The notes below the pieces were generated by a model. It worked only from the letters and a program-made list of their open reading frames with translations, had not been told where the DNA came from and did no database searches. Below are positions 1-64,000 of a stretch of 64,000 nucleotides of DNA, in pieces. The stretch is from Acidobacteriaceae bacterium (GTDB lineage: Bacteria; Acidobacteriota; Terriglobia; Bryobacterales; Bryobacteraceae): the NCBI GenBank assembly GCA_020247055.1, contig JADCJL010000172.1, positions 22,524-86,523 of the forward strand. The letters run 5' to 3'. Position 1 is the first letter of the stretch. Every line of letters starts with the position of its first letter. The position numbers and the translations under genes were made by a program.

Positions 1-1
1 G

Positions 2-748
2 AGCAAAGCGGAGTTGATTGCCGATCTGGCGACCGCCAGCGATCTGCGCACGACGGCGCTGTACCGGCTGTTGGTGACGCAGCCGGTGGACGGGGAGCCA
101 TGGTCATTGTTGGGAGCGGATCTGTACTTCCGGCCCTGGATCGACGAGATTGAGCTGCTGGCCCGGCTGGCGATGATTGCCGATCAGGCTGGTGCGCCGC
201 TGTTGTCCGGGGCGGATCCGTCGATTCTGGGGGTGAAGAATCCCGAGGACCTCCGGCATACCGAAGAGTGGGAGGAGGGCGATCCGGTCTGGCGGGAGAT
301 GCGGCAGCTGCCCGAAGCCCGGCGCATTGGACTGGCTCTGCCCCGTTTTCTGGTTCGTTTGCCGTACGGGAAGCTCTCGAATCCGGTTGAGGGCTTCGCC
401 TTTGAGGAGATGCCGAATCGAACGTCGGTGCACGCGGGCTATCTGTGGGCGAACTCTATGTATGCCTGTGTGCAGTTGATCGCTCATGCCTTCGCTGTCG
501 CGCGGTGGCAGATGCGTCCCGGGCAGTTTCAGAACATCGATGGTTTGCCGCTGCACGCCTATCTCGAATATGGCAGTCCGGAGGTCAAGCCCTGCGCCGA
601 GGTTCTGTTGACTCTGCAGGCGGCGGAGCGTATCATTGCGCAGGGTTTAATGCCGCTTTTGACGATGAAAGGGACCGATACGGTCCGCGTTGGCATGTTT
701 CAGTCGATTGCGGATCCGCCGGCGGCGCTGGCAGGACGGTGGCGGTAA
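2..748 (+). CDS. Type VI secretion sheath large subunit-like protein (TssC/VipB), 3' part only
   Basis: The frame is open to the left edge, so the true start lies outside the window and the tracked TTG at 14 is not meaningful. The visible 249 residues match the C-terminal half of TssC/ImpC/EvpB proteins, which polymerise with TssB into the contractile sheath in the cytoplasm. Recognisable pieces are 'RIGLALPRFLVRLPYGK', then 'FEEMP', a 'YLWANSMYACVQLIAHAF' helix region, and a C-terminal 'GLMPLLTMKGTDTVRV' block ending in 'LAGRW'. No other type VI gene follows; the next gene is a DksA-like regulator 46 bases on. The family call is by eye, and whether a full system exists depends on upstream sequence. 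Confidence 0.6.
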   Translation, partial: SKAELIADLATASDLRTTALYRLLVTQPVDGEPWSLLGADLYFRPWIDEIELLARLAMIADQAGAPLLSGADPSILGVKNPEDLRHTEEWEEGDPVWREMRQLPEARRIGLALPRFLVRLPYGKLSNPVEGFAFEEMPNRTSVHAGYLWANSMYACVQLIAHAFAVARWQMRPGQFQNIDGLPLHAYLEYGSPEVKPCAEVLLTLQAAERIIAQGLMPLLTMKGTDTVRVGMFQSIADPPAALAGRWR

Positions 749-794
749 CCGGCGGGCGTTCCGTTTCGCGGTATACTAAGGTAGAAAGTTTTTA

Positions 795-1181
795 ATGAAT
801 CAACCTGACAGAAAGAACTTCCACGCGATGCTACTCGCCAAGCAGATCGAGCTGCAGAATCGGTTGGCTCGCCGTGACGACCTGGAAGTACAGGTATCCC
901 CGGACGAGTTTGATGCCCGGCTGCAGTTGGTGGATCGGGAGTTCCAGAGCGGTCTGCTGCATCAGACGGCGTTGGATCTTCGCGAAGTGCGTGCGGCGCT
1001 GGTACGCATTGAGGACGACAGCTACGGTGTCTGCGCCGAGTGTGACGAGCCGATTTCTCCGGCCCGGTTACAGGTGATCCCGTGGGCGAATTACTGTGTG
1101 AAGTGCCAGGAACAGATCGAGGTGGAAAAGCAGATGGAAGACCTCGACGAACGGTCGCAGGAGTTAGTGTCGAGCGAGTAA
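795..1181 (+). CDS. DksA/TraR family C4 zinc-finger protein
   Basis: A 128-residue protein with an N-terminal helical hairpin (about residues 1-75) and a C-terminal four-cysteine zinc finger, 'CAEC' near residue 80 and 'CVKC' near residue 101. This is the layout of DksA/TraR proteins, which bind the RNA polymerase secondary channel and tune transcription, often with ppGpp. The acidic residues usually at the coiled-coil tip cannot be placed with certainty. A TATACT box at 772-777 lies close upstream, so the gene probably has its own promoter. It is convergent with the HlyD-type adaptor that ends 26 bases downstream. Confidence 0.85.
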   Translation: MNQPDRKNFHAMLLAKQIELQNRLARRDDLEVQVSPDEFDARLQLVDREFQSGLLHQTALDLREVRAALVRIEDDSYGVCAECDEPISPARLQVIPWANYCVKCQEQIEVEKQMEDLDERSQELVSSE

Positions 1182-1207
1182 GCGGCTACCGCCTTCTCGC
1201 TCCGCAC

Positions 1208-2539
1208 TTAGTGACTCAGCCGGATCTGTTGGCCTTCCTGAAGCCCGCTCAGAATAGCGGCGTGCGTGTCATTGCCGAGTCCTACGGTGACCTCGCGGGC
1301 AGCAAAGCCATCCGCGGTCTTGACGTCGACAAACGCCTTGCCGTCCTGACGGTAGATCGCCTGCCGGGGAACGATCAGGGCACCCTCCACTTGGTCGAGC
1401 ACCACATCGGCTGAACCGGACAGGTCGGGAATCAGGCGAGGGTCGGAACCGTCAATGGCGACTTTGAGAGGAATCGTGCGAATGTAGGGGCTTTGGCGCC
1501 AACCTCCGGCGGCAATCGCCCCGATGCTGAAGACTTTGGCCTTCATGACCATTCCGGGGAAAGCGTCGAGGCGGACTTCGGCAGTTTGGCCCAATCGGAA
1601 ATCGTCACTTTCGGCTTGGTTGATCCGGGCGTCGAGCATCATACTGGCCGGATTGACTACTTTCATGAAGGGCTGGCCGGGGGTGACCTGATCTCCCTGC
1701 TCGACTGTGCGCATCGAACTGCCGCCCCAGACAGATTGCAAAACTACCAGGCCGTCCATCGGTGCCGTGATGGTAAACCGCTTCACATCCGACTCGTGGC
1801 GGGCCAGATGGCGCTTGTGCCGTTCGAGGGTGAAGTTCAGGATGGCCAGATCGGCAGCCTGCTGCTTTTTGGTGTTGTCCAAGTCCGACTGCAGTTGTTT
1901 GTAGCGGGCCTGCGCCTCTTCAAAAGTGAGTTGCAGAAGTTGCCGCTCGACATCCGTCCGGACCTCGGCGGCGGAAGCTTCGAGCCGCGCCTTGTCAAGA
2001 TCGGCCTTGGCTACCAGAATGGTTTGCTCAAGATTTTTCCAGTCGATTTCGAGTTCCGCCTTGCGCTTCCGCACATCGGCAAGGGCCGCCTCGACGGTGT
2101 CTTTGACATCGTCAATATGATCCTGCAGGCTCTGCCCGTCGATGCGGGCAATAACCTCACCCTGCTTGACCTGCGCTCCCGAGTTGACCATGCTGAGGAG
2201 GACCATCGGGCGGTTGCCCTCCGGGCCGCGAATCATGGGCGCGGTAATGGTCGCAAAGTTTTTCGCCGCAGTGGTGCCGGCGATGCGGGTCCGCTTCTGC
2301 AGCGTTCCACGCTGCACGCTGGCGGTGGGAATAACCACAACGGCTGACTGCGCCTTTTGGGCTTCGCGCGGCTTGTACCCAAACTCATAACCGGCCCAGG
2401 TCGCGCCGGCGACCAGGGCGAGAACCAGGAACGCTTTCCAACGCTGGCCCGAGGGCGCTTCCGGAGGCAGCGCCGGAGAGAGCTTGGCCGGTTGGCCGGA
2501 GGGGGTCGGTTGCGGAGTGGGGTTGAGAATCGCCGACAT
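1208..2539 (-). CDS. HlyD/RND-type periplasmic adaptor (membrane fusion) protein
   Basis: A 443-residue membrane fusion protein with a short cytoplasmic tail, one transmembrane helix at about residues 34-52 ('FLVLALVAGATWAGYEFGY'), a biotinyl-lipoyl-like first half ('GAQVKQGEVIARIDGQSL'), a long coiled-coil hairpin (about 150-260), the returning lipoyl half ('ITAPMDGLVVL') and a beta-barrel/proximal domain. Such proteins link an inner-membrane ABC or RND exporter to an outer-membrane channel. No transporter partner is visible; genes downstream on this strand would lie beyond the convergent dksA-like and tssC-like genes, so it looks like an orphan here. No clear ribosome binding site precedes the ATG. 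Confidence 0.85.
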   Translation of the reverse strand: MSAILNPTPQPTPSGQPAKLSPALPPEAPSGQRWKAFLVLALVAGATWAGYEFGYKPREAQKAQSAVVVIPTASVQRGTLQKRTRIAGTTAAKNFATITAPMIRGPEGNRPMVLLSMVNSGAQVKQGEVIARIDGQSLQDHIDDVKDTVEAALADVRKRKAELEIDWKNLEQTILVAKADLDKARLEASAAEVRTDVERQLLQLTFEEAQARYKQLQSDLDNTKKQQAADLAILNFTLERHKRHLARHESDVKRFTITAPMDGLVVLQSVWGGSSMRTVEQGDQVTPGQPFMKVVNPASMMLDARINQAESDDFRLGQTAEVRLDAFPGMVMKAKVFSIGAIAAGGWRQSPYIRTIPLKVAIDGSDPRLIPDLSGSADVVLDQVEGALIVPRQAIYRQDGKAFVDVKTADGFAAREVTVGLGNDTHAAILSGLQEGQQIRLSH

Positions 2540-2702
2540 AAAAGTTGGACCAGGGTCTGGGATACAGGATCACGGAAACAGGCCGCGTCACGAGGGAGGA
2601 CGACGGGTGTCGGGGCAAGGTTACGCCTCTTTCACTTTAGCACCCGAATACCAAGGTTCGGGAAGGGGTAAAGTTTTGACCCGGGGCGGACGATGAACTT
2701 CT

Positions 2703-2718
2703 CGGGAGGAGGCTCCCG
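2703..2718 (+). promoter_or_regulatory. Hairpin that buries a purine-rich ribosome-binding-like sequence
   Basis: A perfect 6-bp stem (CGGGAG/CTCCCG, loop GAGG) contains the only good ribosome-binding-like run (GGGAGGAGG) upstream of the ATG at 2731. The 3' flank is TAGGCTTTTT, so it could also act as a small intrinsic terminator for readthrough. Either reading implies control of the downstream two-gene unit. Confidence 0.4.
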
Positions 2719-2730
2719 TAGGCTTTTTCG

Positions 2731-3639
2731 ATGCGCCATTTCTATACCGGAATTTTCCTTCTCTGGACTCTCGCCTGTTGGGCGGGCGTTCCCCGTATGT
2801 CGCCGCCGGAACCCATCGGGATTGCGCTGGATCCGGAGCAGGGTCACCTGGTGGCCGTTGAGGGCGTGACGGGCCGACTGAGCGTGGGTCGCCGGCTCTT
2901 CGACGGGCCGGTCGAAGCGGTCTGGCCGGCGGGGACCCGGGCGCTGATTCGGACTGCCGTGGGATGGCAACTGCTCGACTGGAGCCAATCCTGGACTGTG
3001 GCGAAGGGGATTGACCTTGGGGAGCGGGATTGGGCGGCTCCGGTCTGGAACGGTCGCGGTTCGGCGTGGCTCGCCTGCGGCGAGGGTACGGGAATCTGTG
3101 GGATCTACCGGGGTGAGGATGGCCGCTTAGTGCGGGAGTTGCGGGGCGGCGCCCGGCTGCGGTCTCTCGCGCTGTCGGACAACGGAGTGGATGCGCTTCT
3201 TTCGGAGGAGGGAGGCGTTGTCTTATGGGATGGCCGGGATGCGCTGGTGCCCGTGGCCTCGGGGGAAGGGTTTCTCGGCGCGTTTGCGCCGGGGGGCGAG
3301 CGCTTGGCAACCCTGGACGCGGCTGGAACTCTGAGGATCACCGAGGTTCGGACGGCAGCGTCGCAACAGGTGGATGCCCCCGCCGGGGGCGTGGGTCTGG
3401 TGTGGTCGGGCGGTTTTCTCGTCACCGTTCACCGGTCCGGCGAAATTCGTCGGTGGGATGAGCGGGGTGAATCGGTGTTCGCGGGTAGTTGTGGGTGTGA
3501 ACCGGCCGGCGCCTGGATCGCTGGGCAGGACTTGATTCGGCTGCATGACTCCTTGAAGCAGGTCGTTCATTTCCTTGGATTTTCAGGGGGAGAGGCCGTA
3601 TTTACGCTGCTGCCCGCGCTCGCTCCGGAGGTCCGCTGA
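2731..3639 (+). CDS. Secreted beta-propeller-like protein of unknown function
   Basis: A 302-residue protein with a signal peptide (about residues 1-20, 'IFLLWTLACWAG') followed by repeated blade-like strands such as 'GIALDPEQGHLVAVEG', 'LRSLALSDNGVDALLS' and 'FAPGGERLATLDAAGTLRI'. These resemble WD40/YVTN-type beta-propeller blades, which act as binding platforms. I see no catalytic motif. The stop codon overlaps the start of the next gene (TGATG), so the two are probably translationally coupled and may work together outside the cytoplasm. A hairpin around a ribosome-binding-like run sits just before the start. No specific family is recognised. Confidence 0.65.
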   Translation: MRHFYTGIFLLWTLACWAGVPRMSPPEPIGIALDPEQGHLVAVEGVTGRLSVGRRLFDGPVEAVWPAGTRALIRTAVGWQLLDWSQSWTVAKGIDLGERDWAAPVWNGRGSAWLACGEGTGICGIYRGEDGRLVRELRGGARLRSLALSDNGVDALLSEEGGVVLWDGRDALVPVASGEGFLGAFAPGGERLATLDAAGTLRITEVRTAASQQVDAPAGGVGLVWSGGFLVTVHRSGEIRRWDERGESVFAGSCGCEPAGAWIAGQDLIRLHDSLKQVVHFLGFSGGEAVFTLLPALAPEVR

Positions 3640-6600
3640 TGGGGAAGGAACGCCGCCATACTGTGGTCCGGGAGGACGTCGTTAGCGAGGATGTGCTTGG
3701 GGAGCACGTGCTCAAGCAGGGTGAGTTGCTCACGAAGGAAGCAGCATTCACGTCCAGTCTTCTTGCCCTGGCGCAGGCGCTGGATCCGGAGGACAGCGCT
3801 ACGTCTTCCCGTCCGGAGGCCGAACAGACGGCGGAATGGATCCGCCTCGGGGTGTCGCGGGCACGACGCGTGTTGCCGCTGTTGGCGCTGCTTGCCACCG
3901 CCCTCCAGATGGCCCCGTCCCTGGTGGCCCAGGGTATCCGGGACCTGCCGGGATTCAAGTCCCGCAGTGTGCCCCGCAACGATGACGGCTCCGGTCCCTT
4001 TGTGTCGCTGCCTTTTCCGATTAACTTTTTTGGCCGTCTGCGGGGCGGTTGCTGGGTGAACAACAACGGCAACATCACCTTCGACCGGGCGTTGTCCACC
4101 TATACCCCCTTTGGCCTTGAGAGCACGCGGACGGAGATCATTGCTCCGTTTTTTGCCGATGTGGATACGCGCGGCCTACGGTCCCGGCTGGTAACCTTTG
4201 GCGAGGATACGGTAAACGGGCGCCAGGCCTTTGGCGCCAACTACCTGGACGTCGGCTATTTCGCCAGTCACGATGAGAAACTGAATCGTTTTCAGGTCAT
4301 CCTGATCGACCGGTCCGATACGGGTTCCGGGAACTTTGACGTCGAGTTCAACTACGAGCGGATTGTTTGGGAGACGGGCGACGCCTCGGGGGGCACAAAC
4401 GGCTTCGGCGGGGTCCCCGCCGCAGTCGGTTGGTCAAACGGTTCCGGACTGCCGGGGACCAGTTTTCAGCTGCCCGGTTCTCTGACTGCCGGCGCGTTTC
4501 TTGACAGCGGTCCGCAGGCCCTGGCGAGGCGCCGGTTGAACTCCCCCGTATTTGGTCGTTATTCGTTCCGCGCCCGGGACGGGCAATTGAGTCCGGGGTT
4601 GCGGATCACATCGGGGACTCCTTTGCCGAACGGACGGGTCGGTACGGCCTATTCCACGGTCCTGAGTGCGGAAGGAGGTACCTCCTATCAGTGGACCCTC
4701 CTGCCGGACCCGGGTCAATCGCTGCCCTGGTTAACCCTGACCCCCGCCGGAGTTCTCAGCGGGACCCCCACCGTTGCAGGCACCTACCAGTTCACCGTGC
4801 GCGTTCTTACCCGAATCGATGGGGTGGAAGAGTCCTTGGCGCAACGGGTGAGCCTGACGATTCTCCCGGCGGCCCTTCAGATATTGAGCGGTACCTGCCC
4901 CCTTCCGGAGGCGACCGAGGGAGCTGTCTACAGGCAGACCTTGCGGGCGGCGGGGGCGCCCGGCCCCTACCTCTGGTCCTGGGGAGAGAACGGGGTAAGC
5001 CCTGTCGCCGGCCTGTCCTTGAGCGAAGACGGAGTCTTGGTGGGAGCGCCCGCGGTGGCGGGTTCTTACAACTTTGTTGTGCGGGTCGCCGGTAACGCCC
5101 GGTCGGAGATCGAGCCGGCCTCCCGGGTATGTACCCTGACGGTCCGCGCCCGGCCGTCTCAATTGACCGTGGCCTCCTGCCCCGCATCCCTCGCCACCAC
5201 CGGCGTGGGCTACGACGAACTGGTTCAGGCCGCGGGAGGAGTGCGGCCATACCGTTGGCGGGCGCTCGGCGCTCTGCCGCCCGGGATCTCTTTTTCAGAG
5301 TCCGGTCGCCTCGTCGGCATCCCGGCGGGCGCCGGCGGCTATGTCTACGCCCTTGAAGTGATCGATGCCGTGGGGCTCACCAGCCGCCTTACCTGTAATC
5401 TGAGTATCGAGGAGCCCGTCTTGACCGTCGAGACCCCGTGCCCGTTGGCGCCGGTTGAGACCGGTCAGGCGGTGCGCATCCCCCTCGCTGCGTCCGGCGG
5501 TATGGCGCCCTACACATGGAACGCCGTTGGCACGCTGCCCCCGGGTCTGGTCCTGAGTCCGGAGGGACAGTTGCAAGGGATCCCCAACGGGGCCGGCGCG
5601 TATCAGTTCCAGCTGGTGGTCAGGGACCGTGACGGGCGGGCGGCCGGAAAAACCTGCGCGATCGGGGTGCGCCGTTCCGCGCTGAGCATCTCTTCCTGCC
5701 CGTTGCCGCCTTCGCAGCTGGGTGCGTCGTACGAAGCCAAGCTCGCCGTAGAGGGTGGTGTGGCGCCCTATCTGTGGACGGCGAACGGCGAGCTGCCCCC
5801 CGGGTTGACGCTCACCTCCGATGGCCGGTTGCGCGGTATCCCCGCCCGGCCGGGCGCGACCAACTTTCAGCTGACGGTTCGGGATGCAAACGGACTGGTC
5901 GCCTCCCAGCCATGCGAACACTTTGTCACGCCTAACCCCCTCCGGCTCCAGGGTGAATGCCCGCTGCCTCCTGCCACGGTCGGTTCGTTCTACCGCGCGC
6001 AGGTTACGGCCGAGGGCGGTATCCCGCCGTACCGGTTTCGATCCGAGGGAGAGATGCCGGCCGGGGTGTCGCTGAATGCCGACGGCTGGTTCACGGGAAC
6101 CCCGCGCGGGCCGCGAATTGGAGAGCTGACCGTTGTGGCCGAGGATTCCCGGCGGGCTATCGTAACCCGCACCTGCTCGCTCGACGCCAAGCTGCCTGTG
6201 CCGGCGAACCTGCGCCTGACCGGAGCGCCTGCCGGTGCCAACCCCGCCGGCGGCAGCATCCCGTTGGTGCTGCAACTCGATCGCCCCTACCCGTTGCCGA
6301 TCAATGGCCTCCTGGCGCTCGAGATGCAGCCCGACACCGGCGCTGGGGATGATCGGATGAATCAGGCCGATCCGGCCGTGGTCTTCGCGAGCAACGGTCG
6401 CCGCCAACTCCCGTTCTCGATTCCGGCCGGGCAACTGCGGTTTGCCGCCACCATCGCTGGACCGGGCACGGTCGCCGGGTATCTCATGGCCCGCGTCGAG
6501 CGCCTCGAGATTGCCGGGCAGATTCAGGCCTCCACCCCAGGAGCAGCGCGGACTGCCATACTTCGTACCGCGCCGGTTCTTGCGGATGCCTGCTACACCG

Positions 6601-6890
6601 TCGCCGCGGGCCAATTGACTCTCCGCGTCACCGGAGCCACTTCCACGCGGGATCTCACCGCGATCACCGCCTTCCTGAACGGGGCCGAACTCAAGGACCT
6701 GAACATCGGATCCTACGCGGCAGATTACTTTGCCAACGACCTCAGCATCCGTACCGGAGGAACCTTCCAACTCGAAATCCCCCTTCCCATTCCCCCATCG
6801 ACGAACTCGATTCGGGTGGATTCCCTACGTGTCTCCCTAGGAAACAAAATCGGGTCCTCGGCGGAGAGAACCGCACGGCCCTGCAATTGA
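3639..6890 (+). CDS. Large secreted NIDO-domain protein with Ig-like (He_PIG) repeats
   Basis: A 1083-residue protein. An unusual acidic, charged stretch (about 1-72) precedes a signal-like hydrophobic segment ('LPLLALLATALQMAPSLVAQG', about 79-99). A nidogen-like (NIDO) region follows at about 100-310 ('FGRLRGGCWVNNNGNITF', 'APFFADVDTRG'), then at least six putative Ig repeats with the recurring 'PYxW...LPPGLxLxxxGxLxGxPxxxGxYxFxV' pattern and one or two cysteines each (about 325-840), and a final beta-rich domain. NIDO and He_PIG domains are typical of adhesive or matrix proteins at the cell surface. The start is set by the TGATG coupling with the upstream gene. A GTG at 3852 would give a cleaner signal peptide and is the main alternative. 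Confidence 0.75.
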   Translation: MGKERRHTVVREDVVSEDVLGEHVLKQGELLTKEAAFTSSLLALAQALDPEDSATSSRPEAEQTAEWIRLGVSRARRVLPLLALLATALQMAPSLVAQGIRDLPGFKSRSVPRNDDGSGPFVSLPFPINFFGRLRGGCWVNNNGNITFDRALSTYTPFGLESTRTEIIAPFFADVDTRGLRSRLVTFGEDTVNGRQAFGANYLDVGYFASHDEKLNRFQVILIDRSDTGSGNFDVEFNYERIVWETGDASGGTNGFGGVPAAVGWSNGSGLPGTSFQLPGSLTAGAFLDSGPQALARRRLNSPVFGRYSFRARDGQLSPGLRITSGTPLPNGRVGTAYSTVLSAEGGTSYQWTLLPDPGQSLPWLTLTPAGVLSGTPTVAGTYQFTVRVLTRIDGVEESLAQRVSLTILPAALQILSGTCPLPEATEGAVYRQTLRAAGAPGPYLWSWGENGVSPVAGLSLSEDGVLVGAPAVAGSYNFVVRVAGNARSEIEPASRVCTLTVRARPSQLTVASCPASLATTGVGYDELVQAAGGVRPYRWRALGALPPGISFSESGRLVGIPAGAGGYVYALEVIDAVGLTSRLTCNLSIEEPVLTVETPCPLAPVETGQAVRIPLAASGGMAPYTWNAVGTLPPGLVLSPEGQLQGIPNGAGAYQFQLVVRDRDGRAAGKTCAIGVRRSALSISSCPLPPSQLGASYEAKLAVEGGVAPYLWTANGELPPGLTLTSDGRLRGIPARPGATNFQLTVRDANGLVASQPCEHFVTPNPLRLQGECPLPPATVGSFYRAQVTAEGGIPPYRFRSEGEMPAGVSLNADGWFTGTPRGPRIGELTVVAEDSRRAIVTRTCSLDAKLPVPANLRLTGAPAGANPAGGSIPLVLQLDRPYPLPINGLLALEMQPDTGAGDDRMNQADPAVVFASNGRRQLPFSIPAGQLRFAATIAGPGTVAGYLMARVERLEIAGQIQASTPGAARTAILRTAPVLADACYTVAAGQLTLRVTGATSTRDLTAITAFLNGAELKDLNIGSYAADYFANDLSIRTGGTFQLEIPLPIPPSTNSIRVDSLRVSLGNKIGSSAERTARPCN

Positions 6891-6989
6891 TCAGGAAAAA
6901 ACCACGGTCATCTAGGCACTCTTGCTGATTGGGTACCGGCCGCTTTCTCTCTACACTTGAGGAAAGGTCACAGCCAAGGAACCCAATTC

Positions 6990-7187
6990 ATGCTAGCTAG
7001 TCGAGCATCCAAGTCCTATTATTCCGAGTCCGAAGCCGCGGAATCTTTGGGCGTTTCCATCGAGCAATTCCGTTCTCTCGTGCGCACTCACATCGCGCCC
7101 TCCGAAGAGGAGCAACACATGATCCCGTCGACCACCTTCCAACCCTCGGACCTCGTCATTTTGCGCCTCCTCGCCAACCTCCGATAG
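6990..7187 (+). CDS. Small hypothetical protein with a possible MerR-like helix-turn-helix
   Basis: A 65-residue ORF. The start at 6990 is preferred over the tracked 6957 because an AAGGA sits about 10 bases upstream of this ATG. The sequence 'YYSESEAAESLGVSIEQFRSLVRTHI' resembles the helix-turn-helix of excisionase/MerR-like DNA-binding domains, and the tail 'TFQPSDLVILRLLANLR' fits a second helix. It may be a small regulator, but it is too short for a firm family call. It ends 18 bases before the dehydrogenase gene, which has its own -10-like box. Confidence 0.6.
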   Translation: MLASRASKSYYSESEAAESLGVSIEQFRSLVRTHIAPSEEEQHMIPSTTFQPSDLVILRLLANLR

Positions 7188-7190
7188 CGA

Positions 7191-7196
7191 TACAAT
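7191..7196 (+). promoter_or_regulatory. -10-like box (TACAAT) 9 bases before a start codon
   Basis: TACAAT in the context GATACAATAG ends 9 bases before the ATG at 7206. If used, transcription would begin at or within a few bases of the start codon, giving a leaderless or nearly leaderless mRNA. No good -35 element or ribosome binding site is seen. Confidence 0.4.
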
Positions 7197-7205
7197 AGCC
7201 GGGGT

Positions 7206-8111
7206 ATGGCGAAACTCGGCTTTCTTGGATTGGGCATCATGGGTTACCCCATGGCCCGGCATCTTCTCGACGCGGGGCACGATGTGGCCCTCTGGTCGTT
7301 CTCCCCGGCAAAGGTCACCGACCTGGCCACTGGCCGGTCCAACGCCCGGCCCTGCGCTACTCCGAAAGAGGTTGCGGAAAACGCCGATTGCATCTTCCTG
7401 ATCGTCGGCGATACCGCCATGTCCGAATCGGTCGTCTTCGGCCCCGATGGTCTGCTTGCCGGAGCGAAGCCCGGCACCGTAATCGTCGATGCCTCAACGG
7501 TCGCCCCCGCCTACAGCCGGTCCGCCGCCGAACGTTGCAAAGCCAAGGGTGTCGAGTTTCTCGACGCGCCCTGCACCGGCTCCAAACCCGGCGCCGAAGG
7601 CGGCACCCTCACCTTCATGATTGGTGGCGACCCGAATGTGTTTGCCGCCGTCAAGCCCTACTTCGAGCCCATGGGCAAACAGCTGTACTTCTGCGGCGGA
7701 CCCGGCCTCGGCATGAACGCCAAGCTCACCCAGAATCTGATCCTGTCCAACCTCCTGCAGGCCTTCAACGAAGGCATGGTCCTCGCCACCAAGGCCGGCG
7801 TCGATCCCGACCTCATGGTCGATATCCTCAGCAACTCCGCCGCCCGCAGCGGTCTGATCTCATTTAAAGCCCCCTACGTCTTCCGCCGCGACTTCTCCAC
7901 CAACTTCTCCGTGAAATGGATGCACAAGGACATCGGCCTCATGCTCGACTCGGCCAAAGAGATCGGCGTGCCCCTCCCGCTCACCGCTTTAACCCAGCAA
8001 ATGTTCCAGGCCGCCATCTCCCTCGGCTCCGGCGATGAGGATATCTGTAGCACTATCAAGGTCTTAGAGGGAATCGCCGGTGTTGAGGTCAAGAGCAAGA
8101 CGACGGTATAA
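7206..8111 (+). CDS. NAD(P)-dependent beta-hydroxyacid dehydrogenase (3-hydroxyisobutyrate dehydrogenase family)
   Basis: A 301-residue cytoplasmic oxidoreductase of the 3-hydroxyisobutyrate / tartronate-semialdehyde reductase family. The N-terminal Rossmann motif is 'GFLGLGIMGYPMA', the substrate loop is 'DAPCTGSKPGAEGGTLTF' (about 120-137), and the catalytic lysine lies in 'NAKLTQNL' (about residue 175). The length is normal. Neighbours do not reveal the substrate; it could act on 3-hydroxyisobutyrate, tartronate semialdehyde, glyoxylate or a related semialdehyde. The gene appears monocistronic, with a -10-like box directly before it and an intrinsic terminator overlapping its stop codon. 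Confidence 0.85.
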   Translation: MAKLGFLGLGIMGYPMARHLLDAGHDVALWSFSPAKVTDLATGRSNARPCATPKEVAENADCIFLIVGDTAMSESVVFGPDGLLAGAKPGTVIVDASTVAPAYSRSAAERCKAKGVEFLDAPCTGSKPGAEGGTLTFMIGGDPNVFAAVKPYFEPMGKQLYFCGGPGLGMNAKLTQNLILSNLLQAFNEGMVLATKAGVDPDLMVDILSNSAARSGLISFKAPYVFRRDFSTNFSVKWMHKDIGLMLDSAKEIGVPLPLTALTQQMFQAAISLGSGDEDICSTIKVLEGIAGVEVKSKTTV

Positions 8112-8130
8112 CCCGTCGTCTCCAATTTTT
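8098..8130 (+). terminator. Intrinsic terminator of the dehydrogenase gene
   Basis: A perfect 9-bp stem (AGACGACGG / CCGTCGTCT, 6-base loop) overlaps the stop codon at 8109-8111 and is followed by CCAATTTTT. The short gap before the T run is slightly atypical, but placement and orientation fit a Rho-independent terminator. Confidence 0.7.
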
Positions 8131-8143
8131 CAGAAAAAAACTC

Positions 8144-8172
8144 TTGCGATTCCAAAAATCATATTCTAATAT
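8144..8172 (+). promoter_or_regulatory. Sigma70-type promoter upstream of a putative small RNA or dxr leader
   Basis: TTGCGA at 8144-8149 and TAATAT at 8167-8172 are separated by exactly 17 bases in a locally AT-rich patch. Transcription would start near 8179. This is one of the two best promoters in the window. Confidence 0.6.
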
Positions 8173-8178
8173 TGAAAG

Positions 8179-8268
8179 TAAGACGGGGGGGCAACTCCCA
8201 CCAAAGCGAGACTAACCTCAATATAGACCCCTGAAGCATCCCTCCCGTCGCCCTTCGGGGTTTCTTGT
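8179..8268 (+). ncRNA. Putative structured small RNA or dxr leader RNA
   Basis: The stretch between the promoter at 8144-8172 and a T-rich run at 8261 has no ORF but strong pairing potential. GACGGGGGGG (8182-8191) can pair over 10 bp, one G-U included, with CCCTCCCGTC (8240-8249). The latter lies in the loop of a second hairpin, CCCC-GAAG/CTTC-GGGG (8228-8260, one bulged base), followed by TTTCTTGTCT. The result is a pseudoknot or two competing folds ending in a terminator-like hairpin. It may be a free-standing small RNA of about 90 nt or an attenuating leader for dxr-rseP, which starts about 65 bases later. I do not recognise a known family. Confidence 0.4.
8228..8268 (+). terminator. Terminator-like hairpin at the end of the putative RNA
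   Basis: Stem CCCC-(T)-GAAG with CTTC-GGGG and a 16-base loop, followed by TTTCTTGTCT. The long loop and single bulge make it imperfect, but the GC stem plus T-rich flank fits an intrinsic terminator or attenuator before dxr. Confidence 0.4.
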
Positions 8269-8332
8269 CTCCCGGTGCTTCCTTCCTCCGACCCTCTCCT
8301 AACCGAGTGATACCATAGAGTTGTCTGTTTGG

Positions 8333-9490
8333 ATGAAGACCCTCACCCTACTCGGCTCGACCGGTTCGATCGGCACCAGCACCCTCGATGTCGTCCGGCA
8401 TCGCCGGGACGAATTTTCCGTCTACGCCCTCGTCGCCGGAAGCAATCTCGATCTCCTCGTTGACCAGATCCGCGAGTTCTCACCCGCCCTCGCCGTTGTC
8501 GCTGACGCCAAACTCTGCGACGAACTCGCGCGGAAGCTCCATGCCGCCGGTCTTCCCCTTCCCGAATTGGCCCACGGCGCCGCCGGACGCCTCGCCGCCG
8601 CCATCGCCCCGGAGGTCGACATCGTAATGTCCGCCATCGTCGGCGTTGCCGGTCTCGAGGCAACCTACGAGGCCGTCCGCCGCCGCAAAATCATCGGACT
8701 GGCGAATAAAGAGGTGCTCGTCGCCAGCGGCCAGCTCGTCATGGCAGCCTGCCGCGAGGCCGGCACCGAAATGATCCCCGTCGACAGCGAGCACAACGGT
8801 GCCCACCAGTGCCTCCGCGCCGGCCGCCGCGACGAGGTCACCAAACTCATTCTCACCGCCTCCGGCGGCCCCTTCCGCCGCACCCCGGCCGCTGAACTCG
8901 CCCAGGTCACCGTCGCCCAGGCCCTCAATCACCCCACCTGGAAGATGGGTCAGCGCATCACCATCGATTCCGCCACCATGATGAACAAAGGCTTCGAGGT
9001 CATCGAAGCCTGCTGGCTCTTCGATTTCCCCCCGGCCGAGGTCGAAGTCGTCGTTCACCCCCAGTCCTCCATCCACGCCATGGTCGAGTACAACGACGGC
9101 TCCGTCATCGCCCAGGTCTCAGCCACCGACATGCGGATGCCGATCCAGTACGCCCTCACCTACCCCGCCCGCGCCTCCGCCCCCGTCCCTCGCATGGACT
9201 GGAAAACCGCCCGCACCTGGGAGTTCGAACCCCCGGACCTCGACCGCTTTCCCCTGCTCGCCCTCGCCTACGCCGCCCAAACCGCCGGCGGGTCCGCTAC
9301 CTGTACCCTTAACGCCGCCGACGAAGTCGCCGTCGAAGCCTTCCTCGCCGGCCGCATCTCCTTCCCGGGTATCGCCCGCATCGTCCGCGAAACCCTCGAA
9401 AAAGTACCCAATCGCACCCCCCGCTCCGTCGAAGAGGTGTTGGAGATTGATCGCGCCAGCCGCCAGATGGCCCGCGCGCTCCTAGGATAG
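8333..9490 (+). CDS. dxr: 1-deoxy-D-xylulose 5-phosphate reductoisomerase
   Basis: Catalyses the NADPH-dependent conversion of 1-deoxy-D-xylulose 5-phosphate to 2-C-methyl-D-erythritol 4-phosphate, the committed step of the MEP isoprenoid pathway, in the cytoplasm. Visible motifs are the NADPH-binding 'LLGSTGSIGTSTLDV' at the N-terminus, 'NKEVLVASG', the metal-binding 'PVDSEHNGAHQCL' and the catalytic 'HPTWKMG...IDSATMMNKGFEVIEA'. ATG at 8333 gives the usual 'MKTLTLLGSTG' start and is preferred to the tracked TTG at 8321. The gene is 9 bases from rseP, an arrangement (dxr-rseP) common in bacteria. Confidence 0.97.
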   Translation: MKTLTLLGSTGSIGTSTLDVVRHRRDEFSVYALVAGSNLDLLVDQIREFSPALAVVADAKLCDELARKLHAAGLPLPELAHGAAGRLAAAIAPEVDIVMSAIVGVAGLEATYEAVRRRKIIGLANKEVLVASGQLVMAACREAGTEMIPVDSEHNGAHQCLRAGRRDEVTKLILTASGGPFRRTPAAELAQVTVAQALNHPTWKMGQRITIDSATMMNKGFEVIEACWLFDFPPAEVEVVVHPQSSIHAMVEYNDGSVIAQVSATDMRMPIQYALTYPARASAPVPRMDWKTARTWEFEPPDLDRFPLLALAYAAQTAGGSATCTLNAADEVAVEAFLAGRISFPGIARIVRETLEKVPNRTPRSVEEVLEIDRASRQMARALLG

Positions 9491-9499
9491 CTGTCTCTT

Positions 9500-10834
9500 A
9501 TGATCTTCTTTCAAAACGTTTGGTGGGTCCTGGTCCTGCTCGGCATCATGATCCTCATCCACGAACTGGGTCATTACTGGGCCGCCCGTTACTTCGACGT
9601 CCGCGTCGAAGCCTTCTCCTTCGGCTTCGGGCCCCGCCTGTTCGGCTTCCGCCGTGGCGAAACCGATTTCCGCGTCTCGCTCGTCCCCTTCGGCGGATAT
9701 GTCAAGATGACCGGCGAGCAGGCCGCCGACGAAGACGCCCCCGACGGCCCCGGCGCCGCCGACCCCCGCAGCTTTCTCGCCAAACCCCGCTGGCAGCGCA
9801 TGATCATCGCCTTCGCCGGTCCTGCCATGAATATCCTGTTGGCGCTCGCCTTGCTGACCGGCCTCTTCCTCTACCGCTACCCCAAAATCGTCGGTTCGGA
9901 CGGCCCGGCCGTCGTCGGCTACGTCGCCAAAGACTCCGTCGCCGCCAAAGCAGGCATCCTTCCGGGCGACCGCATCGCCCGCTTCGACGACATCGCCGAT
10001 CCCACCTGGGAAGACGTAGTCATCGCCGAAGTCGCCGCCACCAACCGCCCCGTCCCCGTCGTCCTCGCCCGCGGGTCCGGCCAGCTCATCGTCACGGTCA
10101 CCCCCGCCCTCGACGAGCAGAACGGCGTCGGCTCCCTCGGCTGGACCGCCCAGCATGAGATTCAACTCGGCGGCGTCAGTCCCGATATGGAAGCCGCCCG
10201 CGTCGGCCTGCGGGCCGGCGACCTGCTCGTGGCGCTCGACGGCGTCGCCCTGCGCTCCACCCAGATGCTCCTCGCCCTGCTCAAAGAGGGCCAGGGAAAA
10301 CCGGTCGAACTCACCTACAGCCGCAACGGCGAAGTCCGCAAGGCCCAGGTAACGCCCCGCGCCGTCGGCGAAGGCGACGCCAAACGCTACATGCTCGGCG
10401 TCCAACTCTCCCCCCGCGTCACCTTCGTCTCCCTCCCGTTCGCCGAGGCCCTCCGCGAATCGGCCCGCCAGAACTATCGCAGCGCCGGATTGATCGTCCA
10501 GTTCCTCCGCGGCATGGTCGAGCGTCGCATGTCCCCCAAAAACCTCGAAGGGCCCGTCGGCATCGCCCGGCTCAGCGGCGATGCCGCCCGCGAAGGCCTC
10601 GCCACCTTCGTCGGACTCATGGCGGCCGTCAGCCTGAACCTCGCCATCTTTAACCTCCTGCCCATCCCCATCCTCGACGGCGGCACCATTCTCATGCTCG
10701 CCATCGAAATCATCATGCGCCGCGATCTCAGCCTCCAGGTCAAAGAGGCCGTCTTCAAGCTCGGCTTCGTCTTCCTCATGATGCTCGTCGTCTTCGTCCT
10801 GTACAACGATATCTCCAAACTCCTCCCGGGCTAG
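9500..10834 (+). CDS. rseP: RIP zinc metalloprotease RseP (site-2 protease family)
   Basis: A 444-residue inner-membrane intramembrane protease of the M50 family, which cuts membrane-bound anti-sigma factors or signal-peptide remnants. The zinc-binding 'HELGHYWAARYF' lies in the first membrane helix. Two PDZ domains follow (about 130-215, 'SVAAKAGILPGDRIARFDD', and 215-300, 'AARVGLRAGDLLVALDG'). The second catalytic segment 'NLLPIPILDGG' is near residue 390, followed by a final helix. All catalytic residues are present. It directly follows dxr and probably shares its transcript. Confidence 0.95.
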   Translation: MIFFQNVWWVLVLLGIMILIHELGHYWAARYFDVRVEAFSFGFGPRLFGFRRGETDFRVSLVPFGGYVKMTGEQAADEDAPDGPGAADPRSFLAKPRWQRMIIAFAGPAMNILLALALLTGLFLYRYPKIVGSDGPAVVGYVAKDSVAAKAGILPGDRIARFDDIADPTWEDVVIAEVAATNRPVPVVLARGSGQLIVTVTPALDEQNGVGSLGWTAQHEIQLGGVSPDMEAARVGLRAGDLLVALDGVALRSTQMLLALLKEGQGKPVELTYSRNGEVRKAQVTPRAVGEGDAKRYMLGVQLSPRVTFVSLPFAEALRESARQNYRSAGLIVQFLRGMVERRMSPKNLEGPVGIARLSGDAAREGLATFVGLMAAVSLNLAIFNLLPIPILDGGTILMLAIEIIMRRDLSLQVKEAVFKLGFVFLMMLVVFVLYNDISKLLPG

Positions 10835-10863
10835 AACCTGAGTCTCTCCTGCTAAAATATTAC

Positions 10864-10892
10864 TTGACAGTGGATCGCGCAGATTCAATACT
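10864..10892 (+). promoter_or_regulatory. Sigma70-type promoter of the dnaK operon
   Basis: TTGACA (10864-10869) and AATACT (10887-10892) are separated by exactly 17 bases, 37 bases before the dnaK start. The -35 is a perfect consensus. An AGGAGG lies at 10909-10914, 14 bases before the ATG. No CIRCE element and no canonical HAIR inverted repeat (CTTGAGT-N7-ACTCAAG) overlaps it. Confidence 0.75.
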
Positions 10893-10928
10893 TGTAGTAC
10901 ACTAAAGCAGGAGGCAAAAGTTCTTGTC

Positions 10929-12842
10929 ATGAGCAGAATCATTGGAATTGACCTGGGCACTACCAACTCCGTCGTTGCCGTAATGGAAGCGGGGTCGGCG
11001 GTCGTTATCCCGAATCAGGAAGGTGCGCGTACTACCCCTTCCGTTGTCGGCTTCACCAAGGGCGGCGAGCGCCTGGTGGGCCAGGTGGCCAAGCGGCAGG
11101 CGGTCACCAATCCCGAAAACACCATCTACTCCATCAAACGCTTCATGGGGCGCCGGTTCGACGAAGTCGACGCCGAAAAAAAGCTGGTTCCCTATAAAGT
11201 CACCCCGGGCGACAACGGAGATGCCCGTGTCGAGTCGCAGGGCAAAAAGCTCTCGGCGCCCGAAATCTCTTCGATGGTCCTCACGAAGTTGAAGGAAGCC
11301 GCCGAGTCCTACCTCGGCGAAAAGGTCAGCAAGGCGGTCATCACCGTCCCGGCCTACTTCAACGATGCCCAGCGGCAGGCCACCAAGGACGCCGGCCAGA
11401 TCGCCGGTCTCGAGGTGATGCGCATTATCAACGAACCTACGGCGGCGGCGCTCGCCTACGGGCTCGATAAGAAGAAGAACGAGACCATCGCGGTCTTCGA
11501 CTTCGGCGGCGGCACCTTCGACGTCTCGATTCTCGAAGTCGGCGACGGTGTCGTCGAAGTGAAGTCCACCGACGGGGACACTCACTTGGGCGGCGACAAC
11601 ATCGACGACCGCATCATGGAATGGATCGTCGCCGAGTTCAAGAAAGAGAACGGCATCGACCTGATGAACGACAACATGGCCCGGCAGCGGCTCAAGGAAG
11701 CCGCCGAAAAGGCCAAGATCGAGCTCTCCACCACGCTCGAAACCGAAGTCAACCTGCCGTTCATCACCGCCGATGCCAGCGGCCCGAAGCACCTGGTCAT
11801 GAAGTTGACCCGCAACCGCTTCGAGCAGATGATCGACGACATTCTGCGCAGCACGCTCTCTCCCTGTGAACGGGCGCTCAAGAATGCGAAGCTCTCGCCC
11901 TCCCAGATCGACGAAGTCGTCCTGGTCGGCGGCTCTACCCGCATCCCGAAGATCCAGCAGATCGTCCGCGACATGTTCGGCAAGGAGCCCAACCGCTCGG
12001 TCAACCCCGACGAAGTGGTTGCCATCGGCGCCGCCGTCCAGGGCGGTGTGCTCGGCGGCGAAGTCAAGGACGTCCTGCTGCTCGATGTCACCCCGCTGTC
12101 GCTCGGCATCGAAACGCTCGGCGGTGTCTTCACCAAGCTCATCGAGAGCAACACGACCATCCCCACGCGCAAAAGCGAGACCTTCTCGACCGCTTCCGAC
12201 AACCAGACCTCGGTCGAAATCAAGGTCTTCCAGGGCGAACGCGCCATGGCCGCCGATAACCGGCAGCTCGGCGTCTTCCAACTCGGCAACATTCCGCCGG
12301 CGCCGCGCGGCGTGCCGCAGGTCGAAGTGACCTTCGACATCGACGCCAACGGCATTCTCCACGTCACGGCCAAGGATAAGGCCACCAACAACGAGCAGAA
12401 GATCACCATCAGCGGCTCGTCCGGCCTCAGCAAGGAAGAGGTGGAGAAGATGGCTCGCGAGGCCAAGGAAAACGCCGCGGCCGACCAGAAGCGTCGCGAC
12501 AGCGTCGAAGCCCGCAACAAGGCCGACGGCATGATCTACTCGGTTGAAAAGACCCTGAAAGATCACCGCGACAAGGTCAGCGAGGCCGAAGCCAAAACGG
12601 TCGAAGCCGCCCTCGAAGAAGCCAAGAAGGCCGTCCAGGAAGGCGATGCCACGAAAATCAACGCGGCCATCGACAACCTCACCCAGGCCAGCCACAAGCT
12701 GGCCGAAGTGATGTACAAGTCGCCCTCCGGCGAAGGCGCCCCCGGCGGACCCGCTCCCGGCGCCGAGCCCAAGGCCGATCCTTCAGCCGATTCGGTCGTC
12801 GACGCCGAGTTCGTTGACGTCGACGACAAAGGCAAGAAGTAG
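10929..12842 (+). CDS. dnaK: Chaperone DnaK (Hsp70)
   Basis: A 637-residue Hsp70 that uses ATP to bind and release unfolded polypeptides in the cytoplasm. The N-terminal ATPase shows '[15 protein letters not shown]', '[20 protein letters not shown]' and '[16 protein letters not shown]'. The linker '[19 protein letters not shown]' and the substrate-binding domain follow from about 390, then the helical lid and an acidic tail '[10 protein letters not shown]'. Length and motifs are standard. It is the first gene of dnaK-dnaJ-hspR and has a clear promoter. Its nucleotide exchange factor grpE is not in the cluster. Confidence 0.98.
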
Positions 12843-12858
12843 TTACCAGTCAGGAGCC

Positions 12859-12886
12859 GGTGGGGCCGCCGCTGAGCGGCCCCGCC
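12859..12886 (+). repeat. GC-rich hairpin between dnaK and dnaJ
   Basis: An 11-bp stem (GGTGGGGCCGC with GCGGCCCCGCC, one G-U pair) with a 6-base loop fills most of the dnaK-dnaJ gap and ends 4 bases before the dnaJ ribosome binding site GAGGTG. No T run follows, so it is more likely an mRNA processing or stability element than a terminator. Confidence 0.55.
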
Positions 12887-12899
12887 GCCGAGGTGTGCC

Positions 12900-14060
12900 A
12901 TGCCGGAACGCAAAGACTATTACGGCACCTTGGGTGTCGACAAGAAAGCATCGGAAGATGAGATCCGCAAGGCTTACCGCCGCCTCGCCCGGAAGTATCA
13001 TCCCGACCTCAACCCCGGCGACAAAGCCGCCGAAGACAAGTTCAAAACCGTCCAGGAAGCCTACGACATCCTGAGCGAGCCCAAAAAGCGCGCCATGTTC
13101 GACCAGTACGGCTTCTACTCCGATAGCGGCTTTCCCCCGGGCGGCCCCCCTCCCGGCAGCGGCCCCGGCATGGGCTTTGAGGGCTTCGACTTCTCCGATT
13201 TTGTCAACCAGCAGACCGGGCGTCGCTCCGCCCCCGGCGGCGACACCGGCGGCCGCTTCAGCGATATCTTCAGTCAGTTCTTCGGCGGCCGCTCCGGCGC
13301 CCCGCCCCAACAGCCCGAAAAAGGCGCCGATCTCGAATACACCCTCAACATCGACTTCTGGCAGGCCATTCGCGGCACCCAGGTCCGCCTCAGCATCTCC
13401 CGCCAGGAGTCCTGCGCCACCTGCCACGGCTCCGGCTCGGCCGGCGGCAGCGTCGCCTCCTGCCCCGAGTGCAACGGTACCGGCCAGGTCAGCCAAACCG
13501 CCGGCGCCATGAAATTCAACCTCACCTGCACCCGCTGCAACGGCGCCGGACGCCTCCGCAACGTCTGTCCCTCCTGCCGCGGCGATGGCCGCGCCGCCCA
13601 CCTGGATTCGGTCGAGGTCCGCCTCCCGGCCGGGGTCGCCGCCGGCTCCCGCCTGCGCGTCGCGGGGAAGGGAAATGCCGGGCGCATGGGCGGCCCCGCC
13701 GGCGATCTCTACATCACCGTCCGCGTCGAAGAGCACGCCTTCTTCAAACGCGACGGCGATACCATCGAAATCAAGGTCCCCGTCACCCTCCCCGAAGCCG
13801 TCCTCGGCGCCAAAATTGAGGTCCCCACCATCGACGGCCGCGCCATTCTCAAAATCCCCCAGGGCACCCAGAACGGCCAAAAGTTCCGCCTGCGCGAAAA
13901 GGGCGTCCCCAACTCCCGCAAAGACACCCGCGGCGACCAGATCGTCGAAGTCGTGCTCCAGGCCCCGCCCGCCAACGACGAGCGCACCCGCGAACTCCTC
14001 CGCGAGCTCGCCGAGCAGTATCCGCCCGACCCCCGTAGCGAACTCTGGACCAAGGTATAA
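12900..14060 (+). CDS. dnaJ: Chaperone DnaJ (Hsp40, type I)
   Basis: A 386-residue co-chaperone that stimulates DnaK ATPase and delivers substrates. The J domain occupies residues 1-70 with the HPD motif in 'RKYHPDLNPG'. A Gly/Phe/Pro-rich linker follows, then the zinc-finger region with four CXXCXGXG-type repeats ('CATCHGSG', 'CPECNGTG', 'CTRCNGAG', 'CPSCRGDG', about 168-230), and the C-terminal substrate-binding barrels. A GAGGTG ribosome binding site precedes the ATG. It lies between dnaK and hspR and is almost certainly cotranscribed with them. Confidence 0.96.
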   Translation: MPERKDYYGTLGVDKKASEDEIRKAYRRLARKYHPDLNPGDKAAEDKFKTVQEAYDILSEPKKRAMFDQYGFYSDSGFPPGGPPPGSGPGMGFEGFDFSDFVNQQTGRRSAPGGDTGGRFSDIFSQFFGGRSGAPPQQPEKGADLEYTLNIDFWQAIRGTQVRLSISRQESCATCHGSGSAGGSVASCPECNGTGQVSQTAGAMKFNLTCTRCNGAGRLRNVCPSCRGDGRAAHLDSVEVRLPAGVAAGSRLRVAGKGNAGRMGGPAGDLYITVRVEEHAFFKRDGDTIEIKVPVTLPEAVLGAKIEVPTIDGRAILKIPQGTQNGQKFRLREKGVPNSRKDTRGDQIVEVVLQAPPANDERTRELLRELAEQYPPDPRSELWTKV

Positions 14061-14079
14061 AGGTAGAGGCCCAAAGCCG

Positions 14080-14517
14080 ATGGCGAAACGCAACAAAGCT
14101 GCCTATATGATCTCGGCCGTGGCCGAGCAGTACAACCTCCACCCGCAAACCCTCCGCATGTACGAACGCGAGGGCCTCCTCAAGCCCTCCCGCAGCGACG
14201 GCAACACCCGCCTCTACACCGACGACGATATCGAACGCCTCGAAGTCATCCTCCAACTCACCCGCGAACTCGGCGTCAACCTCGCCGGCGTCGAAATCAT
14301 CCTTAATATGCGCGAAAAAATGGAGGAGATGCAGCGGCAGATCGAACAGTTCGTCGCCTCGCTCAACTCGGAAATCGCTCAGCGCGTCCGCCACCCCGCC
14401 CCCGGCCCGGAGTCCCAGGCCCTCGTCCCCGTCATCAGTGTTTCCTCCCTCGTCCGCGTCGAAACAGAAGTCGCTCCCCCTGAATCCAAACCCCGCCGGA
14501 AGAAACTCACGCTCTAG
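14080..14517 (+). CDS. hspR: MerR-family heat-shock repressor HspR
   Basis: A 145-residue regulator hidden in the track under a longer ORF in the same frame (13585-14517). The start at 14080 gives 'MAKRNKAAYMISAVAEQYN'. The MerR-type helix-turn-helix reads 'AVAEQYNLHPQTLRMYEREG' followed by the wing 'NTRLYTDDDIERL', then a dimerisation coiled coil at about 70-105. HspR proteins bind HAIR operators and, with DnaK as co-repressor, shut off the dnaK operon. Its position as third gene after dnaK and dnaJ is the classic HspR context. An obvious HAIR site was not found, so the operator may be divergent. Confidence 0.88.
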   Translation: MAKRNKAAYMISAVAEQYNLHPQTLRMYEREGLLKPSRSDGNTRLYTDDDIERLEVILQLTRELGVNLAGVEIILNMREKMEEMQRQIEQFVASLNSEIAQRVRHPAPGPESQALVPVISVSSLVRVETEVAPPESKPRRKKLTL

Positions 14518-14523
14518 CCCCGA

Positions 14524-14529
14524 TACAAT
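14524..14529 (+). promoter_or_regulatory. -10-like box (TACAAT) before nadE
   Basis: TACAAT in the context GATACAATAG, immediately before the AGGAGG of nadE (ATG at 14540). The same GATACAATAG string precedes the dehydrogenase at 7206. The ribosome binding site is present, so nadE may use both a short-leader promoter and readthrough from the dnaK operon. Confidence 0.35.
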
Positions 14530-14539
14530 AGGAGGCTGA

Positions 14540-16189
14540 ATGCGGATTGCCTTGGGGCAGATCAATACCACGGTTGGCGACCTTGCCGGAAACGCCAGCA
14601 TCATCATGCGCTACGCGCGGCGAGCCGCCGAAGGAGGCGCCGAAGCCGTCGTTTTCCCGGAACTTGCCCTCACCGGCTACCCGCCCCAGGACCTCCTCGA
14701 ACGCCCCGCGTTCCTCGAAGCCGCCGAAGCCGAACTCCAGCGCCTCGCCGTCGAATCCGCCCCCCTGCGCATCGCCATTCTCTGCGGCACCGCCGAAGTA
14801 GCCGACTCTACCGTCGGCAAGCGCGTCTGGAACTCGGCCGCCCTCCTCCAGCGCGGCAAAGTCCTCTTCCGCCAGCACAAAATGCTGCTCCCCAACTACG
14901 ACGTCTTCGACGAGCAGCGCTACTTCCGCCCCGCCGAAAGCCAGTCCCTCGCCACCATCGGCACCACCCCCGTCGCCATCACCATCTGCGAAGACGCCTG
15001 GAACGACCAGCTCTTCTGGCAGAAACGCCTCTACCAGCGTGACCCCGTCGAAGAGCTCATCGGCGCCGGCGCCAAAGCCATCCTCTCCATCAACGCCTCC
15101 CCCTACCACCTCGGCAAACGCGCTCTCCGCGAGCAGATCTTCTCCGCCACCGCCCGCCGCTATCAAACCCCCCTCGTCTACGTCAATCAGGTCGGCGGCA
15201 ACGATCAACTCGTCTTCGATGGCTCCAGCTTCGCCATGGACTCGACCGGCAAAGTCATCGCCGCCGCCTCCAGCTTCTCCGAAGAGCTCCTCTTCGCCAA
15301 CCTCCATACCGGCACCGGCGACCTCCACCCCTCCCATCCCGACGAAATCGACGCCGTCTACGAAGCCCTCGTCCTCGGCACCCGCGACTACTTCCGCAAA
15401 ACCGGCTTCCGCAAAGCCCTCCTCGGCCTGTCCGGCGGCATCGATTCCGCCCTCGTCGCCTGCCTCGCCGTCGAAGCCCTCGGCCGCGAAAACGTCACCG
15501 GCGTCGCCATGCCCGGACCCTACTCCTCGGACCACTCCCTCACCGACGCCCACGCCCTCGCCGCCTCCCTCGGCATCTCCTGCCCCACCGTCTCCATCAA
15601 CCAAGCCTACGCCGCCATGCTCGATACCCTCGGCCCCGTCTTCGCCGGCGCTCCCCCCGACGTCACCGAAGAAAACCTCCAATCCCGCCTCCGCGGCCTC
15701 ACCCTCATGGCCCTCTCCAACAAAACCGGCGCCCTCGTGCTCACTACCGGCAACAAAAGCGAAACCGCCGTCGGCTACGCCACCCTCTACGGCGACATGT
15801 GCGGCGGCCTCGCCGTCATCAGCGACATCCCCAAAACCCAGGTCTACGACCTCTGCCGCGTCGCCAACCGCCGCCTCGCCAACGCCATCCCGGAATCCGT
15901 CTTCGTCAAGCCCCCCTCAGCCGAACTCCGCCCCGACCAGAAAGACTCCGACTCCCTGCCCGAGTACCCCGTCCTCGACGCCATCCTCGCCCTCTACGTC
16001 GAACAGATGGTCTCCCCCGCCCGCATCGCCGAAAAGCTCAACCTCCCGCTCACCCTCGTCCGCGACGTCACCCGAAAAGTGGATCGAAACGAATACAAGC
16101 GCCAACAGGCCGCGCCCGGCCTCAAAGTAACCACCAAGGCCTTCGGCTTCGGCCGCCGCCTTCCCATCGCCCAGGGGTACAGCGAATGA
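14540..16189 (+). CDS. nadE: Glutamine-dependent NAD+ synthetase
   Basis: A 549-residue two-domain enzyme that makes NAD+ from deamido-NAD+, ATP and glutamine-derived ammonia, the last step of NAD biosynthesis. The N-terminal nitrilase-like glutaminase (1-~260) carries the Glu-Lys-Cys triad in 'VVFPELALTGYPPQD', 'RQHKMLLPNY' and 'TICEDAWND'. The C-terminal synthetase has the P-loop-like 'GLSGGIDSALVACLA'. A good ribosome binding site (AGGAGG) precedes the ATG. Its stop overlaps the next start (ATGA), coupling it to the phosphoesterase gene, a pairing with no obvious functional logic. Confidence 0.95.
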   Translation: MRIALGQINTTVGDLAGNASIIMRYARRAAEGGAEAVVFPELALTGYPPQDLLERPAFLEAAEAELQRLAVESAPLRIAILCGTAEVADSTVGKRVWNSAALLQRGKVLFRQHKMLLPNYDVFDEQRYFRPAESQSLATIGTTPVAITICEDAWNDQLFWQKRLYQRDPVEELIGAGAKAILSINASPYHLGKRALREQIFSATARRYQTPLVYVNQVGGNDQLVFDGSSFAMDSTGKVIAAASSFSEELLFANLHTGTGDLHPSHPDEIDAVYEALVLGTRDYFRKTGFRKALLGLSGGIDSALVACLAVEALGRENVTGVAMPGPYSSDHSLTDAHALAASLGISCPTVSINQAYAAMLDTLGPVFAGAPPDVTEENLQSRLRGLTLMALSNKTGALVLTTGNKSETAVGYATLYGDMCGGLAVISDIPKTQVYDLCRVANRRLANAIPESVFVKPPSAELRPDQKDSDSLPEYPVLDAILALYVEQMVSPARIAEKLNLPLTLVRDVTRKVDRNEYKRQQAAPGLKVTTKAFGFGRRLPIAQGYSE

Positions 16190-18684
16190 GAACTTTCCTC
16201 TTCACCCTCGGCGGCACCCTCCTTGCCGCCTTCCTCCTCGTCTCCCAGTCCGGCGTCACCGAACGCGTCGGCCCCCGGCCCGATGGCGCTTTCCTCCTCA
16301 ACAGCGGCGCCCTCCTCACCCCCGCCGGCCGCCAGCAGGCCACCGACACCTTCCCCATGGCCTCCGCCCTGTCGCCCGACAAGCGCTGGCTCCTTGTCCT
16401 CCACGGCGGCTATAATCCCCCCGCCGTCGTCGTCTTCGACGCCCAGTCCATGGCCGAAAAAAGCCGCGTCAACCTCCCCGACGCCTGGCTCGGCCTCACC
16501 TTCTCCCCCAACGGCAAAATGGTCTACGTCGGCGGCGGCAGCCAGGCCAACGTCCACGAACTCAGCTTCGACCCCACCGCCGGCGCCCTCCAACTCCTCC
16601 GCTCCATGCCCATCGTCCCCGCCGCCGACCGCAAACACACCGACTTCATCGGCGACGTCGCCCTCTCCCCCGATGGCCGCCTCGTCTACGCCGCCGCCCT
16701 CTTCCAAAACGCCGTCCACGTCATCAACCCCCAGTCCGGCCGCGTCATCGAAACCTGGAAAACCGGCCGCCGCCCCTATCGCATCCTCTTCCACCCCGAC
16801 GGCCAAAGCTTCTTCGTCTCCCACTGGGCCGACGCCTCCGTCGGCCACTACGCCGCCAATACCGGCGTCCGCCTCGCCCTCCTCCGCGCCAGCCAGCACC
16901 CCACCGACATGCTCTGGAGCAGCCGCCAGCCCGACGCCGACGAAGGCGACGCCCCCAAACTCGCCGGCCGCCTCTTCGTCACCAACGGCAACGCCAACTC
17001 CGTCACCGTCATCGGCGTCAACGACAGCAACACCGCCACGCCTCTTGAATCCATCAACGTCTCCCTCTCCCCCGAACAGCCCGCCGGCATGACCCCCAGC
17101 GCCCTCGCCCTCAGCCCCGACCAGAAGCAGCTCTACGTCGTCTGCTCGGACGCCAACGCCGTCGCCGTCGCCGACATCAGCCGCCTCCGCAGCCGCGTCC
17201 GCGGCTTCATCCCCACCGGCTGGTACCCCCTCGCCGCCCGCGCCCTCGACTCCCAACTTCTCGTCTTCAATGGCCGCGGCCCCCGCAGCTACCCCAACCC
17301 TAAAGGGCCCAACCCCACCCTCCGCCCCGCCCCCGTCCACCAGGGCAACGTCGCCGTCGAATACGTCGGCCGCCTCCAGCGCGGCTCGGTCTCCCTCATC
17401 CCCCCCTTCGACGACGACCAGCTCGAAAAATGGACCACCGCCGTCCGCCAAAATCTCCCCTACGAAGACCGCCGCCTCTTCCTCGCCCACTCCAACACCA
17501 CCCTCGCCCCCATCCTCCCCGTCCGCCCCGGCGACCCCTCCCGCCTCGAACACGTCATCTACATCGTCAAGGAAAACCGCACCTACGACCAGGTCCTCGG
17601 CGACCTCGGCAAAGGCAACGGCGACCCCTCCCTCACCCTCTTCCCCGAACGCGTCAGCCCCAACCACCACAAACTCGCCCGCGAGTTCGTCCTCCTCGAC
17701 AACTTCTACGTCTCCGCCGACGTCTCCGCCGACGGCCACAACTGGACCACCGCCGGCATCGCTCCCGACTACGTCCAGCGCATGTGGCCCAACAGCTACG
17801 CCGGCCGCCGCAAGCACTACGACTACGAAGGCGGTGAACCCGCCGCCCTGCCCCCCGCCGGCTACCTCTGGAACAACGCCCTCGCCGCCGGACGCACCGT
17901 CCGCAACTACGGCTACTTCGTCGACAATAACCCGCTCAAGGACGTCACCGGCTCCACCCCCCACGTCAAACTCGTCCGCGACCCCGCCCTCCTGCCCCAC
18001 ACCCATCGCTCCTACCGCGGCTTCGACATGGACTACCCCGACGTCGAACGCGCCAAAACCTTCCTCGCCGATCTCGCCAACCTCGAAGCCTCCGCCAAGT
18101 TCCCCCACCTCTCCGTCGTCCGCCTCGGCAACGATCACACCAGCGGCCTCGCCGCCGGCAAAATCTCCCCCCTCGCCGCCATGGCCGACAACGACTACGC
18201 CCTCGGCCTCATCGTCGAAGGTCTCTCGAAAAGCAAATTCTGGGAGAAAATGGCCATCTTCGTCATCGAAGACGACGCTCAGAACGGCCCCGACCACGTC
18301 GACTCCCATCGCTCCCCCGCCTTCGTCATCTCCCCCTACACCAAACGCGGCGCCATCGACAGCTCGTTCTACAACACCACCTCCATGCTCCGCACCATCG
18401 AACTCATCCTCGGCATCCGCCCCATGACCACCTTCGATGCCGGCGCCCGCCCCATGACCGGAGCCTTCCAGCTCACCCCCAACGTCAGCGCCTACTCCGC
18501 CGAAAAGCCCCGCTACCCCCTCGATGAACGCAACCCCGGCCAGGGCGCCCTCGCCGCCCGCTCCGCCCGCATGGACTTCGACGAAGCCGACGAAATCGAC
18601 GACGACGAACTCAACGCCATCCTCTGGGCCGCCCTCAAAAAGACCCCCTACCCCGTCCCCGTGCGCAGCTACTTCGGAAAGTAA
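16186..18684 (+). CDS. Secreted beta-propeller/phosphoesterase fusion protein
   Basis: An 832-residue protein; the true start is the ATG overlapping the nadE stop (ATGA), not the tracked 15799. A signal peptide ('FTLGGTLLAAFLLVSQSG') leads to a YVTN-like propeller (about 60-440, e.g. 'VALSPDGRLVYAAALFQNAV', 'VFDAQSMAEK'). A phosphoesterase domain of the alkaline phosphatase superfamily (PF04185-like) follows, with 'HVIYIVKENRTYDQVLGDL', 'VSADGHNWTTAGI' and 'EDDAQNGPDHVDSHR'. The family includes phospholipase C and acid phosphatase enzymes; the substrate here is unknown. Such propeller-phosphoesterase proteins are frequent in Acidobacteriota. It is followed after 5 bases by a GH57 gene. Confidence 0.85.
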   Translation: MRTFLFTLGGTLLAAFLLVSQSGVTERVGPRPDGAFLLNSGALLTPAGRQQATDTFPMASALSPDKRWLLVLHGGYNPPAVVVFDAQSMAEKSRVNLPDAWLGLTFSPNGKMVYVGGGSQANVHELSFDPTAGALQLLRSMPIVPAADRKHTDFIGDVALSPDGRLVYAAALFQNAVHVINPQSGRVIETWKTGRRPYRILFHPDGQSFFVSHWADASVGHYAANTGVRLALLRASQHPTDMLWSSRQPDADEGDAPKLAGRLFVTNGNANSVTVIGVNDSNTATPLESINVSLSPEQPAGMTPSALALSPDQKQLYVVCSDANAVAVADISRLRSRVRGFIPTGWYPLAARALDSQLLVFNGRGPRSYPNPKGPNPTLRPAPVHQGNVAVEYVGRLQRGSVSLIPPFDDDQLEKWTTAVRQNLPYEDRRLFLAHSNTTLAPILPVRPGDPSRLEHVIYIVKENRTYDQVLGDLGKGNGDPSLTLFPERVSPNHHKLAREFVLLDNFYVSADVSADGHNWTTAGIAPDYVQRMWPNSYAGRRKHYDYEGGEPAALPPAGYLWNNALAAGRTVRNYGYFVDNNPLKDVTGSTPHVKLVRDPALLPHTHRSYRGFDMDYPDVERAKTFLADLANLEASAKFPHLSVVRLGNDHTSGLAAGKISPLAAMADNDYALGLIVEGLSKSKFWEKMAIFVIEDDAQNGPDHVDSHRSPAFVISPYTKRGAIDSSFYNTTSMLRTIELILGIRPMTTFDAGARPMTGAFQLTPNVSAYSAEKPRYPLDERNPGQGALAARSARMDFDEADEIDDDELNAILWAALKKTPYPVPVRSYFGK

Positions 18685-18689
18685 CCCGC

Positions 18690-20705
18690 ATGGCCCAAAT
18701 CGATCTCTGCTTCGTCTGGCACATGCACCAGCCTTTCTATAAGGATCTGGTCACCGGCGAATACAAACTGCCCTGGACCCGCCTCCACGGCCTCAAAGAC
18801 TACTACGGCATGGTGGAGATCCTCGCCGCCTTCCCCTCCGTCCACCAGACCTTCAACCTCGTCCCCTCCATGGTCGCCCAGCTCGACGAGTACGCCGCCG
18901 GCGCCGCCGAAGATCCCTTCCTCCGCCTCGCCCTCAAGCCCGCCGAAGAGCTCACCGACGCCGACCAAGCCTTTCTCCTCCGCTACTTCTTCCAGGCCAA
19001 CCTCTCCCGGATGGTCTACCGCTACCCCCGCTACGGCGAACTCTACGAACTCAGCCTCAAAGCCGGCCGCTTCTTCGGCGTCCAGGAGTTCCGCGACCTG
19101 CAAATCCTCTCCCAAATCGCCTGGTTCGACGAAATCTTCCTCGCCGCCGACCCGGAAATTCGCGATCTGGTGGCCAAAGGCCGCCACTTCTCCCTCGCCG
19201 ACCAGAAACTCATGGGTCGCAAACAGCTCGAAATCCTCGGCCAGGTCGTCCCCGTCTACGCCAAATACGCCGCCACCGGCCAGATCGAAGTCTCCACCAC
19301 CCCCTACTACCACCCCATTCTCCCCCTCCTGTGCGACTCCGATATCGCCGCCGTCGCCCACCCCCACGTCCCCCTCCCCACCCCCTTCCGCTACCCCGAA
19401 GACGCCCGCCACCAGCTCCTCACCGCCCGCGACTACATGCAGAAGCGGCTCCACCTCACCCCCCGCGGCCTCTGGCCCTCGGAAGGCTCCGTCTCTGACG
19501 AAGCTCTCCTGCTCGCCGCCGACTGCGGCTTCGAATGGTTCGCCACCGATAACGGCGTCCTCGCCCGCACCCTCGGCCGCGCCGCCGGCGCCGCCGAAAC
19601 CTACCGCCCCTACCTCTGGCAGCACCAGGGCCGCCAGCTCCACTGCCTCTTCCGCGATCACTACCTCAGCGACCTCGTCGGCTTCGTCTACTCCAAAATG
19701 GGCCCCGAAGAGGCCGCCGACCACTTCCTCGGCCGCATCCGCGAAAACTGCAACGGCCGCGACTCCCTCGTCCCCATCATCCTCGACGGCGAAAACGCCT
19801 GGGAGTACTTCCCCGAAAGCGGCCGCGAATTCCTCCGCCAGCTCTACGCCCGCATCGAAGCCGACCCCGAAATGCGCGCCGTCACCGTCAGCGAAGGCCT
19901 CGCCCGCCACCCCGCCCACACCCTCGACCGCATCTTCCCCGGCTCCTGGATCAACGCCAACTTCGATATCTGGATCGGCGCCGACGAAGACAACCGCGCC
20001 TGGGAGTATCTCCGCCTCGCCCGCGCCGCCTTCGACCAGCACAAAGACAAGGTCTCCTCCGCTCAGCGCGACCTCGCCTACGAAGAGATCCTCATCGCCG
20101 AAGGCAGCGACTGGTGCTGGTGGTACGGCCCCGAACACGAATCCGCCAACCGCACCGAGTTCGATCAACTCTTCCGCGACCACCTCGCCAACGTCTACCG
20201 CGCCCTCGAACTCCCGCCCCCCGCCGAACTCGCCCGCCCCATCCTCCGCCTCGAGTTCCTCGAACACCACCACCTCCCCACCACCCACATCGAACCCACC
20301 CTCGACGGCCAGGTCTCCAGCTACTTCGAATGGATGGGCGCCGGCGAGTATCACATCGACCAACGCCAGGGCGCCATGCACGGTGGCCGCGTCGGCCTCC
20401 AGCAGCTCTACTACGGCACCAACGGCCGCGAAATCTTCCTCCGCTTCGACTTCGACACCCTCCCCGACTGCTCCCACCTCGAAATTCGCGTCAAATCCGG
20501 CCCTGCCGAGGTCTCGCTCCCCCCCGGCCGCTTCGCCGTCGGCCGCATCGTCGAAGCCGCCGTCCCCCTCGCCAGCCTCGCCCTCGCCCCCGGCGCCCTC
20601 GTCCGCTTTCAAGTCTTCCTCTGGCTCTCCGGACTCCCCGTCGAATCCCTCCCCCGCCAGGGCACCTTCGAATTGGATACCCTTACCCACAAAGACTGGA
20701 ACTGA
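18690..20705 (+). CDS. Glycoside hydrolase family 57 protein (alpha-glucan-acting)
   Basis: A 671-residue protein starting 'MAQIDLCFVWHMHQPFY', the standard GH57 N-terminus, followed by 'YKLPWTRLHGLKDYYGM'. The probable catalytic nucleophile lies in 'GLWPSEGSVSDEAL' (about residue 268) and the acid/base in 'ILDGENAWEYFPESG' (about 365). GH57 enzymes are retaining alpha-amylases, 4-alpha-glucanotransferases or branching enzymes acting on glycogen or starch-like glucans. There is no signal peptide, so a cytoplasmic role in glycogen or maltodextrin turnover is likely. The exact activity cannot be read from sequence. It closely follows the phosphoesterase gene. Confidence 0.88.
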   Translation: MAQIDLCFVWHMHQPFYKDLVTGEYKLPWTRLHGLKDYYGMVEILAAFPSVHQTFNLVPSMVAQLDEYAAGAAEDPFLRLALKPAEELTDADQAFLLRYFFQANLSRMVYRYPRYGELYELSLKAGRFFGVQEFRDLQILSQIAWFDEIFLAADPEIRDLVAKGRHFSLADQKLMGRKQLEILGQVVPVYAKYAATGQIEVSTTPYYHPILPLLCDSDIAAVAHPHVPLPTPFRYPEDARHQLLTARDYMQKRLHLTPRGLWPSEGSVSDEALLLAADCGFEWFATDNGVLARTLGRAAGAAETYRPYLWQHQGRQLHCLFRDHYLSDLVGFVYSKMGPEEAADHFLGRIRENCNGRDSLVPIILDGENAWEYFPESGREFLRQLYARIEADPEMRAVTVSEGLARHPAHTLDRIFPGSWINANFDIWIGADEDNRAWEYLRLARAAFDQHKDKVSSAQRDLAYEEILIAEGSDWCWWYGPEHESANRTEFDQLFRDHLANVYRALELPPPAELARPILRLEFLEHHHLPTTHIEPTLDGQVSSYFEWMGAGEYHIDQRQGAMHGGRVGLQQLYYGTNGREIFLRFDFDTLPDCSHLEIRVKSGPAEVSLPPGRFAVGRIVEAAVPLASLALAPGALVRFQVFLWLSGLPVESLPRQGTFELDTLTHKDWN

Positions 20706-20712
20706 ACAACTT

Positions 20713-21639
20713 ATGAACGTCTCCTGGCACGGCGTCTACCCCGCCCTCACCACCCAATACCACCCCGACCTGTCCGTCAACCTCCCCGCCACCGCCGCGC
20801 ACCTTGAAAAACTCATCGCCTCCGGCATCCACGGCGTCATCCTCCTCGGCAGCGTCGGCGAAAACACCGCCCATGAATATGAAGAAAAATTAATTATCCT
20901 GCGCGAGTTGAAAGCCGTCGTCGCCGGCCGCATCCCCGTCCTCTCCGGCGTCGCCGAAAACACCACCATGGTCGCCGCCCGCTTCGCCCGCGACTGCGAA
21001 AAGCTCGGTCTCGACGGCCTCATGGTCCTCCCCGCCATGATCTACAAAGCCGACCGCCGCGAAGCCATCGCCCACTTCCGCACCGTCGCGCAGTCGAGCG
21101 GTCTGCCCGTGATGATCTACAACAACCCCCCGGCCTACTACGTTGACATGCCCCCGGACGCCTTCGTCGAACTCGCCGAAGAGCCCACCATCGTCGCCAT
21201 CAAGGAGTCCTCGGACAACGTCCGCCGCATCACCGACCTCCGCAACGCCGTCGGCCGCCGCTTCATTTTGTTCAGCGGGGTGGACGACCTGGTCCTCGAA
21301 AGCGCCCTGCTCGGCGCCGAAGGCTGGGTCTCCGGCCTCGTCAACGCTTTCCCGGACGAGAACCGCGTCCTCTGGCAGTTATCCCAACAGGGCCGCTGGG
21401 CCGAGGCTCGCGAGCTCTACCAGTGGTACACCCCGCTCCTCCACCTCGACACGAAGATCAAGCTCGTCCAGTACATCAAGCTCTGCATGGCCGAAGTCGG
21501 CCTCGGCTCGGAACTCACTCGCCCGCCCCGCCTCCCCATCGCCGGCGCCGAAAGAGAGGAGGTGCTCGGCATCATCCGCCACGCCCTCGCTAATCGCCCG
21601 GACCTCGCCCGCTACGCGCCCCCCCATGCCAACGATTGA
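20713..21639 (+). CDS. DapA-family lyase/deaminase, probable pyrroline-4-hydroxy-2-carboxylate deaminase
   Basis: A 308-residue TIM-barrel protein of the dihydrodipicolinate synthase family; the start at 20713 replaces the tracked 20383. The catalytic tyrosine is in '[10 protein letters not shown]' (about 138) and the Schiff-base lysine in 'VAIKESSDN' (about 166). The family also contains N-acetylneuraminate lyase and true DapA. The downstream genes (epimerase plus three-part flavin dehydrogenase) match the hydroxyproline pathway, where a DapA-like deaminase converts pyrroline-4-hydroxy-2-carboxylate to alpha-ketoglutarate semialdehyde. That specific role is inferred from context; the fold is secure. 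It overlaps the epimerase gene by 14 bases. Confidence 0.8.
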
Positions 21640-22528
21640 CGTCATCGACTCCCATACCGGCGGCGAACCCACCCGCCTCGTCATCGCCGGCGGCCCCGAC
21701 CTCGGCTCCGGCTCCATGGCCGAACGTCTGGCTTCGTTTCGCAAAACGCACGATCGCTTCCGCGCCGCCGTCGTCAACGAGCCCCGCGGCTCCGACGTCC
21801 TCGTCGGCGCCCTGCTCTGCGCACCCGTCGACCCCACCTGCGCCGCCGGCGTCATCTTCTTCAATAACGTCGGCTACCTCGGCATGTGCGGCCACGGCGC
21901 CATCGGCCTGGTCGCCTCCCTGGCCTACCTCGGCCGCATCTCCCCCGGCCGGCACCGCCTCGAAACCCCGGCCGGCGAAGTCGCCGCCACCCTCCACCCC
22001 GACGGCTCGGTAACCATCGCCAACGTCCCCAGCTACCGCGCCGCCCAAACCGTCGTCGAAGTCGCCGGCGTCGGCCTCGTCGCCGGCGACATCGCCTGGG
22101 GCGGCAACTGGTTCTTCCTCTCCCACTGCCCCGGCCTCGGTCCCGTCGACGCCCTGACTGACTACGCCTGGGCCCTCCGCCAGGCCGTCAACGCCCAGGG
22201 CTACCCCGAAGTCGACCACGTCGAACTCTACGACGGCAACCGCAACTTCGTCCTCTGCCCCGGCAAAGCCTACGACCGCTCCCCCTGCGGCACCGGCACC
22301 AGCGCCAAACTCGCCTGCCTCGCCGCCGACGGCCATCTCGCCCCCGGCGAAGTCTGGGTCCAGGAAAGCATCATCGGCAGCCGCTTCCACGCCACCTACG
22401 AAGCCGCCGGCGACCGCATCCTCCCCTCCATCACCGGCACCGCCTTCGTCACCGCCGAAGCCCGCCTGCTTATCGACGACCGCGACCCCTTCGCCTGGGG
22501 CTTCGGCCCGCCCCCCGCAACACCGTGA
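21626..22528 (+). CDS. Proline racemase family protein, probable 4-hydroxyproline 2-epimerase
   Basis: A 300-residue protein; the start at 21626 ('[17 protein letters not shown]') is the conserved family N-terminus. Both catalytic cysteines of the two-base mechanism are present, in '[10 protein letters not shown]' (about 91) and 'SPCGTGTSA' (about 225). This argues for a racemase/epimerase and against trans-3-hydroxyproline dehydratase, which lacks one of them. 4-hydroxyproline epimerase turns trans-4-hydroxy-L-proline into cis-4-hydroxy-D-proline, the substrate for the dehydrogenase encoded next. It overlaps the next gene by 4 bases (GTGA). Proline racemase itself cannot be excluded by sequence alone. 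Confidence 0.85.
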
Positions 22529-23586
22529 CCACCGACGTCCTCATCGCCGGCGCCGGTATCGTCGGCGCCGCCCTCGCCGCCGCCTTCCGCGCTGAGGGCG
22601 GCAAGTGCCTCGTCGTCGAGCCGGACCTCGTCGGCGGCGGCGCCACCGCCGCCGGCATGGGCCACGTCGTCGTCATGGACGATTCCCCCGCCCAACTCGC
22701 CCTCACCGCATACTCCCGCCGCCTCTGGGACAACCTCGACCTGCCCCCCAACGTCGAACGCGAACACCGCGGCACGCTCTGGGTCGCCGCCGACGCCGAA
22801 GAGATGGCCGAAGTCGCCCGCAAGCACGCCCTGTTTCCCGCCAGCGAAATCCTCGACGAGCGCGCCCTCTACGCCGCCGAACCTGAACTCCGCCCCGGCC
22901 TCGCCGGCGGCCTCCTCGTCCCCGGCGATAGCGTCCTCTACGCCCCCTGCGCCGCGGCCTGGCTCCTGCGCCTCACCCCCATCCGCTACGCCGCCATCGC
23001 CGAACTCACCCCGGACGGCGCCCGCCTCTCCGACGGCACCACCGTCTCGGCCGGCCTCACCATCCTCGCCTGCGGCGCCGGCATCACCCGCCTGCTCCCC
23101 CAGCTCCCCATCAAACCCCGCAAAGGCCACCTCGCCATCACCGACCGCTACCCCGGCTTCCTCCACCACCAGCTCGTCGAACTCGGCTACCTCAAAAGCG
23201 CTCATGGCCACAGCGCCGAAAGCGTCGCCTTCAACGTCCAGCCCCGCTCCACCGGGCAAATCCTCATCGGCAGCTCCCGCCAGTACGGCGACGAGAGCCC
23301 GGACATCCGTCCCGAACTCCTCTCCCGCATGCTCCGCCGCGCCGTCGACTACATGCCCCGGCTCAAAGACCTGCAAGTCATCCGCACCTGGACCGGCTTC
23401 CGCGCCGCCACCCCCGACAGCCTCCCCCTCATCGGCCCCGTCACCGACCGCCTCTGGGTCGCCGCCGGCCACGAAGGCCTCGGCATCACCACCTCGCTCG
23501 GCACCGCCGCCCTGCTCCTCGACCGCCTCCTCGGCGATCCCCCCGCCATCCCGCCCGAACCCTATCTCCCGGACCGCTTCGCATGA
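22525..23586 (+). CDS. FAD-dependent D-amino-acid-type dehydrogenase subunit (probable D-hydroxyproline dehydrogenase)
   Basis: A 353-residue DAO/DadA-like flavoprotein with an N-terminal dinucleotide fold '[17 protein letters not shown]' and a C-terminal FAD-contact region '[17 protein letters not shown]'. Starting at GTG within the epimerase stop and ending within the start of a ferredoxin-like gene, it is translationally locked to its neighbours. In Pseudomonas, D-hydroxyproline dehydrogenase is a heteromer of a DadA-like flavoprotein, a small [2Fe-2S] protein and a second FAD/NAD-type flavoprotein (LhpB/E/F type). The same three parts occur here in a row. Confidence 0.82.
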
Positions 23587-23816
23587 TCCCCGTCACCGTC
23601 AACGGCACCCCCCTCACCGTCCCCCCCGGCACCACCGTCGCCGCCGCCGTCATGCGCATCCAGCCCGCCTTCCGCCGCTCCGTCACCGGCGAATCCCGCG
23701 GCCCCCTGTGCGGCATGGGCATCTGCATGGAGTGCCGCGTCACCCTCAACGGCCACCCCCACGAACGCTCCTGCCAGCTCCTCTGCGCCGCGGGCATGGA
23801 GATCACCACCCCATGA
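23583..23816 (+). CDS. Small [2Fe-2S]-binding subunit of the flavin dehydrogenase
   Basis: A 77-residue ferredoxin-like protein of the type found in heteromeric sarcosine-oxidase-like and D-hydroxyproline dehydrogenases. The cluster ligands are in 'CGMGICMECRVTLNG' with a fourth cysteine in 'RSCQLLC'. The small size is normal for this subunit. It overlaps both flanking flavoprotein genes by 4 bases, consistent with fixed stoichiometry in one complex. Confidence 0.85.
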   Translation: MIPVTVNGTPLTVPPGTTVAAAVMRIQPAFRRSVTGESRGPLCGMGICMECRVTLNGHPHERSCQLLCAAGMEITTP

Positions 23817-24940
23817 CCCGCACCCTCGTCATCGGCGGCGGCCCCGCCGGCCTCGCCGCCGCCTGGGCCGCTGCCCAGTCCGGCCAAGCCGTCACCCTCC
23901 TCGACGACAACCCCGCCCTCGGCGGCCAAATCTGGCGCGGCGACATCCCCGCCCGCTACCGCCGCTTCCTCGATCCCCGCATCACCGTCCAAACCGGCGT
24001 CCAGATCCACTCGGCCTCCCAACTCCCCCCCGCCGACCGCATCATCCTCGCCACCGGCACCCGCGAACTCTTCCTCCCCTTTCCGGGCTGGACCCTCCCC
24101 CACGTCCTCGGCGCCGGCGGCCTCCAGGCGCTGGTCAAGGGCGGCCTCCCCATCGCCGGCAAACGCGTCGTCGTCGCCGGCTCCGGCCCTCTCCTCCTCG
24201 CCGTCGCCGCCTACCTCCGCCGCCGCGGCGCCAAAATCCTTCTGGTCGCTGAACAGGCTCCCTACCCCCGTATCGCCGCCTTCACCCGCGGCCTCTGGCG
24301 CCACCCCGCCAAGCTCCTCGAAGCCGCCCAACTCGGCTTCGGCCTCCGCTACCGCCCCGACTCCTGGCCCCTCCGCGCCGACCCCGGCTCCGTTACCCTT
24401 CAGGGTCACGGCGTCCTCCGCTGCGACTATCTCGCCTGCGGCTTCGGCCTCGTCGTCAATACCGAACTCCCCGAACTCCTCGGCTGCCGGGTAGAGAATG
24501 GCCGCGTCCTCACCGACGCCGACCAGCGCACCACCGTCCCCCATATCTTCTTCGCCGGCGCCGGCAGCGTCGACCGCTCTCTGCTCGAAGGCCAGATCGC
24601 CGGATTCGGCCCCGAACGCGGCCGCGCCCTCCACGCCGCCCGCGCCGCCGCCGTCGCCTTCGACCGCTGCATCGACATAGCCTTCGCTCTCCGCTCCGAG
24701 CTCTTGAGCCTCACCACCCCGGAAACCATCGTCTGCCGCTGCGAAGACGTCCCCTTCGGCGCCATCTGGCCCCATCGCGACTGGCGCTCGGCCAAGCTCC
24801 AAACCCGCTGCGGCATGGGTCCTTGCCAGGGCCGCATCTGCGGGCCCGCCCTCGCTCACCTCTGCGGCTGGCCGGCCGCTTCCGTCCGGCCGCCCATCTT
24901 CCCCACCCGCCTAGAGAACCTTCTCGATCTCCGGGATTAA
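23813..24940 (+). CDS. FAD/NAD-type oxidoreductase subunit with BFD-like [2Fe-2S] tail
   Basis: A 375-residue flavoprotein; the start at 23813 follows the usual 'TLVIGGGPAGLAAAWAAA' FAD motif, with a second dinucleotide fold 'VVVAGSGPLLLAVAAYL' (about 122). The C-terminus has a BFD-like iron-sulfur domain, 'CRCEDV' followed by 'RCGMGPCQGRICG' (about 304-345). This is the large electron-transfer subunit expected next to the DadA-like and small Fe-S subunits. It ends the operon and overlaps the convergent TlpA-like gene by 30 bases. The aldehyde dehydrogenase that would complete hydroxyproline breakdown is not in the window. Confidence 0.82.
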   Translation: MTRTLVIGGGPAGLAAAWAAAQSGQAVTLLDDNPALGGQIWRGDIPARYRRFLDPRITVQTGVQIHSASQLPPADRIILATGTRELFLPFPGWTLPHVLGAGGLQALVKGGLPIAGKRVVVAGSGPLLLAVAAYLRRRGAKILLVAEQAPYPRIAAFTRGLWRHPAKLLEAAQLGFGLRYRPDSWPLRADPGSVTLQGHGVLRCDYLACGFGLVVNTELPELLGCRVENGRVLTDADQRTTVPHIFFAGAGSVDRSLLEGQIAGFGPERGRALHAARAAAVAFDRCIDIAFALRSELLSLTTPETIVCRCEDVPFGAIWPHRDWRSAKLQTRCGMGPCQGRICGPALAHLCGWPAASVRPPIFPTRLENLLDLRD

Positions 24941-25816
24941 CTCCGCCGCCGTCATCTTACCGGGATGATACATCCGGACCACGCCGGCCTTGTCGATTAG
25001 CACCAGCGTCGGCGAGGTCGACGAGCCGTATAACTTAAAATTCTCGTTGCTCAACGGCGCCGGCACCCGCGTGAGATCCGGGTAATACTGCGCCCGCACC
25101 TTCTCGATATAAGGCACCTCCACGGCCGGCGTGGCGTCCTCGCCGTTGGCCACATAGCCGTAGGTCTGCGTCGGCGCCACAATCTGCAGCGCCGGGTACT
25201 TCGCCTTCAACTCGGTCAACACCGGACCCTGCTGCTTACAGTCGCTGCACCAGTGCGCCCAGAAGAAAAGCACCACCGGCTTGCCCTTCAGTCCCCCGAG
25301 CGCCGGCAGCTTCGGGCCCAACAGAAACCGCGCCACGTCCAGCGCCGGCGCCGGCTTACCCACCAGGCTCAGCAGATGGATGTTCTTCTGAATCCGCGTC
25401 CGAATCGACGTAGTGTAGTAAGTCTTCAACTCCCGGTTCAGCATGGCGAGCGCCTCGCTCAGCCGCCCCGTGGCGGCCAAAGTATGGCCCTCCACCTCAA
25501 TCGCCGCCCCCAGCGCCAGCGGCACGCTCGTCTCGGCGTCGAGTGCCCGTTTCTTCAACTCCCCCTGCACCAGCCGCCGTGTCTCGGCCGAGTACCCCGC
25601 CGCCTTGTCCCACAGCTTATTGGCCTGCGCCCCGCGCCCCAGCCACGAGTAGGCTTCCACATACTCGGGCGTCACCCCGTTCTGCTTCCGATACGCCTCC
25701 AGCACCCGCTCGCCTCCGGCGAAATCCTTCGCCGCCAGAGCCCCGCGCACCGCCGTCACCAACTGCGCCGGCGCCAGCCCCGCCGCCATCAACATCACCA
25801 GAACAAGCCGCATCAT
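24911..25816 (-). CDS. Secreted TlpA/thioredoxin-like redox protein
   Basis: A 301-residue protein with a signal peptide ('LVLVMLMAAGLAPAQ'), a helical N-terminal half resembling TPR-like segments (about 20-150), and a thioredoxin fold from about 165 with 'VVLFFWAHWCSDCKQQGP'. The CxxC (CSDC) should be redox active, so it is probably a periplasmic disulfide reductase or thiol carrier, as in the TlpA/ResA family. It is the last gene of a minus-strand run starting at galU, 10 bases behind the TIM-barrel epimerase gene. Confidence 0.85.
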   Translation of the reverse strand: MMRLVLVMLMAAGLAPAQLVTAVRGALAAKDFAGGERVLEAYRKQNGVTPEYVEAYSWLGRGAQANKLWDKAAGYSAETRRLVQGELKKRALDAETSVPLALGAAIEVEGHTLAATGRLSEALAMLNRELKTYYTTSIRTRIQKNIHLLSLVGKPAPALDVARFLLGPKLPALGGLKGKPVVLFFWAHWCSDCKQQGPVLTELKAKYPALQIVAPTQTYGYVANGEDATPAVEVPYIEKVRAQYYPDLTRVPAPLSNENFKLYGSSTSPTLVLIDKAGVVRMYHPGKMTAAELIPEIEKVL

Positions 25817-25826
25817 AACTTAGAGC

Positions 25827-26858
25827 CTAACTCAGATTCCGCAGCCATTGGATCGACGCTTCGAGGTCCTCCCGCTCCTTGGCCGCGGCCAACTCCTTGG
25901 CCACCGCCGCACGCGCCGCCAGCGGCTTCCCCTTCTCGGCCAGCGCCGCAAACCGCGCAAACTCCCACGCCGGCGTCGTGCGAAACGCCTCCCAGAACTT
26001 CGGATCGAGATACGGAAACGGCCGCGTGCCGGTGACGATAATCTCGAGCGACAGCGCCTTGCCCGGGCACAACTGCGCAAACCTCTTCACCCACCCGCCG
26101 ATGTCCACATTGCCCTCGCCCATCCGCGTCCACTGCATCGCCGCGCCCTCCGGCGTCCGCCACACGGCCGAATCGCGCACGTGGCTCGTCAGCACGTAGG
26201 GCGCCAGCGTCTCGAGCGTCAGATGCGGATCTTCAATCGCCCAGGTCGGATTGCCCGAATCGATGCAGGCGCCCACCACGTCCCGCCCCGCCTCCTCGAT
26301 CAGCATCTTCAACTCCCGCGCCTGCAGGTCCCCGCCGTGGTTCTCGACAGCAATCCGCTTGCCCGCGTCCATCGCCCGCGTCCGCACGGCGCGCAGCGTC
26401 TTCACCGTATTCTCGATGCTCTGCGCCAGCGGTGTCTTACTCGCCCGGTCGCGCCAGTCGCCCAGCACGCAGCGCACGAGCGGCGCCTCCACCACCTTCG
26501 CCGCCTCGATCATCCGCGTCAACTGCTCCTCGGCCGTGCCCTGCGCCGCGTCAAACCGCGCCGCCGTCGGGCAGATCGACAGCATGCCGATCTCGAGCTC
26601 AATCCCCAGCCGCCGCGCATGGTCCCGCACTTTTTCAAGATGCGCTCTTTCTAGACCCCCCAGAAAACGGATCTCGGAAAAATGGACTACCTTCGCCCCC
26701 TGCCGCGCGCAATAGTCCAGCAGCTCAAACGGACTCCAGCCCTGCGACCGCAAGCTGAACAGGTCGATGCCGAACTTGGCCGGAAACGCGCTGCCGGCGG
26801 CCAGCATCGGCGCCGCGGCCAGACCGGCCTGAAAGGAACGTCGGGACACCATACTCAT
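25827..26858 (-). CDS. Tat-exported sugar phosphate isomerase/epimerase-like TIM barrel
   Basis: A 343-residue protein. The start at 26858 is preferred because it overlaps the upstream stop (TAATG) and gives a Tat-type leader 'MSMVSRRSFQAGLAAAPM'; the tracked extension to 26966 lies inside the upstream gene. The body is a xylose-isomerase-like TIM barrel (AP endonuclease family 2), with 'HFSEIRFLGG', 'IAVENHGGDL', 'CIDSGNPTW' and 'LSLEIIVTG' supplying the usual metal-binding Glu/Asp/His. Acidobacteria encode many secreted members, and the substrate is unknown. Confidence 0.82.
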   Translation of the reverse strand: MSMVSRRSFQAGLAAAPMLAAGSAFPAKFGIDLFSLRSQGWSPFELLDYCARQGAKVVHFSEIRFLGGLERAHLEKVRDHARRLGIELEIGMLSICPTAARFDAAQGTAEEQLTRMIEAAKVVEAPLVRCVLGDWRDRASKTPLAQSIENTVKTLRAVRTRAMDAGKRIAVENHGGDLQARELKMLIEEAGRDVVGACIDSGNPTWAIEDPHLTLETLAPYVLTSHVRDSAVWRTPEGAAMQWTRMGEGNVDIGGWVKRFAQLCPGKALSLEIIVTGTRPFPYLDPKFWEAFRTTPAWEFARFAALAEKGKPLAARAAVAKELAAAKEREDLEASIQWLRNLS

Positions 26859-27844
26859 TAGCCTCGCAAGCATCCGGCAATCTCGGCAAGCCGCTCGACG
26901 GGCTGCCCCGGATGCATTCGATAATACAGCCTCCCCGTCGTCGCCGCGCCCAGCGCCGCCAGCCACGCCTCGGTGTGCTCCGGGGAACCCTCCACGCGCA
27001 GCAGCGCGCCGAACTGCCGCGCCGTCTCCTGCATCTGCCGCACCTCGGCGCCCAACTCCGCCGGCACACGCACCGTGATCGCCTGCACCGCCACCTCCTC
27101 ATCGCGCAGCCGCCGCAGGATCACCCGCACCTCCTCGGCCATCCCCGGCGTCCCCTCCCCCAGGGTCAAATTGATATCGAGCAGCCGCGACTCCCGCCGC
27201 AGCGCCACCGCCCCGGCCAGGTCCGTGGCCTCCCGCCGCGTCACGCCCAGCGCGCTGTAGCCCTCCCGCCAGCCATGCCGCGCCGCCGCCCACGTCAACT
27301 CCGCCCCGGCCTCGGTTTCAAAGGCCGCCACGTTCACGCCGTACTTCCGGATCACGCCCCGGAACTGCGCAAACGCGGCGTCCGGCGCCCCCACGGCGGC
27401 CACCAGCAGCGCCTCGCTCCCCTGCGGCCGCGGTTGAATCGCCCGGTCCAGCCGTTCGGCGTAGGTCGCGATCGCCTCGGTGTGCGACGGTCCAAACGGA
27501 ATCGCGTTCACCACCACCTCGGCCCCGCTCGGCGTCCGCATGCGCCCGATCAGCGTCGGCTTCGGAAACAGCGCGCTGGCCGGAGACGCCTCCGGCGCAA
27601 TGTGCAGCAGCCACGGCTCCTTGGCGTCCACGGCGACATAGACAGTCCGCGGCGCGCTCGGGTCCGCGGCGACCGACCACGGCAGCACCGTAAAGCTGCC
27701 GAGCGACAACGAATGCAGCCGCGCCGCCAACTGATGCCGCGCCGCTTCGGTCACCGGCCCGCGGCCCACCACCTGCAGCACCAGATCGGCCAGCGCCGCC
27801 GCGTCCGCCGCGCGCACGGGAAGAGTCAGCGGTACGGGACTCAT
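26858..27844 (-). CDS. Hypothetical protein, cytoplasmic, unrecognised family
   Basis: A 328-residue Ala/Arg/Val-rich protein without signal peptide or membrane helix. Alternating strands and helices such as 'AVVNAIPFG'-like ('EVVVNAIPFGPSHTEAI') and 'VAVQAITVRVPAELGAEVR' suggest an alpha/beta (possibly TIM-barrel-like) fold, but I recognise no catalytic motif. Its start overlaps the galU stop (ATGA) and its stop overlaps the next start, so it is translationally coupled inside a galU-led operon. A carbohydrate-related role is plausible from context only. Confidence 0.6.
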   Translation of the reverse strand: MSPVPLTLPVRAADAAALADLVLQVVGRGPVTEAARHQLAARLHSLSLGSFTVLPWSVAADPSAPRTVYVAVDAKEPWLLHIAPEASPASALFPKPTLIGRMRTPSGAEVVVNAIPFGPSHTEAIATYAERLDRAIQPRPQGSEALLVAAVGAPDAAFAQFRGVIRKYGVNVAAFETEAGAELTWAAARHGWREGYSALGVTRREATDLAGAVALRRESRLLDINLTLGEGTPGMAEEVRVILRRLRDEEVAVQAITVRVPAELGAEVRQMQETARQFGALLRVEGSPEHTEAWLAALGAATTGRLYYRMHPGQPVERLAEIAGCLRG

Positions 27845-28737
27845 AGCGGCAGCTTTTTGAGATACTCGCGGAACGGGCTGCCGAGATCGAATCGCTTCAA
27901 GGCAAACTCCACCGTCGCCTGCAGAAAGCCCAGTTTGTCGCCCGCGTCAAAGCGCTTGCCTTCAAACTTAAAGCCGTAAATCGGCCGGCTTCGCAGTAGA
28001 TGCTTCAGCGCATCGGTCAGTTGGATCTCGCCGCCCTTGCCCGGCTCAATCGACTCGATTGAGGTAAAAATCTCCGGCGTCAAAATGTAGCGGCCGATAA
28101 TCGCCAGGTTCGACGGCGCCTCCTCGGCCTTCGGCTTCTCCACCAGATTGCGGATCCGGAACAGCCGCCCGCTCCCCCCTTGGTGGTCAATCGGCTCGGC
28201 ATCCACCACCCCGTAGGCCGAAATGTTCTCGCGCGGCACCTCCATCAGCGCCACCACCGAGGCGCCATAAAACTCGTAGATGTCGCTCATCTGCCGCAAA
28301 CACGGAATCTCGGCATCGATAATATCGTCTGACAGCACCACCGAAAACGGCTCGTTGCCCACCAGCTCCTTGGCCCGCAGCACGGCGTGGCCCAGCCCCA
28401 GCGCCTCCTTCTGCCGCACGTAGCTTACGTCGATCATGTCCGAAATGCTGCGCACCTGCTGCAGCAGATCTTTCTTCCCCTTCGATTCAAGCAGGTGCTC
28501 CAGCTCAAAGCTGACGTCGAAATGATCCTCAATCGCGCTCTTGCCCCGGCCGGTGACGATAATGATGTTGCTCATCCCCGAATGCAACGCCTCTTCTACG
28601 CCATACTGGATCAAGGGCTTGTCCACCAGCGGGAGCATCTCCTTCGGCATGGCCTTGGTAGCGGGAAGGAACCGGGTGCCTAGACCGGCAGCGGGAAAAA
28701 CTGCTTTTCTTGGTTTAACAATCATGCGCGTTCGCAT
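27841..28737 (-). CDS. galU: UTP-glucose-1-phosphate uridylyltransferase
   Basis: A 298-residue nucleotidyltransferase that makes UDP-glucose from glucose-1-phosphate and UTP, feeding polysaccharide and glycolipid synthesis. The hallmark 'KAVFPAAGLGTRFLPATKAMPKEM' region is at the N-terminus, followed by 'PLVDKPLIQYGVEEA' and 'VVLSDDI'. Length is typical. The start could instead be the second Met ('MIVKPRKAVF'), four codons in. It is the first gene of a four-gene minus-strand unit and diverges from the hybrid regulator, sharing a 128-base spacer that contains an inverted repeat. Confidence 0.95.
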   Translation of the reverse strand: MRTRMIVKPRKAVFPAAGLGTRFLPATKAMPKEMLPLVDKPLIQYGVEEALHSGMSNIIIVTGRGKSAIEDHFDVSFELEHLLESKGKKDLLQQVRSISDMIDVSYVRQKEALGLGHAVLRAKELVGNEPFSVVLSDDIIDAEIPCLRQMSDIYEFYGASVVALMEVPRENISAYGVVDAEPIDHQGGSGRLFRIRNLVEKPKAEEAPSNLAIIGRYILTPEIFTSIESIEPGKGGEIQLTDALKHLLRSRPIYGFKFEGKRFDAGDKLGFLQATVEFALKRFDLGSPFREYLKKLPL

Positions 28738-28769
28738 CTCCTCTTGACGGGACTATTCCAACCGCGCGT

Positions 28770-28798
28770 CAGCGGGAGTACTGGTACAAATCCCGCTG
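28770..28798. repeat. Inverted repeat in the galU / regulator spacer
   Basis: A perfect 8-bp inverted repeat (CAGCGGGA / TCCCGCTG) encloses 13 bases that include two GTAC copies. It lies midway between two divergent starts, where an operator would be expected. Confidence 0.4.
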
Positions 28799-28865
28799 CG
28801 GCAGATACCAAAGTGCAATTGCATCCCGGCGTTTGGCCCCGCACACTATATTAACTTCCCTGCGC

Positions 28866-30215
28866 ATGGAGAAATCGGAACACCAGCTTTGGCCCTCCCG
28901 TGAGGTTGCCCGCCTCCTCTCACTCGTTGAGACGGAGCGGCGCTACTACGAGGACGTTCTGGCTGTCCTGCCCGTTCCTGTGGCCATTGTCCAGGCCGGC
29001 GGGAAGTTTGTTTCGGCCAACCGCGCTTTCCTGCAGTCTCGCCAGATCAAGATGGCGGAACTCGCCGCGCTCAGCCTGCCCCGCCTGCTGCCCGGGGTGC
29101 CCCTGGAGCCGGGAGTTCATGGCGAATGGCAGCTGGTGCGGATCCAGCGCTGGGATGACGAAGATTCGGACCTGCTTTTGGTCCAGCATCCCGCCGAGGG
29201 AGCGGCGCCGGCCGCCGCCGGGCCGGCGGCTTCACCCTTCGCGCTCCAGGAGGCTGCGTCGGTCGCCTCGGCCAAGCTGGCCGGGCGCGTCCTGCATGAG
29301 GCCAACAACCTCTTGATGGTACTCTCCGGCTACGGCGAGGAGATCCTCGATGCCCTGCCCCCGGAAAGCCCCGTGCGCGAGGACATGCGGGAAATTCTCC
29401 GTTCCACCGAGAGGATCAAAGGCATGTCGGCGCAGCTACAGGCTCTCGCCGCGCCGCCGAAGGCCGTACGGACCTCCTTCGATCTCGTCTCCTTCCTGCG
29501 GGCCTTCTCGGCCCGGGAACCGGGTTTGGTGTTGAGCGGCGGTCTGCCCGCACTCACCGTCACCGCCGACCGCAGTCATCTCGAGCAAATGCTGCTCACC
29601 CTCGTTCGCTACGCCGCCCGGCCCCTGGCCGTTACGCTGCGGGCGCCCTCCGCGGTGGTCATCTCCGGTCTGCCCGCCTCGCTCGTCGAAGACATGGAGC
29701 TGCTGAGTCCGGCGGCCCGGGCTTCGAGCGGAGCGCTTTCGGCCGTGCCCGGACTGCTGCTGGCCTCCCGGGTGCGCTGGCATGTGGTCGCCGAGGGTGG
29801 CGGATCCGCCCTGCATCTCGAGTTTTCGGCCGAGGCCGTAACGGCTGGTCCCGCCCGGCGCATCCTGGTTGTCGATGACGAAGAAGGCATCCGGGCCTTG
29901 GTCCGTAAGGTGTTGGAGCGCCAGGGCTTTACCGTCAACGAAGCCGAGTCGGGCAACGCCGCCGTGACGATGCTCGAACGCGACGCGACCGCCTACGACC
30001 TGTTGATTACGGACATGATGATGCCAGGTATGGACGGCCGGTCGCTCGCCGGGCGGGCGGCTCAACTGCGCCCCGGCATCCGCACACTGTTCATCTCCGG
30101 CTACACCGAGGACACCGAGGTGCAGTCCGGCCGTCTGCCCGCGGGAACCGCTTTCCTGGCCAAGCCGTTCCAGCATTCGGCGCTGGTCGACGCCGTCAAT
30201 CGGTTACTCGCCTAG
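28866..30215 (+). CDS. Hybrid sensor/response regulator with PAS domain, eroded kinase and C-terminal receiver
   Basis: A protein of about 449 residues (the tracked TTG at 28833 adds 11). A PAS-like domain (about 15-90, 'LPVPVAIVQAGGKFVSANRAFL') leads to an H-box in 'VLHEANNLLMVLSGYGEEIL' (about 143). The region where the ATP-binding domain should be keeps 'DRSHLEQMLLTLVRYAA', but the N-box asparagine and the DxGxG and GxGLG motifs are not visible. A normal receiver domain ends the protein, with 'ILVVDDEEG', the phospho-acceptor Asp in 'DLLITDMMMPGMDG' and the lysine in 'FLAKPFQ'. It probably cannot autophosphorylate and may act as a receiver or phosphotransfer scaffold. Confidence 0.8.
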   Translation: MEKSEHQLWPSREVARLLSLVETERRYYEDVLAVLPVPVAIVQAGGKFVSANRAFLQSRQIKMAELAALSLPRLLPGVPLEPGVHGEWQLVRIQRWDDEDSDLLLVQHPAEGAAPAAAGPAASPFALQEAASVASAKLAGRVLHEANNLLMVLSGYGEEILDALPPESPVREDMREILRSTERIKGMSAQLQALAAPPKAVRTSFDLVSFLRAFSAREPGLVLSGGLPALTVTADRSHLEQMLLTLVRYAARPLAVTLRAPSAVVISGLPASLVEDMELLSPAARASSGALSAVPGLLLASRVRWHVVAEGGGSALHLEFSAEAVTAGPARRILVVDDEEGIRALVRKVLERQGFTVNEAESGNAAVTMLERDATAYDLLITDMMMPGMDGRSLAGRAAQLRPGIRTLFISGYTEDTEVQSGRLPAGTAFLAKPFQHSALVDAVNRLLA

Positions 30216-30806
30216 TTCGACGCGCCGGTCGACAATCCGCCACGGTCGCGTGAACAACCGCCGCAGCGCTTCGCTGTAGATCCGATGCTCCTGCTGCAGA
30301 ATCCGGGCCGCCAGCGTCTCCGCCGTATCGCCATCTTCCACCGCCACCGCGGCCTGCAGCACAATCGGGCCGTGGTCGAGTTGCTCGTCCACGAAGTGCA
30401 CCGTGCAGCCGGCAATCTTAACCCCGTAAGCAAAGGCCTGGTGCTGCGCGTCGAGGCCCGGGAAAGCCGGCAGCAGCGACGGATGGATGTTCAGAATCCG
30501 CTGCGGGAACGCCCGGATGAATCCGGCGCTCAGAATCCGCATATAGCCCGCCAGGATCACCCAATCCACCTGATGCTCGCGCAGGGCGGCTTCCAGCCGT
30601 CGATCGTACTCTTCCCTGTCCAGCCCCTTGGACGGCAGCGAGAGCGCCTGGAGGCCCCGTTTCCGGGCCGCGGCGAGGCCTTCCGCGTCGGGCCGGTTGG
30701 AGATCACCACCGCAATCTCGGCCGGCAGGTTCCCCTGTTCGATCTGCGCGGCGATTGCCAGAAAATTCGACCCCCGTCCGGAGAGTACGATCCCCAGCCG
30801 GGTCAT
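30204..30806 (-). CDS. purN: Phosphoribosylglycinamide formyltransferase
   Basis: A 200-residue enzyme that transfers a formyl group from 10-formyl-tetrahydrofolate to GAR in purine synthesis. Motifs include the N-terminal 'GIVLSGRGSNFLAIA', 'VISNRPDAEGL', 'LAGYMRILSAGFI' and the catalytic 'ILNIHPSLLPAFPGLDAQHQA' region with Asn and His, then 'GCTVHFVDEQLDHGPI' containing the catalytic Asp. The start overlaps the purM stop (ATGA). The 3' end overlaps the convergent hybrid regulator by 12 bases. Confidence 0.95.
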   Translation of the reverse strand: MTRLGIVLSGRGSNFLAIAAQIEQGNLPAEIAVVISNRPDAEGLAAARKRGLQALSLPSKGLDREEYDRRLEAALREHQVDWVILAGYMRILSAGFIRAFPQRILNIHPSLLPAFPGLDAQHQAFAYGVKIAGCTVHFVDEQLDHGPIVLQAAVAVEDGDTAETLAARILQQEHRIYSEALRRLFTRPWRIVDRRVELGE

Positions 30807-31843
30807 ACGTAGCGTACGCGGGCGCCGCGGCGCACCGGATCCACGCTCCCGATGATAAAGCAGGGCTCGCCCATCGCCTGGAGCGCCCCCATCGCCTTAG
30901 CCGCCTGCTTGGCCCCCACGCACAAAATCATGCCAACGCCCAGGTTGAACGTCCGTCGGTAATCCTCGTCCGGCACGTTGCCGAGTTCGCGCATGTGTTC
31001 AAACAGCGGCGGCACCTGCCACGAGTTCAGCTGAATCGTCGCGCCCAGTCCCTTCGGCAGCATGCGCGGCGTGTTATCACTAATTCCGCCCCCGGTGATG
31101 TGCGCGGCGCCCTTCAGCAGCTTGGCCTTGAGCAGACCCTGGATGGCCTTCAAATAGCTGCGGTGGACCTTCAACAAAGCATTCGCCACCGTCCCGCCCA
31201 GCGCGTCGACGTGCTGATCCGGCCGGTAGCCGGCAACATCGAATAGCAGCTTCCGCGCCAGCGAGTAGCCATTGGTATGCAGACCCGTCGAAGGCAGGCC
31301 GATCAGCACATCGCCGGCCTCAATGCTCTTGCCGTCCAGCATCTTGTCGCGCTCCACCGCGCCGACGATGAACCCGGCCAGATCGTACTCACCCGGCAGA
31401 TACATCCCGGGCATCTCTGCTGTCTCGCCGCCAATCAGGGCGCACCCGTTGGCTCGACAACCGCGGGCGATCCCCTTCACAACATCCCCGGCGATCCTCG
31501 CTTCAAGCTTACCCACGGCAAAGTAGTCGAGGAAAAACAGCGGCACGGCGCCCTGCACGGCAATATCGTTCACGCAGTGGTTCACCAGGTCCTCGCCCAC
31601 CGTGTCGTGCTTTCCGGTGACAAAAGCCACCTTGAGCTTGGTGCCCACCCCGTCGGCGGAGCTGATCAGCACCGGCTTCTTCCACCCTTGCAGCAGATAA
31701 CCGGCGCCAAAGGATCCGATATCTGTCTTCACAGAGTCAGTGAACGTCTTGCGGGCGTGGGAACGGATCAACGCTACGGCGCGATCCGCTTCGTCAATGT
31801 CCACCCCGGCGTCTTTATAGGCGATCGGTTTCGAGCTTGCCAT
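30803..31843 (-). CDS. purM: Phosphoribosylformylglycinamidine cyclo-ligase (AIR synthetase)
   Basis: A 346-residue ATP-dependent cyclase of purine biosynthesis (FGAM to AIR). The family start 'YKDAGVDIDEADRAV' is present, followed by 'LISSADGVGTKLKVAF', 'GGETAEMPGMY' and the C-terminal 'HITGGGISDNTPRMLPKG' glycine-rich loop. Length is typical. It is the upstream partner of purN, translationally coupled through ATGA. Confidence 0.96.
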   Translation of the reverse strand: MASSKPIAYKDAGVDIDEADRAVALIRSHARKTFTDSVKTDIGSFGAGYLLQGWKKPVLISSADGVGTKLKVAFVTGKHDTVGEDLVNHCVNDIAVQGAVPLFFLDYFAVGKLEARIAGDVVKGIARGCRANGCALIGGETAEMPGMYLPGEYDLAGFIVGAVERDKMLDGKSIEAGDVLIGLPSTGLHTNGYSLARKLLFDVAGYRPDQHVDALGGTVANALLKVHRSYLKAIQGLLKAKLLKGAAHITGGGISDNTPRMLPKGLGATIQLNSWQVPPLFEHMRELGNVPDEDYRRTFNLGVGMILCVGAKQAAKAMGALQAMGEPCFIIGSVDPVRRGARVRYV

Positions 31844-31877
31844 GCGATACGGAAACCTCTAGGGTACCGTATGCCGC

Positions 31878-32201
31878 TTAATCGACAAAACCGCGCCACG
31901 CGTTGCCCTCATCGTCGCGCAGTAGAATGCCGCAGCTGTCCGAGATCCCGCTGATTCGCTTTCCCTGCCCGTCGTGGAACCGGTAGCGCGTTGTTCCGCC
32001 CGGCAGCAGCTCCGCCGTCCCCGTCCATTCCATGCCCTGCTGGTCCCGCAACCGCACAACCCCACCAATGCCAAAGCCCGAGAGCGTTCCCTTGCCCCGC
32101 GTCTTCTGCAAGCGGTAGAAACCATCGCGGACGGACGATCCCTTACCCTCACGGTGATACAACATATCCTGATTTTCCAAGGAATCTGGCATTACTGCCA
32201 C
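31878..32201 (-). CDS. Small hypothetical protein
   Basis: A 107-residue basic, glycine-rich protein with beta-strand-like segments ('GTLSGFGIGGVVRLRDQQG', 'YRFHDGQGKRISGISD', 'LLRDDEGNAW'). No signal peptide, membrane helix or known domain is seen. The start may be any of the Met codons at residues 1, 4 or 13. It lies 34 bases upstream of purM on the same strand and could be the first gene of that transcript. It is supported mainly by gap, strand and codon pattern. Confidence 0.5.
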   Translation of the reverse strand: MAVMPDSLENQDMLYHREGKGSSVRDGFYRLQKTRGKGTLSGFGIGGVVRLRDQQGMEWTGTAELLPGGTTRYRFHDGQGKRISGISDSCGILLRDDEGNAWRGFVD

Positions 32202-32235
32202 CGGATGATCCCTTAGGCCCCGGCCCTATTTTGCC

Positions 32236-33240
32236 TTAGCTGATGCGGGGACAAACCACCGCCACCCCAATCCCCGCCAGCGCACGCCGCAACGCCTCCA
32301 ACTGCTCTTCGCTCTCGTAGAGCCCGACAATCGCGCCGCCCGAGCCTGCGAAGTTAGCCGAGACGCCGCACGCGCGCGCCACGCGGATCATCTCAAGATT
32401 TCCGGCTCCAATCTGATAAAGCTTCGTTCGCAAATCAAAGTTAGCGTCAATCAGGGTGTGCAGCCGGACCCGGTCGCGCGTCAGGATCGCCTGCCGGCCC
32501 TGCTCGGCGAAGGACGCCCAGGTCTGCATCGCTTCGACGACGAGCGGCTCCCCCCGACGCCATCGTTCCCGGACGTTGTTGTGAAACAGTTCCGTTCCTT
32601 CGCTCAGCGAAGTCCGGTAGGCCACGTACACCCGGTCCAGCAAAGCGGGGTCGAGCGATTCGTAATCTCCGTAACCCCGCCGCTCCATTAACTCCTGAGC
32701 GAAGTCCATATAGACGACTCCCCCGTAGGCCTGAATCACCCGGTCCTGGAGTCCGGCCCCGACCCCCAGTTCCCGCGTCTCGGTTTCGAGCACGAGGTTA
32801 GCCTGAATCGGCAGCGGTATCTCAATCGAGTAGTACTGCATCAGCGCCCGCAGCGCCGCCGTAATGATGGCGCTGCTGCCGCCCATGCCCAGCCGGAGGG
32901 GTATCGTGGACTCATACTCCAGGGTGAAATTCCGCTCCGGCAGTTCGATACCTTGCTCCCGGCAATAGTCCAGGAAACGGACGAGCAGCGCCTGCACAAT
33001 GCGAATACCGCCGTAGTAACCTCGCCAGCGCGTGGAGCTATATAGATCGTCGAGACTTTCAAAAACCGGCAGATCGGCCTTGGCTGGCTTGATCTCCAGC
33101 CGGGCGCTCGGATAGAGCAGCACCCGCGCCCGGAAATTCTTGACCAGCAGGGAAATCGTTTTGCCGAAATAGCCGTCGCTCGGATTACCCAACAGACCGG
33201 CGCGGGCGTAAGCATAGGTTTCGATCATCTGGCCTCTCAT
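32236..33240 (-). CDS. GHMP kinase resembling plant glucuronokinase
   Basis: A 334-residue GHMP-superfamily kinase. It starts with 'YAYARAGLLGNPSDGYFGKT', has the ATP-binding motif 'PLRLGMGGSSAIITAAL' (about 120), 'GVGAGLQDRVIQAYGG' and the third motif 'FAGSGGAIVGL' (about 305). The N-terminal and 'GLQDR' signatures match my recollection of plant glucuronokinase, which phosphorylates D-glucuronate at C1 for the salvage route to UDP-glucuronate; other sugar-1-kinases are possible. It diverges from dtd. An ATG four codons in (33228), behind an AGAGG, is an alternative start. Confidence 0.78.
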   Translation of the reverse strand: MRGQMIETYAYARAGLLGNPSDGYFGKTISLLVKNFRARVLLYPSARLEIKPAKADLPVFESLDDLYSSTRWRGYYGGIRIVQALLVRFLDYCREQGIELPERNFTLEYESTIPLRLGMGGSSAIITAALRALMQYYSIEIPLPIQANLVLETETRELGVGAGLQDRVIQAYGGVVYMDFAQELMERRGYGDYESLDPALLDRVYVAYRTSLSEGTELFHNNVRERWRRGEPLVVEAMQTWASFAEQGRQAILTRDRVRLHTLIDANFDLRTKLYQIGAGNLEMIRVARACGVSANFAGSGGAIVGLYESEEQLEALRRALAGIGVAVVCPRIS

Positions 33241-33304
33241 GATCCCCCGCGCCCGGGCTGTCCCGCAACCGTGAGGCGGCGACGAGCGCGCATACTGGAA
33301 GCAT

Positions 33305-33799
33305 ATGCGTGCTCTCCTTCAGCGGGTTCTCCGCGCCGATATCACGGTCGATGGCGTTGTCACGGGGGCTATAGGTCCGGGCCTTCTGGTGTTCTTAGGC
33401 GTTGGGCGGGAGGACACTGAACGGGATGTATCCTACCTGGTGGACAAAATCCTCCATCTGCGCATTTTCCCCGACGAAAAAGGCAAGATGAACCGAAACC
33501 TTCGGGAGACTTCGAACGCCATCCTAGTAGCCTCCCAGTTCACCCTCTACGGTTCGACTGCAAAAGGCCGGAGGCCGAATTTCGATCAGGCCGCCCCCCC
33601 TGACTTAGCCCGCCGCCTCTATGAGTGCTTCCTCGAGCAAGCCCAGGCAGCCGGAGTGAAACTACATTGCGGTGTCTTCCAGGCGCATATGTTGGTCTCG
33701 TTGGTCAACGACGGACCGGTGACGATCCTACTTGACTCCGTAGAGGCAACCAAAGAGAAACTTGACAAATTGAAGTTAAAGACCGACTCTAGTAACTAA
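33305..33799 (+). CDS. dtd: D-aminoacyl-tRNA deacylase
   Basis: A 164-residue proofreading enzyme that removes D-amino acids (and misloaded glycine) from tRNA. The conserved 'MRALLQRVLRADITVDG' start, 'VASQFTLYGSTAKGRRPNF' (SQFTLY catalytic motif, about 78) and the Gly-cisPro motif in 'VNDGPVT' (about 140) are all present. The tail after residue 150 is lysine-rich and a little longer than usual. A GGAAG ribosome binding site is 4 bases upstream. A small basic protein gene follows 3 bases later. Confidence 0.95.
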   Translation: MRALLQRVLRADITVDGVVTGAIGPGLLVFLGVGREDTERDVSYLVDKILHLRIFPDEKGKMNRNLRETSNAILVASQFTLYGSTAKGRRPNFDQAAPPDLARRLYECFLEQAQAAGVKLHCGVFQAHMLVSLVNDGPVTILLDSVEATKEKLDKLKLKTDSSN

Positions 33800-33802
33800 A
33801 GT

Positions 33803-34114
33803 ATGGCTAAAACAACCCTGCTCGTTGACAACATCGCATTGTACGAAGCGGCTCTTGAAGGTTTGGAGTTGCAGAAGCAGCGCGTAGAAGAACAAATCCG
33901 GCAAGTACGAGCCGTCCTCAGCGGCCGGAAAGCCACTGCCGCACCCGCGGAAGCGGCGCCCGCCGCTGCTCCAGCGGAAAAAAAGAAGAAAGCCAGTGCT
34001 GCCCCTCCTGCCAAGAAGGCGCGGAAGCGGGTCCTCAGTGAAGAGGCTCGTCAACGCATCGCAGCCGCCCAGAAAAAGCGTTGGGAAAGCTTCCGCGCTG
34101 CTCAGAGCAACTAA
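33803..34114 (+). CDS. Small Lys/Ala-rich basic protein, possible nucleic-acid binder
   Basis: A 103-residue protein with an N-terminal coiled coil (about 5-42, 'YEAALEGLELQKQRVEEQI'), a long Ala/Pro/Lys low-complexity linker (about 45-80) like histone H1-type tails, and a C-terminal motif 'RKRVLSEEARQRIAAAQKKRW'. That last motif, in variants, ends many small acidobacterial and proteobacterial basic proteins and is probably DNA or RNA binding. The start is 3 bases after dtd without its own ribosome binding site, so translation is probably coupled. Function is not known. Confidence 0.7.
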   Translation: MAKTTLLVDNIALYEAALEGLELQKQRVEEQIRQVRAVLSGRKATAAPAEAAPAAAPAEKKKKASAAPPAKKARKRVLSEEARQRIAAAQKKRWESFRAAQSN

Positions 34115-34121
34115 GCTTCCT

Positions 34122-34847
34122 TTACCCATTAACCCTCTCAACCACGCGCCAGCGATAGCGTGAGGCCAGCTCAGCCGGTGTCCCGCTATCGCTCACGCGT
34201 CCTGAAGCAAGAAAAACAGCTCGCGGTGCAATCGCCTCGGCAAAGTCCACATCGTGCGTGGCCACCAGCTTGGCCTGGGGCAGGCCGCGCAGCAGAGCGA
34301 TAAGATCCCGCTGGCCCGGCGGGTCCAGGTAAGTAGTCGGTTCGTCCAGCACCAACAGGGCCGGTTTCAGGATGAGTACCCCGGCCAGCGCCACGCGTTT
34401 CTTCTCCCCCGCGCTTAGCTGGTAAGGCGCTCTTCCGGCCAACTCTTCGATCCCCAGACTGGCCAGCATCTCTTCCGCCTGGCGCCCCGCCTCCCCGGCG
34501 GCCATCCCCCGCTGACGCAAGCCAAAGGCAACATCCTCCCGGACCGTTGGCATGAACAGTTGGTCGTCCGAATCCTGGAAGATCACGCCCACCTGCTCCC
34601 GCACCCGCCGCACCGTTGCCGGAGTCAGCACCTCGCCCCCTACCGTGATGCGCCCCTCGCCCTGCAGCAGGCCGTTCAGGTGCAGCAGAAGCGTCGTCTT
34701 GCCCGAGCCGTTGGCGCCCAGCAGCACCAGCGCCTCGCCGGCCCCGATCGACAGATCCACGCCATCGAGCGCCACCCTGCCGTTCGGGTAGCGGTGCCGC
34801 AACCCCTCCACCTCTAAGATCTTCCCCATTCCGGTGTCCGCCGCCAT
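34122..34847 (-). CDS. ABC transporter ATP-binding protein of the ECF/CbiO type
   Basis: A 241-residue ATPase that would power an energy-coupling-factor or cobalt/nickel-type importer. Walker A is 'LGANGSGKTTLLLHLNG', the Q-loop region 'IFQDSDDQLFMPTVREDVAFG' is characteristic of CbiO/EcfA, the signature is 'LSAGEKKRVALAGVL', and Walker B is 'LLVLDEPTTYLD'. No EcfT, CbiM or substrate-binding partner is nearby; it sits between the dtd pair and acpS. It may be an orphan that works with membrane parts encoded elsewhere. Confidence 0.88.
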   Translation of the reverse strand: MAADTGMGKILEVEGLRHRYPNGRVALDGVDLSIGAGEALVLLGANGSGKTTLLLHLNGLLQGEGRITVGGEVLTPATVRRVREQVGVIFQDSDDQLFMPTVREDVAFGLRQRGMAAGEAGRQAEEMLASLGIEELAGRAPYQLSAGEKKRVALAGVLILKPALLVLDEPTTYLDPPGQRDLIALLRGLPQAKLVATHDVDFAEAIAPRAVFLASGRVSDSGTPAELASRYRWRVVERVNG

Positions 34848-34884
34848 AGCCTGCCTTTCATTCTACTTGCGCGACAATGAAACT

Positions 34885-35262
34885 GTGATTCTTTCGATTG
34901 GAACGGACCTGGCCGAAGTGCCTCGGATCGAGGAGGCTCACCAGCGATTCGGCGAACGCTTTCTGCGGCGCGTCTACACCGACGCCGAAATCGCCTACTC
35001 CCTCGGCAAAGCCAACCGTCATGAGCGCCTCGCCGCCCGCTTCGCCGCCAAGGAGGCCTTGATGAAAGCCATCGGTACCGGACTCACCCGGGGCGTCACC
35101 TGGAAAGATATCGAGGTCGTCAACCTGCCCTCCGGACAGCCCACCCTGCGCCTGACCGGTCAGGCCGCGCGCGAAGCCGCACGCCTCGGCGCCAAGCAGA
35201 TTCACCTCTCGCTCACCCACATCACCGGCCTCGCCATGGCCGTCGTGATTCTCGAAAGCTGA
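34885..35262 (+). CDS. acpS: Holo-[acyl-carrier-protein] synthase
   Basis: A 125-residue phosphopantetheinyl transferase that loads 4'-phosphopantetheine from CoA onto acyl carrier protein. The GTG at 34885 gives the standard start 'MILSIGTDLAEVPRIEE' and is preferred to the tracked 34834, which lies within the divergent ATPase gene. The magnesium-binding motifs 'GTDLAEVPRI' and 'ERLAARFAAKEALMKAIGTG' are intact, and 'HLSLTHITGLAMAVV' closes the fold. Length is typical for AcpS. Confidence 0.93.
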   Translation: MILSIGTDLAEVPRIEEAHQRFGERFLRRVYTDAEIAYSLGKANRHERLAARFAAKEALMKAIGTGLTRGVTWKDIEVVNLPSGQPTLRLTGQAAREAARLGAKQIHLSLTHITGLAMAVVILES

Positions 35263-35269
35263 GCCCCCG

Positions 35270-35902
35270 CTAGCTAACCGCCGCGCCACTCTTGCCCGCC
35301 GGCCGCAACTGCGCCTCTTCGAGCCGTTGCGCCTGCTGATACGTGTAAATCATCCGGTGAATGACGGTCAGGTTCGACAGAATCGCAATCACCCACAACA
35401 CCGGCGCCATCCGGTCAAACAGGGCGCCAATAATCAGCAGCACGACCCGCTCCGGCCGCTCCGCAAAGCCGACCTTACACTGCGGGATCGTGTTTTCCGC
35501 CCGTGCCCGCGTGTAGCTGACCATCACTGACCCGGTCATGACCACGGCGGTCAACACCACATAGAAGAACCGGTCAATCGACGCGTAATATACCAGCAGG
35601 CCCATCAGTAAGCCTAAATCCGAATACCGATCGAGTACGGAATCAAAGAAACCGCCGAACATAGTTACCTGATTCGTGTGCCGCGCCACCCGCCCGTCCA
35701 CCATATCGAACAGTCCCGCGCCCAGCACCACTAAGCCGCCCGCGAAAAACTCACCCCGTCCCAGCAGCACCGCCGCATACACATTAATTAGCAGACCGAT
35801 AAAGGTCAGCATGTTCGGATGGATCTTCGAAAGAGCCAGGCCGTGGACAATCAGGAGGATAATCCGGTTACAGGCCTGACCTATGGCGCGCGTTACGGTC
35901 AT
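35270..35902 (-). CDS. CDP-alcohol phosphatidyltransferase family membrane enzyme
   Basis: A 210-residue integral membrane protein with about six helices. It carries the family's catalytic motif DxxDGxxAR...GxxxDxxxD as 'DMVDGRVARHTNQ' and 'FGGFFDSVLDRYSD' (about 68-95). Such enzymes join a CDP-linked lipid to an alcohol headgroup (phosphatidylglycerophosphate, phosphatidylinositol phosphate or related lipids). The acceptor cannot be told from sequence. It follows greA closely and is convergent with acpS. Confidence 0.88.
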   Translation of the reverse strand: MTVTRAIGQACNRIILLIVHGLALSKIHPNMLTFIGLLINVYAAVLLGRGEFFAGGLVVLGAGLFDMVDGRVARHTNQVTMFGGFFDSVLDRYSDLGLLMGLLVYYASIDRFFYVVLTAVVMTGSVMVSYTRARAENTIPQCKVGFAERPERVVLLIIGALFDRMAPVLWVIAILSNLTVIHRMIYTYQQAQRLEEAQLRPAGKSGAAVS

Positions 35903-35908
35903 GGGAAC

Positions 35909-36385
35909 TTAGGCCTCCAGCGTCTCGCCGTGGATGGTTACAATCCGCACCACTTCGTACTCCAGCGCTCCGCCGGGAACCTGAATCTTGATCTCTTCGC
36001 CCACCCGCCGGTTCAGCAGACCCCGGCCAATCGGCGAACTCGTCGACACCATGCCCTGCTTGGCGTCAGACTCCTCGCTCGTCACCAGCCGGTACTCAAT
36101 CTCCACCGATTTGGTGATGTCATACACCACCACCGTCGAGCCGAACCCGATCCGATCCTTCGGAACCTTCGTCAGATCAATCATCGACAGCTCCGCCAAA
36201 CGCTTCTGGAGCTGACCCAAGCGGGCGTTCACCAGCCCCTGCCGCTCCTTGGCCGCATGATACTCCGCGTTCTCGCTCAAATCGCCCAACTCCCGGGCGC
36301 GCAGGATCTCCTTGGGCAACTCATTGCGGAACTCGTACTCGAGCGCCGCAATCTCTTCCAACAGTTTTTTCTTCAGGGCTTCCAT
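35909..36385 (-). CDS. greA: Transcription elongation factor GreA
   Basis: A 158-residue factor that enters the RNA polymerase secondary channel and triggers cleavage of backtracked RNA. The N-terminal coiled coil carries the conserved tip 'ARELGDLSENAEYHAAKERQG' with the acidic DLSENAEY motif, and the C-terminal FKBP-like domain has 'SPIGRGLLNRRVGEEI'. Length is typical. A TATACT box on this strand lies about 35 bases upstream, consistent with its own promoter. It is 6 bases from the phosphatidyltransferase gene. Confidence 0.95.
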   Translation of the reverse strand: MEALKKKLLEEIAALEYEFRNELPKEILRARELGDLSENAEYHAAKERQGLVNARLGQLQKRLAELSMIDLTKVPKDRIGFGSTVVVYDITKSVEIEYRLVTSEESDAKQGMVSTSSPIGRGLLNRRVGEEIKIQVPGGALEYEVVRIVTIHGETLEA

Positions 36386-36463
36386 GGAGACAACGTCCGG
36401 TAAAAATCGGTCTTTTCAGTATACTCCTGCCGCCGCCCGCGAACCGCAGACTACGATTCGCCC

Positions 36464-38785
36464 CTACAGTCCAGTAATGTAGGCCCGGGCCTCCGCCGCC
36501 CCGCACCGGATCAGAAATACGTTGTCCACGTCCCGTCCCGGTCCCAGGCGCACCGTCACCCGCACCAGCCCCGGCGCCAGTTGCGGCCGCCGCTGCACCT
36601 CCACTACCGCGCCCCCGCCCTCTTCCACAATCACCCGCGGCTCCTCGCTTATCGCCGCCACCCCAATCGCGTCTGTCGTCACAAACCACAGATCCAGAGT
36701 CGAACCCGCCTCGGCCTCGGCTGTTGGATAGGGCAGAAAGGTGATGTTGGCCGCCTCCGGCCGCGGCACCCCGTACCAATAAGGAATCCGGATTACCTCC
36801 TCTCCGCTCTCCGCTCGGCGAATCAGGAGCCGGCCAAAATGCGCCCCCGCCCCCAACCCGCCCGGCCAACTCAGCCGCAGCCGCGTCGCGCTGCCCGCCG
36901 CCAGATCAAACTCGGCCGGCTCCACCACCGGAACGCCTCCCTGGCCCGACTCCACGACCGCCGTGAAGCGCCCCGCCTCCTGGCCGATGTGCTCGATGGC
37001 GATCTCCGCCGCCCCCGGACCGCCGGCGCCGCCCGTGCCCAGGCTCAGCACCGCAGGCTCCGCCGTCAGCGGACTATCCAACGCCCGCAGCAGATCCAGC
37101 CGTCCCGCCCCTACCCGCTGCGGCACGTCCTCGGTATCGTCCAGCCTCCCGGCCGGCGCCGTCGCGTTGATCAGCAGCGATCGGTACTGCCGGGCGCGCA
37201 AGCCCGGTCTCGCCTGCTTGAGAACGGCGTAGGCCCCCGCTACGAGCGGCGCAGAAAAGCTCGTCCCCTGCATAATCCGATACCCGCTCGGGTCATAGAC
37301 CGCCCCTCGCGGCTCCGCCGTCCCCGCCGCCGTGGCCAAAAACTGCCCCACCGCCACCAGATCCGGCGCAATCCGCCCTTCAATCGTCGGCCCGCGCGAG
37401 GAAAACCCGCTCAAAGGCGTCCCCGGCAAGGGAAACGCCACCGTCGGGAAAAAGCTCAGCCGCACCGCAGTATCCGGAACCTCCTGCAGCCGCCGCTTCA
37501 ACCAGAGACCGTTCGCAAAGCCCACCATCAAGGCCGGCAGCCGGGCGTCGCCCACCCCCATGGGGAACGGATCAGGGTCCAGGCCATGTGTGTACACCAC
37601 CGCCGCTATCGCCCCCGCCGCCTCGGCATTTTTCAGCTTCTCACTAAACAGGCAGGTCCCCCGCAGAATCAGTACCACCGCCCCGCGCAAAGCGTCTCCC
37701 GCCAGCGGTCCGCAAGCCAGGCCCGAAGGGTCCGTCACGCTCACATCCACCAGCCGGCCCGGCACCGGCTCCCGCGGCCGCGCCCCGCTCGAGGCGACCG
37801 CCACCAGGTTCTCTCCCCCTTCAATGGACACGGCCTCAGCAAACGCCCGGTTGTTCCGGATCGCCCCCACGGCGATCCCCACCCCGGCCACCGTCGGCGA
37901 ATCCACCGAAGCGATATCCGGCCCCTCATTGCCCCCCGCCTTCACCACCATCACCCCTCTCTCCACCGCCCGCTGAATCGCCTCCGCCAGCGGATCAATC
38001 TCCTCTCGCATCGGCGGAAACAGCCCCAGGCTCAGGTTCACCACGTCCATTCCGTCCGCCACCGCATCATCCAAAGCCTGCAGCAGCGCGGCTGAGCTCC
38101 CTCGACTTCCCTCCACCCCGCCAAACACCCGGTACGCCCCCAGCCACGCTCCCGGCGCCGCCCCCGCCATCTCCCCGTACGGACTACGCACCCGCGCCCC
38201 CGCCGCGACCATCGCCACCGCCGTCCCGTGCCCCGCGCCATCGACGATCGACTCCGGCGTCCGGTTCAGCGCATCGTAGCTCCGCTGCACAATCACCTTG
38301 CCGTTGGTTGCCTCCCGGAAGGCCTCGTTCGATACCTTCGGAAACCCCTCGGGCGCCTGCATCCCTTCCCCCAGAAACGCGGGGTGCCGGGCGTCGATAC
38401 CCGTATCGAGAATCCCGATCTTGATGCCCGCCCCCGCCCTTCCCGCCTCCGGCAGCCGCTCCCAAGCCGCCCGAATCTGGTGCAGCTCCACCGCCCGGTC
38501 CAGACTCGTCCGCAGCTCCACCACCGGCGTCACCCGCCGCACCCCCGCCATCCGCCCCAACTCCTCGCCCGCCGCCGACTCCACCACCAGCGCGTTCGCC
38601 ACCACCTGCACCCGGCTCCGCACCCGGTGCCGCGTCCCCATCGCCCGCGCCACCCGGTCCTGCGCCGCCCGCCGCGCCGCCACCGTCGCCCGCGGCCCCT
38701 CCGTCAGTTCGACGATGTACAAATTGGGAATAATCTGCGCCCCCGCCAGGGCGGGCAACAGCCAGATCATCAGGAAACGCAGCAT
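36464..38785 (-). CDS. Secreted subtilase (S8 serine protease) with PA-type insert
   Basis: A 773-residue protease; the start at 38785 gives a clean signal peptide ('MLRFLMIWLLPALAGAQ') and has an AGGAG 6 bases upstream, unlike the tracked 38836. The catalytic triad is in 'IGILDTGIDARHP' (Asp), 'GHGTAVAMVAAGA' (His) and 'GTSFSAPLVAGAYAV' (Ser). A protease-associated (PA) domain is inserted before the Ser motif ('LILRGTCLFSEKLKNAEAAG'). The C-terminal 250 residues are beta-rich. It lies 10 bases behind a second, longer subtilase, so the two are a duplicated pair in one transcript. Confidence 0.88.
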   Translation of the reverse strand: MLRFLMIWLLPALAGAQIIPNLYIVELTEGPRATVAARRAAQDRVARAMGTRHRVRSRVQVVANALVVESAAGEELGRMAGVRRVTPVVELRTSLDRAVELHQIRAAWERLPEAGRAGAGIKIGILDTGIDARHPAFLGEGMQAPEGFPKVSNEAFREATNGKVIVQRSYDALNRTPESIVDGAGHGTAVAMVAAGARVRSPYGEMAGAAPGAWLGAYRVFGGVEGSRGSSAALLQALDDAVADGMDVVNLSLGLFPPMREEIDPLAEAIQRAVERGVMVVKAGGNEGPDIASVDSPTVAGVGIAVGAIRNNRAFAEAVSIEGGENLVAVASSGARPREPVPGRLVDVSVTDPSGLACGPLAGDALRGAVVLILRGTCLFSEKLKNAEAAGAIAAVVYTHGLDPDPFPMGVGDARLPALMVGFANGLWLKRRLQEVPDTAVRLSFFPTVAFPLPGTPLSGFSSRGPTIEGRIAPDLVAVGQFLATAAGTAEPRGAVYDPSGYRIMQGTSFSAPLVAGAYAVLKQARPGLRARQYRSLLINATAPAGRLDDTEDVPQRVGAGRLDLLRALDSPLTAEPAVLSLGTGGAGGPGAAEIAIEHIGQEAGRFTAVVESGQGGVPVVEPAEFDLAAGSATRLRLSWPGGLGAGAHFGRLLIRRAESGEEVIRIPYWYGVPRPEAANITFLPYPTAEAEAGSTLDLWFVTTDAIGVAAISEEPRVIVEEGGGAVVEVQRRPQLAPGLVRVTVRLGPGRDVDNVFLIRCGAAEARAYITGL

Positions 38786-38795
38786 TCCTACTCCT

Positions 38796-41700
38796 CTAGC
38801 GAACCGGCAGCGAGGCCGTCTTCGCAGCGACTCCATTCATAGTAATCACAACCGGCTGAATCCCCGCCGGCGCGTCCGTGGGGACCAGCGCGTTCACCTG
38901 ATACAAACCCACAAATCCCGGCGCCAGACCCGCGAACAGTACCGTCGCACTCCGTCCCCCAATCGTCACCTGCGGCGCAATCCGGCAACTCGCCAGCGGC
39001 GAGGACGGCGCCGCCTCCCCCGTCGCCGGCTGATTGTCCACCGGCCCCAAGCCGTTGGCGTACATCTGCACCACCTCGCCCCGGGTCGCCGGCGCCGCAC
39101 CCGTCACCAACTGAAACCCCTGGTTCAACGCCGCAATCAGCTGCCGTCCGCTTCCGGCGTCCGTGTACTCAAAAAATGCCGGCGATACCTCGTTCAGCGG
39201 CACCGTCAATCGCGCACTCGAATAATCCCCGTTGCTGACCTTCAACTGGACCTGCGATTGCCCCGCCAACTCCCACGGCACCTGCACGTTAATCTGCCCC
39301 GGACTGACGAACGAAATCACCCCCGGGAAGCTCCGGTTCGTCTGTCCCGGCACGTCAAACCCCACGCTCACCCCGGCCAGCGACAGCGGCAGATAGTTCG
39401 TCCCAAACACCCGCGTCTGGTCGGTGAACGAAGCCCCGAACAGCGAGATGTAAGACCCCGGCGCCAGGCCGCGGCCCAACTCCCCGCTCGCCGCGTTCAC
39501 CACCCCATCGGCCCGCAGCGCCGGCTCCTGCACCACTCTCCCGGCAAAGAACACCTGCGGGTCTCCCCCGGCCAGCGGCTCCACCGAGAAGCGCTGGTCC
39601 CCCAGCGCCGCACCCATCGTCACCCGGGCTTCGGCTATCCCCAACTCATCCGTTGTCTCGGTCGCCTGCGTAATCGTGCCCCCGGTCTCGGCGCGGAAGC
39701 GCACCCGCAGATTCGCCACCGGCGCCCCGAACTGATCCACAAACTTCGCCGTCAGCCGGTGCTGCCGTCCCGGCGCCCGGGTGAAGCCGTCGCCCTCCAG
39801 GGCAAAGGCATTGAAGGCCACGTTATCGCTCACCACGTACAGATAGGGAATCCGGAGCGGCACCTCTCCCCCCTCGACGCGAATCACCCCCTCATACAAC
39901 CCCGCCCGCGGACGCGTGCCTTCCAAACGCAGCGTCACCGTCGCCTCCTGCCCCGCGCCTACCGTCACCGCCGCCGCGCTCACCGTCACCCGCGCATTGG
40001 CATCCGTGTCCCGCGGCGCCACCGTCAGCCGCAGATTCGCCGCTGCCGTGGCCTGATTCCGCAGCCGCAGCGTCCGCGTCACCGGGAACGGCGAGGCCGC
40101 CAGCACCTGCCCAAACGAGACCGTCGCCGGAACCGCCAGGACCGTGCTCCGCAGCGCGTTCGCCGCATCCAGCTTGCCCGCCCCCATCGCCGTCGCGCGC
40201 GCCTCCATCGCCCGCCCCTGATAGTCAAAATCCGTCAGCCGCGGATCCGCCGTGTTCACCACCGCCGACTTCAAACCCGCCGGCGCTAGCGCCGGGTTCC
40301 GCTGCTTCACCAGCGCCACCGCCCCGGCCACCATCGGCGTCGAAAAACTCGTCCCCTCCACGCTCCGGTACCGCGAAACATCGAACATATCCCCGTTCGG
40401 ATCGTAGTTCTGTGTCGCCGCGTACACATCGGTCCCCACCGCCACAATCTCCGGCTTCACCAGCGCATCGCCAATCGAAGGGCCCTGCGAACTGAAGATC
40501 GCCATCTCGTCCGCCGCGGCCGGCACGGCCCGCAGCGCGGCATCAAAACTAACCCGCGCTCCCCGGTTGGCCGCGACAAACTCCTTCAGCCGCAGCCCGT
40601 CCCGGTTACCGATCATCGCCAGCGGAATCGTCGTACCCTCCAGTCCCGTGGCGACAAACACCACGTTGCTGCTCGCCTGATAGACAATCACCCCCACCGC
40701 GCCCGCCCGCTGCGCGTTGGTCAGCTTCTGCAGAAAGGAACACCCGCCCCGGACCACCAGCGCCACGCTGTTGGTTAAGGCCCCGGTGCCCAGCGCACCG
40801 CATCCCTGCCCGTTCGTATCGAGCGTCGCGACATCCGTCACCGGCGCCGGATCCCGCCCCAGCCCCTGCGCCCCGTTGCCCAGCCGCGCGTCAATCTGCC
40901 GCAGGTTCGCCGGCCCGTTCTCCACCCGCACCGTCTGCACCAGAATCCGGCTGTTCGTCGTCGCGCCTACCGTTATCGCCGAAGGCGCGCTGCCCGGCGA
41001 AGCGATCGAGTTCCGCGCCGGCACCTGCGCGCCAAGGTCCCCGTCGTTGCCCGCGCTCGCCACCACGGTCATCCCGGCCCGCGTTGCGTTCTCTGCCGCC
41101 TCTACCTGCAGGTCGCACGCCGCCTGTCCCTGCTTGCCGCAAATCGTTCCCCGGTCGTTCGGGCTCCACACCGCCGCCTGCCCGAGCGACAGCGAAACAA
41201 TATCCATCCCGTCGGCCAGCGCCGCCTCCATCGCCCGGAGAACCGCGAAATCATCGGTGTAGTCATTGATACCGGGCGAACCAAACACCTTGTAATTGCC
41301 CAGGTATGCCTTCGGCGCCACCCCGGTCACTCGCCCGCCTGGTCCCTCAATCGGCCGCCCCGCCGCCAGCATCGCCGCCGCCGTGCCGTGGCCCACCCGG
41401 TCCCGCGGCGTTACATCGTCCGGGCGGGTATCGTCCGGAAAGCTGTACACCAGCAACTCGATAAAACTCCGCGCCGCAATCACCTTGGGGCTCGTGAAGT
41501 TACAAGCGGCGCCCGCACACCGGGGATAGCCCGGCGGCATCGTCAGTCCGGGATCCTGCAGCGCCGGATGCGTCTGGTCGATCCCCGAGTCGATGATCCC
41601 GATCTTCACCCCCGCCCCCGCACTGGTCTCTCCGCCGGCGATCGCCCACGCCGCCGGCACCCGCGCCAAGTCCGCCGCCGGCTGGTCCAGGCGCTTGTAG

Positions 41701-41978
41701 CGCCGCAGCCGCTGGACGTACTTCACCCCGGGCAGTTGACGCAGCGCGCCGGCCTGCTCTTCGGTCGCCTCCACGAACATCGCGTTCACGAGGGTCTCCG
41801 TTGTCCCGATCTCCCGCACGCGCATCCGGCTGAAGTTCCGCCGGATGCCGTTCTGCGCCTCCACTACCCGCGTCCGCCCCGTCCGGACGACTGCGAGCGG
41901 AGACTCTTCGAGCACCACGGCATAGCGCTCCCCGGCAAAAGCGGCGGCGCCGGCGGCCAATAGGATCAGCAATCTCAT
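38796..41978 (-). CDS. Large secreted subtilase with PA insert and Solibacter-type C-terminal domain
   Basis: A 1060-residue S8 protease; the start at 41978 gives the signal peptide 'MRLLILLAAGAAAFAG'. The triad is in 'IGIIDSGIDQTHP', 'GHGTAAAMLAAG' and 'GTSFSTPMVAGAVALV', with a PA-like insert ('LVVRGGCSFLQKLTNAQRAG'). Ig-like regions follow from about residue 600. The last ~230 residues ('VNAASGELGRGLAPGSYISL', 'SPGQINVQVPWEL', 'YANGLGPVDNQP', 'GLAPGFVGLYQVNALVP') are the C-terminal domain first described in Solibacter (TIGR03437-like). It probably acts outside the cell or on its surface. The downstream paralogue lacks this tail. Confidence 0.9.
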   Translation of the reverse strand: MRLLILLAAGAAAFAGERYAVVLEESPLAVVRTGRTRVVEAQNGIRRNFSRMRVREIGTTETLVNAMFVEATEEQAGALRQLPGVKYVQRLRRYKRLDQPAADLARVPAAWAIAGGETSAGAGVKIGIIDSGIDQTHPALQDPGLTMPPGYPRCAGAACNFTSPKVIAARSFIELLVYSFPDDTRPDDVTPRDRVGHGTAAAMLAAGRPIEGPGGRVTGVAPKAYLGNYKVFGSPGINDYTDDFAVLRAMEAALADGMDIVSLSLGQAAVWSPNDRGTICGKQGQAACDLQVEAAENATRAGMTVVASAGNDGDLGAQVPARNSIASPGSAPSAITVGATTNSRILVQTVRVENGPANLRQIDARLGNGAQGLGRDPAPVTDVATLDTNGQGCGALGTGALTNSVALVVRGGCSFLQKLTNAQRAGAVGVIVYQASSNVVFVATGLEGTTIPLAMIGNRDGLRLKEFVAANRGARVSFDAALRAVPAAADEMAIFSSQGPSIGDALVKPEIVAVGTDVYAATQNYDPNGDMFDVSRYRSVEGTSFSTPMVAGAVALVKQRNPALAPAGLKSAVVNTADPRLTDFDYQGRAMEARATAMGAGKLDAANALRSTVLAVPATVSFGQVLAASPFPVTRTLRLRNQATAAANLRLTVAPRDTDANARVTVSAAAVTVGAGQEATVTLRLEGTRPRAGLYEGVIRVEGGEVPLRIPYLYVVSDNVAFNAFALEGDGFTRAPGRQHRLTAKFVDQFGAPVANLRVRFRAETGGTITQATETTDELGIAEARVTMGAALGDQRFSVEPLAGGDPQVFFAGRVVQEPALRADGVVNAASGELGRGLAPGSYISLFGASFTDQTRVFGTNYLPLSLAGVSVGFDVPGQTNRSFPGVISFVSPGQINVQVPWELAGQSQVQLKVSNGDYSSARLTVPLNEVSPAFFEYTDAGSGRQLIAALNQGFQLVTGAAPATRGEVVQMYANGLGPVDNQPATGEAAPSSPLASCRIAPQVTIGGRSATVLFAGLAPGFVGLYQVNALVPTDAPAGIQPVVITMNGVAAKTASLPVR

Positions 41979-42052
41979 AGCATCCTCGACGCTTCCCACG
42001 TACCATTCGTTTCAAAACCCCGTGTTATCATAGCGTTTAGGAGTTCATCGAT

Positions 42053-42295
42053 ATGGCCGCAAAACCCGCATTCGCTACTGGCGCACAAGTAGAACATCCC
42101 AAATTCGGCCTCGGCAGCGTGGTCCTGTGCACGGAAGAGCACATCACAATCAAGTTCGACGATAATGGGGAAAAGAAGTTTGTCCTCTCCATCGTCCTGC
42201 CGAACCTCACCAAATCGAACCGGACCCCTCCCCCGGAAAAGAAACGCGCCGCGCGCAAGAAGGCCGCTCCCGCCGTCGCCGCCGCGGGCGAATAG
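42053..42295 (+). CDS. Small hypothetical protein with Tudor/DUF3553-like fold
   Basis: An 80-residue protein with 'GAQVEHPKFGLGSVV' and 'ITIKFDDNGEKKFVLS', which resemble the small beta-barrel found at the C-terminus of UvrD/PcrA helicases and in DUF3553 proteins. A basic Lys/Arg/Ala tail ('KKRAARKKAAPAV') suggests nucleic-acid or RNA polymerase contact. An AGGAG lies 9 bases upstream and a TATCAT -10-like box at 42026-42031. It converges on mnmE with a single base between the stops. Confidence 0.75.
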   Translation: MAAKPAFATGAQVEHPKFGLGSVVLCTEEHITIKFDDNGEKKFVLSIVLPNLTKSNRTPPPEKKRAARKKAAPAVAAAGE

Positions 42296-42296
42296 C

Positions 42297-43604
42297 TCAC
42301 TTCCCGATACAAAAGGTGGAGAAGATCCGGTTGAGGATGTCATCCGCCGTGGTCGCCCCAGTGATGGCGTCCAACCCGCGCAGCGCTTCGTAGAGGTCGA
42401 GCAGCAGCATCTCGTGTGGAATGGCCAACGCCGTTGCTTCCCGCGCCTTTCTGAGCGCCTCTGCGGTGGCCCGGAAAAGCTCGGCCTGCCGCAGTGAGGT
42501 AACAAACGGCAGCTCCAGATCCTCCGCCGTGCCGTGGCCTACCGCGGCCAGAATCGCCTCCCGCAGCGCCTCTACCCCCTCCCCCGTCCGCGCTGATACC
42601 CGCAGCCCCTCCCGCTCCGCGCCCGCCGGCAGATCGGCCTTGTTGAGGACCACCAGATACCGCCCCTGCCGCTCCGCCCGCTCGAGAATCTGCTCATCCT
42701 CCGCGCTCACCGCCACGCTGCCGTCCAGCACTACCATCGTCAGGTCCGCATCCGCCATCGCCTGTAGGCTCCGCTCAATCCCCAGCGTCTCCACGCGGTC
42801 CTGCCCCTCCCGGATTCCCGCCGTATCGACAAACCGCACCGGCAGCCCCCCCAAACTTGCCGTCTCCGCCACCAGATCCCGCGTCGTACCGGGAATCTCG
42901 GTCACAATCGCCCGGTCCTGTTCGAGCAGCCGGTTGAACAGCGAACTCTTACCCACGTTCGGCCGTCCGACAATCGCCAGCGTCACCCCGCCCTGCACGA
43001 GCCGCCCGTAGGCGAAGCTCCGCGCCAGACGCTCCGTTTCGGCCGCAATCGGCGCCAGACGCCGCAGGATCTCTCCGGCTGGCGCCACGCTCACATCGTC
43101 CTCGGCAAAGTCGATCCCCGCCTCGAGCAGCGCAATCAGTTCGAGCAACTGTTCCTTTACCGGCCGCACCACCCGCGCTACCGATCCTTCCACCTGCCGC
43201 GCCGCCACCCGCGCCTGGTACAGCGTTTCGGCGTGGATCAGATCCCGCACCGCCTCGGCCTGCGGCAGATCAAGCCGGCCGTGCAGCATCGCCCGCAGCG
43301 TAAATTCGCCTGGCCGCGCCAGGCGCGCCCCCGCCGCGACACACTGCCCCACCGTATGGCTCAAAATCACCGGCGCTCCGTGGCAGGAGATCTCCACCAC
43401 ATCCTCACCCGTATACGAGTGCGGCGCGGCGAAATAGGTAACCAGAACCGGGTCTACCAGCTTGCGCAGCGTCGCCACCCGCGCCGGCCCCAGCGCCGCT
43501 CCCAACACCCGCTCCGCCACCACCCGGGCGTCTGCCCCCGATAGACGCACCACCCCGATGCCGCCTCGCCCCGGAGGCGTTGCTACGGCAACAATCGTCT
43601 CCAC
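42297..43604 (-). CDS. mnmE: tRNA modification GTPase MnmE (TrmE)
   Basis: A 435-residue GTPase that, with MnmG, modifies uridine 34 of several tRNAs. The GTG at 43604 ('[23 protein letters not shown]') fits the family start and avoids the tracked overlap with the upstream gene. The tetrahydrofolate-binding N-domain, central helical domain and inserted G domain ('[13 protein letters not shown]', '[10 protein letters not shown]', 'NKAD') are present. The C-terminal catalytic Cys-Ile-Gly-Lys motif is intact ('FSTFCIGK'). It ends the rpmH-rnpA-yidD-yidC-jag-mnmE block. Confidence 0.96.
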
Positions 43605-43614
43605 CGCCGTCCCG

Positions 43615-44259
43615 CTACTCGTCCCGGCGCGGACGCGGACCGCGCCGCGGTCCCCGGTCCCGGCGGTCGCCCCGTTCCTCGCGGCTCCGCTCGGTCGGCG
43701 GGGCCCCAAACGGCCGCCGTGGCGGCGGCGCGGGCAGCAGCGGAATGTTCGGCTTCGGCTGTCCGGCCAGATAGATCACCACCTGCCGGCTCGGACCCGT
43801 CCCGAAGCTCTCACTCGTCAGCGTCGTCTCACTCCGCAGCGCCATGTGCACAATGCGCCGCTCCCGGGAGGTCATCGGCGAAAACCGGAAGGGCTCGCCC
43901 GTCTTCTTCACCCGCTCGGCCGCCGCCAGTGCGCTCAGCCGCAGCTCTTCCATCCGCAGCAGCCGGTAGTCGTTGGCGTCGAAACAGATCAGCGAATGCT
44001 CATCGGAGGGCACCCGCAGCAGCTCCAGTGTCAGGTGCTCGAGCGCCAGCATCAGCTCCGCCCGGTTCTCGAGCAGCATGTCCACATCCCGGCCGCTGAA
44101 CTTCACCATCAGATCCGGGTTCTCGATCTCCGGATGCAGACTCACCCCGGGCGTCACCGTGAAGCCGAGTTCCAGGCCCGCCTTCGCCACCAGATCACCC
44201 AGAAACTGTTCAATGCGCGGTCCGTACGTCTCTACCGTGTACTTGTTTGCGTCACTCAT
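43615..44259 (-). CDS. khpB: Jag/KhpB-like RNA-binding protein (KH-R3H)
   Basis: A 214-residue RNA-binding protein of the Jag family with a KH-like domain (about 30-105) and an R3H domain ('[19 protein letters not shown]', about 125-160). The tail (about 170-214) is very rich in Arg, Pro, Gly and Asp and probably disordered. The N-terminal Jag-N domain of Firmicutes is absent, as is common outside that phylum. Position between yidC and mnmE is the classical location. The role is post-transcriptional regulation linked to envelope growth, known from other bacteria and not shown here. Confidence 0.88.
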
Positions 44260-44268
44260 CGGCGTAGG

Positions 44269-45978
44269 CTACTTACCCTTCTTTTTCGGGGCGGCCGGCG
44301 CCGCCGTCACTCCCGTCGACGGGGTCAACTGATTGAAAAACAGCTGCTGCACGATCCCGACCACGTTTCCGGTAAGCCAGTATAACACCAGCCCGCTCGA
44401 CGCATTCCAGAACAGAAACGCCATCATCACCGGCATCATGAACATCATCATCCGCTGCTGCGCCGGGTCGCCCCCGGTCGAAGGCGTCATCTTCTGCAGA
44501 TAGATCTGCGAGCCCAGCATCAACAACGGCAGAATCCGCAGCGCAATGGTCTCCGGCCGCGACAGGTCCGTTACCCACAGCCACTCGGCGCCCCGTAGTT
44601 CGGTCGCCACCGACAGCACTTTATAAAACCCAATGAAGAACGGGAACTGCAGCAGCAGCGGCACGCAGCCGCCCGCCGGGTTTACATTGTTCTTCTTGTA
44701 GAGATCCATGATCTCGGTATTCTTCTCGTTCGCCCGCGGATCGTTCAGGCCCACGCCTTTATACCGGTCGTTGATCGCCTGAATCTGCGGCTGCAGCAGG
44801 GCCATCTTCTTCATGCTCTTCATACTGCTGAGCTTGAGCGGCACCAGCGCGACGTTGATCAGCACGGTCACGGCCACAATCGCCCAACCCCAGTTGCCGG
44901 CCGTGTAAGCCTGCACCCAGCGCAGCATCGCGAACAGCGGCCGCGCGATCCAGCCGAACCAGCCCCAGTCCACCACCGATTCCAGGCGCGGGTCGGTCGA
45001 CTTCAGCAATTCCAGGTCCTTCGGGCCCACAAAAAGACCGAACTCGTTCCGCCCGGCGGTGCCCACCGCGGCCCCCACAAACGGCAAAAACTCCTTCGAG
45101 CCGGCCGGGTAGGGCAGCTTGTCGGTAAAGGTCTTGATCTCCATCGTCTGCCCGGCCTTGGGCAAGAACAGCGCCGCGAAGTAGGCGTCCTGGAGTCCGG
45201 CAAACCGGTAGTTCCCCGCGTTGGTCACCGGCCCGCTCTCGCCGGCCGCGCTCTCGAGCGTCGTCGGATAGTTCTCGTTCGGCTCCTGCCGTAGCGAAAA
45301 CTGCGCCGCGTAAGCCTTGTCCACGCTCTGATCGCCAAAACCGCCGCGCCAGGTGAGCAGATGGGACACCGGCGCGCCGTTCACGGTCACATCGCTCTCC
45401 ACCGCCGCCAGATAGCTCTTGGGCTCGAAGCGGAACCGCTTCCGAGCCGAAACCTTGCCGTCCGAGTAGGTGAAGCTGATCGACCGCCCGTCGGCGCCCT
45501 TCTCGATGGCGAACAGTGCCTTATTGAGATCGGTCGGCGCCGCTTGGTCCTTCATGTCGTAGGAGAACGGACGCAACCCGATCAGCGTCGTGTTCTCCGG
45601 CGAAACCAGGTCGAGCGGCCTGCCCGTGTTGTCCTTAAAGCCTTTCAGAACCCAGCTCAGCACCACCGCGCCCCGGTTGGCGAATTGGATGCGATACAGG
45701 TCCGTATCGACAAAGGGAAACTCCTCCCGCGTGGCCGCCGCCGCCTCGGGCGCCTTCGCTTCGGCGGGCGCCCCGTCGGCCGGCTTCGCCGCGGGAGTGG
45801 CTGCCGCCGGCGCCGCCGGCTTGGCTGGCGCGGGGGCCTCCCTCTTCGCCACCGGCGGCGGACTCGGCGGCTTGGGCAGCAGGTATTGGGAGGCGAAAAT
45901 TACCACCCCCATCAGCACGAAGGCCAGCAGCAGCCGCTGCTCCATCGAAAGTTCTTTCTTCGGGTTCGGGTCAGCCAT
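44269..45978 (-). CDS. yidC: Membrane protein insertase YidC
   Basis: A 569-residue inner-membrane insertase that places membrane proteins alone or with SecYEG. An N-terminal helix ('LLAFVLMGVVIFASQYLL') is followed by an Ala/Pro-rich linker and a large periplasmic beta domain (about 80-350), as in Gram-negative YidC. The conserved C-terminal five-helix domain (about 350-560) contains 'NWGWAIVAVTVLINVALVPL', 'KKNNVNPAGGCVPLLLQFP' and 'MMMFMMPVMMAFLFW'. Its place in the rpmH-to-mnmE block confirms the call. Confidence 0.96.
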   Translation of the reverse strand: MADPNPKKELSMEQRLLLAFVLMGVVIFASQYLLPKPPSPPPVAKREAPAPAKPAAPAAATPAAKPADGAPAEAKAPEAAAATREEFPFVDTDLYRIQFANRGAVVLSWVLKGFKDNTGRPLDLVSPENTTLIGLRPFSYDMKDQAAPTDLNKALFAIEKGADGRSISFTYSDGKVSARKRFRFEPKSYLAAVESDVTVNGAPVSHLLTWRGGFGDQSVDKAYAAQFSLRQEPNENYPTTLESAAGESGPVTNAGNYRFAGLQDAYFAALFLPKAGQTMEIKTFTDKLPYPAGSKEFLPFVGAAVGTAGRNEFGLFVGPKDLELLKSTDPRLESVVDWGWFGWIARPLFAMLRWVQAYTAGNWGWAIVAVTVLINVALVPLKLSSMKSMKKMALLQPQIQAINDRYKGVGLNDPRANEKNTEIMDLYKKNNVNPAGGCVPLLLQFPFFIGFYKVLSVATELRGAEWLWVTDLSRPETIALRILPLLMLGSQIYLQKMTPSTGGDPAQQRMMMFMMPVMMAFLFWNASSGLVLYWLTGNVVGIVQQLFFNQLTPSTGVTAAPAAPKKKGK

Positions 45979-45987
45979 AGCGGTTAA

Positions 45988-46227
45988 TTATTTCGGAACG
46001 GGATCAACTCCGCCGGGGCAAAACGGATGGCAGCGGCCCAAGCGCCGCAAACCCAGCCAAACGCCGCGCGCGGCGCCAAACCGGGTAATCGCCTCCATCA
46101 TGTAGACGGAGCAGGTAGGATGAAATCGGCAAGCCGAAGGGAGCCAGGGCGAGATCCCCAGCTTGTACACACGCAGGGCGGCAACGCACAGCCCGGCCGG
46201 CGTCAGCCGGTTCACTACGCGTTGCAT
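45988..46227 (-). CDS. yidD: Membrane protein insertion efficiency factor YidD
   Basis: A 79-residue small membrane-associated protein with the family signatures '[20 protein letters not shown]' and '[13 protein letters not shown]', including the three conserved cysteines. It assists YidC-dependent insertion. It overlaps the end of rnpA by 13 bases, the usual arrangement rnpA-yidD-yidC. Confidence 0.95.
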
Positions 46228-46607
46228 CGGGCCAGCACCTTGTCCAGTTCGCGGGCCAGCACGGCAAAATCCGCCCCGTACACCGAACGGCGAGGATTCA
46301 GGACGATGTCACAGTCCGGCCGTACCCGGTCAATCCGCGCTCGTAGCAGTTCGCGCAGGCGGCGCCGGATCTTATTCCGCACCACCGCCTTGCCTACGGC
46401 ACGGGGAATCGTGATACCAAAACGAGGTCCATTCAGGCGGACCAACGCATCCGGTTCCTCACTACGATGCCGCAAGCAAAAAGCCACGAAATAGGTGCTC
46501 GGGTACCTCACCCCTTGATCATAAACCCGGCGAAACTCGCCGGGCTTCCGCAAGCGGTGGGCGGGGAGAGAACGGTTATTTGGCGGCGCGGACGGCGGGC
46601 TCGTCAC
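46215..46607 (-). CDS. rnpA: Ribonuclease P protein component
   Basis: The protein subunit of RNase P, which matures the 5' ends of tRNAs together with an RNA subunit. The family pattern is clear: '[19 protein letters not shown]' near the start, '[20 protein letters not shown]' with the conserved RNR-type motif, and '[10 protein letters not shown]'. The start is uncertain. The GTG at 46607 gives 130 residues and overlaps rpmH by 32 bases; the tracked ATG at 46664 would give 149 residues and run deeper into rpmH. No start outside rpmH is available that keeps the conserved N-terminus. Confidence 0.9.
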
Positions 46608-46743
46608 TGACGGTGAGCTTCCAACGGCCCCGCGCGCGGCGGCGGGCCAGCACGGCACGGCCATTCTTGGTTTTCATGCGCTCGCGAAAGCCGTGCACCT
46701 TGGCACGCTTGCGATTGTTGGGCTGAAATGTACGCTTCGGCAT
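46576..46743 (-). CDS. rpmH: Large ribosomal subunit protein bL34
   Basis: A 55-residue protein missing from the ORF track because of its size. It begins '[20 protein letters not shown]' and contains '[19 protein letters not shown]', the invariant bL34 sequence, followed by an extra ten-residue tail ('[13 protein letters not shown]') beyond the usual 44-46 residues. It is the first gene of the rnpA-yidD-yidC-jag-mnmE block, and its end overlaps the rnpA start. bL34 is often near the origin beside dnaA, but dnaA is not seen here. Confidence 0.96.
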
Positions 46744-46892
46744 TGTCTTTTAGATTCCTATAGGCACAAGCGCACCACAGCACACCCTGCCCGATCTTTC
46801 AGTATAAGCCCTCGGCCCCCCGGGCGCAACCGAACGTCCGCCTGTCCTCTGGCCTCACCACTGCTCTTGCCGTATCGTACTCTTCTGGTATC

Positions 46893-47060
46893 GTGAACTT
46901 CTTGACGCGTCGTACCGCTCTTCTCTCCGCCGCCGCCGACTCCTACCGCGCACGCCGCACCCTGGCCTTCGATCCCAAAACCGAAAAAATCATCCCGCAA
47001 GCCCCCCCGCGCCCCGGCTACGAAGGCGACGGGGGTAATGTAAAAGAACCCACTAACTAA
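46893..47060 (+). CDS. Putative 55-residue protein upstream of the DJ-1 family gene
   Basis: A GTG-initiated ORF too short for the track, beginning 'MNFLTRRTALLSAAADSYRA' and ending in a Pro/Gly-rich tail ('PQAPPRPGYEGDGG'). The codon pattern (C-ending third positions) resembles neighbouring genes, and the stop lies 3 bases before the next ATG, as in an operon. Two GTATCGT strings lie just upstream. No known family; it could be a true small protein or a degraded gene remnant. Confidence 0.45.
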   Translation: MNFLTRRTALLSAAADSYRARRTLAFDPKTEKIIPQAPPRPGYEGDGGNVKEPTN

Positions 47061-47063
47061 TCC

Positions 47064-47630
47064 ATGCCAAACAAAGTACTCATCATCATCGGCGACGCCG
47101 CTGAGGCCCTCGACACCCTCTACCCCTTCTTCCGCCTGAAAGAGGCCGGTTACGACGTCGTCGTCGCTGGCCCCCAGGCCCGCCTCTACCACCTCGTCAT
47201 GCACGAAATCCCTCCGGGCTGGGATATCACCCGCGAAGGCCCCAGCTACCATCTGGCGGCCGACATCGCGTTTGCCGACGTCAACCCCGCAGAGTATCTC
47301 GGCCTGTTCGTCACCGGCGGCCGCGCCCCCGAGTATCTCCGCTACGACCAGCACCTGATGGCCATCACCCGGCACTTCTTCGCCGCCCAAAAGCCCGTCG
47401 CCAGCGTCTGCCACGGCGTTGAAATCATCGCCGCCGCCGATGTGATCCGCGGCAAACGCGTCGCCACCGTCGCCAAGTGCGCCATGGACGTCACCTTCTC
47501 CGGCGGCACCTTCGTCAATGACGGCTGTGTCCGCGATGGCAACCTCGTCAGCGGCCGCACCTGGCACGACAACCACCTGTTCATGCGCGAGTTCATGAAG
47601 ATGCTCGCCGAAGCCGAACCGGCCGCCTAA
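47064..47630 (+). CDS. DJ-1/PfpI family protein
   Basis: A 188-residue class I glutamine amidotransferase-like protein of the DJ-1/PfpI superfamily. The nucleophile elbow 'ASVCHGVEIIAAADV' places the reactive cysteine at about residue 115, and 'LFVTGGRAPEYLR' (about 75) carries the conserved acidic neighbour region. Members act as glyoxalases/deglycases, proteases or stress proteins; which applies here is not clear. No signal peptide. A small ORF ends 3 bases upstream, and the gene converges on the Rrf2-type regulator. Confidence 0.9.
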   Translation: MPNKVLIIIGDAAEALDTLYPFFRLKEAGYDVVVAGPQARLYHLVMHEIPPGWDITREGPSYHLAADIAFADVNPAEYLGLFVTGGRAPEYLRYDQHLMAITRHFFAAQKPVASVCHGVEIIAAADVIRGKRVATVAKCAMDVTFSGGTFVNDGCVRDGNLVSGRTWHDNHLFMREFMKMLAEAEPAA

Positions 47631-47748
47631 CCCGCCCCGCTCCCACCGTCCCCGGCGGCGCCCAGCGCGACCGGGCACCGCGCGAGCCGCCGCCGGCCGC
47701 CCGCAGTGCCCTCCCCTCGCTACAAGCACCGCCGGACTCCCACCCCGC

Positions 47749-48228
47749 TTAGATGTAGTACATCAGCCCCTCATCGTCGCCCTGCCTCGCCCGCGCCTTC
47801 GCCTCCTCCATCCGCGCGCACACCTGCGCCAGCGTCGTCCGGTCCAGAATCTCCGCCATCGCGTCGCGTACCTCGCGCATCACCATCCGCGTCCCGCACA
47901 ACTGATCGTCCACGCACTCCTCGCACTTCCGGTACGCCGTCTCGCTCGCGCACGGCAGCGGCGCCAGCGGCCCCTCCAGCAGCCGGATTACCGACCCCAT
48001 CGTCACCCGCTCCGGCGGCAGGCTTAACGAATAGCCCCCGCCCTTGCCCTTCTTACTCTCCACCAGCCCCTGCCGCTTCAGCCCCAGCAGAATCGCTTCG
48101 AGAAAATCCTGCGGAATCGACTCCTGCGCCGCCATCCGCGCAATCAGCGTCGGCCCCCGCCCGTAGTTCGCCGCCAGCACGTACAGCGCCCGCAGGGCGT
48201 ATTGGGTCTTTTTCGACAACGTCCGCAT
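47749..48228 (-). CDS. Rrf2-family transcriptional regulator
   Basis: A 159-residue regulator. The winged helix-turn-helix at the N-terminus ('YALRALYVLAANYGRG', 'SIPQDFLEAILLGLKRQGLV', 'KGKGGGYSLSL') is typical of Rrf2/IscR/NsrR. The C-terminal part contains Cys residues ('LPCASETAYRKCEECVDD' then 'LCGTR') that could bind an iron-sulfur cluster, as in IscR and NsrR. It overlaps the stop of the upstream hydrolase gene and is the last gene of a minus-strand run with a GntP permease and a HisD-like dehydrogenase, so it may regulate that unit. Confidence 0.9.
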   Translation of the reverse strand: MRTLSKKTQYALRALYVLAANYGRGPTLIARMAAQESIPQDFLEAILLGLKRQGLVESKKGKGGGYSLSLPPERVTMGSVIRLLEGPLAPLPCASETAYRKCEECVDDQLCGTRMVMREVRDAMAEILDRTTLAQVCARMEEAKARARQGDDEGLMYYI

Positions 48229-49331
48229 CAGTTCCCCCGCGGCGCCCCCGCCGGCCGGATCCGCGGCGGATTCTTTACGTACTCCGCCACATCCCGCGCC
48301 GCCTTCGTCTCAACGCCCGGCTTGCCCAGAAAGCCCAGATCCCGCATCCAGTCCATCATGCGGAACTGCCACGTCCCCAGCGGCATCCCGCCCCGGTCCG
48401 TTAACCCGCCCGTCATCCGGGTGCCGTCCGGCAGCGCATCGCCCGGGTGCCGCCCGTTGCCGTAAACATGCAGTTCGATATTCGGCACCCCCTTTGCGAG
48501 CATCGCCCCGAAGTAATCGAGCGCCCAGATGGCGTGCATCCGGTCGCCGGACCCGCCCGTGGCCAGAAACGCCGGCGGCACGTTGGCCGGAATCTCCGGG
48601 GCTGTCCGGTTCCGCGCAAACGGGCTCGGCCCCGGGTAGATCATCCCCACAAAGTCCGGCCGCGCGGAGACGCCCCGCAGCGGATCCCCCGGCTCGTTCC
48701 GCTGGCTCTCAAACTGCGGAAACAGCACCGCCGCGGGCGCGGAAAGCTCCGCGCCGGCCGAAAAACCAACGATGCCAATCTTCTGCGGATCAAACTGAAA
48801 CTCGGCGGCGTAAGCCCGCACCATCCGGATCGCCTGCAGCGCATCGTTCACCGCGTCCACCTCGGCCACGTAGCCGTCCTTGCGCAGCCGGTTGCGCAGA
48901 ATCACCGTGTTTACGCCGTAGTTGTAGAAGAACGGAACAAAATCCGCGCTCTCGCCCCCCACGTTCAAGGTATTGTGCCCCCCGCCCGCCGCCAGAATCA
49001 CCACCGCCCCCGTGTTCAGGTTCCGCTCGACGCGGTGGATCTCCATCGACGGGTTGTGGATGTTGACAATGCTGCTGATCCGCCCCGCCACCGTCTGGCT
49101 CATGTTGTAGACCTCGGCTTCCTTCACCCGGTCGGCCTTCAGCAGCGGCGAACCCGCCGGGTAGAGCGGCATCACAATCCCGCCCGGCAGAATCGGCTGC
49201 GGCGCGTACGGTCCGTCGCCCACCGGCCCCGGCGCCGGCAATCCCAGCGCCCGCGGCGCCGGCGGCAGTCCCTGCGCCGCCAAAGCCGGCGGCAGCAGCA
49301 GCAGCAAAAACAAGCAAACCTGTCTCGTCAT
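48228..49331 (-). CDS. Secreted alpha/beta-hydrolase (esterase-like)
   Basis: A 367-residue protein with a signal peptide ('VCLFLLLLLPPALAAQG') and an alpha/beta-hydrolase domain of the carboxylesterase (BD-FAE-like) type. The nucleophile elbow is 'IGIVGFSAGAELSA' (Ser about 196), an oxyanion-type 'VVILAAGGGHNTLN' is near residue 115, and a C-terminal 'YGNGRHPGD' supplies the His. It is probably periplasmic and may release the substrate taken up by the GntP permease encoded just upstream. The substrate is unknown. Confidence 0.85.
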   Translation of the reverse strand: MTRQVCLFLLLLLPPALAAQGLPPAPRALGLPAPGPVGDGPYAPQPILPGGIVMPLYPAGSPLLKADRVKEAEVYNMSQTVAGRISSIVNIHNPSMEIHRVERNLNTGAVVILAAGGGHNTLNVGGESADFVPFFYNYGVNTVILRNRLRKDGYVAEVDAVNDALQAIRMVRAYAAEFQFDPQKIGIVGFSAGAELSAPAAVLFPQFESQRNEPGDPLRGVSARPDFVGMIYPGPSPFARNRTAPEIPANVPPAFLATGGSGDRMHAIWALDYFGAMLAKGVPNIELHVYGNGRHPGDALPDGTRMTGGLTDRGGMPLGTWQFRMMDWMRDLGFLGKPGVETKAARDVAEYVKNPPRIRPAGAPRGN

Positions 49332-49361
49332 CTTTCGACGAGCCTAGCAGCATTGGCCCGC

Positions 49362-50741
49362 CTACTGCACCCCCAGCCAAGTGTAGAGGCCAATGACCAG
49401 AAACACCGCCGCGGTCTTGATCACCGTCATCCCCAGAATCTCCCGATACGCCTGCCGGTGCGTCAACCCCGTCACCGTCAGCAGCGTAATCACCGCTCCG
49501 TTGTGCGGCAGCGTATCCATCCCCCCGCTCGACATCGCCGCCACCCGGTGCAGCACCTCGGGCGATATCCCCGCCGCCAGTGCGTTCTGCAGATAGGTCT
49601 GCCCCATCGCCCCCAGCGCAATGCTCATCCCCCCCGACGCCGAGCCCGTAATGCCGCTCAGCACATTCGTCGTCACCGCCACATTCAGCAGCGGATCCCG
49701 CACCGACGCCGTCAGCCCCTCCCGCACCACCGCAAACCCCGGCAGCGCCGCGATCACCGCCCCGAAGCCGTACTCCGAGCCCGTGTTCAACGCCGCCAGC
49801 ACCGCCCCGTTCACCGCCCCCTGCAGCCCCGCCGTCACCCCCACCCGGATCCGCCGGAACGCCACCACCCCCACCAGTACAATCGCCGCCACCAGCGCCC
49901 CCTCCACCGCCCAGATCGCCGTCAGCTTCTCCACCTCCACCCGCGCCCCGTCCGGCAGCGCCACCGTCCTGCCGTAAGCCGCCGGAATCCACCCCGTCAG
50001 CAGCTTGTTCAAAACCCCCACCACCAGCAGCGGCGCCACCGCCAGCGCCGGATGCGGCAGCGGACCCGGCCACTCGGCAACCGGCTCGTTGGCGTGCCCC
50101 CCGCCGTAGCCTTCGCCCGCCCGCGCCGCCGCCCGCTGCCGCCACTGCAGATAAGCCATCCCCACCACCAGCACAAACCCTCCGCCGCACACCCCCAGCC
50201 ACGGCGCCGCCCACGTATCGGTCCCGAAAAAGGTCGTCGGAATGATGTTCTGAATCTGCGGCGTCCCCGGCAGCGCGTCCATGGTGAAGGTGAACGCCCC
50301 CAGCGCAATGGTGGCCGGAATCAGCCGCTTGGGCACGTCGGCCGTCCGGAACAGCTCCGCCGCAAACGGATACACCGCAAACGCCACCACAAACAGCGAC
50401 ACCCCGCCGTAAGTCAGAATCGCGCACACCAGCACCACCGCCAGCATCGCGTGCCGCGCCCCGATAAATGCCGTCACCGCGCTGATGATGGACCGCGCAA
50501 ATCCCGACAGCTCAATGAACTTGCCAAAGATCGCCCCCAGCAGAAACACCGGAAAATAGAGCTTCACAAAGCCCACCATCCGCTCCATGAACAGACCGGA
50601 GAACCACGCCGGCACCCACGCCGGATTGGTCAGCACCACCGCCAGCACCGCCGCCACCGGCGCAAACAGAATCACGCTCATGCCCCGGTAGGCCGCGTAC
50701 ATCAACAAACCCAGGGCCAGCAGAATGATCAGAACACTCAT
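49362..50741 (-). CDS. GntP-family permease
   Basis: A 459-residue polytopic membrane transporter of the gluconate:proton symporter (GntP) family; the start at 50741 ('MSVLIILLALGLLMYAAYRG') overlaps the upstream stop by 4 bases and replaces the tracked 50813. About twelve hydrophobic helices are visible, with conserved stretches 'YFPVFLLGAIFGKFIELSG', 'ILTYGGVSLFVVAFAVYPF' and 'PGTPQIQNIIPT'. Members import gluconate, other hydroxyacids or serine. Coupling to a HisD-like dehydrogenase suggests import of that enzyme's hydroxylated substrate. Confidence 0.9.
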   Translation of the reverse strand: MSVLIILLALGLLMYAAYRGMSVILFAPVAAVLAVVLTNPAWVPAWFSGLFMERMVGFVKLYFPVFLLGAIFGKFIELSGFARSIISAVTAFIGARHAMLAVVLVCAILTYGGVSLFVVAFAVYPFAAELFRTADVPKRLIPATIALGAFTFTMDALPGTPQIQNIIPTTFFGTDTWAAPWLGVCGGGFVLVVGMAYLQWRQRAAARAGEGYGGGHANEPVAEWPGPLPHPALAVAPLLVVGVLNKLLTGWIPAAYGRTVALPDGARVEVEKLTAIWAVEGALVAAIVLVGVVAFRRIRVGVTAGLQGAVNGAVLAALNTGSEYGFGAVIAALPGFAVVREGLTASVRDPLLNVAVTTNVLSGITGSASGGMSIALGAMGQTYLQNALAAGISPEVLHRVAAMSSGGMDTLPHNGAVITLLTVTGLTHRQAYREILGMTVIKTAAVFLVIGLYTWLGVQ

Positions 50742-52018
50742 GCGCCCCCCCGGTACCGCTCCACCCGCACCCGCGCCGTAATCGCGTGCGCCAGCATGTT
50801 CTCGAGCTCGCACTGCCGCGCCGTTACCTCCCCCGTCTCCACGCTCGCCTCCCGGCTCATCCGCTGATACGTGCAGGTCTTCAGAAACTTACCCACCCAC
50901 ACCCCGCCCGTGTACCGCGCCGCCCGGCTCGTCGGCAGGATATGGTTCGTGCCGATCGTCTTGTCCCCATAGGCCACCGTCGTCTCCTCGCCAATAAACA
51001 GCGAGCCGTAATTGGTCAGGTGCGCCAGATAGTAATCCACGTCCGCCACGTGCAGCTCCAGATGCTCCGGCGCATACCGGTCGCTTAACTCCACCGCCTC
51101 GGCCGCCGACCCGGCCACGTACACAATCCCGTTGTCCCGCCACGCCAGCTCCGCCACGTCCCGCGTGGGCAGCACCGCCAACTGCCGTTCCACCTCCGCC
51201 ATCGCGCGCCGCCCGAACTCCTCGCTCCGGCAGATCAGGCACACTCCGCTGTTCGGGTCATGCTCGGCCTGCCCCAGCAGGTCGCAGGCCACCAGCGCCG
51301 GGTCGGCGCTATCGTCGGCCAGCACCAGAATCTCCGTCGGCCCCGCCAGCAGGTCGATGCCGCAGCGCCCGAACAGCTGCCGCTTGGCCTCGGCCACAAA
51401 CCGGTTGCCCGCCCCGCATAAGATGTCCACCGGCTCGACGCCCCCCAGCCCAAACGCCATCAGCGCCAGCGCCGGCACCCCGCCCAGCGCGAAGATACGG
51501 TCCGCGCCGGCTTTGTGAATGGCGTTGATCGTCGCCGGATACCACCCCTGGCCCTTCACCGGCGGCGTACACGCCACAATCCGCTTCACCCCCGCCACCC
51601 GCGCCGGAATAATGCTCATCTGCGCCGACCCGAACATCGGATACCGGCCGCCCGGAATGTAGCTGCCCACCGCGTTCACCGGAATATGCCGGTGGCCGAG
51701 AATCACCCCCGGCCGCAGCTCCACCTCAAGCGGCAGCAGCGTCTGCCGCTGCGCCTCGGCAAAGCGCCGGACATTGTCCTGGCAGTACTCCGTGTCGCGC
51801 AACGCCTGCGCCGAGAGCCTCCCCACCGCCTCGGCAATCTGCGCCGGGGAAAGCTCAAAGTCGTCCGGGGCCCAGTCATCAAACTGCCGGCTGTAGCGGC
51901 GCACCGCGTCCATGCCCTCCCGTTCGAGCGCCAGGAGCATCCGCGTCACCAGCGCCGCCGTCTCGGCATCGTGTTCAAACAGCCGGTGCGTTCCGTCTTT
52001 GAGGATCTGCATCGGCAT
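50738..52018 (-). CDS. HisD-family dehydrogenase, closer to sulfopropanediol dehydrogenase (HpsN) than to histidinol dehydrogenase
   Basis: A 426-residue zinc/NAD-dependent dehydrogenase of the histidinol dehydrogenase family. The core motifs 'IPGGRYPMFGSAQMSIIPA', 'GAGNRFVAEAKRQLFG', 'DLLAGPTEILVLADD' and 'DLLGQAEHDPNSGVCL' are present. The C-terminal 'TNHILPTSRAARYTGGVWVG' with 'KFLKTCTYQRM' resembles the HpsN subgroup, which oxidises 2,3-dihydroxypropane-1-sulfonate, rather than biosynthetic HisD. No other his genes are nearby. The operon (GntP permease, hydrolase, Rrf2) points to catabolism of an imported hydroxylated compound; sulfonate specificity is only a possibility. Confidence 0.82.
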   Translation of the reverse strand: MPMQILKDGTHRLFEHDAETAALVTRMLLALEREGMDAVRRYSRQFDDWAPDDFELSPAQIAEAVGRLSAQALRDTEYCQDNVRRFAEAQRQTLLPLEVELRPGVILGHRHIPVNAVGSYIPGGRYPMFGSAQMSIIPARVAGVKRIVACTPPVKGQGWYPATINAIHKAGADRIFALGGVPALALMAFGLGGVEPVDILCGAGNRFVAEAKRQLFGRCGIDLLAGPTEILVLADDSADPALVACDLLGQAEHDPNSGVCLICRSEEFGRRAMAEVERQLAVLPTRDVAELAWRDNGIVYVAGSAAEAVELSDRYAPEHLELHVADVDYYLAHLTNYGSLFIGEETTVAYGDKTIGTNHILPTSRAARYTGGVWVGKFLKTCTYQRMSREASVETGEVTARQCELENMLAHAITARVRVERYRGGA

Positions 52019-52085
52019 CTATGCTATCGCTTCCCCGCCGCGCCGCCAGCCTACCCCATACCAACCTGCCGCATACTAATCAGTA

Positions 52086-53564
52086 GTGCTCGACCTCTCC
52101 CGCGAACTCGGCTTCCGCTTCGATAACTCCTACGCCCGCGACCTGCCCGGCTGCTACGCCCCCGCCGCCGCCGCCCCTGCCCCCGCCCCCCGCCTCATCG
52201 CCTTCAATCAGGCGCTTGCTCGCGAACTCGGCCTCAACGCCGCCGCCCTCGACTCCCCCGTCGGCGCCGAAATCTTCTCCGGCAACTACGCCCCGCCCGG
52301 CTCCACGCCCCTCGCCCAAGCCTACGCCGGCCACCAGTTCGGCCACTTCGTGCCCCAGCTCGGTGACGGCCGCGCCCTCCTCCTCGGCGAACTGATCGAT
52401 ACTCACGGCCAGCGCCGCGATATCCAGTTCAAAGGCTCCGGCCGCACCCCCTTCTCCCGCGGCGGCGACGGCAAGGCCGCCCTCGGCCCCGTCCTCCGCG
52501 AATACATCCTGGGCGAGGCCATGCACGCCCTCGGCATCCCCACCACGCGCGCCCTTGCCGCCGCCGCCACCGGCGAATCCGTCTACCGCGAATCCCCCCT
52601 GCCCGGCGCCGTCCTCACCCGCGTCGCCGCCAGCCACATCCGCGTCGGGACGTTCCAGTTCTTCGCCGCCCGCGGCGATACCGCCAAACTCAAGCAGCTG
52701 GCCGATTACACCATCGCCCGCCACTACCCCGCTCTCGCCGCCGAAGCCAATCCCTACCTCGCCCTCCTCGCCGCCGTCAGCCTCCGCCAGGCCGAACTCA
52801 TCGCCCGCTGGATGCTCACCGGCTTCATCCACGGCGTCATGAACACCGACAACATGGCCATCTCCGGCGAAACCATCGACTACGGCCCCTGCGCCTTTCT
52901 CGATACCTACCACCCCGCCACCGTCTTCAGCTCCATCGACCACCGCGGCCGCTACGCCTACGGCCAGCAGCCCTCCATCGCCCGCTGGAATCTCACCCGC
53001 TTCGCCGAAACCCTCCTGCCCCTCATCGACGCCGACCCCCAGGCCGCCATCGCCCCCGCCACCGCCGTCCTCGAAGAGTTCGCCACCCACTACGACGCCG
53101 CCTGGCTCGCCGGCATGCGCGCCAAACTCGGCCTCCTCGCCCCGCCCGAACCCGCCGACCTCGCCCTCGCCAACAGCTTCCTCTCCCTCCTCGAGACCCA
53201 CAAAGTGGACTACACCCGGGCCTTCCGCGCCCTCTCCGCCGCCGCCCGCGGCGACGACGCCCCCCTCCGCGCCCTCTTCTCCCATCCCGCCCCCTTGGAC
53301 GCCTGGGCCCCTCTGTGGCGGGCCCGCCTCGCCGATCCCGCCGCCTCCGCCCGCGCCATGGACGCCGTCAACCCCCTCTACATCCCCCGCAACCATCTCG
53401 TCGAAGCCGCCCTCGCCGCCGCCGTCGAACGCGACGATCTCGCCCCGTTCACCGCCCTCCTGGACGTCCTCGCCCAGCCCTTCACCCCCCGCCCCGGCCT
53501 CGAACCCTACACCGAACCCGCCCCGCCGGGCAGCGCCCCCTACCGCACCTTCTGCGGCACCTGA
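52086..53564 (+). CDS. selO: Protein adenylyltransferase SelO (YdiU family)
   Basis: A 492-residue pseudokinase-fold enzyme that transfers AMP to Ser/Thr/Tyr of proteins, linked to redox stress in other bacteria. Family motifs '[20 protein letters not shown]', '[20 protein letters not shown]' and '[20 protein letters not shown]' are clear, the last holding the metal-binding Asn/Asp residues. The C-terminus 'YRTFCGT' has a cysteine where eukaryotic SelO has selenocysteine. GTG start at 52086. It diverges from the HisD-like gene across 67 bases. Confidence 0.95.
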
Positions 53565-53642
53565 GATCCGGAAACCGAACCTCATATTCCTCTCGATCCG
53601 GCCGATGAGTTCCGTTTGGAGGAGGCAGCGAGCGAACGGATA

Positions 53643-56600
53643 GTGTCGGACCCCAATCGATTGCAGTTCCGAAGCGCTCTTCCCTCGCTTGCCCGCCGGG
53701 CTGCGGTCACGATGCTTGTGGCCGTGTCGCTCTCTTTTCTGGCCGCAACGATTCTGGGCGGCTTCTTCCTGGTCCGGCAGCTTGGCCAGCATGACGGCAG
53801 CGGTTCCTTGTCCGCCGCGGTCGCCCGTCACCAGGCGGCTCTTGAAACCCTGGCCGCTGTTCCAGATCTTCCGCCCCGTGCTCTCGCCCGCGTCGGCCAG
53901 CTCCATCCCAGCCTTCTCGGCCTTGTCGTCACCGGCCCCGATGGCCGCGTCCGCCAGCTCTACCGCGCCGCTGCGGTCTCCGCCCCGCTGCCGCGGGCGG
54001 AGGACGCCTCCGTCGCCGAACTCGACTACTTCGCGCAGCCCCGGCGGACCGGCCGCCCCTTCCTCTCTGGCCATTCCGGCCCGATTGTTACCCTCAGCGT
54101 CCCGGTTCGCGACGCCTCCGGCCATTTCGCCGGGGTGGTGGCGGGCCTCCTCGATTCGCGTCGTCTGCCGGCCGACGGCCCCGTTCCGGCCCCCCTGGGG
54201 GAGTTCCTTCTGGCGGCCGGGTTCCTGCTGCTTTCCGCCGGCGCGGCTGCCTGGTGGGCCGGTCGGCGCCTGGCCGGCCCCCTCTGTACGCCGCTGGCCG
54301 CCCTGGCCCGGCAGATCCAGCACTACAACCCGGCTGCCCCGGCCGCGTCTGCCGACGAGGCGGACGGTCCGGTCATCGAGTTCGCCGCCGTCCTCGCCGC
54401 CTTCCGTCAGTTGACGCAGCGCCTGGTTTTCGATCATCTCCGTTCAAAAGATCTCGTCGCCGATCTCGAGACGCAGTTGAGCCAGTCGGCCAGCCGGCTG
54501 GCCAACTCCGAGTCGCGTTACTTCCAGTTACTCGCTCGCACAAGCACGATCTCCTACAGCACCGGACCTACCGGTCTGCTGACCTCCTGGAACGAGGTGT
54601 TTGAACACCTGCTCGGGCCTGTGCCGCCCGGGGTGAAGATCCAGCACTGGCTCGATCGGCCCAGCCGCCATCTGTTGCAGCGCGCCGCGATCCGCCAGAT
54701 GCGGAGCTGCACCGATGTGGCCGAGGTCGAGTTCGCCGTCACCCTCCCCAACGGCGAATCCCGCTGCCTGGTGCAAACCAGCCGGCTCCTGCTCGATGCC
54801 CGGAACGGCGTCATGGGCTTTCAGGTCGTCGCCGAAGACGTGACCGAACAGCGCCGCGCCCGCCGCGCCCAGCAGGAGGCGGAAGAGCGTTACGCCCTCG
54901 CCGTGCGCGGCAGCAAGAACGGCATCTGGGATTGGGATCTCCGTACGGGTATCGTTTACTACTCGCCGCGCTGGCGGGAGATGCTCGGCATTCCGCCCGG
55001 TGCGCCCTGCGAGACGCCGGAAGCCTGGTTGAGCCGGGTTCACCCCGGGGATGTCCGCTCGCTGCGGGCCGACCTGAACTCCTTCCTTCGTCAGGACAAT
55101 ATCGAGCTCTTTGAATCCGAGCACCGCATCCAGCATGGGGACGGCACCTGGCGCTGGGTGATGACCTGCGGGGCGGCCGTCCGCGGAGCCGATGGCCGCG
55201 CCCTCCGCATCGCCGGTTCGGCCTCCGACATCACGGCCGGCAAACTGGTCGATCCCCTCACGGGCCTCCCGAACCGGCTCGCCGCCCTCGAACGGCTCGA
55301 ACAACTCCTCGGCCGGCAGCGGGACGATCCCAGCCGCCCCTTCGCGCTGCTGTTCCTGGACCTCGACCGCTTCAAAATGGTGAACGACAGCCTCGGCCAC
55401 GTCAAAGGCGACCACCTCCTGCTGGGCGTCTCCCGCCGCCTGATGGCTGCCCTCGATCAGGTTGATGGCGCTGTTGGTTTCGTCGGGCGCCTCGGCGGCG
55501 ACGAGTTTGTCGTCGTGCTCGATGACGCCCCCGGCGGGCGCATCGCCGTGGCCGTCGCGCAGGCCGTCCAGCGCCAGATGCAGGCTCCGTTCTCGCTCGA
55601 CGGCTCACTTCTGTTCGCTTCCACCAGCATCGGCATCGCCATCAGCGACCCCACGCAGACCTCTGCCGAGGACCTCCTGCGCAACGCCGATACCGCCATG
55701 TACCATGCCAAGAGCGGCGGCCGCGGCCGGTATCGCATCTTCGACAGCAGCATGCGCGCCACAGCGATCGCCCGCCTCTCGCTTGAAACCGACCTGCGCC
55801 ACGCTCTTGACGATGGTGAGTTCGAACTCTTCTATCAGGCCCAGGTCGATCTCACCACCGGACGCCTGTCCGGCTTTGAAGCCCTGGTCCGGTGGCAGCA
55901 CCCCACCCGCGGTCTTCTCCCGCCGGGCCAGTTCATCCATGCTGCCGAAGAGAACGGGCTTATCCTCCCGCTTGGCCGCTGGGTGCTCGAGCAGGGCTGC
56001 CGCCAGTTGGCCGCATGGCAATCCCGCCTGCCCGCCTGCGGCGACCTGTCGGTCAGCATCAACCTTTCCGCACTCCAGTTCAACGATCCCAAACTGGCGA
56101 CCCTGGTCGCCGCCGTGCTCGCCGAAACCGGCCTCGACCCCCACCGCCTCCATCTCGAGGTCACCGAAACAATGCTCGCCGCCGATCCCGCCGTCGCCCG
56201 GTCGACCCTCGAGGAGCTCTCCGCCATGGGGGTCGCTCTCGAAGTGGATGACTTCGGCACCGGATACTCCTGCCTCGGGCAGCTTCACCAACTGCCTTTC
56301 AATACCGTCAAGGTCGACCGCACCTTCATCCAGGCCATGGACTCGCAGCAATCCTCGCAGCAGGAGGGTCGCAAGATCGTCGAATCGATCGTCAACCTGT
56401 CCGGCAACCTCGGGATCAGCGTGATCGCCGAAGGGATTGAAAACGAAGACCACTGGGCGCAGCTCGCGCGTCTGGGCTGTAACATCGGGCAGGGCTACTA
56501 CTTCTCCCGTCCGGTCGATTCGGAAGCCGCCTTCGAACTGGCTGTTTGCCGCCTGAGCCAACCCTGGCCCGTGCCGGCCTCCCTGTCTGCTGATCCTGCC

Positions 56601-56681
56601 GCACTCCTCCAACTCGAACGGTCGCTGCGGGAGTCCCGCCTCACCCGGCCCTCGCCCCCACGGGAAGCCCAAGCCGAGTAA
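53643..56681 (+). CDS. Membrane receptor with PAS, GGDEF and EAL domains (cyclic-di-GMP turnover)
   Basis: About 1012 residues. I prefer the GTG at 53643 because the GGAGGAGG run lies between it and the tracked TTG at 53616. Two helices (about 15-40 and 180-205) bracket a periplasmic sensor region. Two PAS domains follow (about 290-410 and 420-535). The GGDEF domain has an intact 'GRLGGDEFVVVLDD' active site. The EAL domain keeps 'GFEALVRWQHP', 'LEVTETML', 'DDFGTGYSCL', 'KVDRTFI' and 'AEGIE', so it also looks active. It would make and/or break cyclic-di-GMP in response to a periplasmic or redox signal. Confidence 0.92.
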   Translation: MSDPNRLQFRSALPSLARRAAVTMLVAVSLSFLAATILGGFFLVRQLGQHDGSGSLSAAVARHQAALETLAAVPDLPPRALARVGQLHPSLLGLVVTGPDGRVRQLYRAAAVSAPLPRAEDASVAELDYFAQPRRTGRPFLSGHSGPIVTLSVPVRDASGHFAGVVAGLLDSRRLPADGPVPAPLGEFLLAAGFLLLSAGAAAWWAGRRLAGPLCTPLAALARQIQHYNPAAPAASADEADGPVIEFAAVLAAFRQLTQRLVFDHLRSKDLVADLETQLSQSASRLANSESRYFQLLARTSTISYSTGPTGLLTSWNEVFEHLLGPVPPGVKIQHWLDRPSRHLLQRAAIRQMRSCTDVAEVEFAVTLPNGESRCLVQTSRLLLDARNGVMGFQVVAEDVTEQRRARRAQQEAEERYALAVRGSKNGIWDWDLRTGIVYYSPRWREMLGIPPGAPCETPEAWLSRVHPGDVRSLRADLNSFLRQDNIELFESEHRIQHGDGTWRWVMTCGAAVRGADGRALRIAGSASDITAGKLVDPLTGLPNRLAALERLEQLLGRQRDDPSRPFALLFLDLDRFKMVNDSLGHVKGDHLLLGVSRRLMAALDQVDGAVGFVGRLGGDEFVVVLDDAPGGRIAVAVAQAVQRQMQAPFSLDGSLLFASTSIGIAISDPTQTSAEDLLRNADTAMYHAKSGGRGRYRIFDSSMRATAIARLSLETDLRHALDDGEFELFYQAQVDLTTGRLSGFEALVRWQHPTRGLLPPGQFIHAAEENGLILPLGRWVLEQGCRQLAAWQSRLPACGDLSVSINLSALQFNDPKLATLVAAVLAETGLDPHRLHLEVTETMLAADPAVARSTLEELSAMGVALEVDDFGTGYSCLGQLHQLPFNTVKVDRTFIQAMDSQQSSQQEGRKIVESIVNLSGNLGISVIAEGIENEDHWAQLARLGCNIGQGYYFSRPVDSEAAFELAVCRLSQPWPVPASLSADPAALLQLERSLRESRLTRPSPPREAQAE

Positions 56682-56684
56682 GAT

Positions 56685-56713
56685 CGGAGGCTTTGGCTCT
56701 CGGCCTCGTTTTG
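56685..56713 (+). terminator. Weak intrinsic terminator after the GGDEF/EAL gene
   Basis: A 6-bp stem with one bulged base (CG-AGGC / GCCTCG) starts 4 bases after the stop and is followed by TTTTGCTCTTCT. Orientation and position fit a terminator, but the stem is short. Confidence 0.35.
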
Positions 56714-56734
56714 CTCTTCTCCTTCATTTCCTCG

Positions 56735-56740
56735 TATCAT
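56735..56740 (+). promoter_or_regulatory. -10-like box (TATCAT) 5 bases before a start codon
   Basis: TATCAT in CGTATCATCG ends 5 bases before the ATG at 56746. Transcription from it would start at about the start codon, a leaderless arrangement like those at 7206 and 62739. No ribosome binding site is visible upstream of this gene. Confidence 0.4.
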
Positions 56741-56745
56741 CGGGC

Positions 56746-57900
56746 ATGCGTCTCGTCATTGGCCTTCTTGTCCTGCTCGCTGTCTGCGGCAACGCGCAGC
56801 TGCGTCCCGGTCCCGCTCGCGGCGCCGGCATGTCGCCCGCGGGCCTCGAAGCCGCCGCGGCCATTTTGAAGGCAGAGGTAGAGGCCGGCAAACTGGGCGC
56901 GGCGTCCATCCTCGTCGCCCGCCGCGGCCAGATCGTCCTGCATCGCGGGTTTGGCAAAAGCGGGCCGGGTCGCGGGGGCGCCCCCGTGGCGCCGGATGCG
57001 GTTTATCTGCTTGCCTCGATCACCAAGCCCGTCGCCGTCAGCGCGCTGCTGCTGCTGGTCGACCGCGGACAGGTGCGCCTGGATGATCCGGTCGTCAAGT
57101 ACCTGCCGGAGTTCCGCGCGGCGGACCGCGCGGCTGTCCGGGTCCGCGACCTGCTGAGTCACATCTCCGGTCTGCCCGACATGCTCCCCGAGAACATTGA
57201 ACTGCGCCGCGCGCACGCCCCGCTCAGCCGGTTTGTGGCCGCTACCATGACGACGCCGCTACTGTATGCCCCGCGTACGGACTTCCGCTACCAGAGCATG
57301 GGCACGCTACTGGCGGGCGAGATTGTCGAGCGCGTCACCAAACAGCGGCTGCGCGACTTTTTGCGCCAGGAGGTGTTCGTGCCCCTCGGCATGCGGGGGA
57401 GCGCGCTGGGCCTTCCCCCGGGCGTGAAGATTTCCGATACCGTCTGGTGTGACGAAGGGCCCAACCCGAACCGGGCGGACAGCGAACGCTTCGGGCCGAA
57501 CAGCCCCTACTGGCGGGATATGGGCCACCCTTGGGGCGGCATGCACAGCACGACCACCGACCTCGCTCTTTTTCTGCAGACCTTTCTCGCGCAGGGGATG
57601 AGCCGGGGCAAGCGTTGGATGTCCCCGGCGTCGGTGACTGCCATGACCACCGATCAGAACACGCATTTACGGCACCCCTGGGGGCTGGGATGGGCGCTGG
57701 GCCGCTCGACCGCCTGGATGTATTTCGGGGACAAAAACTCGGCTCGGACTTTTGGCCACTCGGGTGCCACGGGCACGGTGGCGTGGGCCAATCCTGATCT
57801 CGATTTGATTACGGTGATCCTGACCAACCGGCCGGTCTCGGTCGATCAGGGCGCGCTGCTGTCGCGCACTTCGAACGCGGTGCTGGCGGCGGTGGAGTAG
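56746..57900 (+). CDS. Secreted serine beta-lactamase-like hydrolase
   Basis: A 384-residue protein with a signal peptide ('LVIGLLVLLAVCGNAQ') and a class C beta-lactamase/esterase-type domain. The SxxK motif is in 'YLLASITKPVAVSALL' (about 90), the YxS-type second motif in 'DFRYQSMGTLLAGEI' (about 184), and an HxG-like third motif in 'FGHSGATGTVAW' (about 345). Members are esterases, D-aminopeptidases or penicillin-binding-like enzymes; true beta-lactamase activity is not implied. It is preceded by a -10-like box almost touching the start. Confidence 0.9.
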   Translation: MRLVIGLLVLLAVCGNAQLRPGPARGAGMSPAGLEAAAAILKAEVEAGKLGAASILVARRGQIVLHRGFGKSGPGRGGAPVAPDAVYLLASITKPVAVSALLLLVDRGQVRLDDPVVKYLPEFRAADRAAVRVRDLLSHISGLPDMLPENIELRRAHAPLSRFVAATMTTPLLYAPRTDFRYQSMGTLLAGEIVERVTKQRLRDFLRQEVFVPLGMRGSALGLPPGVKISDTVWCDEGPNPNRADSERFGPNSPYWRDMGHPWGGMHSTTTDLALFLQTFLAQGMSRGKRWMSPASVTAMTTDQNTHLRHPWGLGWALGRSTAWMYFGDKNSARTFGHSGATGTVAWANPDLDLITVILTNRPVSVDQGALLSRTSNAVLAAVE

Positions 57901-57949
57901 CGGTTTGCGCGCATTGACATCCGGGGCGTGGCTCGACACAATCTCCCGT

Positions 57950-58156
57950 ATGAATCTTGCCAACTATCTGACCAGCATCCTCATCTCTCTCGGGTGCGGT
58001 ATTGTCGGGTTCTTTGCGATCTACAAGCTGTTTGACTGGCTGACGCCCGAGTTGAATTTCCCGGTCGAGCTGGCCAAGGGGAATCTTGCGGTGGCGGTGT
58101 TTCTCGCCGGGCTGTTCGTGGGCGTGGGCCTGCTGCTCGGGAGTGCGATCAAGTGA
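57950..58156 (+). CDS. Small DUF350-like membrane protein
   Basis: A 68-residue protein; the ATG at 57950 ('MNLANYLTSILISLG') is preferred over the tracked 57905. It has two transmembrane helices, and the segment 'ELAKGNLAVAVFLAGLFVGV' matches the repeat unit of DUF350 (UPF0719) membrane proteins, of which this is a single-unit version. It overlaps the NlpC/P60 gene by 4 bases (GTGA), so the two are coupled. Function unknown. Confidence 0.75.
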   Translation: MNLANYLTSILISLGCGIVGFFAIYKLFDWLTPELNFPVELAKGNLAVAVFLAGLFVGVGLLLGSAIK

Positions 58157-58575
58157 AGCTGCTGGCGGTGGTGTTGCTGGCCGCCGCGCTGCCCGGCGAA
58201 CTGGCGCAGAGCCTGACGGCTTGGCTGGAGGCGAATCTGGGACGGCCTTACGTGTGGGGCGCGACCGGTCACAAGAGCTATGACTGTTCCGGTTTCGTCT
58301 GGAGAATGCTGACCGACAACGGGGTTTTTCTCAAGCGCACGACCGCGCGCAAGCTGTACATGGCCACCGAGCCGGCGGCGCAGCCCGACTTTGGCACCCT
58401 GGTCTTTTTCGATGATCTGAAGCACGTGGGTATTCTGCAGGATCGGCGTTCGTTTTTTCACGCCTCTTCGAGCCAGGGGACGATCCGGGCTCCGCTGGCT
58501 CCTTACTGGGCGCCCAAGATTGTCGGCTACCGGCGTCTGCCGGTTTCCGGAGACGAGCCGCGCCCTACGCAATAA
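58153..58575 (+). CDS. Secreted NlpC/P60 family cysteine peptidase
   Basis: A 140-residue protein with a short signal peptide ('LLAVVLLAAALPGELAQ') and a compact NlpC/P60 domain. The catalytic Cys is in 'SYDCSGFVWRML' (about 47), the His in 'LKHVGILQD' (about 94) and the third residue probably in 'FFHASSSQG'. Such enzymes cleave peptide cross-links in peptidoglycan. The start is GTG within the DUF350 stop. It converges on the DUF1501 gene, overlapping it by 11 bases. Confidence 0.88.
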   Translation: MKLLAVVLLAAALPGELAQSLTAWLEANLGRPYVWGATGHKSYDCSGFVWRMLTDNGVFLKRTTARKLYMATEPAAQPDFGTLVFFDDLKHVGILQDRRSFFHASSSQGTIRAPLAPYWAPKIVGYRRLPVSGDEPRPTQ

Positions 58576-59971
58576 TTTCGCGGATGGGGGCTCCGATATC
58601 GATTTCCAGCCGCTTGTGTCCCGGGATCTCCAGTTTCCGCGAGTCGAGGCCCAACTGGTGCAGGACCGTGGCATGGATATCGGTGACATAGTGGCGGTTT
58701 TCGACCGCGTGGAAGCCGATTTCGTCGGTGACTCCGTGGGCGATGCCTTTTTTGAGACCGCCGCCGGCCATGACAACGGAGAAGCCGAACGGGTGGTGGT
58801 CGCGGCCTTCGCGGGCCCCTTCAACGCCCGGGGTGCGCCCGAACTCGGTGCCGATCACGAGGAGGGTTTCGTCGAGCATGCCGCGTTGCTTCAAGTCGCG
58901 GATCAGGCCCGCGATGGGGCCGTCGACTTCGCCGCAGAGCCGGGCGTGGTTTTTTTTGAGCTCGGCGTGGGAGTCCCAGCCATTGGCGTCGGTCCGGTAT
59001 CCGTGAAAGATCTGGACGAAGCGGACGCCCCGTTCGACGAGGCGCCGGGCGGTTAGCAGGTCCTGTCCGAAGTGCCGGGTATTTTCCTGCTCAATGCCGT
59101 AGAGGCGGCGGGTTTCGGCGGACTCGTCCGCGTGGCGGAAGACTTCGGGCACGGCTGACTGCATGCGGAACGCCAGTTCGTAGGATTTGATGCGGGCCCG
59201 GACGCTCGAGTCCTCCGGGTACTCGACGGCGTCGAGGGCATTGAGCTGGCCGATGAACTCGAACTGCCGGCGCTGCTCTTCGGGCGTCATGGCCAGTTCG
59301 GGCGCGGCGTAGGGCAGGGGGCGCGCGGGGTCGCTGGCGAGCAGGACGCCGTTGTGGCGAGGCCCGAGGTAGTTGGCGCCGTAGGTGCCGGCGCCGCCGA
59401 GGTGGGGCGGCGTGGGCGGCCCGAGGACAACGAAGGCCGGCAGGTTCTCGTTGAGGGTGCCGAGCCCGTAGTGCACCCAGGAGCCGATGGACGGGAAGTA
59501 GCCCTGGAAGATATGCCGGCCGGTGTGGAACTGCAGTTGCGCGGCGTGATCGTTGTCGGTGGTCCAGACGGAGCGGACGACGGCCAGTTCGTCGGCCATT
59601 CCGGCCATGTGGGGCCACCAGTCGCTGATGGCGAGGCCGCTTTGGCCGTGGCGCCGGAAGCCGACCTGGAGGGGCAGGACGGTGGTCATCAGCTTGCGTT
59701 CGTTGGCGGTGAACTCGACCACGTTCTGCTTGGTGAAGGGCGCGTCGAGGACGCCTCGATGGGGAGTTTCGGCAATGGTTTTGCCGGCCCATTTGTTCAA
59801 CTCCGGCTTGGGGTCGAAGGATTCGAGCTGGCTGAGTCCGCCTTCGAGAAAGATCCAGATGACGTGTTTGGCTTTCGCCGCGTGGTGGGTGGCGCCGCGC
59901 GCCCGGAGCGCGCCGAGCGCCAGGCCCGTCATTCCCATACCCGTGTCTGCCAGAAAGGTTCGCCGTTTCAT
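58565..59971 (-). CDS. DUF1501 family Tat-exported protein
   Basis: A 468-residue protein with a Tat-type leader ('MKRRTFLADTGMGMTGLALG') and the DUF1501 fold, related to the alkaline phosphatase/sulfatase superfamily. Recognisable parts are 'HVIWIFLEGGLSQLESFDPK', 'DELAVVRSVWTTDNDHAAQL' and 'VIGTEFGRTPGVEGAREGRD' with 'HHPFGFSVVMAGGGL'. Its start overlaps the stop of the DUF1549/DUF1553 gene (ATGA). That pair is found together in Planctomycetes, Verrucomicrobia and Acidobacteria, suggesting a joint periplasmic function that remains undefined. Confidence 0.92.
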   Translation of the reverse strand: MKRRTFLADTGMGMTGLALGALRARGATHHAAKAKHVIWIFLEGGLSQLESFDPKPELNKWAGKTIAETPHRGVLDAPFTKQNVVEFTANERKLMTTVLPLQVGFRRHGQSGLAISDWWPHMAGMADELAVVRSVWTTDNDHAAQLQFHTGRHIFQGYFPSIGSWVHYGLGTLNENLPAFVVLGPPTPPHLGGAGTYGANYLGPRHNGVLLASDPARPLPYAAPELAMTPEEQRRQFEFIGQLNALDAVEYPEDSSVRARIKSYELAFRMQSAVPEVFRHADESAETRRLYGIEQENTRHFGQDLLTARRLVERGVRFVQIFHGYRTDANGWDSHAELKKNHARLCGEVDGPIAGLIRDLKQRGMLDETLLVIGTEFGRTPGVEGAREGRDHHPFGFSVVMAGGGLKKGIAHGVTDEIGFHAVENRHYVTDIHATVLHQLGLDSRKLEIPGHKRLEIDIGAPIREIIA

Positions 59972-62739
59972 CGGATGGTCACAAATTCGTTGCGGTTGAA
60001 GAGAGCGTGGATGAGCAGCGCGCGGCGATCCGGGTTGTTGCCGAGGTAGTCGCGGGCCAGGGTGCGTTCGGCTTCCGTGGGGGGCCGGCTGAGGACGCGG
60101 AGGAAGGCTTCGCCGGTGAAGTCGGGGGCGGCCGCGAGGCGTTCGGCCAGGCGGCGGGCGTTTTCGAGGCTAAGGCGGCTGTTGGCCAGGGCGAGGGCCT
60201 GTTGGGGCACGATGCTTTCGGGCCGGACGAAGCAGGCGGTGGGATCGACGCCGTCGAAGACCTTGAGGAAGGTGAGTTGGGCATCGGGCGTCACGCGGAA
60301 GTAGAGGCTGCGCCGGGGCGTATCGGCCTGGGACTCTTCGTGGAGTTCCGGCCCGCCCATGGTGAGGTCGAGGTTTTCGGCGGCGGCGAGCACGGAATCG
60401 CGAATGACTTCGGCTTCGAGGCGCCGGGCGGTGGCGGTTCGGGCGCGGTAGGCCTGGCTGGTGACGATGAGCCGGTGCAGCCGTTTCATATCCCAGTTGG
60501 AGTCCATGAACTCGGCGGCGAGCCAGTCGAGCAGCGCGGGATGGGTGGGCGTTTTGCCGTTGCGCCCGAAGTCGGCGACGCTGGCGACGAGGGGCGTGCC
60601 GAAGTGGCGGAGCCAGATGTGATTGACGGCGACGCGGGCGGTGAGCGGGTTGTCACGCCGGGTGATCCATTCGGCGAGGGCGGTGCGCCGTCCGGTGGAG
60701 GTTTTCGGGTAGAGCGGGCCGAGGGGAGTATAACCTTCGGCGGGTTTGTTGAGGGCTTCGATGGCCTGTTCGAGGGCGCGCTTGGCGGCGGCTACTTTGG
60801 CGTCGTCGAGTTTGGGGGCGGATAGGGCGTCGGCGAGGCGCTGCTGGGCGCGGAGCAGTTCGGCTTCAGCGGCGAGGGCCGCGGCGCGGCGCTCGGCGGT
60901 ACGCGCGGCGAGTGCGAGGGTTTGGGCGGTGGGGTCGCCGGGTTCGGCGGCGTATTTGGCGGCTTCGGCGGCGGCGCGGGCGGCGAGGGCTTCGACGTGG
61001 GCTCGCGCGGCAGCCAACTCCTTTTCTCCCACCGCGAGGCGCTCTTCGGCCTCGCGCACCACGGTCGCCGGGGGCGGGGGCTCCATGCCGTCGATCCAGT
61101 CCGCCAGCAGCGCGATTTCAGCAGAAGTTAGGGGCGGGCCGTTCAACGGCATCCGCGGCAGCAACTCGCCCCGTACCATCCGGAGCAGAGGGCTCTCCGC
61201 GCTCCTGGCGACCGCGACGGCAGCACCAAAGCGTTTGCCGCCCGCCATGACCGATTTCGCCGTGGCCACGTTGAAGCCGCTCTTGAGATTCCGCGCCAGG
61301 TGGCAGCCGCCGCAGCGGGCTTCGAGCAGAGGCTTCACCTGCCGGTCGAAGTCTACCGCCGGGCCGGCCGGGCGGACCCAGGGAGGGGCCGTCCGCGCGG
61401 CATCGCGGCGGGCGCGGGTCCCGGCGAGGTCGCGCGCAATCTCCTCGACGCGGGCCTGAGCGGCGGCCAGAAGAGCGTCGCGCACCTCGGGCCGCAGATC
61501 GGGATAGTAGCTGTTCACGGGCAGGGCGACGGGCCGGACGGCGGCAATGCCCGGACCGAGAGCCGGGGGCGTGGCCGGGGAGAGCGGCCGGGATTTATCG
61601 GGATTCTTTTCGTCTCCTTTGTGAAAGAGAAAGGTATCGGCGTAGATGGCCGGCTGGAGGAAGGTTCCGGCGGCGTTGGCGAGGTCCGGCCGCGGGGCTG
61701 CGTCGAAGACGCGGGCGAGGCCGTCTTTCGCGAGGTCGGCCTGGCCGGGGACGCGGTCGAGCCGGACATCGTGGGGCTCGAAGAAGGCCCGGAAGCGGTA
61801 GTAGTCCTCCTGCGAGAGCGGATCGTATTTATGATCGTGGCAGCGGGCGCATTTAAGGGTTAAGCCGAGAAAGCCGGCGGTGGTGCCTTCGATGGTCTCC
61901 TGGAGCCAGGCGTTGCGGTTGAACAGGAACCAGTTGCGGACGAGAAAGCCGGTGGCGCGCAGGGCGTTGGGGTCGCCGGGGGCGATTTCATCGGCGGCGA
62001 GCATTTCGCGCACCATTTGGCCGTAGCTTTTGTTGGCGTTGAGGGATTCGATGATCCAGTCGCGCCAGCGCCAGATGTGGGGCTGGCTGTTGCGGATCTC
62101 TTTGCCGGAGCCGTACCAGTCGCTGTAGCGCCAGATATCCATCCAGTGGCGGCCCCAGCGTTCGCCGTAGCGGGGGCTGGCGAGGAGGCGGTCGACGACG
62201 GCGTCCCAGGCGCCGGGGGATTGGTCGGCCAGGAAGGCGTTGATTTCGGCGGGCGTGGGGGGTAAGCCGGTGAGGTCGAGCGAGATGCGACGCAGGAGCG
62301 TGTAGCGATTGGCGGGTTCGGCGGACGGGCCGAGAAAGGCGTCGATGGGATGGGCGGCGCCGGCGGGAACGGCGGGCCGGCGTACGGCTTCGAACGCCCA
62401 GTGCGTTTTGGCTTCGAGGGAGCCAGTGAAGGGCGCGCCGGCGCGAATCCAGGCGGCGAGGGCAGCCAATTCGGTTTCCGTGAGCTTGGCGCCGCCGAGG
62501 GGCATGCCCGGCTCTTTGCGGTGCGCAGCGAACTGATAGAGCGGGCTGGCTTCGGCATCGCCGGGGACGAGGGCCGGGCCGCGGGGGCCGCCGCGCAGCG
62601 CGGCGGGGCGAGAGGTGAGGTCGAGCCCGCCCTGCTTCGTTTTGGCGTTGTGGCAGCCGGCGCAGCGGGTCTCCAGGATTTTGACTGGATCCTGCGCCGC
62701 GGCCGGGCCGGCCAGCAGGATGAAAAGGGCGCGCCACAT
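59968..62739 (-). CDS. Planctomycete-type cytochrome protein (PSCyt1-DUF1549-second heme site-DUF1553)
   Basis: A 923-residue exported protein; the start at 62739 ('MWRALFILLAGPAAAQDP') gives a signal peptide, whereas the tracked 63198 runs through non-coding repeats. A c-type heme site 'CAGCH' lies near residue 25, in a PSCyt1-like domain. DUF1549 follows (about 100-320, 'RRISLDLTGLPPTPAEIN'), then a second heme site 'RCGGCHLARNLKSG' near 478 in another PSCyt1-like module, an Ala-rich coiled coil (about 560-650), and DUF1553 ('TPLGPLYPKTSTGRRTALAE', 'VNHIWLRHFGTPLV'). It is the upstream partner of the DUF1501 gene. Redox partner and substrate are unknown. Confidence 0.9.
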   Translation of the reverse strand: MWRALFILLAGPAAAQDPVKILETRCAGCHNAKTKQGGLDLTSRPAALRGGPRGPALVPGDAEASPLYQFAAHRKEPGMPLGGAKLTETELAALAAWIRAGAPFTGSLEAKTHWAFEAVRRPAVPAGAAHPIDAFLGPSAEPANRYTLLRRISLDLTGLPPTPAEINAFLADQSPGAWDAVVDRLLASPRYGERWGRHWMDIWRYSDWYGSGKEIRNSQPHIWRWRDWIIESLNANKSYGQMVREMLAADEIAPGDPNALRATGFLVRNWFLFNRNAWLQETIEGTTAGFLGLTLKCARCHDHKYDPLSQEDYYRFRAFFEPHDVRLDRVPGQADLAKDGLARVFDAAPRPDLANAAGTFLQPAIYADTFLFHKGDEKNPDKSRPLSPATPPALGPGIAAVRPVALPVNSYYPDLRPEVRDALLAAAQARVEEIARDLAGTRARRDAARTAPPWVRPAGPAVDFDRQVKPLLEARCGGCHLARNLKSGFNVATAKSVMAGGKRFGAAVAVARSAESPLLRMVRGELLPRMPLNGPPLTSAEIALLADWIDGMEPPPPATVVREAEERLAVGEKELAAARAHVEALAARAAAEAAKYAAEPGDPTAQTLALAARTAERRAAALAAEAELLRAQQRLADALSAPKLDDAKVAAAKRALEQAIEALNKPAEGYTPLGPLYPKTSTGRRTALAEWITRRDNPLTARVAVNHIWLRHFGTPLVASVADFGRNGKTPTHPALLDWLAAEFMDSNWDMKRLHRLIVTSQAYRARTATARRLEAEVIRDSVLAAAENLDLTMGGPELHEESQADTPRRSLYFRVTPDAQLTFLKVFDGVDPTACFVRPESIVPQQALALANSRLSLENARRLAERLAAAPDFTGEAFLRVLSRPPTEAERTLARDYLGNNPDRRALLIHALFNRNEFVTIR

Positions 62740-62746
62740 GAGCCCT

Positions 62747-62752
62747 ACTATA
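62747..62752 (-). promoter_or_regulatory. -10 box (TATAGT) 7 bases before the cytochrome gene
   Basis: On the minus strand TATAGT ends 7 bases before the ATG at 62739, so the mRNA would begin at or next to the start codon. No -35 match and no ribosome binding site were found. Confidence 0.45.
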
Positions 62753-62767
62753 ATCTGAATCGAGGAA

Positions 62768-62807
62768 GGACAGCGGCGGGCGCCGCACGCAGCGCCCGCC
62801 GCTGTCC
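62768..62807. repeat. Perfect 16-bp inverted repeat (strong hairpin)
   Basis: GGACAGCGGCGGGCGC at 62768-62783 is exactly complementary to GCGCCCGCCGCTGTCC at 62792-62807, with an 8-base loop. It lies about 30 bases upstream of the cytochrome gene start and just upstream of its -10 box. No T run follows on either strand. Confidence 0.85.
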
Positions 62808-62879
62808 GCCGGCCTTGGGCTTTGGCGCGGCGAGTGGGGGCGTTTGGTGCAGTTGGCCTGGGTTGAGGCGGCTTGATTT

Positions 62880-62983
62880 GGGTTCTTCCTGGGTTCTCCT
62901 TGGGTTCTATTGGGTTCATTTGGGTACGGAATTTGAAAGAACCAAGTTTGTAACTCCTGATTGTTGAACAACTTCCTGGGTTC
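62880..62983. repeat. Helically phased GGGTTC direct repeats
   Basis: GGGTTC occurs at 62880, 62891, 62902 and 62912, with a variant GGGTAC at 62922 and a further copy at 62978. The first five are spaced 11, 11, 10 and 10 bases, one DNA turn each, separated by T-rich linkers. They lie 140-180 bases upstream of the cytochrome gene start. Confidence 0.75.
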
Positions 62984-63860
62984 TTGCTTCCGCCCGCGGG
63001 CGTGCGTGACGCGCGCGTGATATATACACCCGGAGACAGGATGGACCTGGCGCCCCGGCGGGGTTCGACGCCCTGCCGGGGCGCCGGTGGCCGGGCGGAT
63101 GGCGGCTGCCGGGCCGGAAGGGGCGTTCGGTTGACGCGGCGAAAGGGTTGTTGGCTGGACATGGGGAAAGGTTCTCCGGGATGCTTTGAGGGTGGCATGG
63201 CGGCAGGGGGAATCCGGGCGAGGGTATCGTGGAAGCCGCGTGGTTATTGGGGGAAAAAATTCCGATGGGTTGTGAATGGGAGTTGCGCGAGACCGCAGAT
63301 GGGCGAGTGGGTGGCGGGGCGCGGGCGGACGGAACCGGAGGGTGGACCGGCCTAACCGGACGAATGCTTCCCTGAGGTGCAATGAGTTTTTGTAAAAGCC
63401 CGATCTGATGTTTTGTACTTTTTGAATTTTCTGGCGTGGTCTGGCGGAGTAAGCTTGTAAGCCGAGCCGCTTTGATGGCTATTCATGGAGAGATTCCGGT
63501 GTCTGTCAGTACAGTACTTCCCGTCCGGGGCTCTTCTCGCTGCCGTTGTTTCCGCCGCAGATGGCGAGTGTCCTGGCGGTTTCGGCCGGAAGCGCGGGGG
63601 GCAGCAGAACCGGGCTATTTTAGTAATATACAGGGCTCTGCTTACGTGCCACCCGCAACCACTCTCTATCGGATCGATAGCCCCCCCGATGCCTTTGAAA
63701 CTCGCGCGCGAAGGGCGGGATCTTCCCTCTCTCGCCAATTTTCAATTCTCGTTTTCACGCTGAGCCCAAAGGGTGCTCGAACGGAGACCTACCGGCAAAA
63801 CCCAAACAGAGAAAGAGAGGCTTGCGCAGGCGAGCCTGTGACGCGATGGCAATGAAAAAG

Positions 63861-64000
63861 GGCTCTGAGCGAGAATCCGTAAAGGCGTTGATTTGACGGG
63901 CTTTTCCGCGATGCGGCCTTTTGGCTAGACTGTCGAGGTGACAGACAACGATTTCACGAAAATCCTGCAGTGGCCGGGGTACCGGGTCTACCGGCATGAG
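63861..64000 (+). mobile_element. Probable left end of an ISL3-type insertion sequence (cut by window edge)
   Basis: GGCTCTGAGCGAGAATCCG at 63861 looks like an ISL3-type terminal repeat (these commonly begin GGCTCT or similar) and is preceded by an AT-rich run (ATGAAAAA) that would fit an 8-bp target duplication. A transposase-like reading frame begins 77 bases in. The right end is outside the window, so the repeat pair cannot be checked. Confidence 0.4.
63938..64000 (+). CDS. Putative ISL3-family transposase, N-terminus only
   Basis: A GTG-started frame open to the window edge, reading 'MTDNDFTKILQWPGYRVYRH' and one more residue. 'LxWPGYRVYRxE' resembles the N-terminus of ISL3-family transposases, which precedes a CxxC zinc-binding segment not visible here. 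Only 21 residues are available, so the call rests on this motif and on the terminal-repeat-like sequence just upstream. Confidence 0.4.
   Translation, partial: MTDNDFTKILQWPGYRVYRHE

Follow-up and report, generated by a model that had tools for sequence, protein, structure and literature searches.

A conserved small RNA gene of the Bryobacterales with a putative spoon-like fold and a C-rich loop

Introduction

The spoon-like small RNA PmaR of Agrobacterium tumefaciens is composed of a long stem and a single-stranded loop in which several C-rich regions contact its targets, and both these targets and their positive regulation have been measured (PMC6234868). Short, unpaired C-rich regions that pair with G-rich sites in mRNAs have also been described for RoxS/RsaE, FsrA, and CsfG of Bacillus and Staphylococcus (PMC8216469). 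For the Acidobacteria, Acido-1 (RF01686) and Acido-Lenti-1 (RF01687) are listed as structured RNAs for Rfam, and the same listing holds Solibacter-1, a low-confidence RNA candidate in Solibacter usitatus that is not in Rfam (PMC2864571). Few small-RNA studies in Acidobacteriota were found among the literature that we searched.

Here we describe a small RNA gene at positions 8144–8266 of a 64,000-nucleotide stretch of DNA from an Acidobacteriaceae bacterium (contig JADCJL010000172.1; hereafter the window). With PmaR, the nearest model for how it may work, the RNA shares a closing stem and a C-rich loop predicted to be largely single-stranded; PmaR is alphaproteobacterial, however, and the comparison concerns how the two may work, not homology. 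The same holds for RoxS/RsaE, FsrA, and CsfG, which belong to another phylum, differ in sequence, and are likened to the small RNA only in their probable way of working. Acido-1 and Acido-Lenti-1 are non-coding RNA candidates of the same phylum, but the small RNA matches neither model. The host of Solibacter-1 is probably a member of the same order, and the two may or may not be one and the same RNA. A first-pass annotation of this DNA had suggested a comparison with Rfam; in Rfam 15, the window RNA (at E values up to 10) and 14 divergent related loci match no family. Nor did a literature search covering few subscription journals return a published description of the small RNA. Unless it should prove to be Solibacter-1, we class it as a new family within a known kind of RNA, the trans-acting small RNAs, with a mechanism that we infer.

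6S RNA (RF00013) is likewise small, with ends paired around a large open region. It is ~180 nt long, however, compared with ~86 nt here, and the small RNA has neither the flanking duplexes of 6S RNA nor an Rfam match. The identification as 6S RNA was rejected; a separate locus elsewhere in the genome (G000:C241:3741–3869, locus L124), which matches 6S RNA weakly and under the cut-off at 23.3 bits, may encode a divergent 6S RNA of the host.

Results

Architecture of the locus

The small RNA gene lies on the + strand in the gap 5′ of dxr. The upstream gene (7206–8111), whose product we take from its protein sequence (MAKLGFLGLGIMGYPMARHL...) to be 3-hydroxyisobutyrate dehydrogenase-like, is separated from it by a terminator-like hairpin at 8098–8121 (+) that shares bases with the 3′ end of this gene and was scored in the hairpin scan with nine pairs, six of them G-C, followed by a T run. 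Directly after this terminator, as annotated in the first pass, is a sigma-70-type promoter (8144–8172, +) in which TTGCGA (8144–8149) and TAATAT (8167–8172) are set apart by a 17-base spacer; transcription would be expected to start at about 8179–8181. The RNA, of ~86 nt, is thereby placed at 8180–8266 (+), its putative start taken from the promoter and its putative end from a small 3′ hairpin and the T-rich run at 8261–8266, the latter already noted in the first pass. No long reading frame is present from the promoter up to dxr, again in agreement with that annotation; dxr itself begins at ATG 8333 or TTG 8321.

The promoter geometry is retained throughout the relatives. A TTGNNN-(15–19)-TANNNT arrangement that ends 5–14 bases before the closing helix, P1, is found in 161 of 162 distinct copies (4.3 in shuffles), with a spacer of exactly 17 bases in 156 copies and a distance to P1 of 9 bases in 134. 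ATG is absent from 161 of the 162 copies, and there is thus no conserved reading frame.

Closing helix, loop, and 3′ end

P1 pairs 8182–8191 with 8240–8249 (both +) in 10 pairs, of which one is G-U in the window copy. The proposal that the first transcribed bases pair in this way is borne out by covariation: across the host's family, the second family of the order, and the divergent candidate G238, two-sided compensatory changes are found at 7 of the 10 pairs and 99% of cells are paired, counts that lean towards P1 as they were made on a model-based alignment (A5) fitted to a model that holds P1. That alignment was used for the divergent copies in place of MAFFT, which misplaced the 3′ arm. 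P1 looks no different in a plain MAFFT alignment (A1), and controls in which the arms were slid are 50–67% paired over the whole structure. When 37 sequences of the family are compared, pairing is complete (100%) at the nine outer positions of P1, four of which show two-sided changes. The 162 copies contain 31 G-U pairs, which would be A-C mismatches on the opposite strand; since they work only on the + strand, this is the strand of the RNA. With covariation in P1 and with 161 of 162 copies free of ATG, the locus has the characteristics of a non-coding, structured, conserved RNA.

P1 closes a loop of ~50 nt. Two blocks in this loop, CUCCCACCAAAGCGAGACUAACCUC and AAAGACCCCUGAAGCA, hardly vary among the copies and are predicted to be largely unpaired. 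In the window, block A (CUCCCACCAAAGCGAGACUAACCUC) occupies 8195–8219 and block B, delimited as AGACCCCUGAAGCA, occupies 8225–8238 (both +), as defined by alignment columns and by predicted unpaired probability. Over 150 copies, this probability is 0.85 for CCCACC, 0.71 for the middle, and 0.43 for CCUC of block A, and 0.73 for block B. The folding energy of the window copy is unremarkable (z = −0.16), so the evidence for the RNA is comparative rather than energetic; for consensus-like copies of relatives, however, folding is more stable than that of shuffled sequences (z = −1.7 and −3.2).

At the 3′ end, the window copy carries a small hairpin, GCCC-UUCG-GGGU (8250–8261, +), followed by UUUCUU, which is likely to be part of termination. 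In the form GCCC-NNNN-GGG it is paired in 80% of cells in the family and in 73% with the second family included, with a variable tetraloop. A T-rich tail is found in 73 of the 162 copies, compared with 34 in shuffles; a clear T run is limited to about half of the copies, which leaves the position of the 3′ end uncertain. The larger hairpin proposed in the first pass for 8228–8260 (CCCCTGAAG/CTTCGGGG) is not conserved: 68% of cells pair and there is no compensatory change, and the arm CTTCGGGG is confined to closer relatives of the host, most relatives carrying instead the small hairpin at 8250–8261. The pseudoknot built on the larger hairpin falls with it, leaving P1 as the conserved helix. 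The hairpin scan also picked up a smaller hairpin at 8243–8260.

Block B, taken as 8223–8235, resembles positions 2058–2071 of Escherichia coli 23S rRNA (AAAGACCCC(G)UGAA). The 23S stretch in question, AAAGACCCCGUGAA, is universally conserved and lies in the peptidyl transferase centre. The likeness is probably due to chance, as 3.5% of shuffles are as good and this was one of 18 comparisons.

Distribution and conservation

A DNA search with the spacer that holds the RNA gave matches in 182 of 200 family genomes, representing 71 of 76 genera, with 80–90% identity over 8135–8253; the Dxr protein of the same genomes is ~70% identical between genera. A covariance model, extended with a second family of the order, detects the small RNA in 98 of 102 genomes of the host's family and in 14 of 14 genomes of the second; in a third family of the order, a pattern search finds it in 2 of 2 sampled genomes. 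Nothing convincing was found beyond the host's family when 347 genomes of the phylum were searched, and in the rest of the class the covariance model yields G238, of family f7, as the only convincing candidate, the other weak matches (E 0.002–0.05) in families of the class not being accepted. Among the matches listed for public genomes, almost every named record is one of Bryobacterales, Bryobacteraceae, Solibacteraceae, or unspecified Acidobacteria, and it is from the names on these records that we identify the order as Bryobacterales. Most genomes have one complete copy only.

The alignment of 97 copies reads, from 5′ to 3′, conserved promoter, helix strand, the almost invariant CAACUCCCACCAAAGCGAGACUAACCUC, a variable spacer, AAAGACCCCUGAAGCA, and second helix strand. 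Across ~70 genera, there is almost no variation in a run of 25 contiguous loop bases or in GACCCCUGAAGCA. The element GACCCCUGA is invariant even in the divergent second family (f2) and in G238. The second family retains CCCACC, CCUC, and GACCCCUGA, whereas the letters between them, including the middle of block A, drift.

The copy in G238 (L162:2090–2180) is divergent, has paired ends (GCUUGCGGAA/UUCCUAAAGC) together with the GACCCCUGA block, and stands alone in the sample of its family; judged by its sequence, it is a candidate for either a distant homologue or a horizontal transfer. A pattern match in a record labeled 'Euryarchaeota' (L238) is due to chance, as the covariance model does not match it. 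A search of viral contigs, plasmids, and phages returned no match to the small RNA, and an origin as a mobile or phage element was rejected on this basis.

Several metagenome assemblies break inside the RNA, such that both contig ends carry it (G182 C16/C33, G068 C28/C43, G076 C95/C165, and G050 C110/C164; loci L067, L095, L076, L089, L111, L105, and L170). Such breaks probably arise because co-occurring species share this stretch letter for letter.

Relationship to dxr

In most family members, the RNA and dxr share a strand, with the RNA 100–260 bases upstream. A group of genomes from several genera has it on the strand opposite to dxr, and other genomes, including most of the second family, have a copy with no dxr nearby; where dxr is gone, the upstream neighbor is often retained. 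Most of the second family has the RNA at a new fixed site with other neighbors (L156, L157, L158, L161, and L163), between what we take, from the sequences, to be a cyclase-like gene and a cytochrome-c-like gene. Tandem arrays of two or three RNA copies, each with its own promoter, precede dxr in G100 (L119), G145 (L120), and G088 (L080).

The dxr gene has an extended −10 of its own, TGATACCAT (8308–8316, +), 17 bases before ATG 8333 and outside the small RNA gene. Of 83 distinct relatives, 67 have the corresponding motif, TGNTANNNT, within −50 to +10 of dxr, about 25 bases before the ATG (3.0 in shuffles). This element sits so near the start codon that, throughout the family, the dxr mRNA is expected to have little or no leader.

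The requirement of a dxr cis leader, a position always upstream of dxr and on its strand, is at odds with these placements. What is seen is what would be looked for in a trans-encoded small RNA: its own promoter, independence from its neighbors, and variation in both orientation and neighbors. Read from its genomic placement, the small RNA is a free-standing gene and not a leader of dxr.

A possible alternative fold

The first-pass annotation had also raised a choice between two folds. The choice that it described is not upheld, since one of its two helices is the unconserved hairpin at 8228–8260, and the sole surviving form of the idea, with weak evidence, is a different hairpin, P1′ (8186–8199, +), in which GGGAG (8186–8190) pairs with an internal CUCCC (8195–8199) across a GCAA loop. 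P1′ takes the upper half of the 5′ strand of P1 and excludes that half of P1. Every one of the 162 copies can form it with at least four pairs, the loop being GNAA in most, and one of its pairs is changed on both sides, from A-U to G-C, largely in one clade.

Discussion

The segment 8144–8266 is almost certainly a real, conserved RNA gene, to judge from its conservation among relatives. The first-pass annotation had entertained a small RNA here, and the conserved promoter, the covarying closing helix, the almost invariant loop, and the order-wide distribution uphold that reading; the feature is larger than that annotation had it. The best overall explanation, to which we give a probability of about 60%, is a spoon-shaped, trans-acting small RNA. 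A sigma-70-type promoter belonging to the gene itself would drive transcription of an RNA of ~86 nt on the + strand. Its ends pair in the 10-bp, GC-rich P1, which is followed on the 3′ side by a small terminator-like hairpin as a cap. In the spoon shape that results, P1 would hold open a loop of ~50 nt with the unpaired C-rich stretches CUCCCACC, AACCUC, and GACCCCUGA. Several mRNAs may be bound at G-rich sites by these exposed blocks, perhaps with the help of Hfq, and their translation or stability would thereby be altered. A clear Hfq is encoded in the host genome (strong match). The analysis shows the gene with its promoter, closing helix, and invariant loop, its retention across the order, and its independence from dxr; transcription itself, the exact ends, base pairing with mRNAs, and the involvement of Hfq are what we infer.

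That the small RNA works by pairing with mRNAs is the slightly favored reading of its loop, and the retention of the C-rich parts in the second family while the letters between them drift fits pairing sites. The RNA probably regulates genes other than dxr. At the dxr start, block A pairs no better than shuffles; block B has a slight advantage, with only 1 of 20 shuffles reaching as low a value, but this complementarity is unconvincing because the coding start of dxr is itself conserved. Nor is there support for a general anti-Shine-Dalgarno action: among 296 predicted genes of one relative, the loop blocks showed no advantage over composition-matched shuffled blocks in pairing with translation starts. 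In 41 genomes, no antisense partner of block A was found beyond the gene itself and scattered matches with two or three mismatches.

The near-perfect conservation of 25 contiguous loop bases goes beyond the requirements of most pairing seeds, and protein binding could be the reason for it. The small RNA might then be a structured decoy or co-factor, as 6S RNA or Ms1 is with RNA polymerase, with the invariant loop as the binding site. The invariance of GACCCCUGAAGCA, the lack of anti-Shine-Dalgarno enrichment, and the finding of only a weak, sub-threshold 6S match elsewhere in the genome speak for such a role; to judge from sequence and folds, however, the RNA is too short for 6S RNA and is without the duplex that flanks its central bulge, it matches no Rfam family, and the drift in the middle of block A beside stable C-rich parts is what pairing sites would show. 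We regard protein binding as unlikely. Rather less probable still is a core, order-wide RNA of new function, in which the near-invariant loop would bind a protein or the translation machinery while P1 and P1′ alternate, each exposing one of two CUCCC segments.

A two-state RNA is improbable. Its 5′ G-run would pair either with the 3′ arm, in P1, or with the internal CUCCC, in P1′, so that the switch exposes CUCCC or CCUCCCC and activity is gated by a partner or by co-transcriptional folding. The presence of a formable P1′ in every copy and the pair altered on both sides are as expected for such a switch, but P1 is far stronger in folding, it is largely a single clade that supports P1′, and the 5′ strand of P1′ is already constrained by P1. 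The leader, attenuator, or riboswitch of dxr–rseP that the first-pass annotation had proposed fits the usual position of the RNA 5′ of dxr and its terminator-like 3′ element, but is largely refuted, and very improbable, given the opposite-strand, distant, and tandem copies and the extended −10 of dxr downstream of the RNA.

The locus offers deletion, RNA-seq, and pull-down studies a precise target of 86 nt, and the covariance model (R2) can be used for annotation. Acidobacteriota are abundant in soils, and their small RNAs are little covered in the literature searched. The presence of this RNA in nearly all sampled members of the order, with a sequence more conserved than the adjacent core enzyme, suggests that this RNA, whether a regulator or a core RNA, matters generally to the group.
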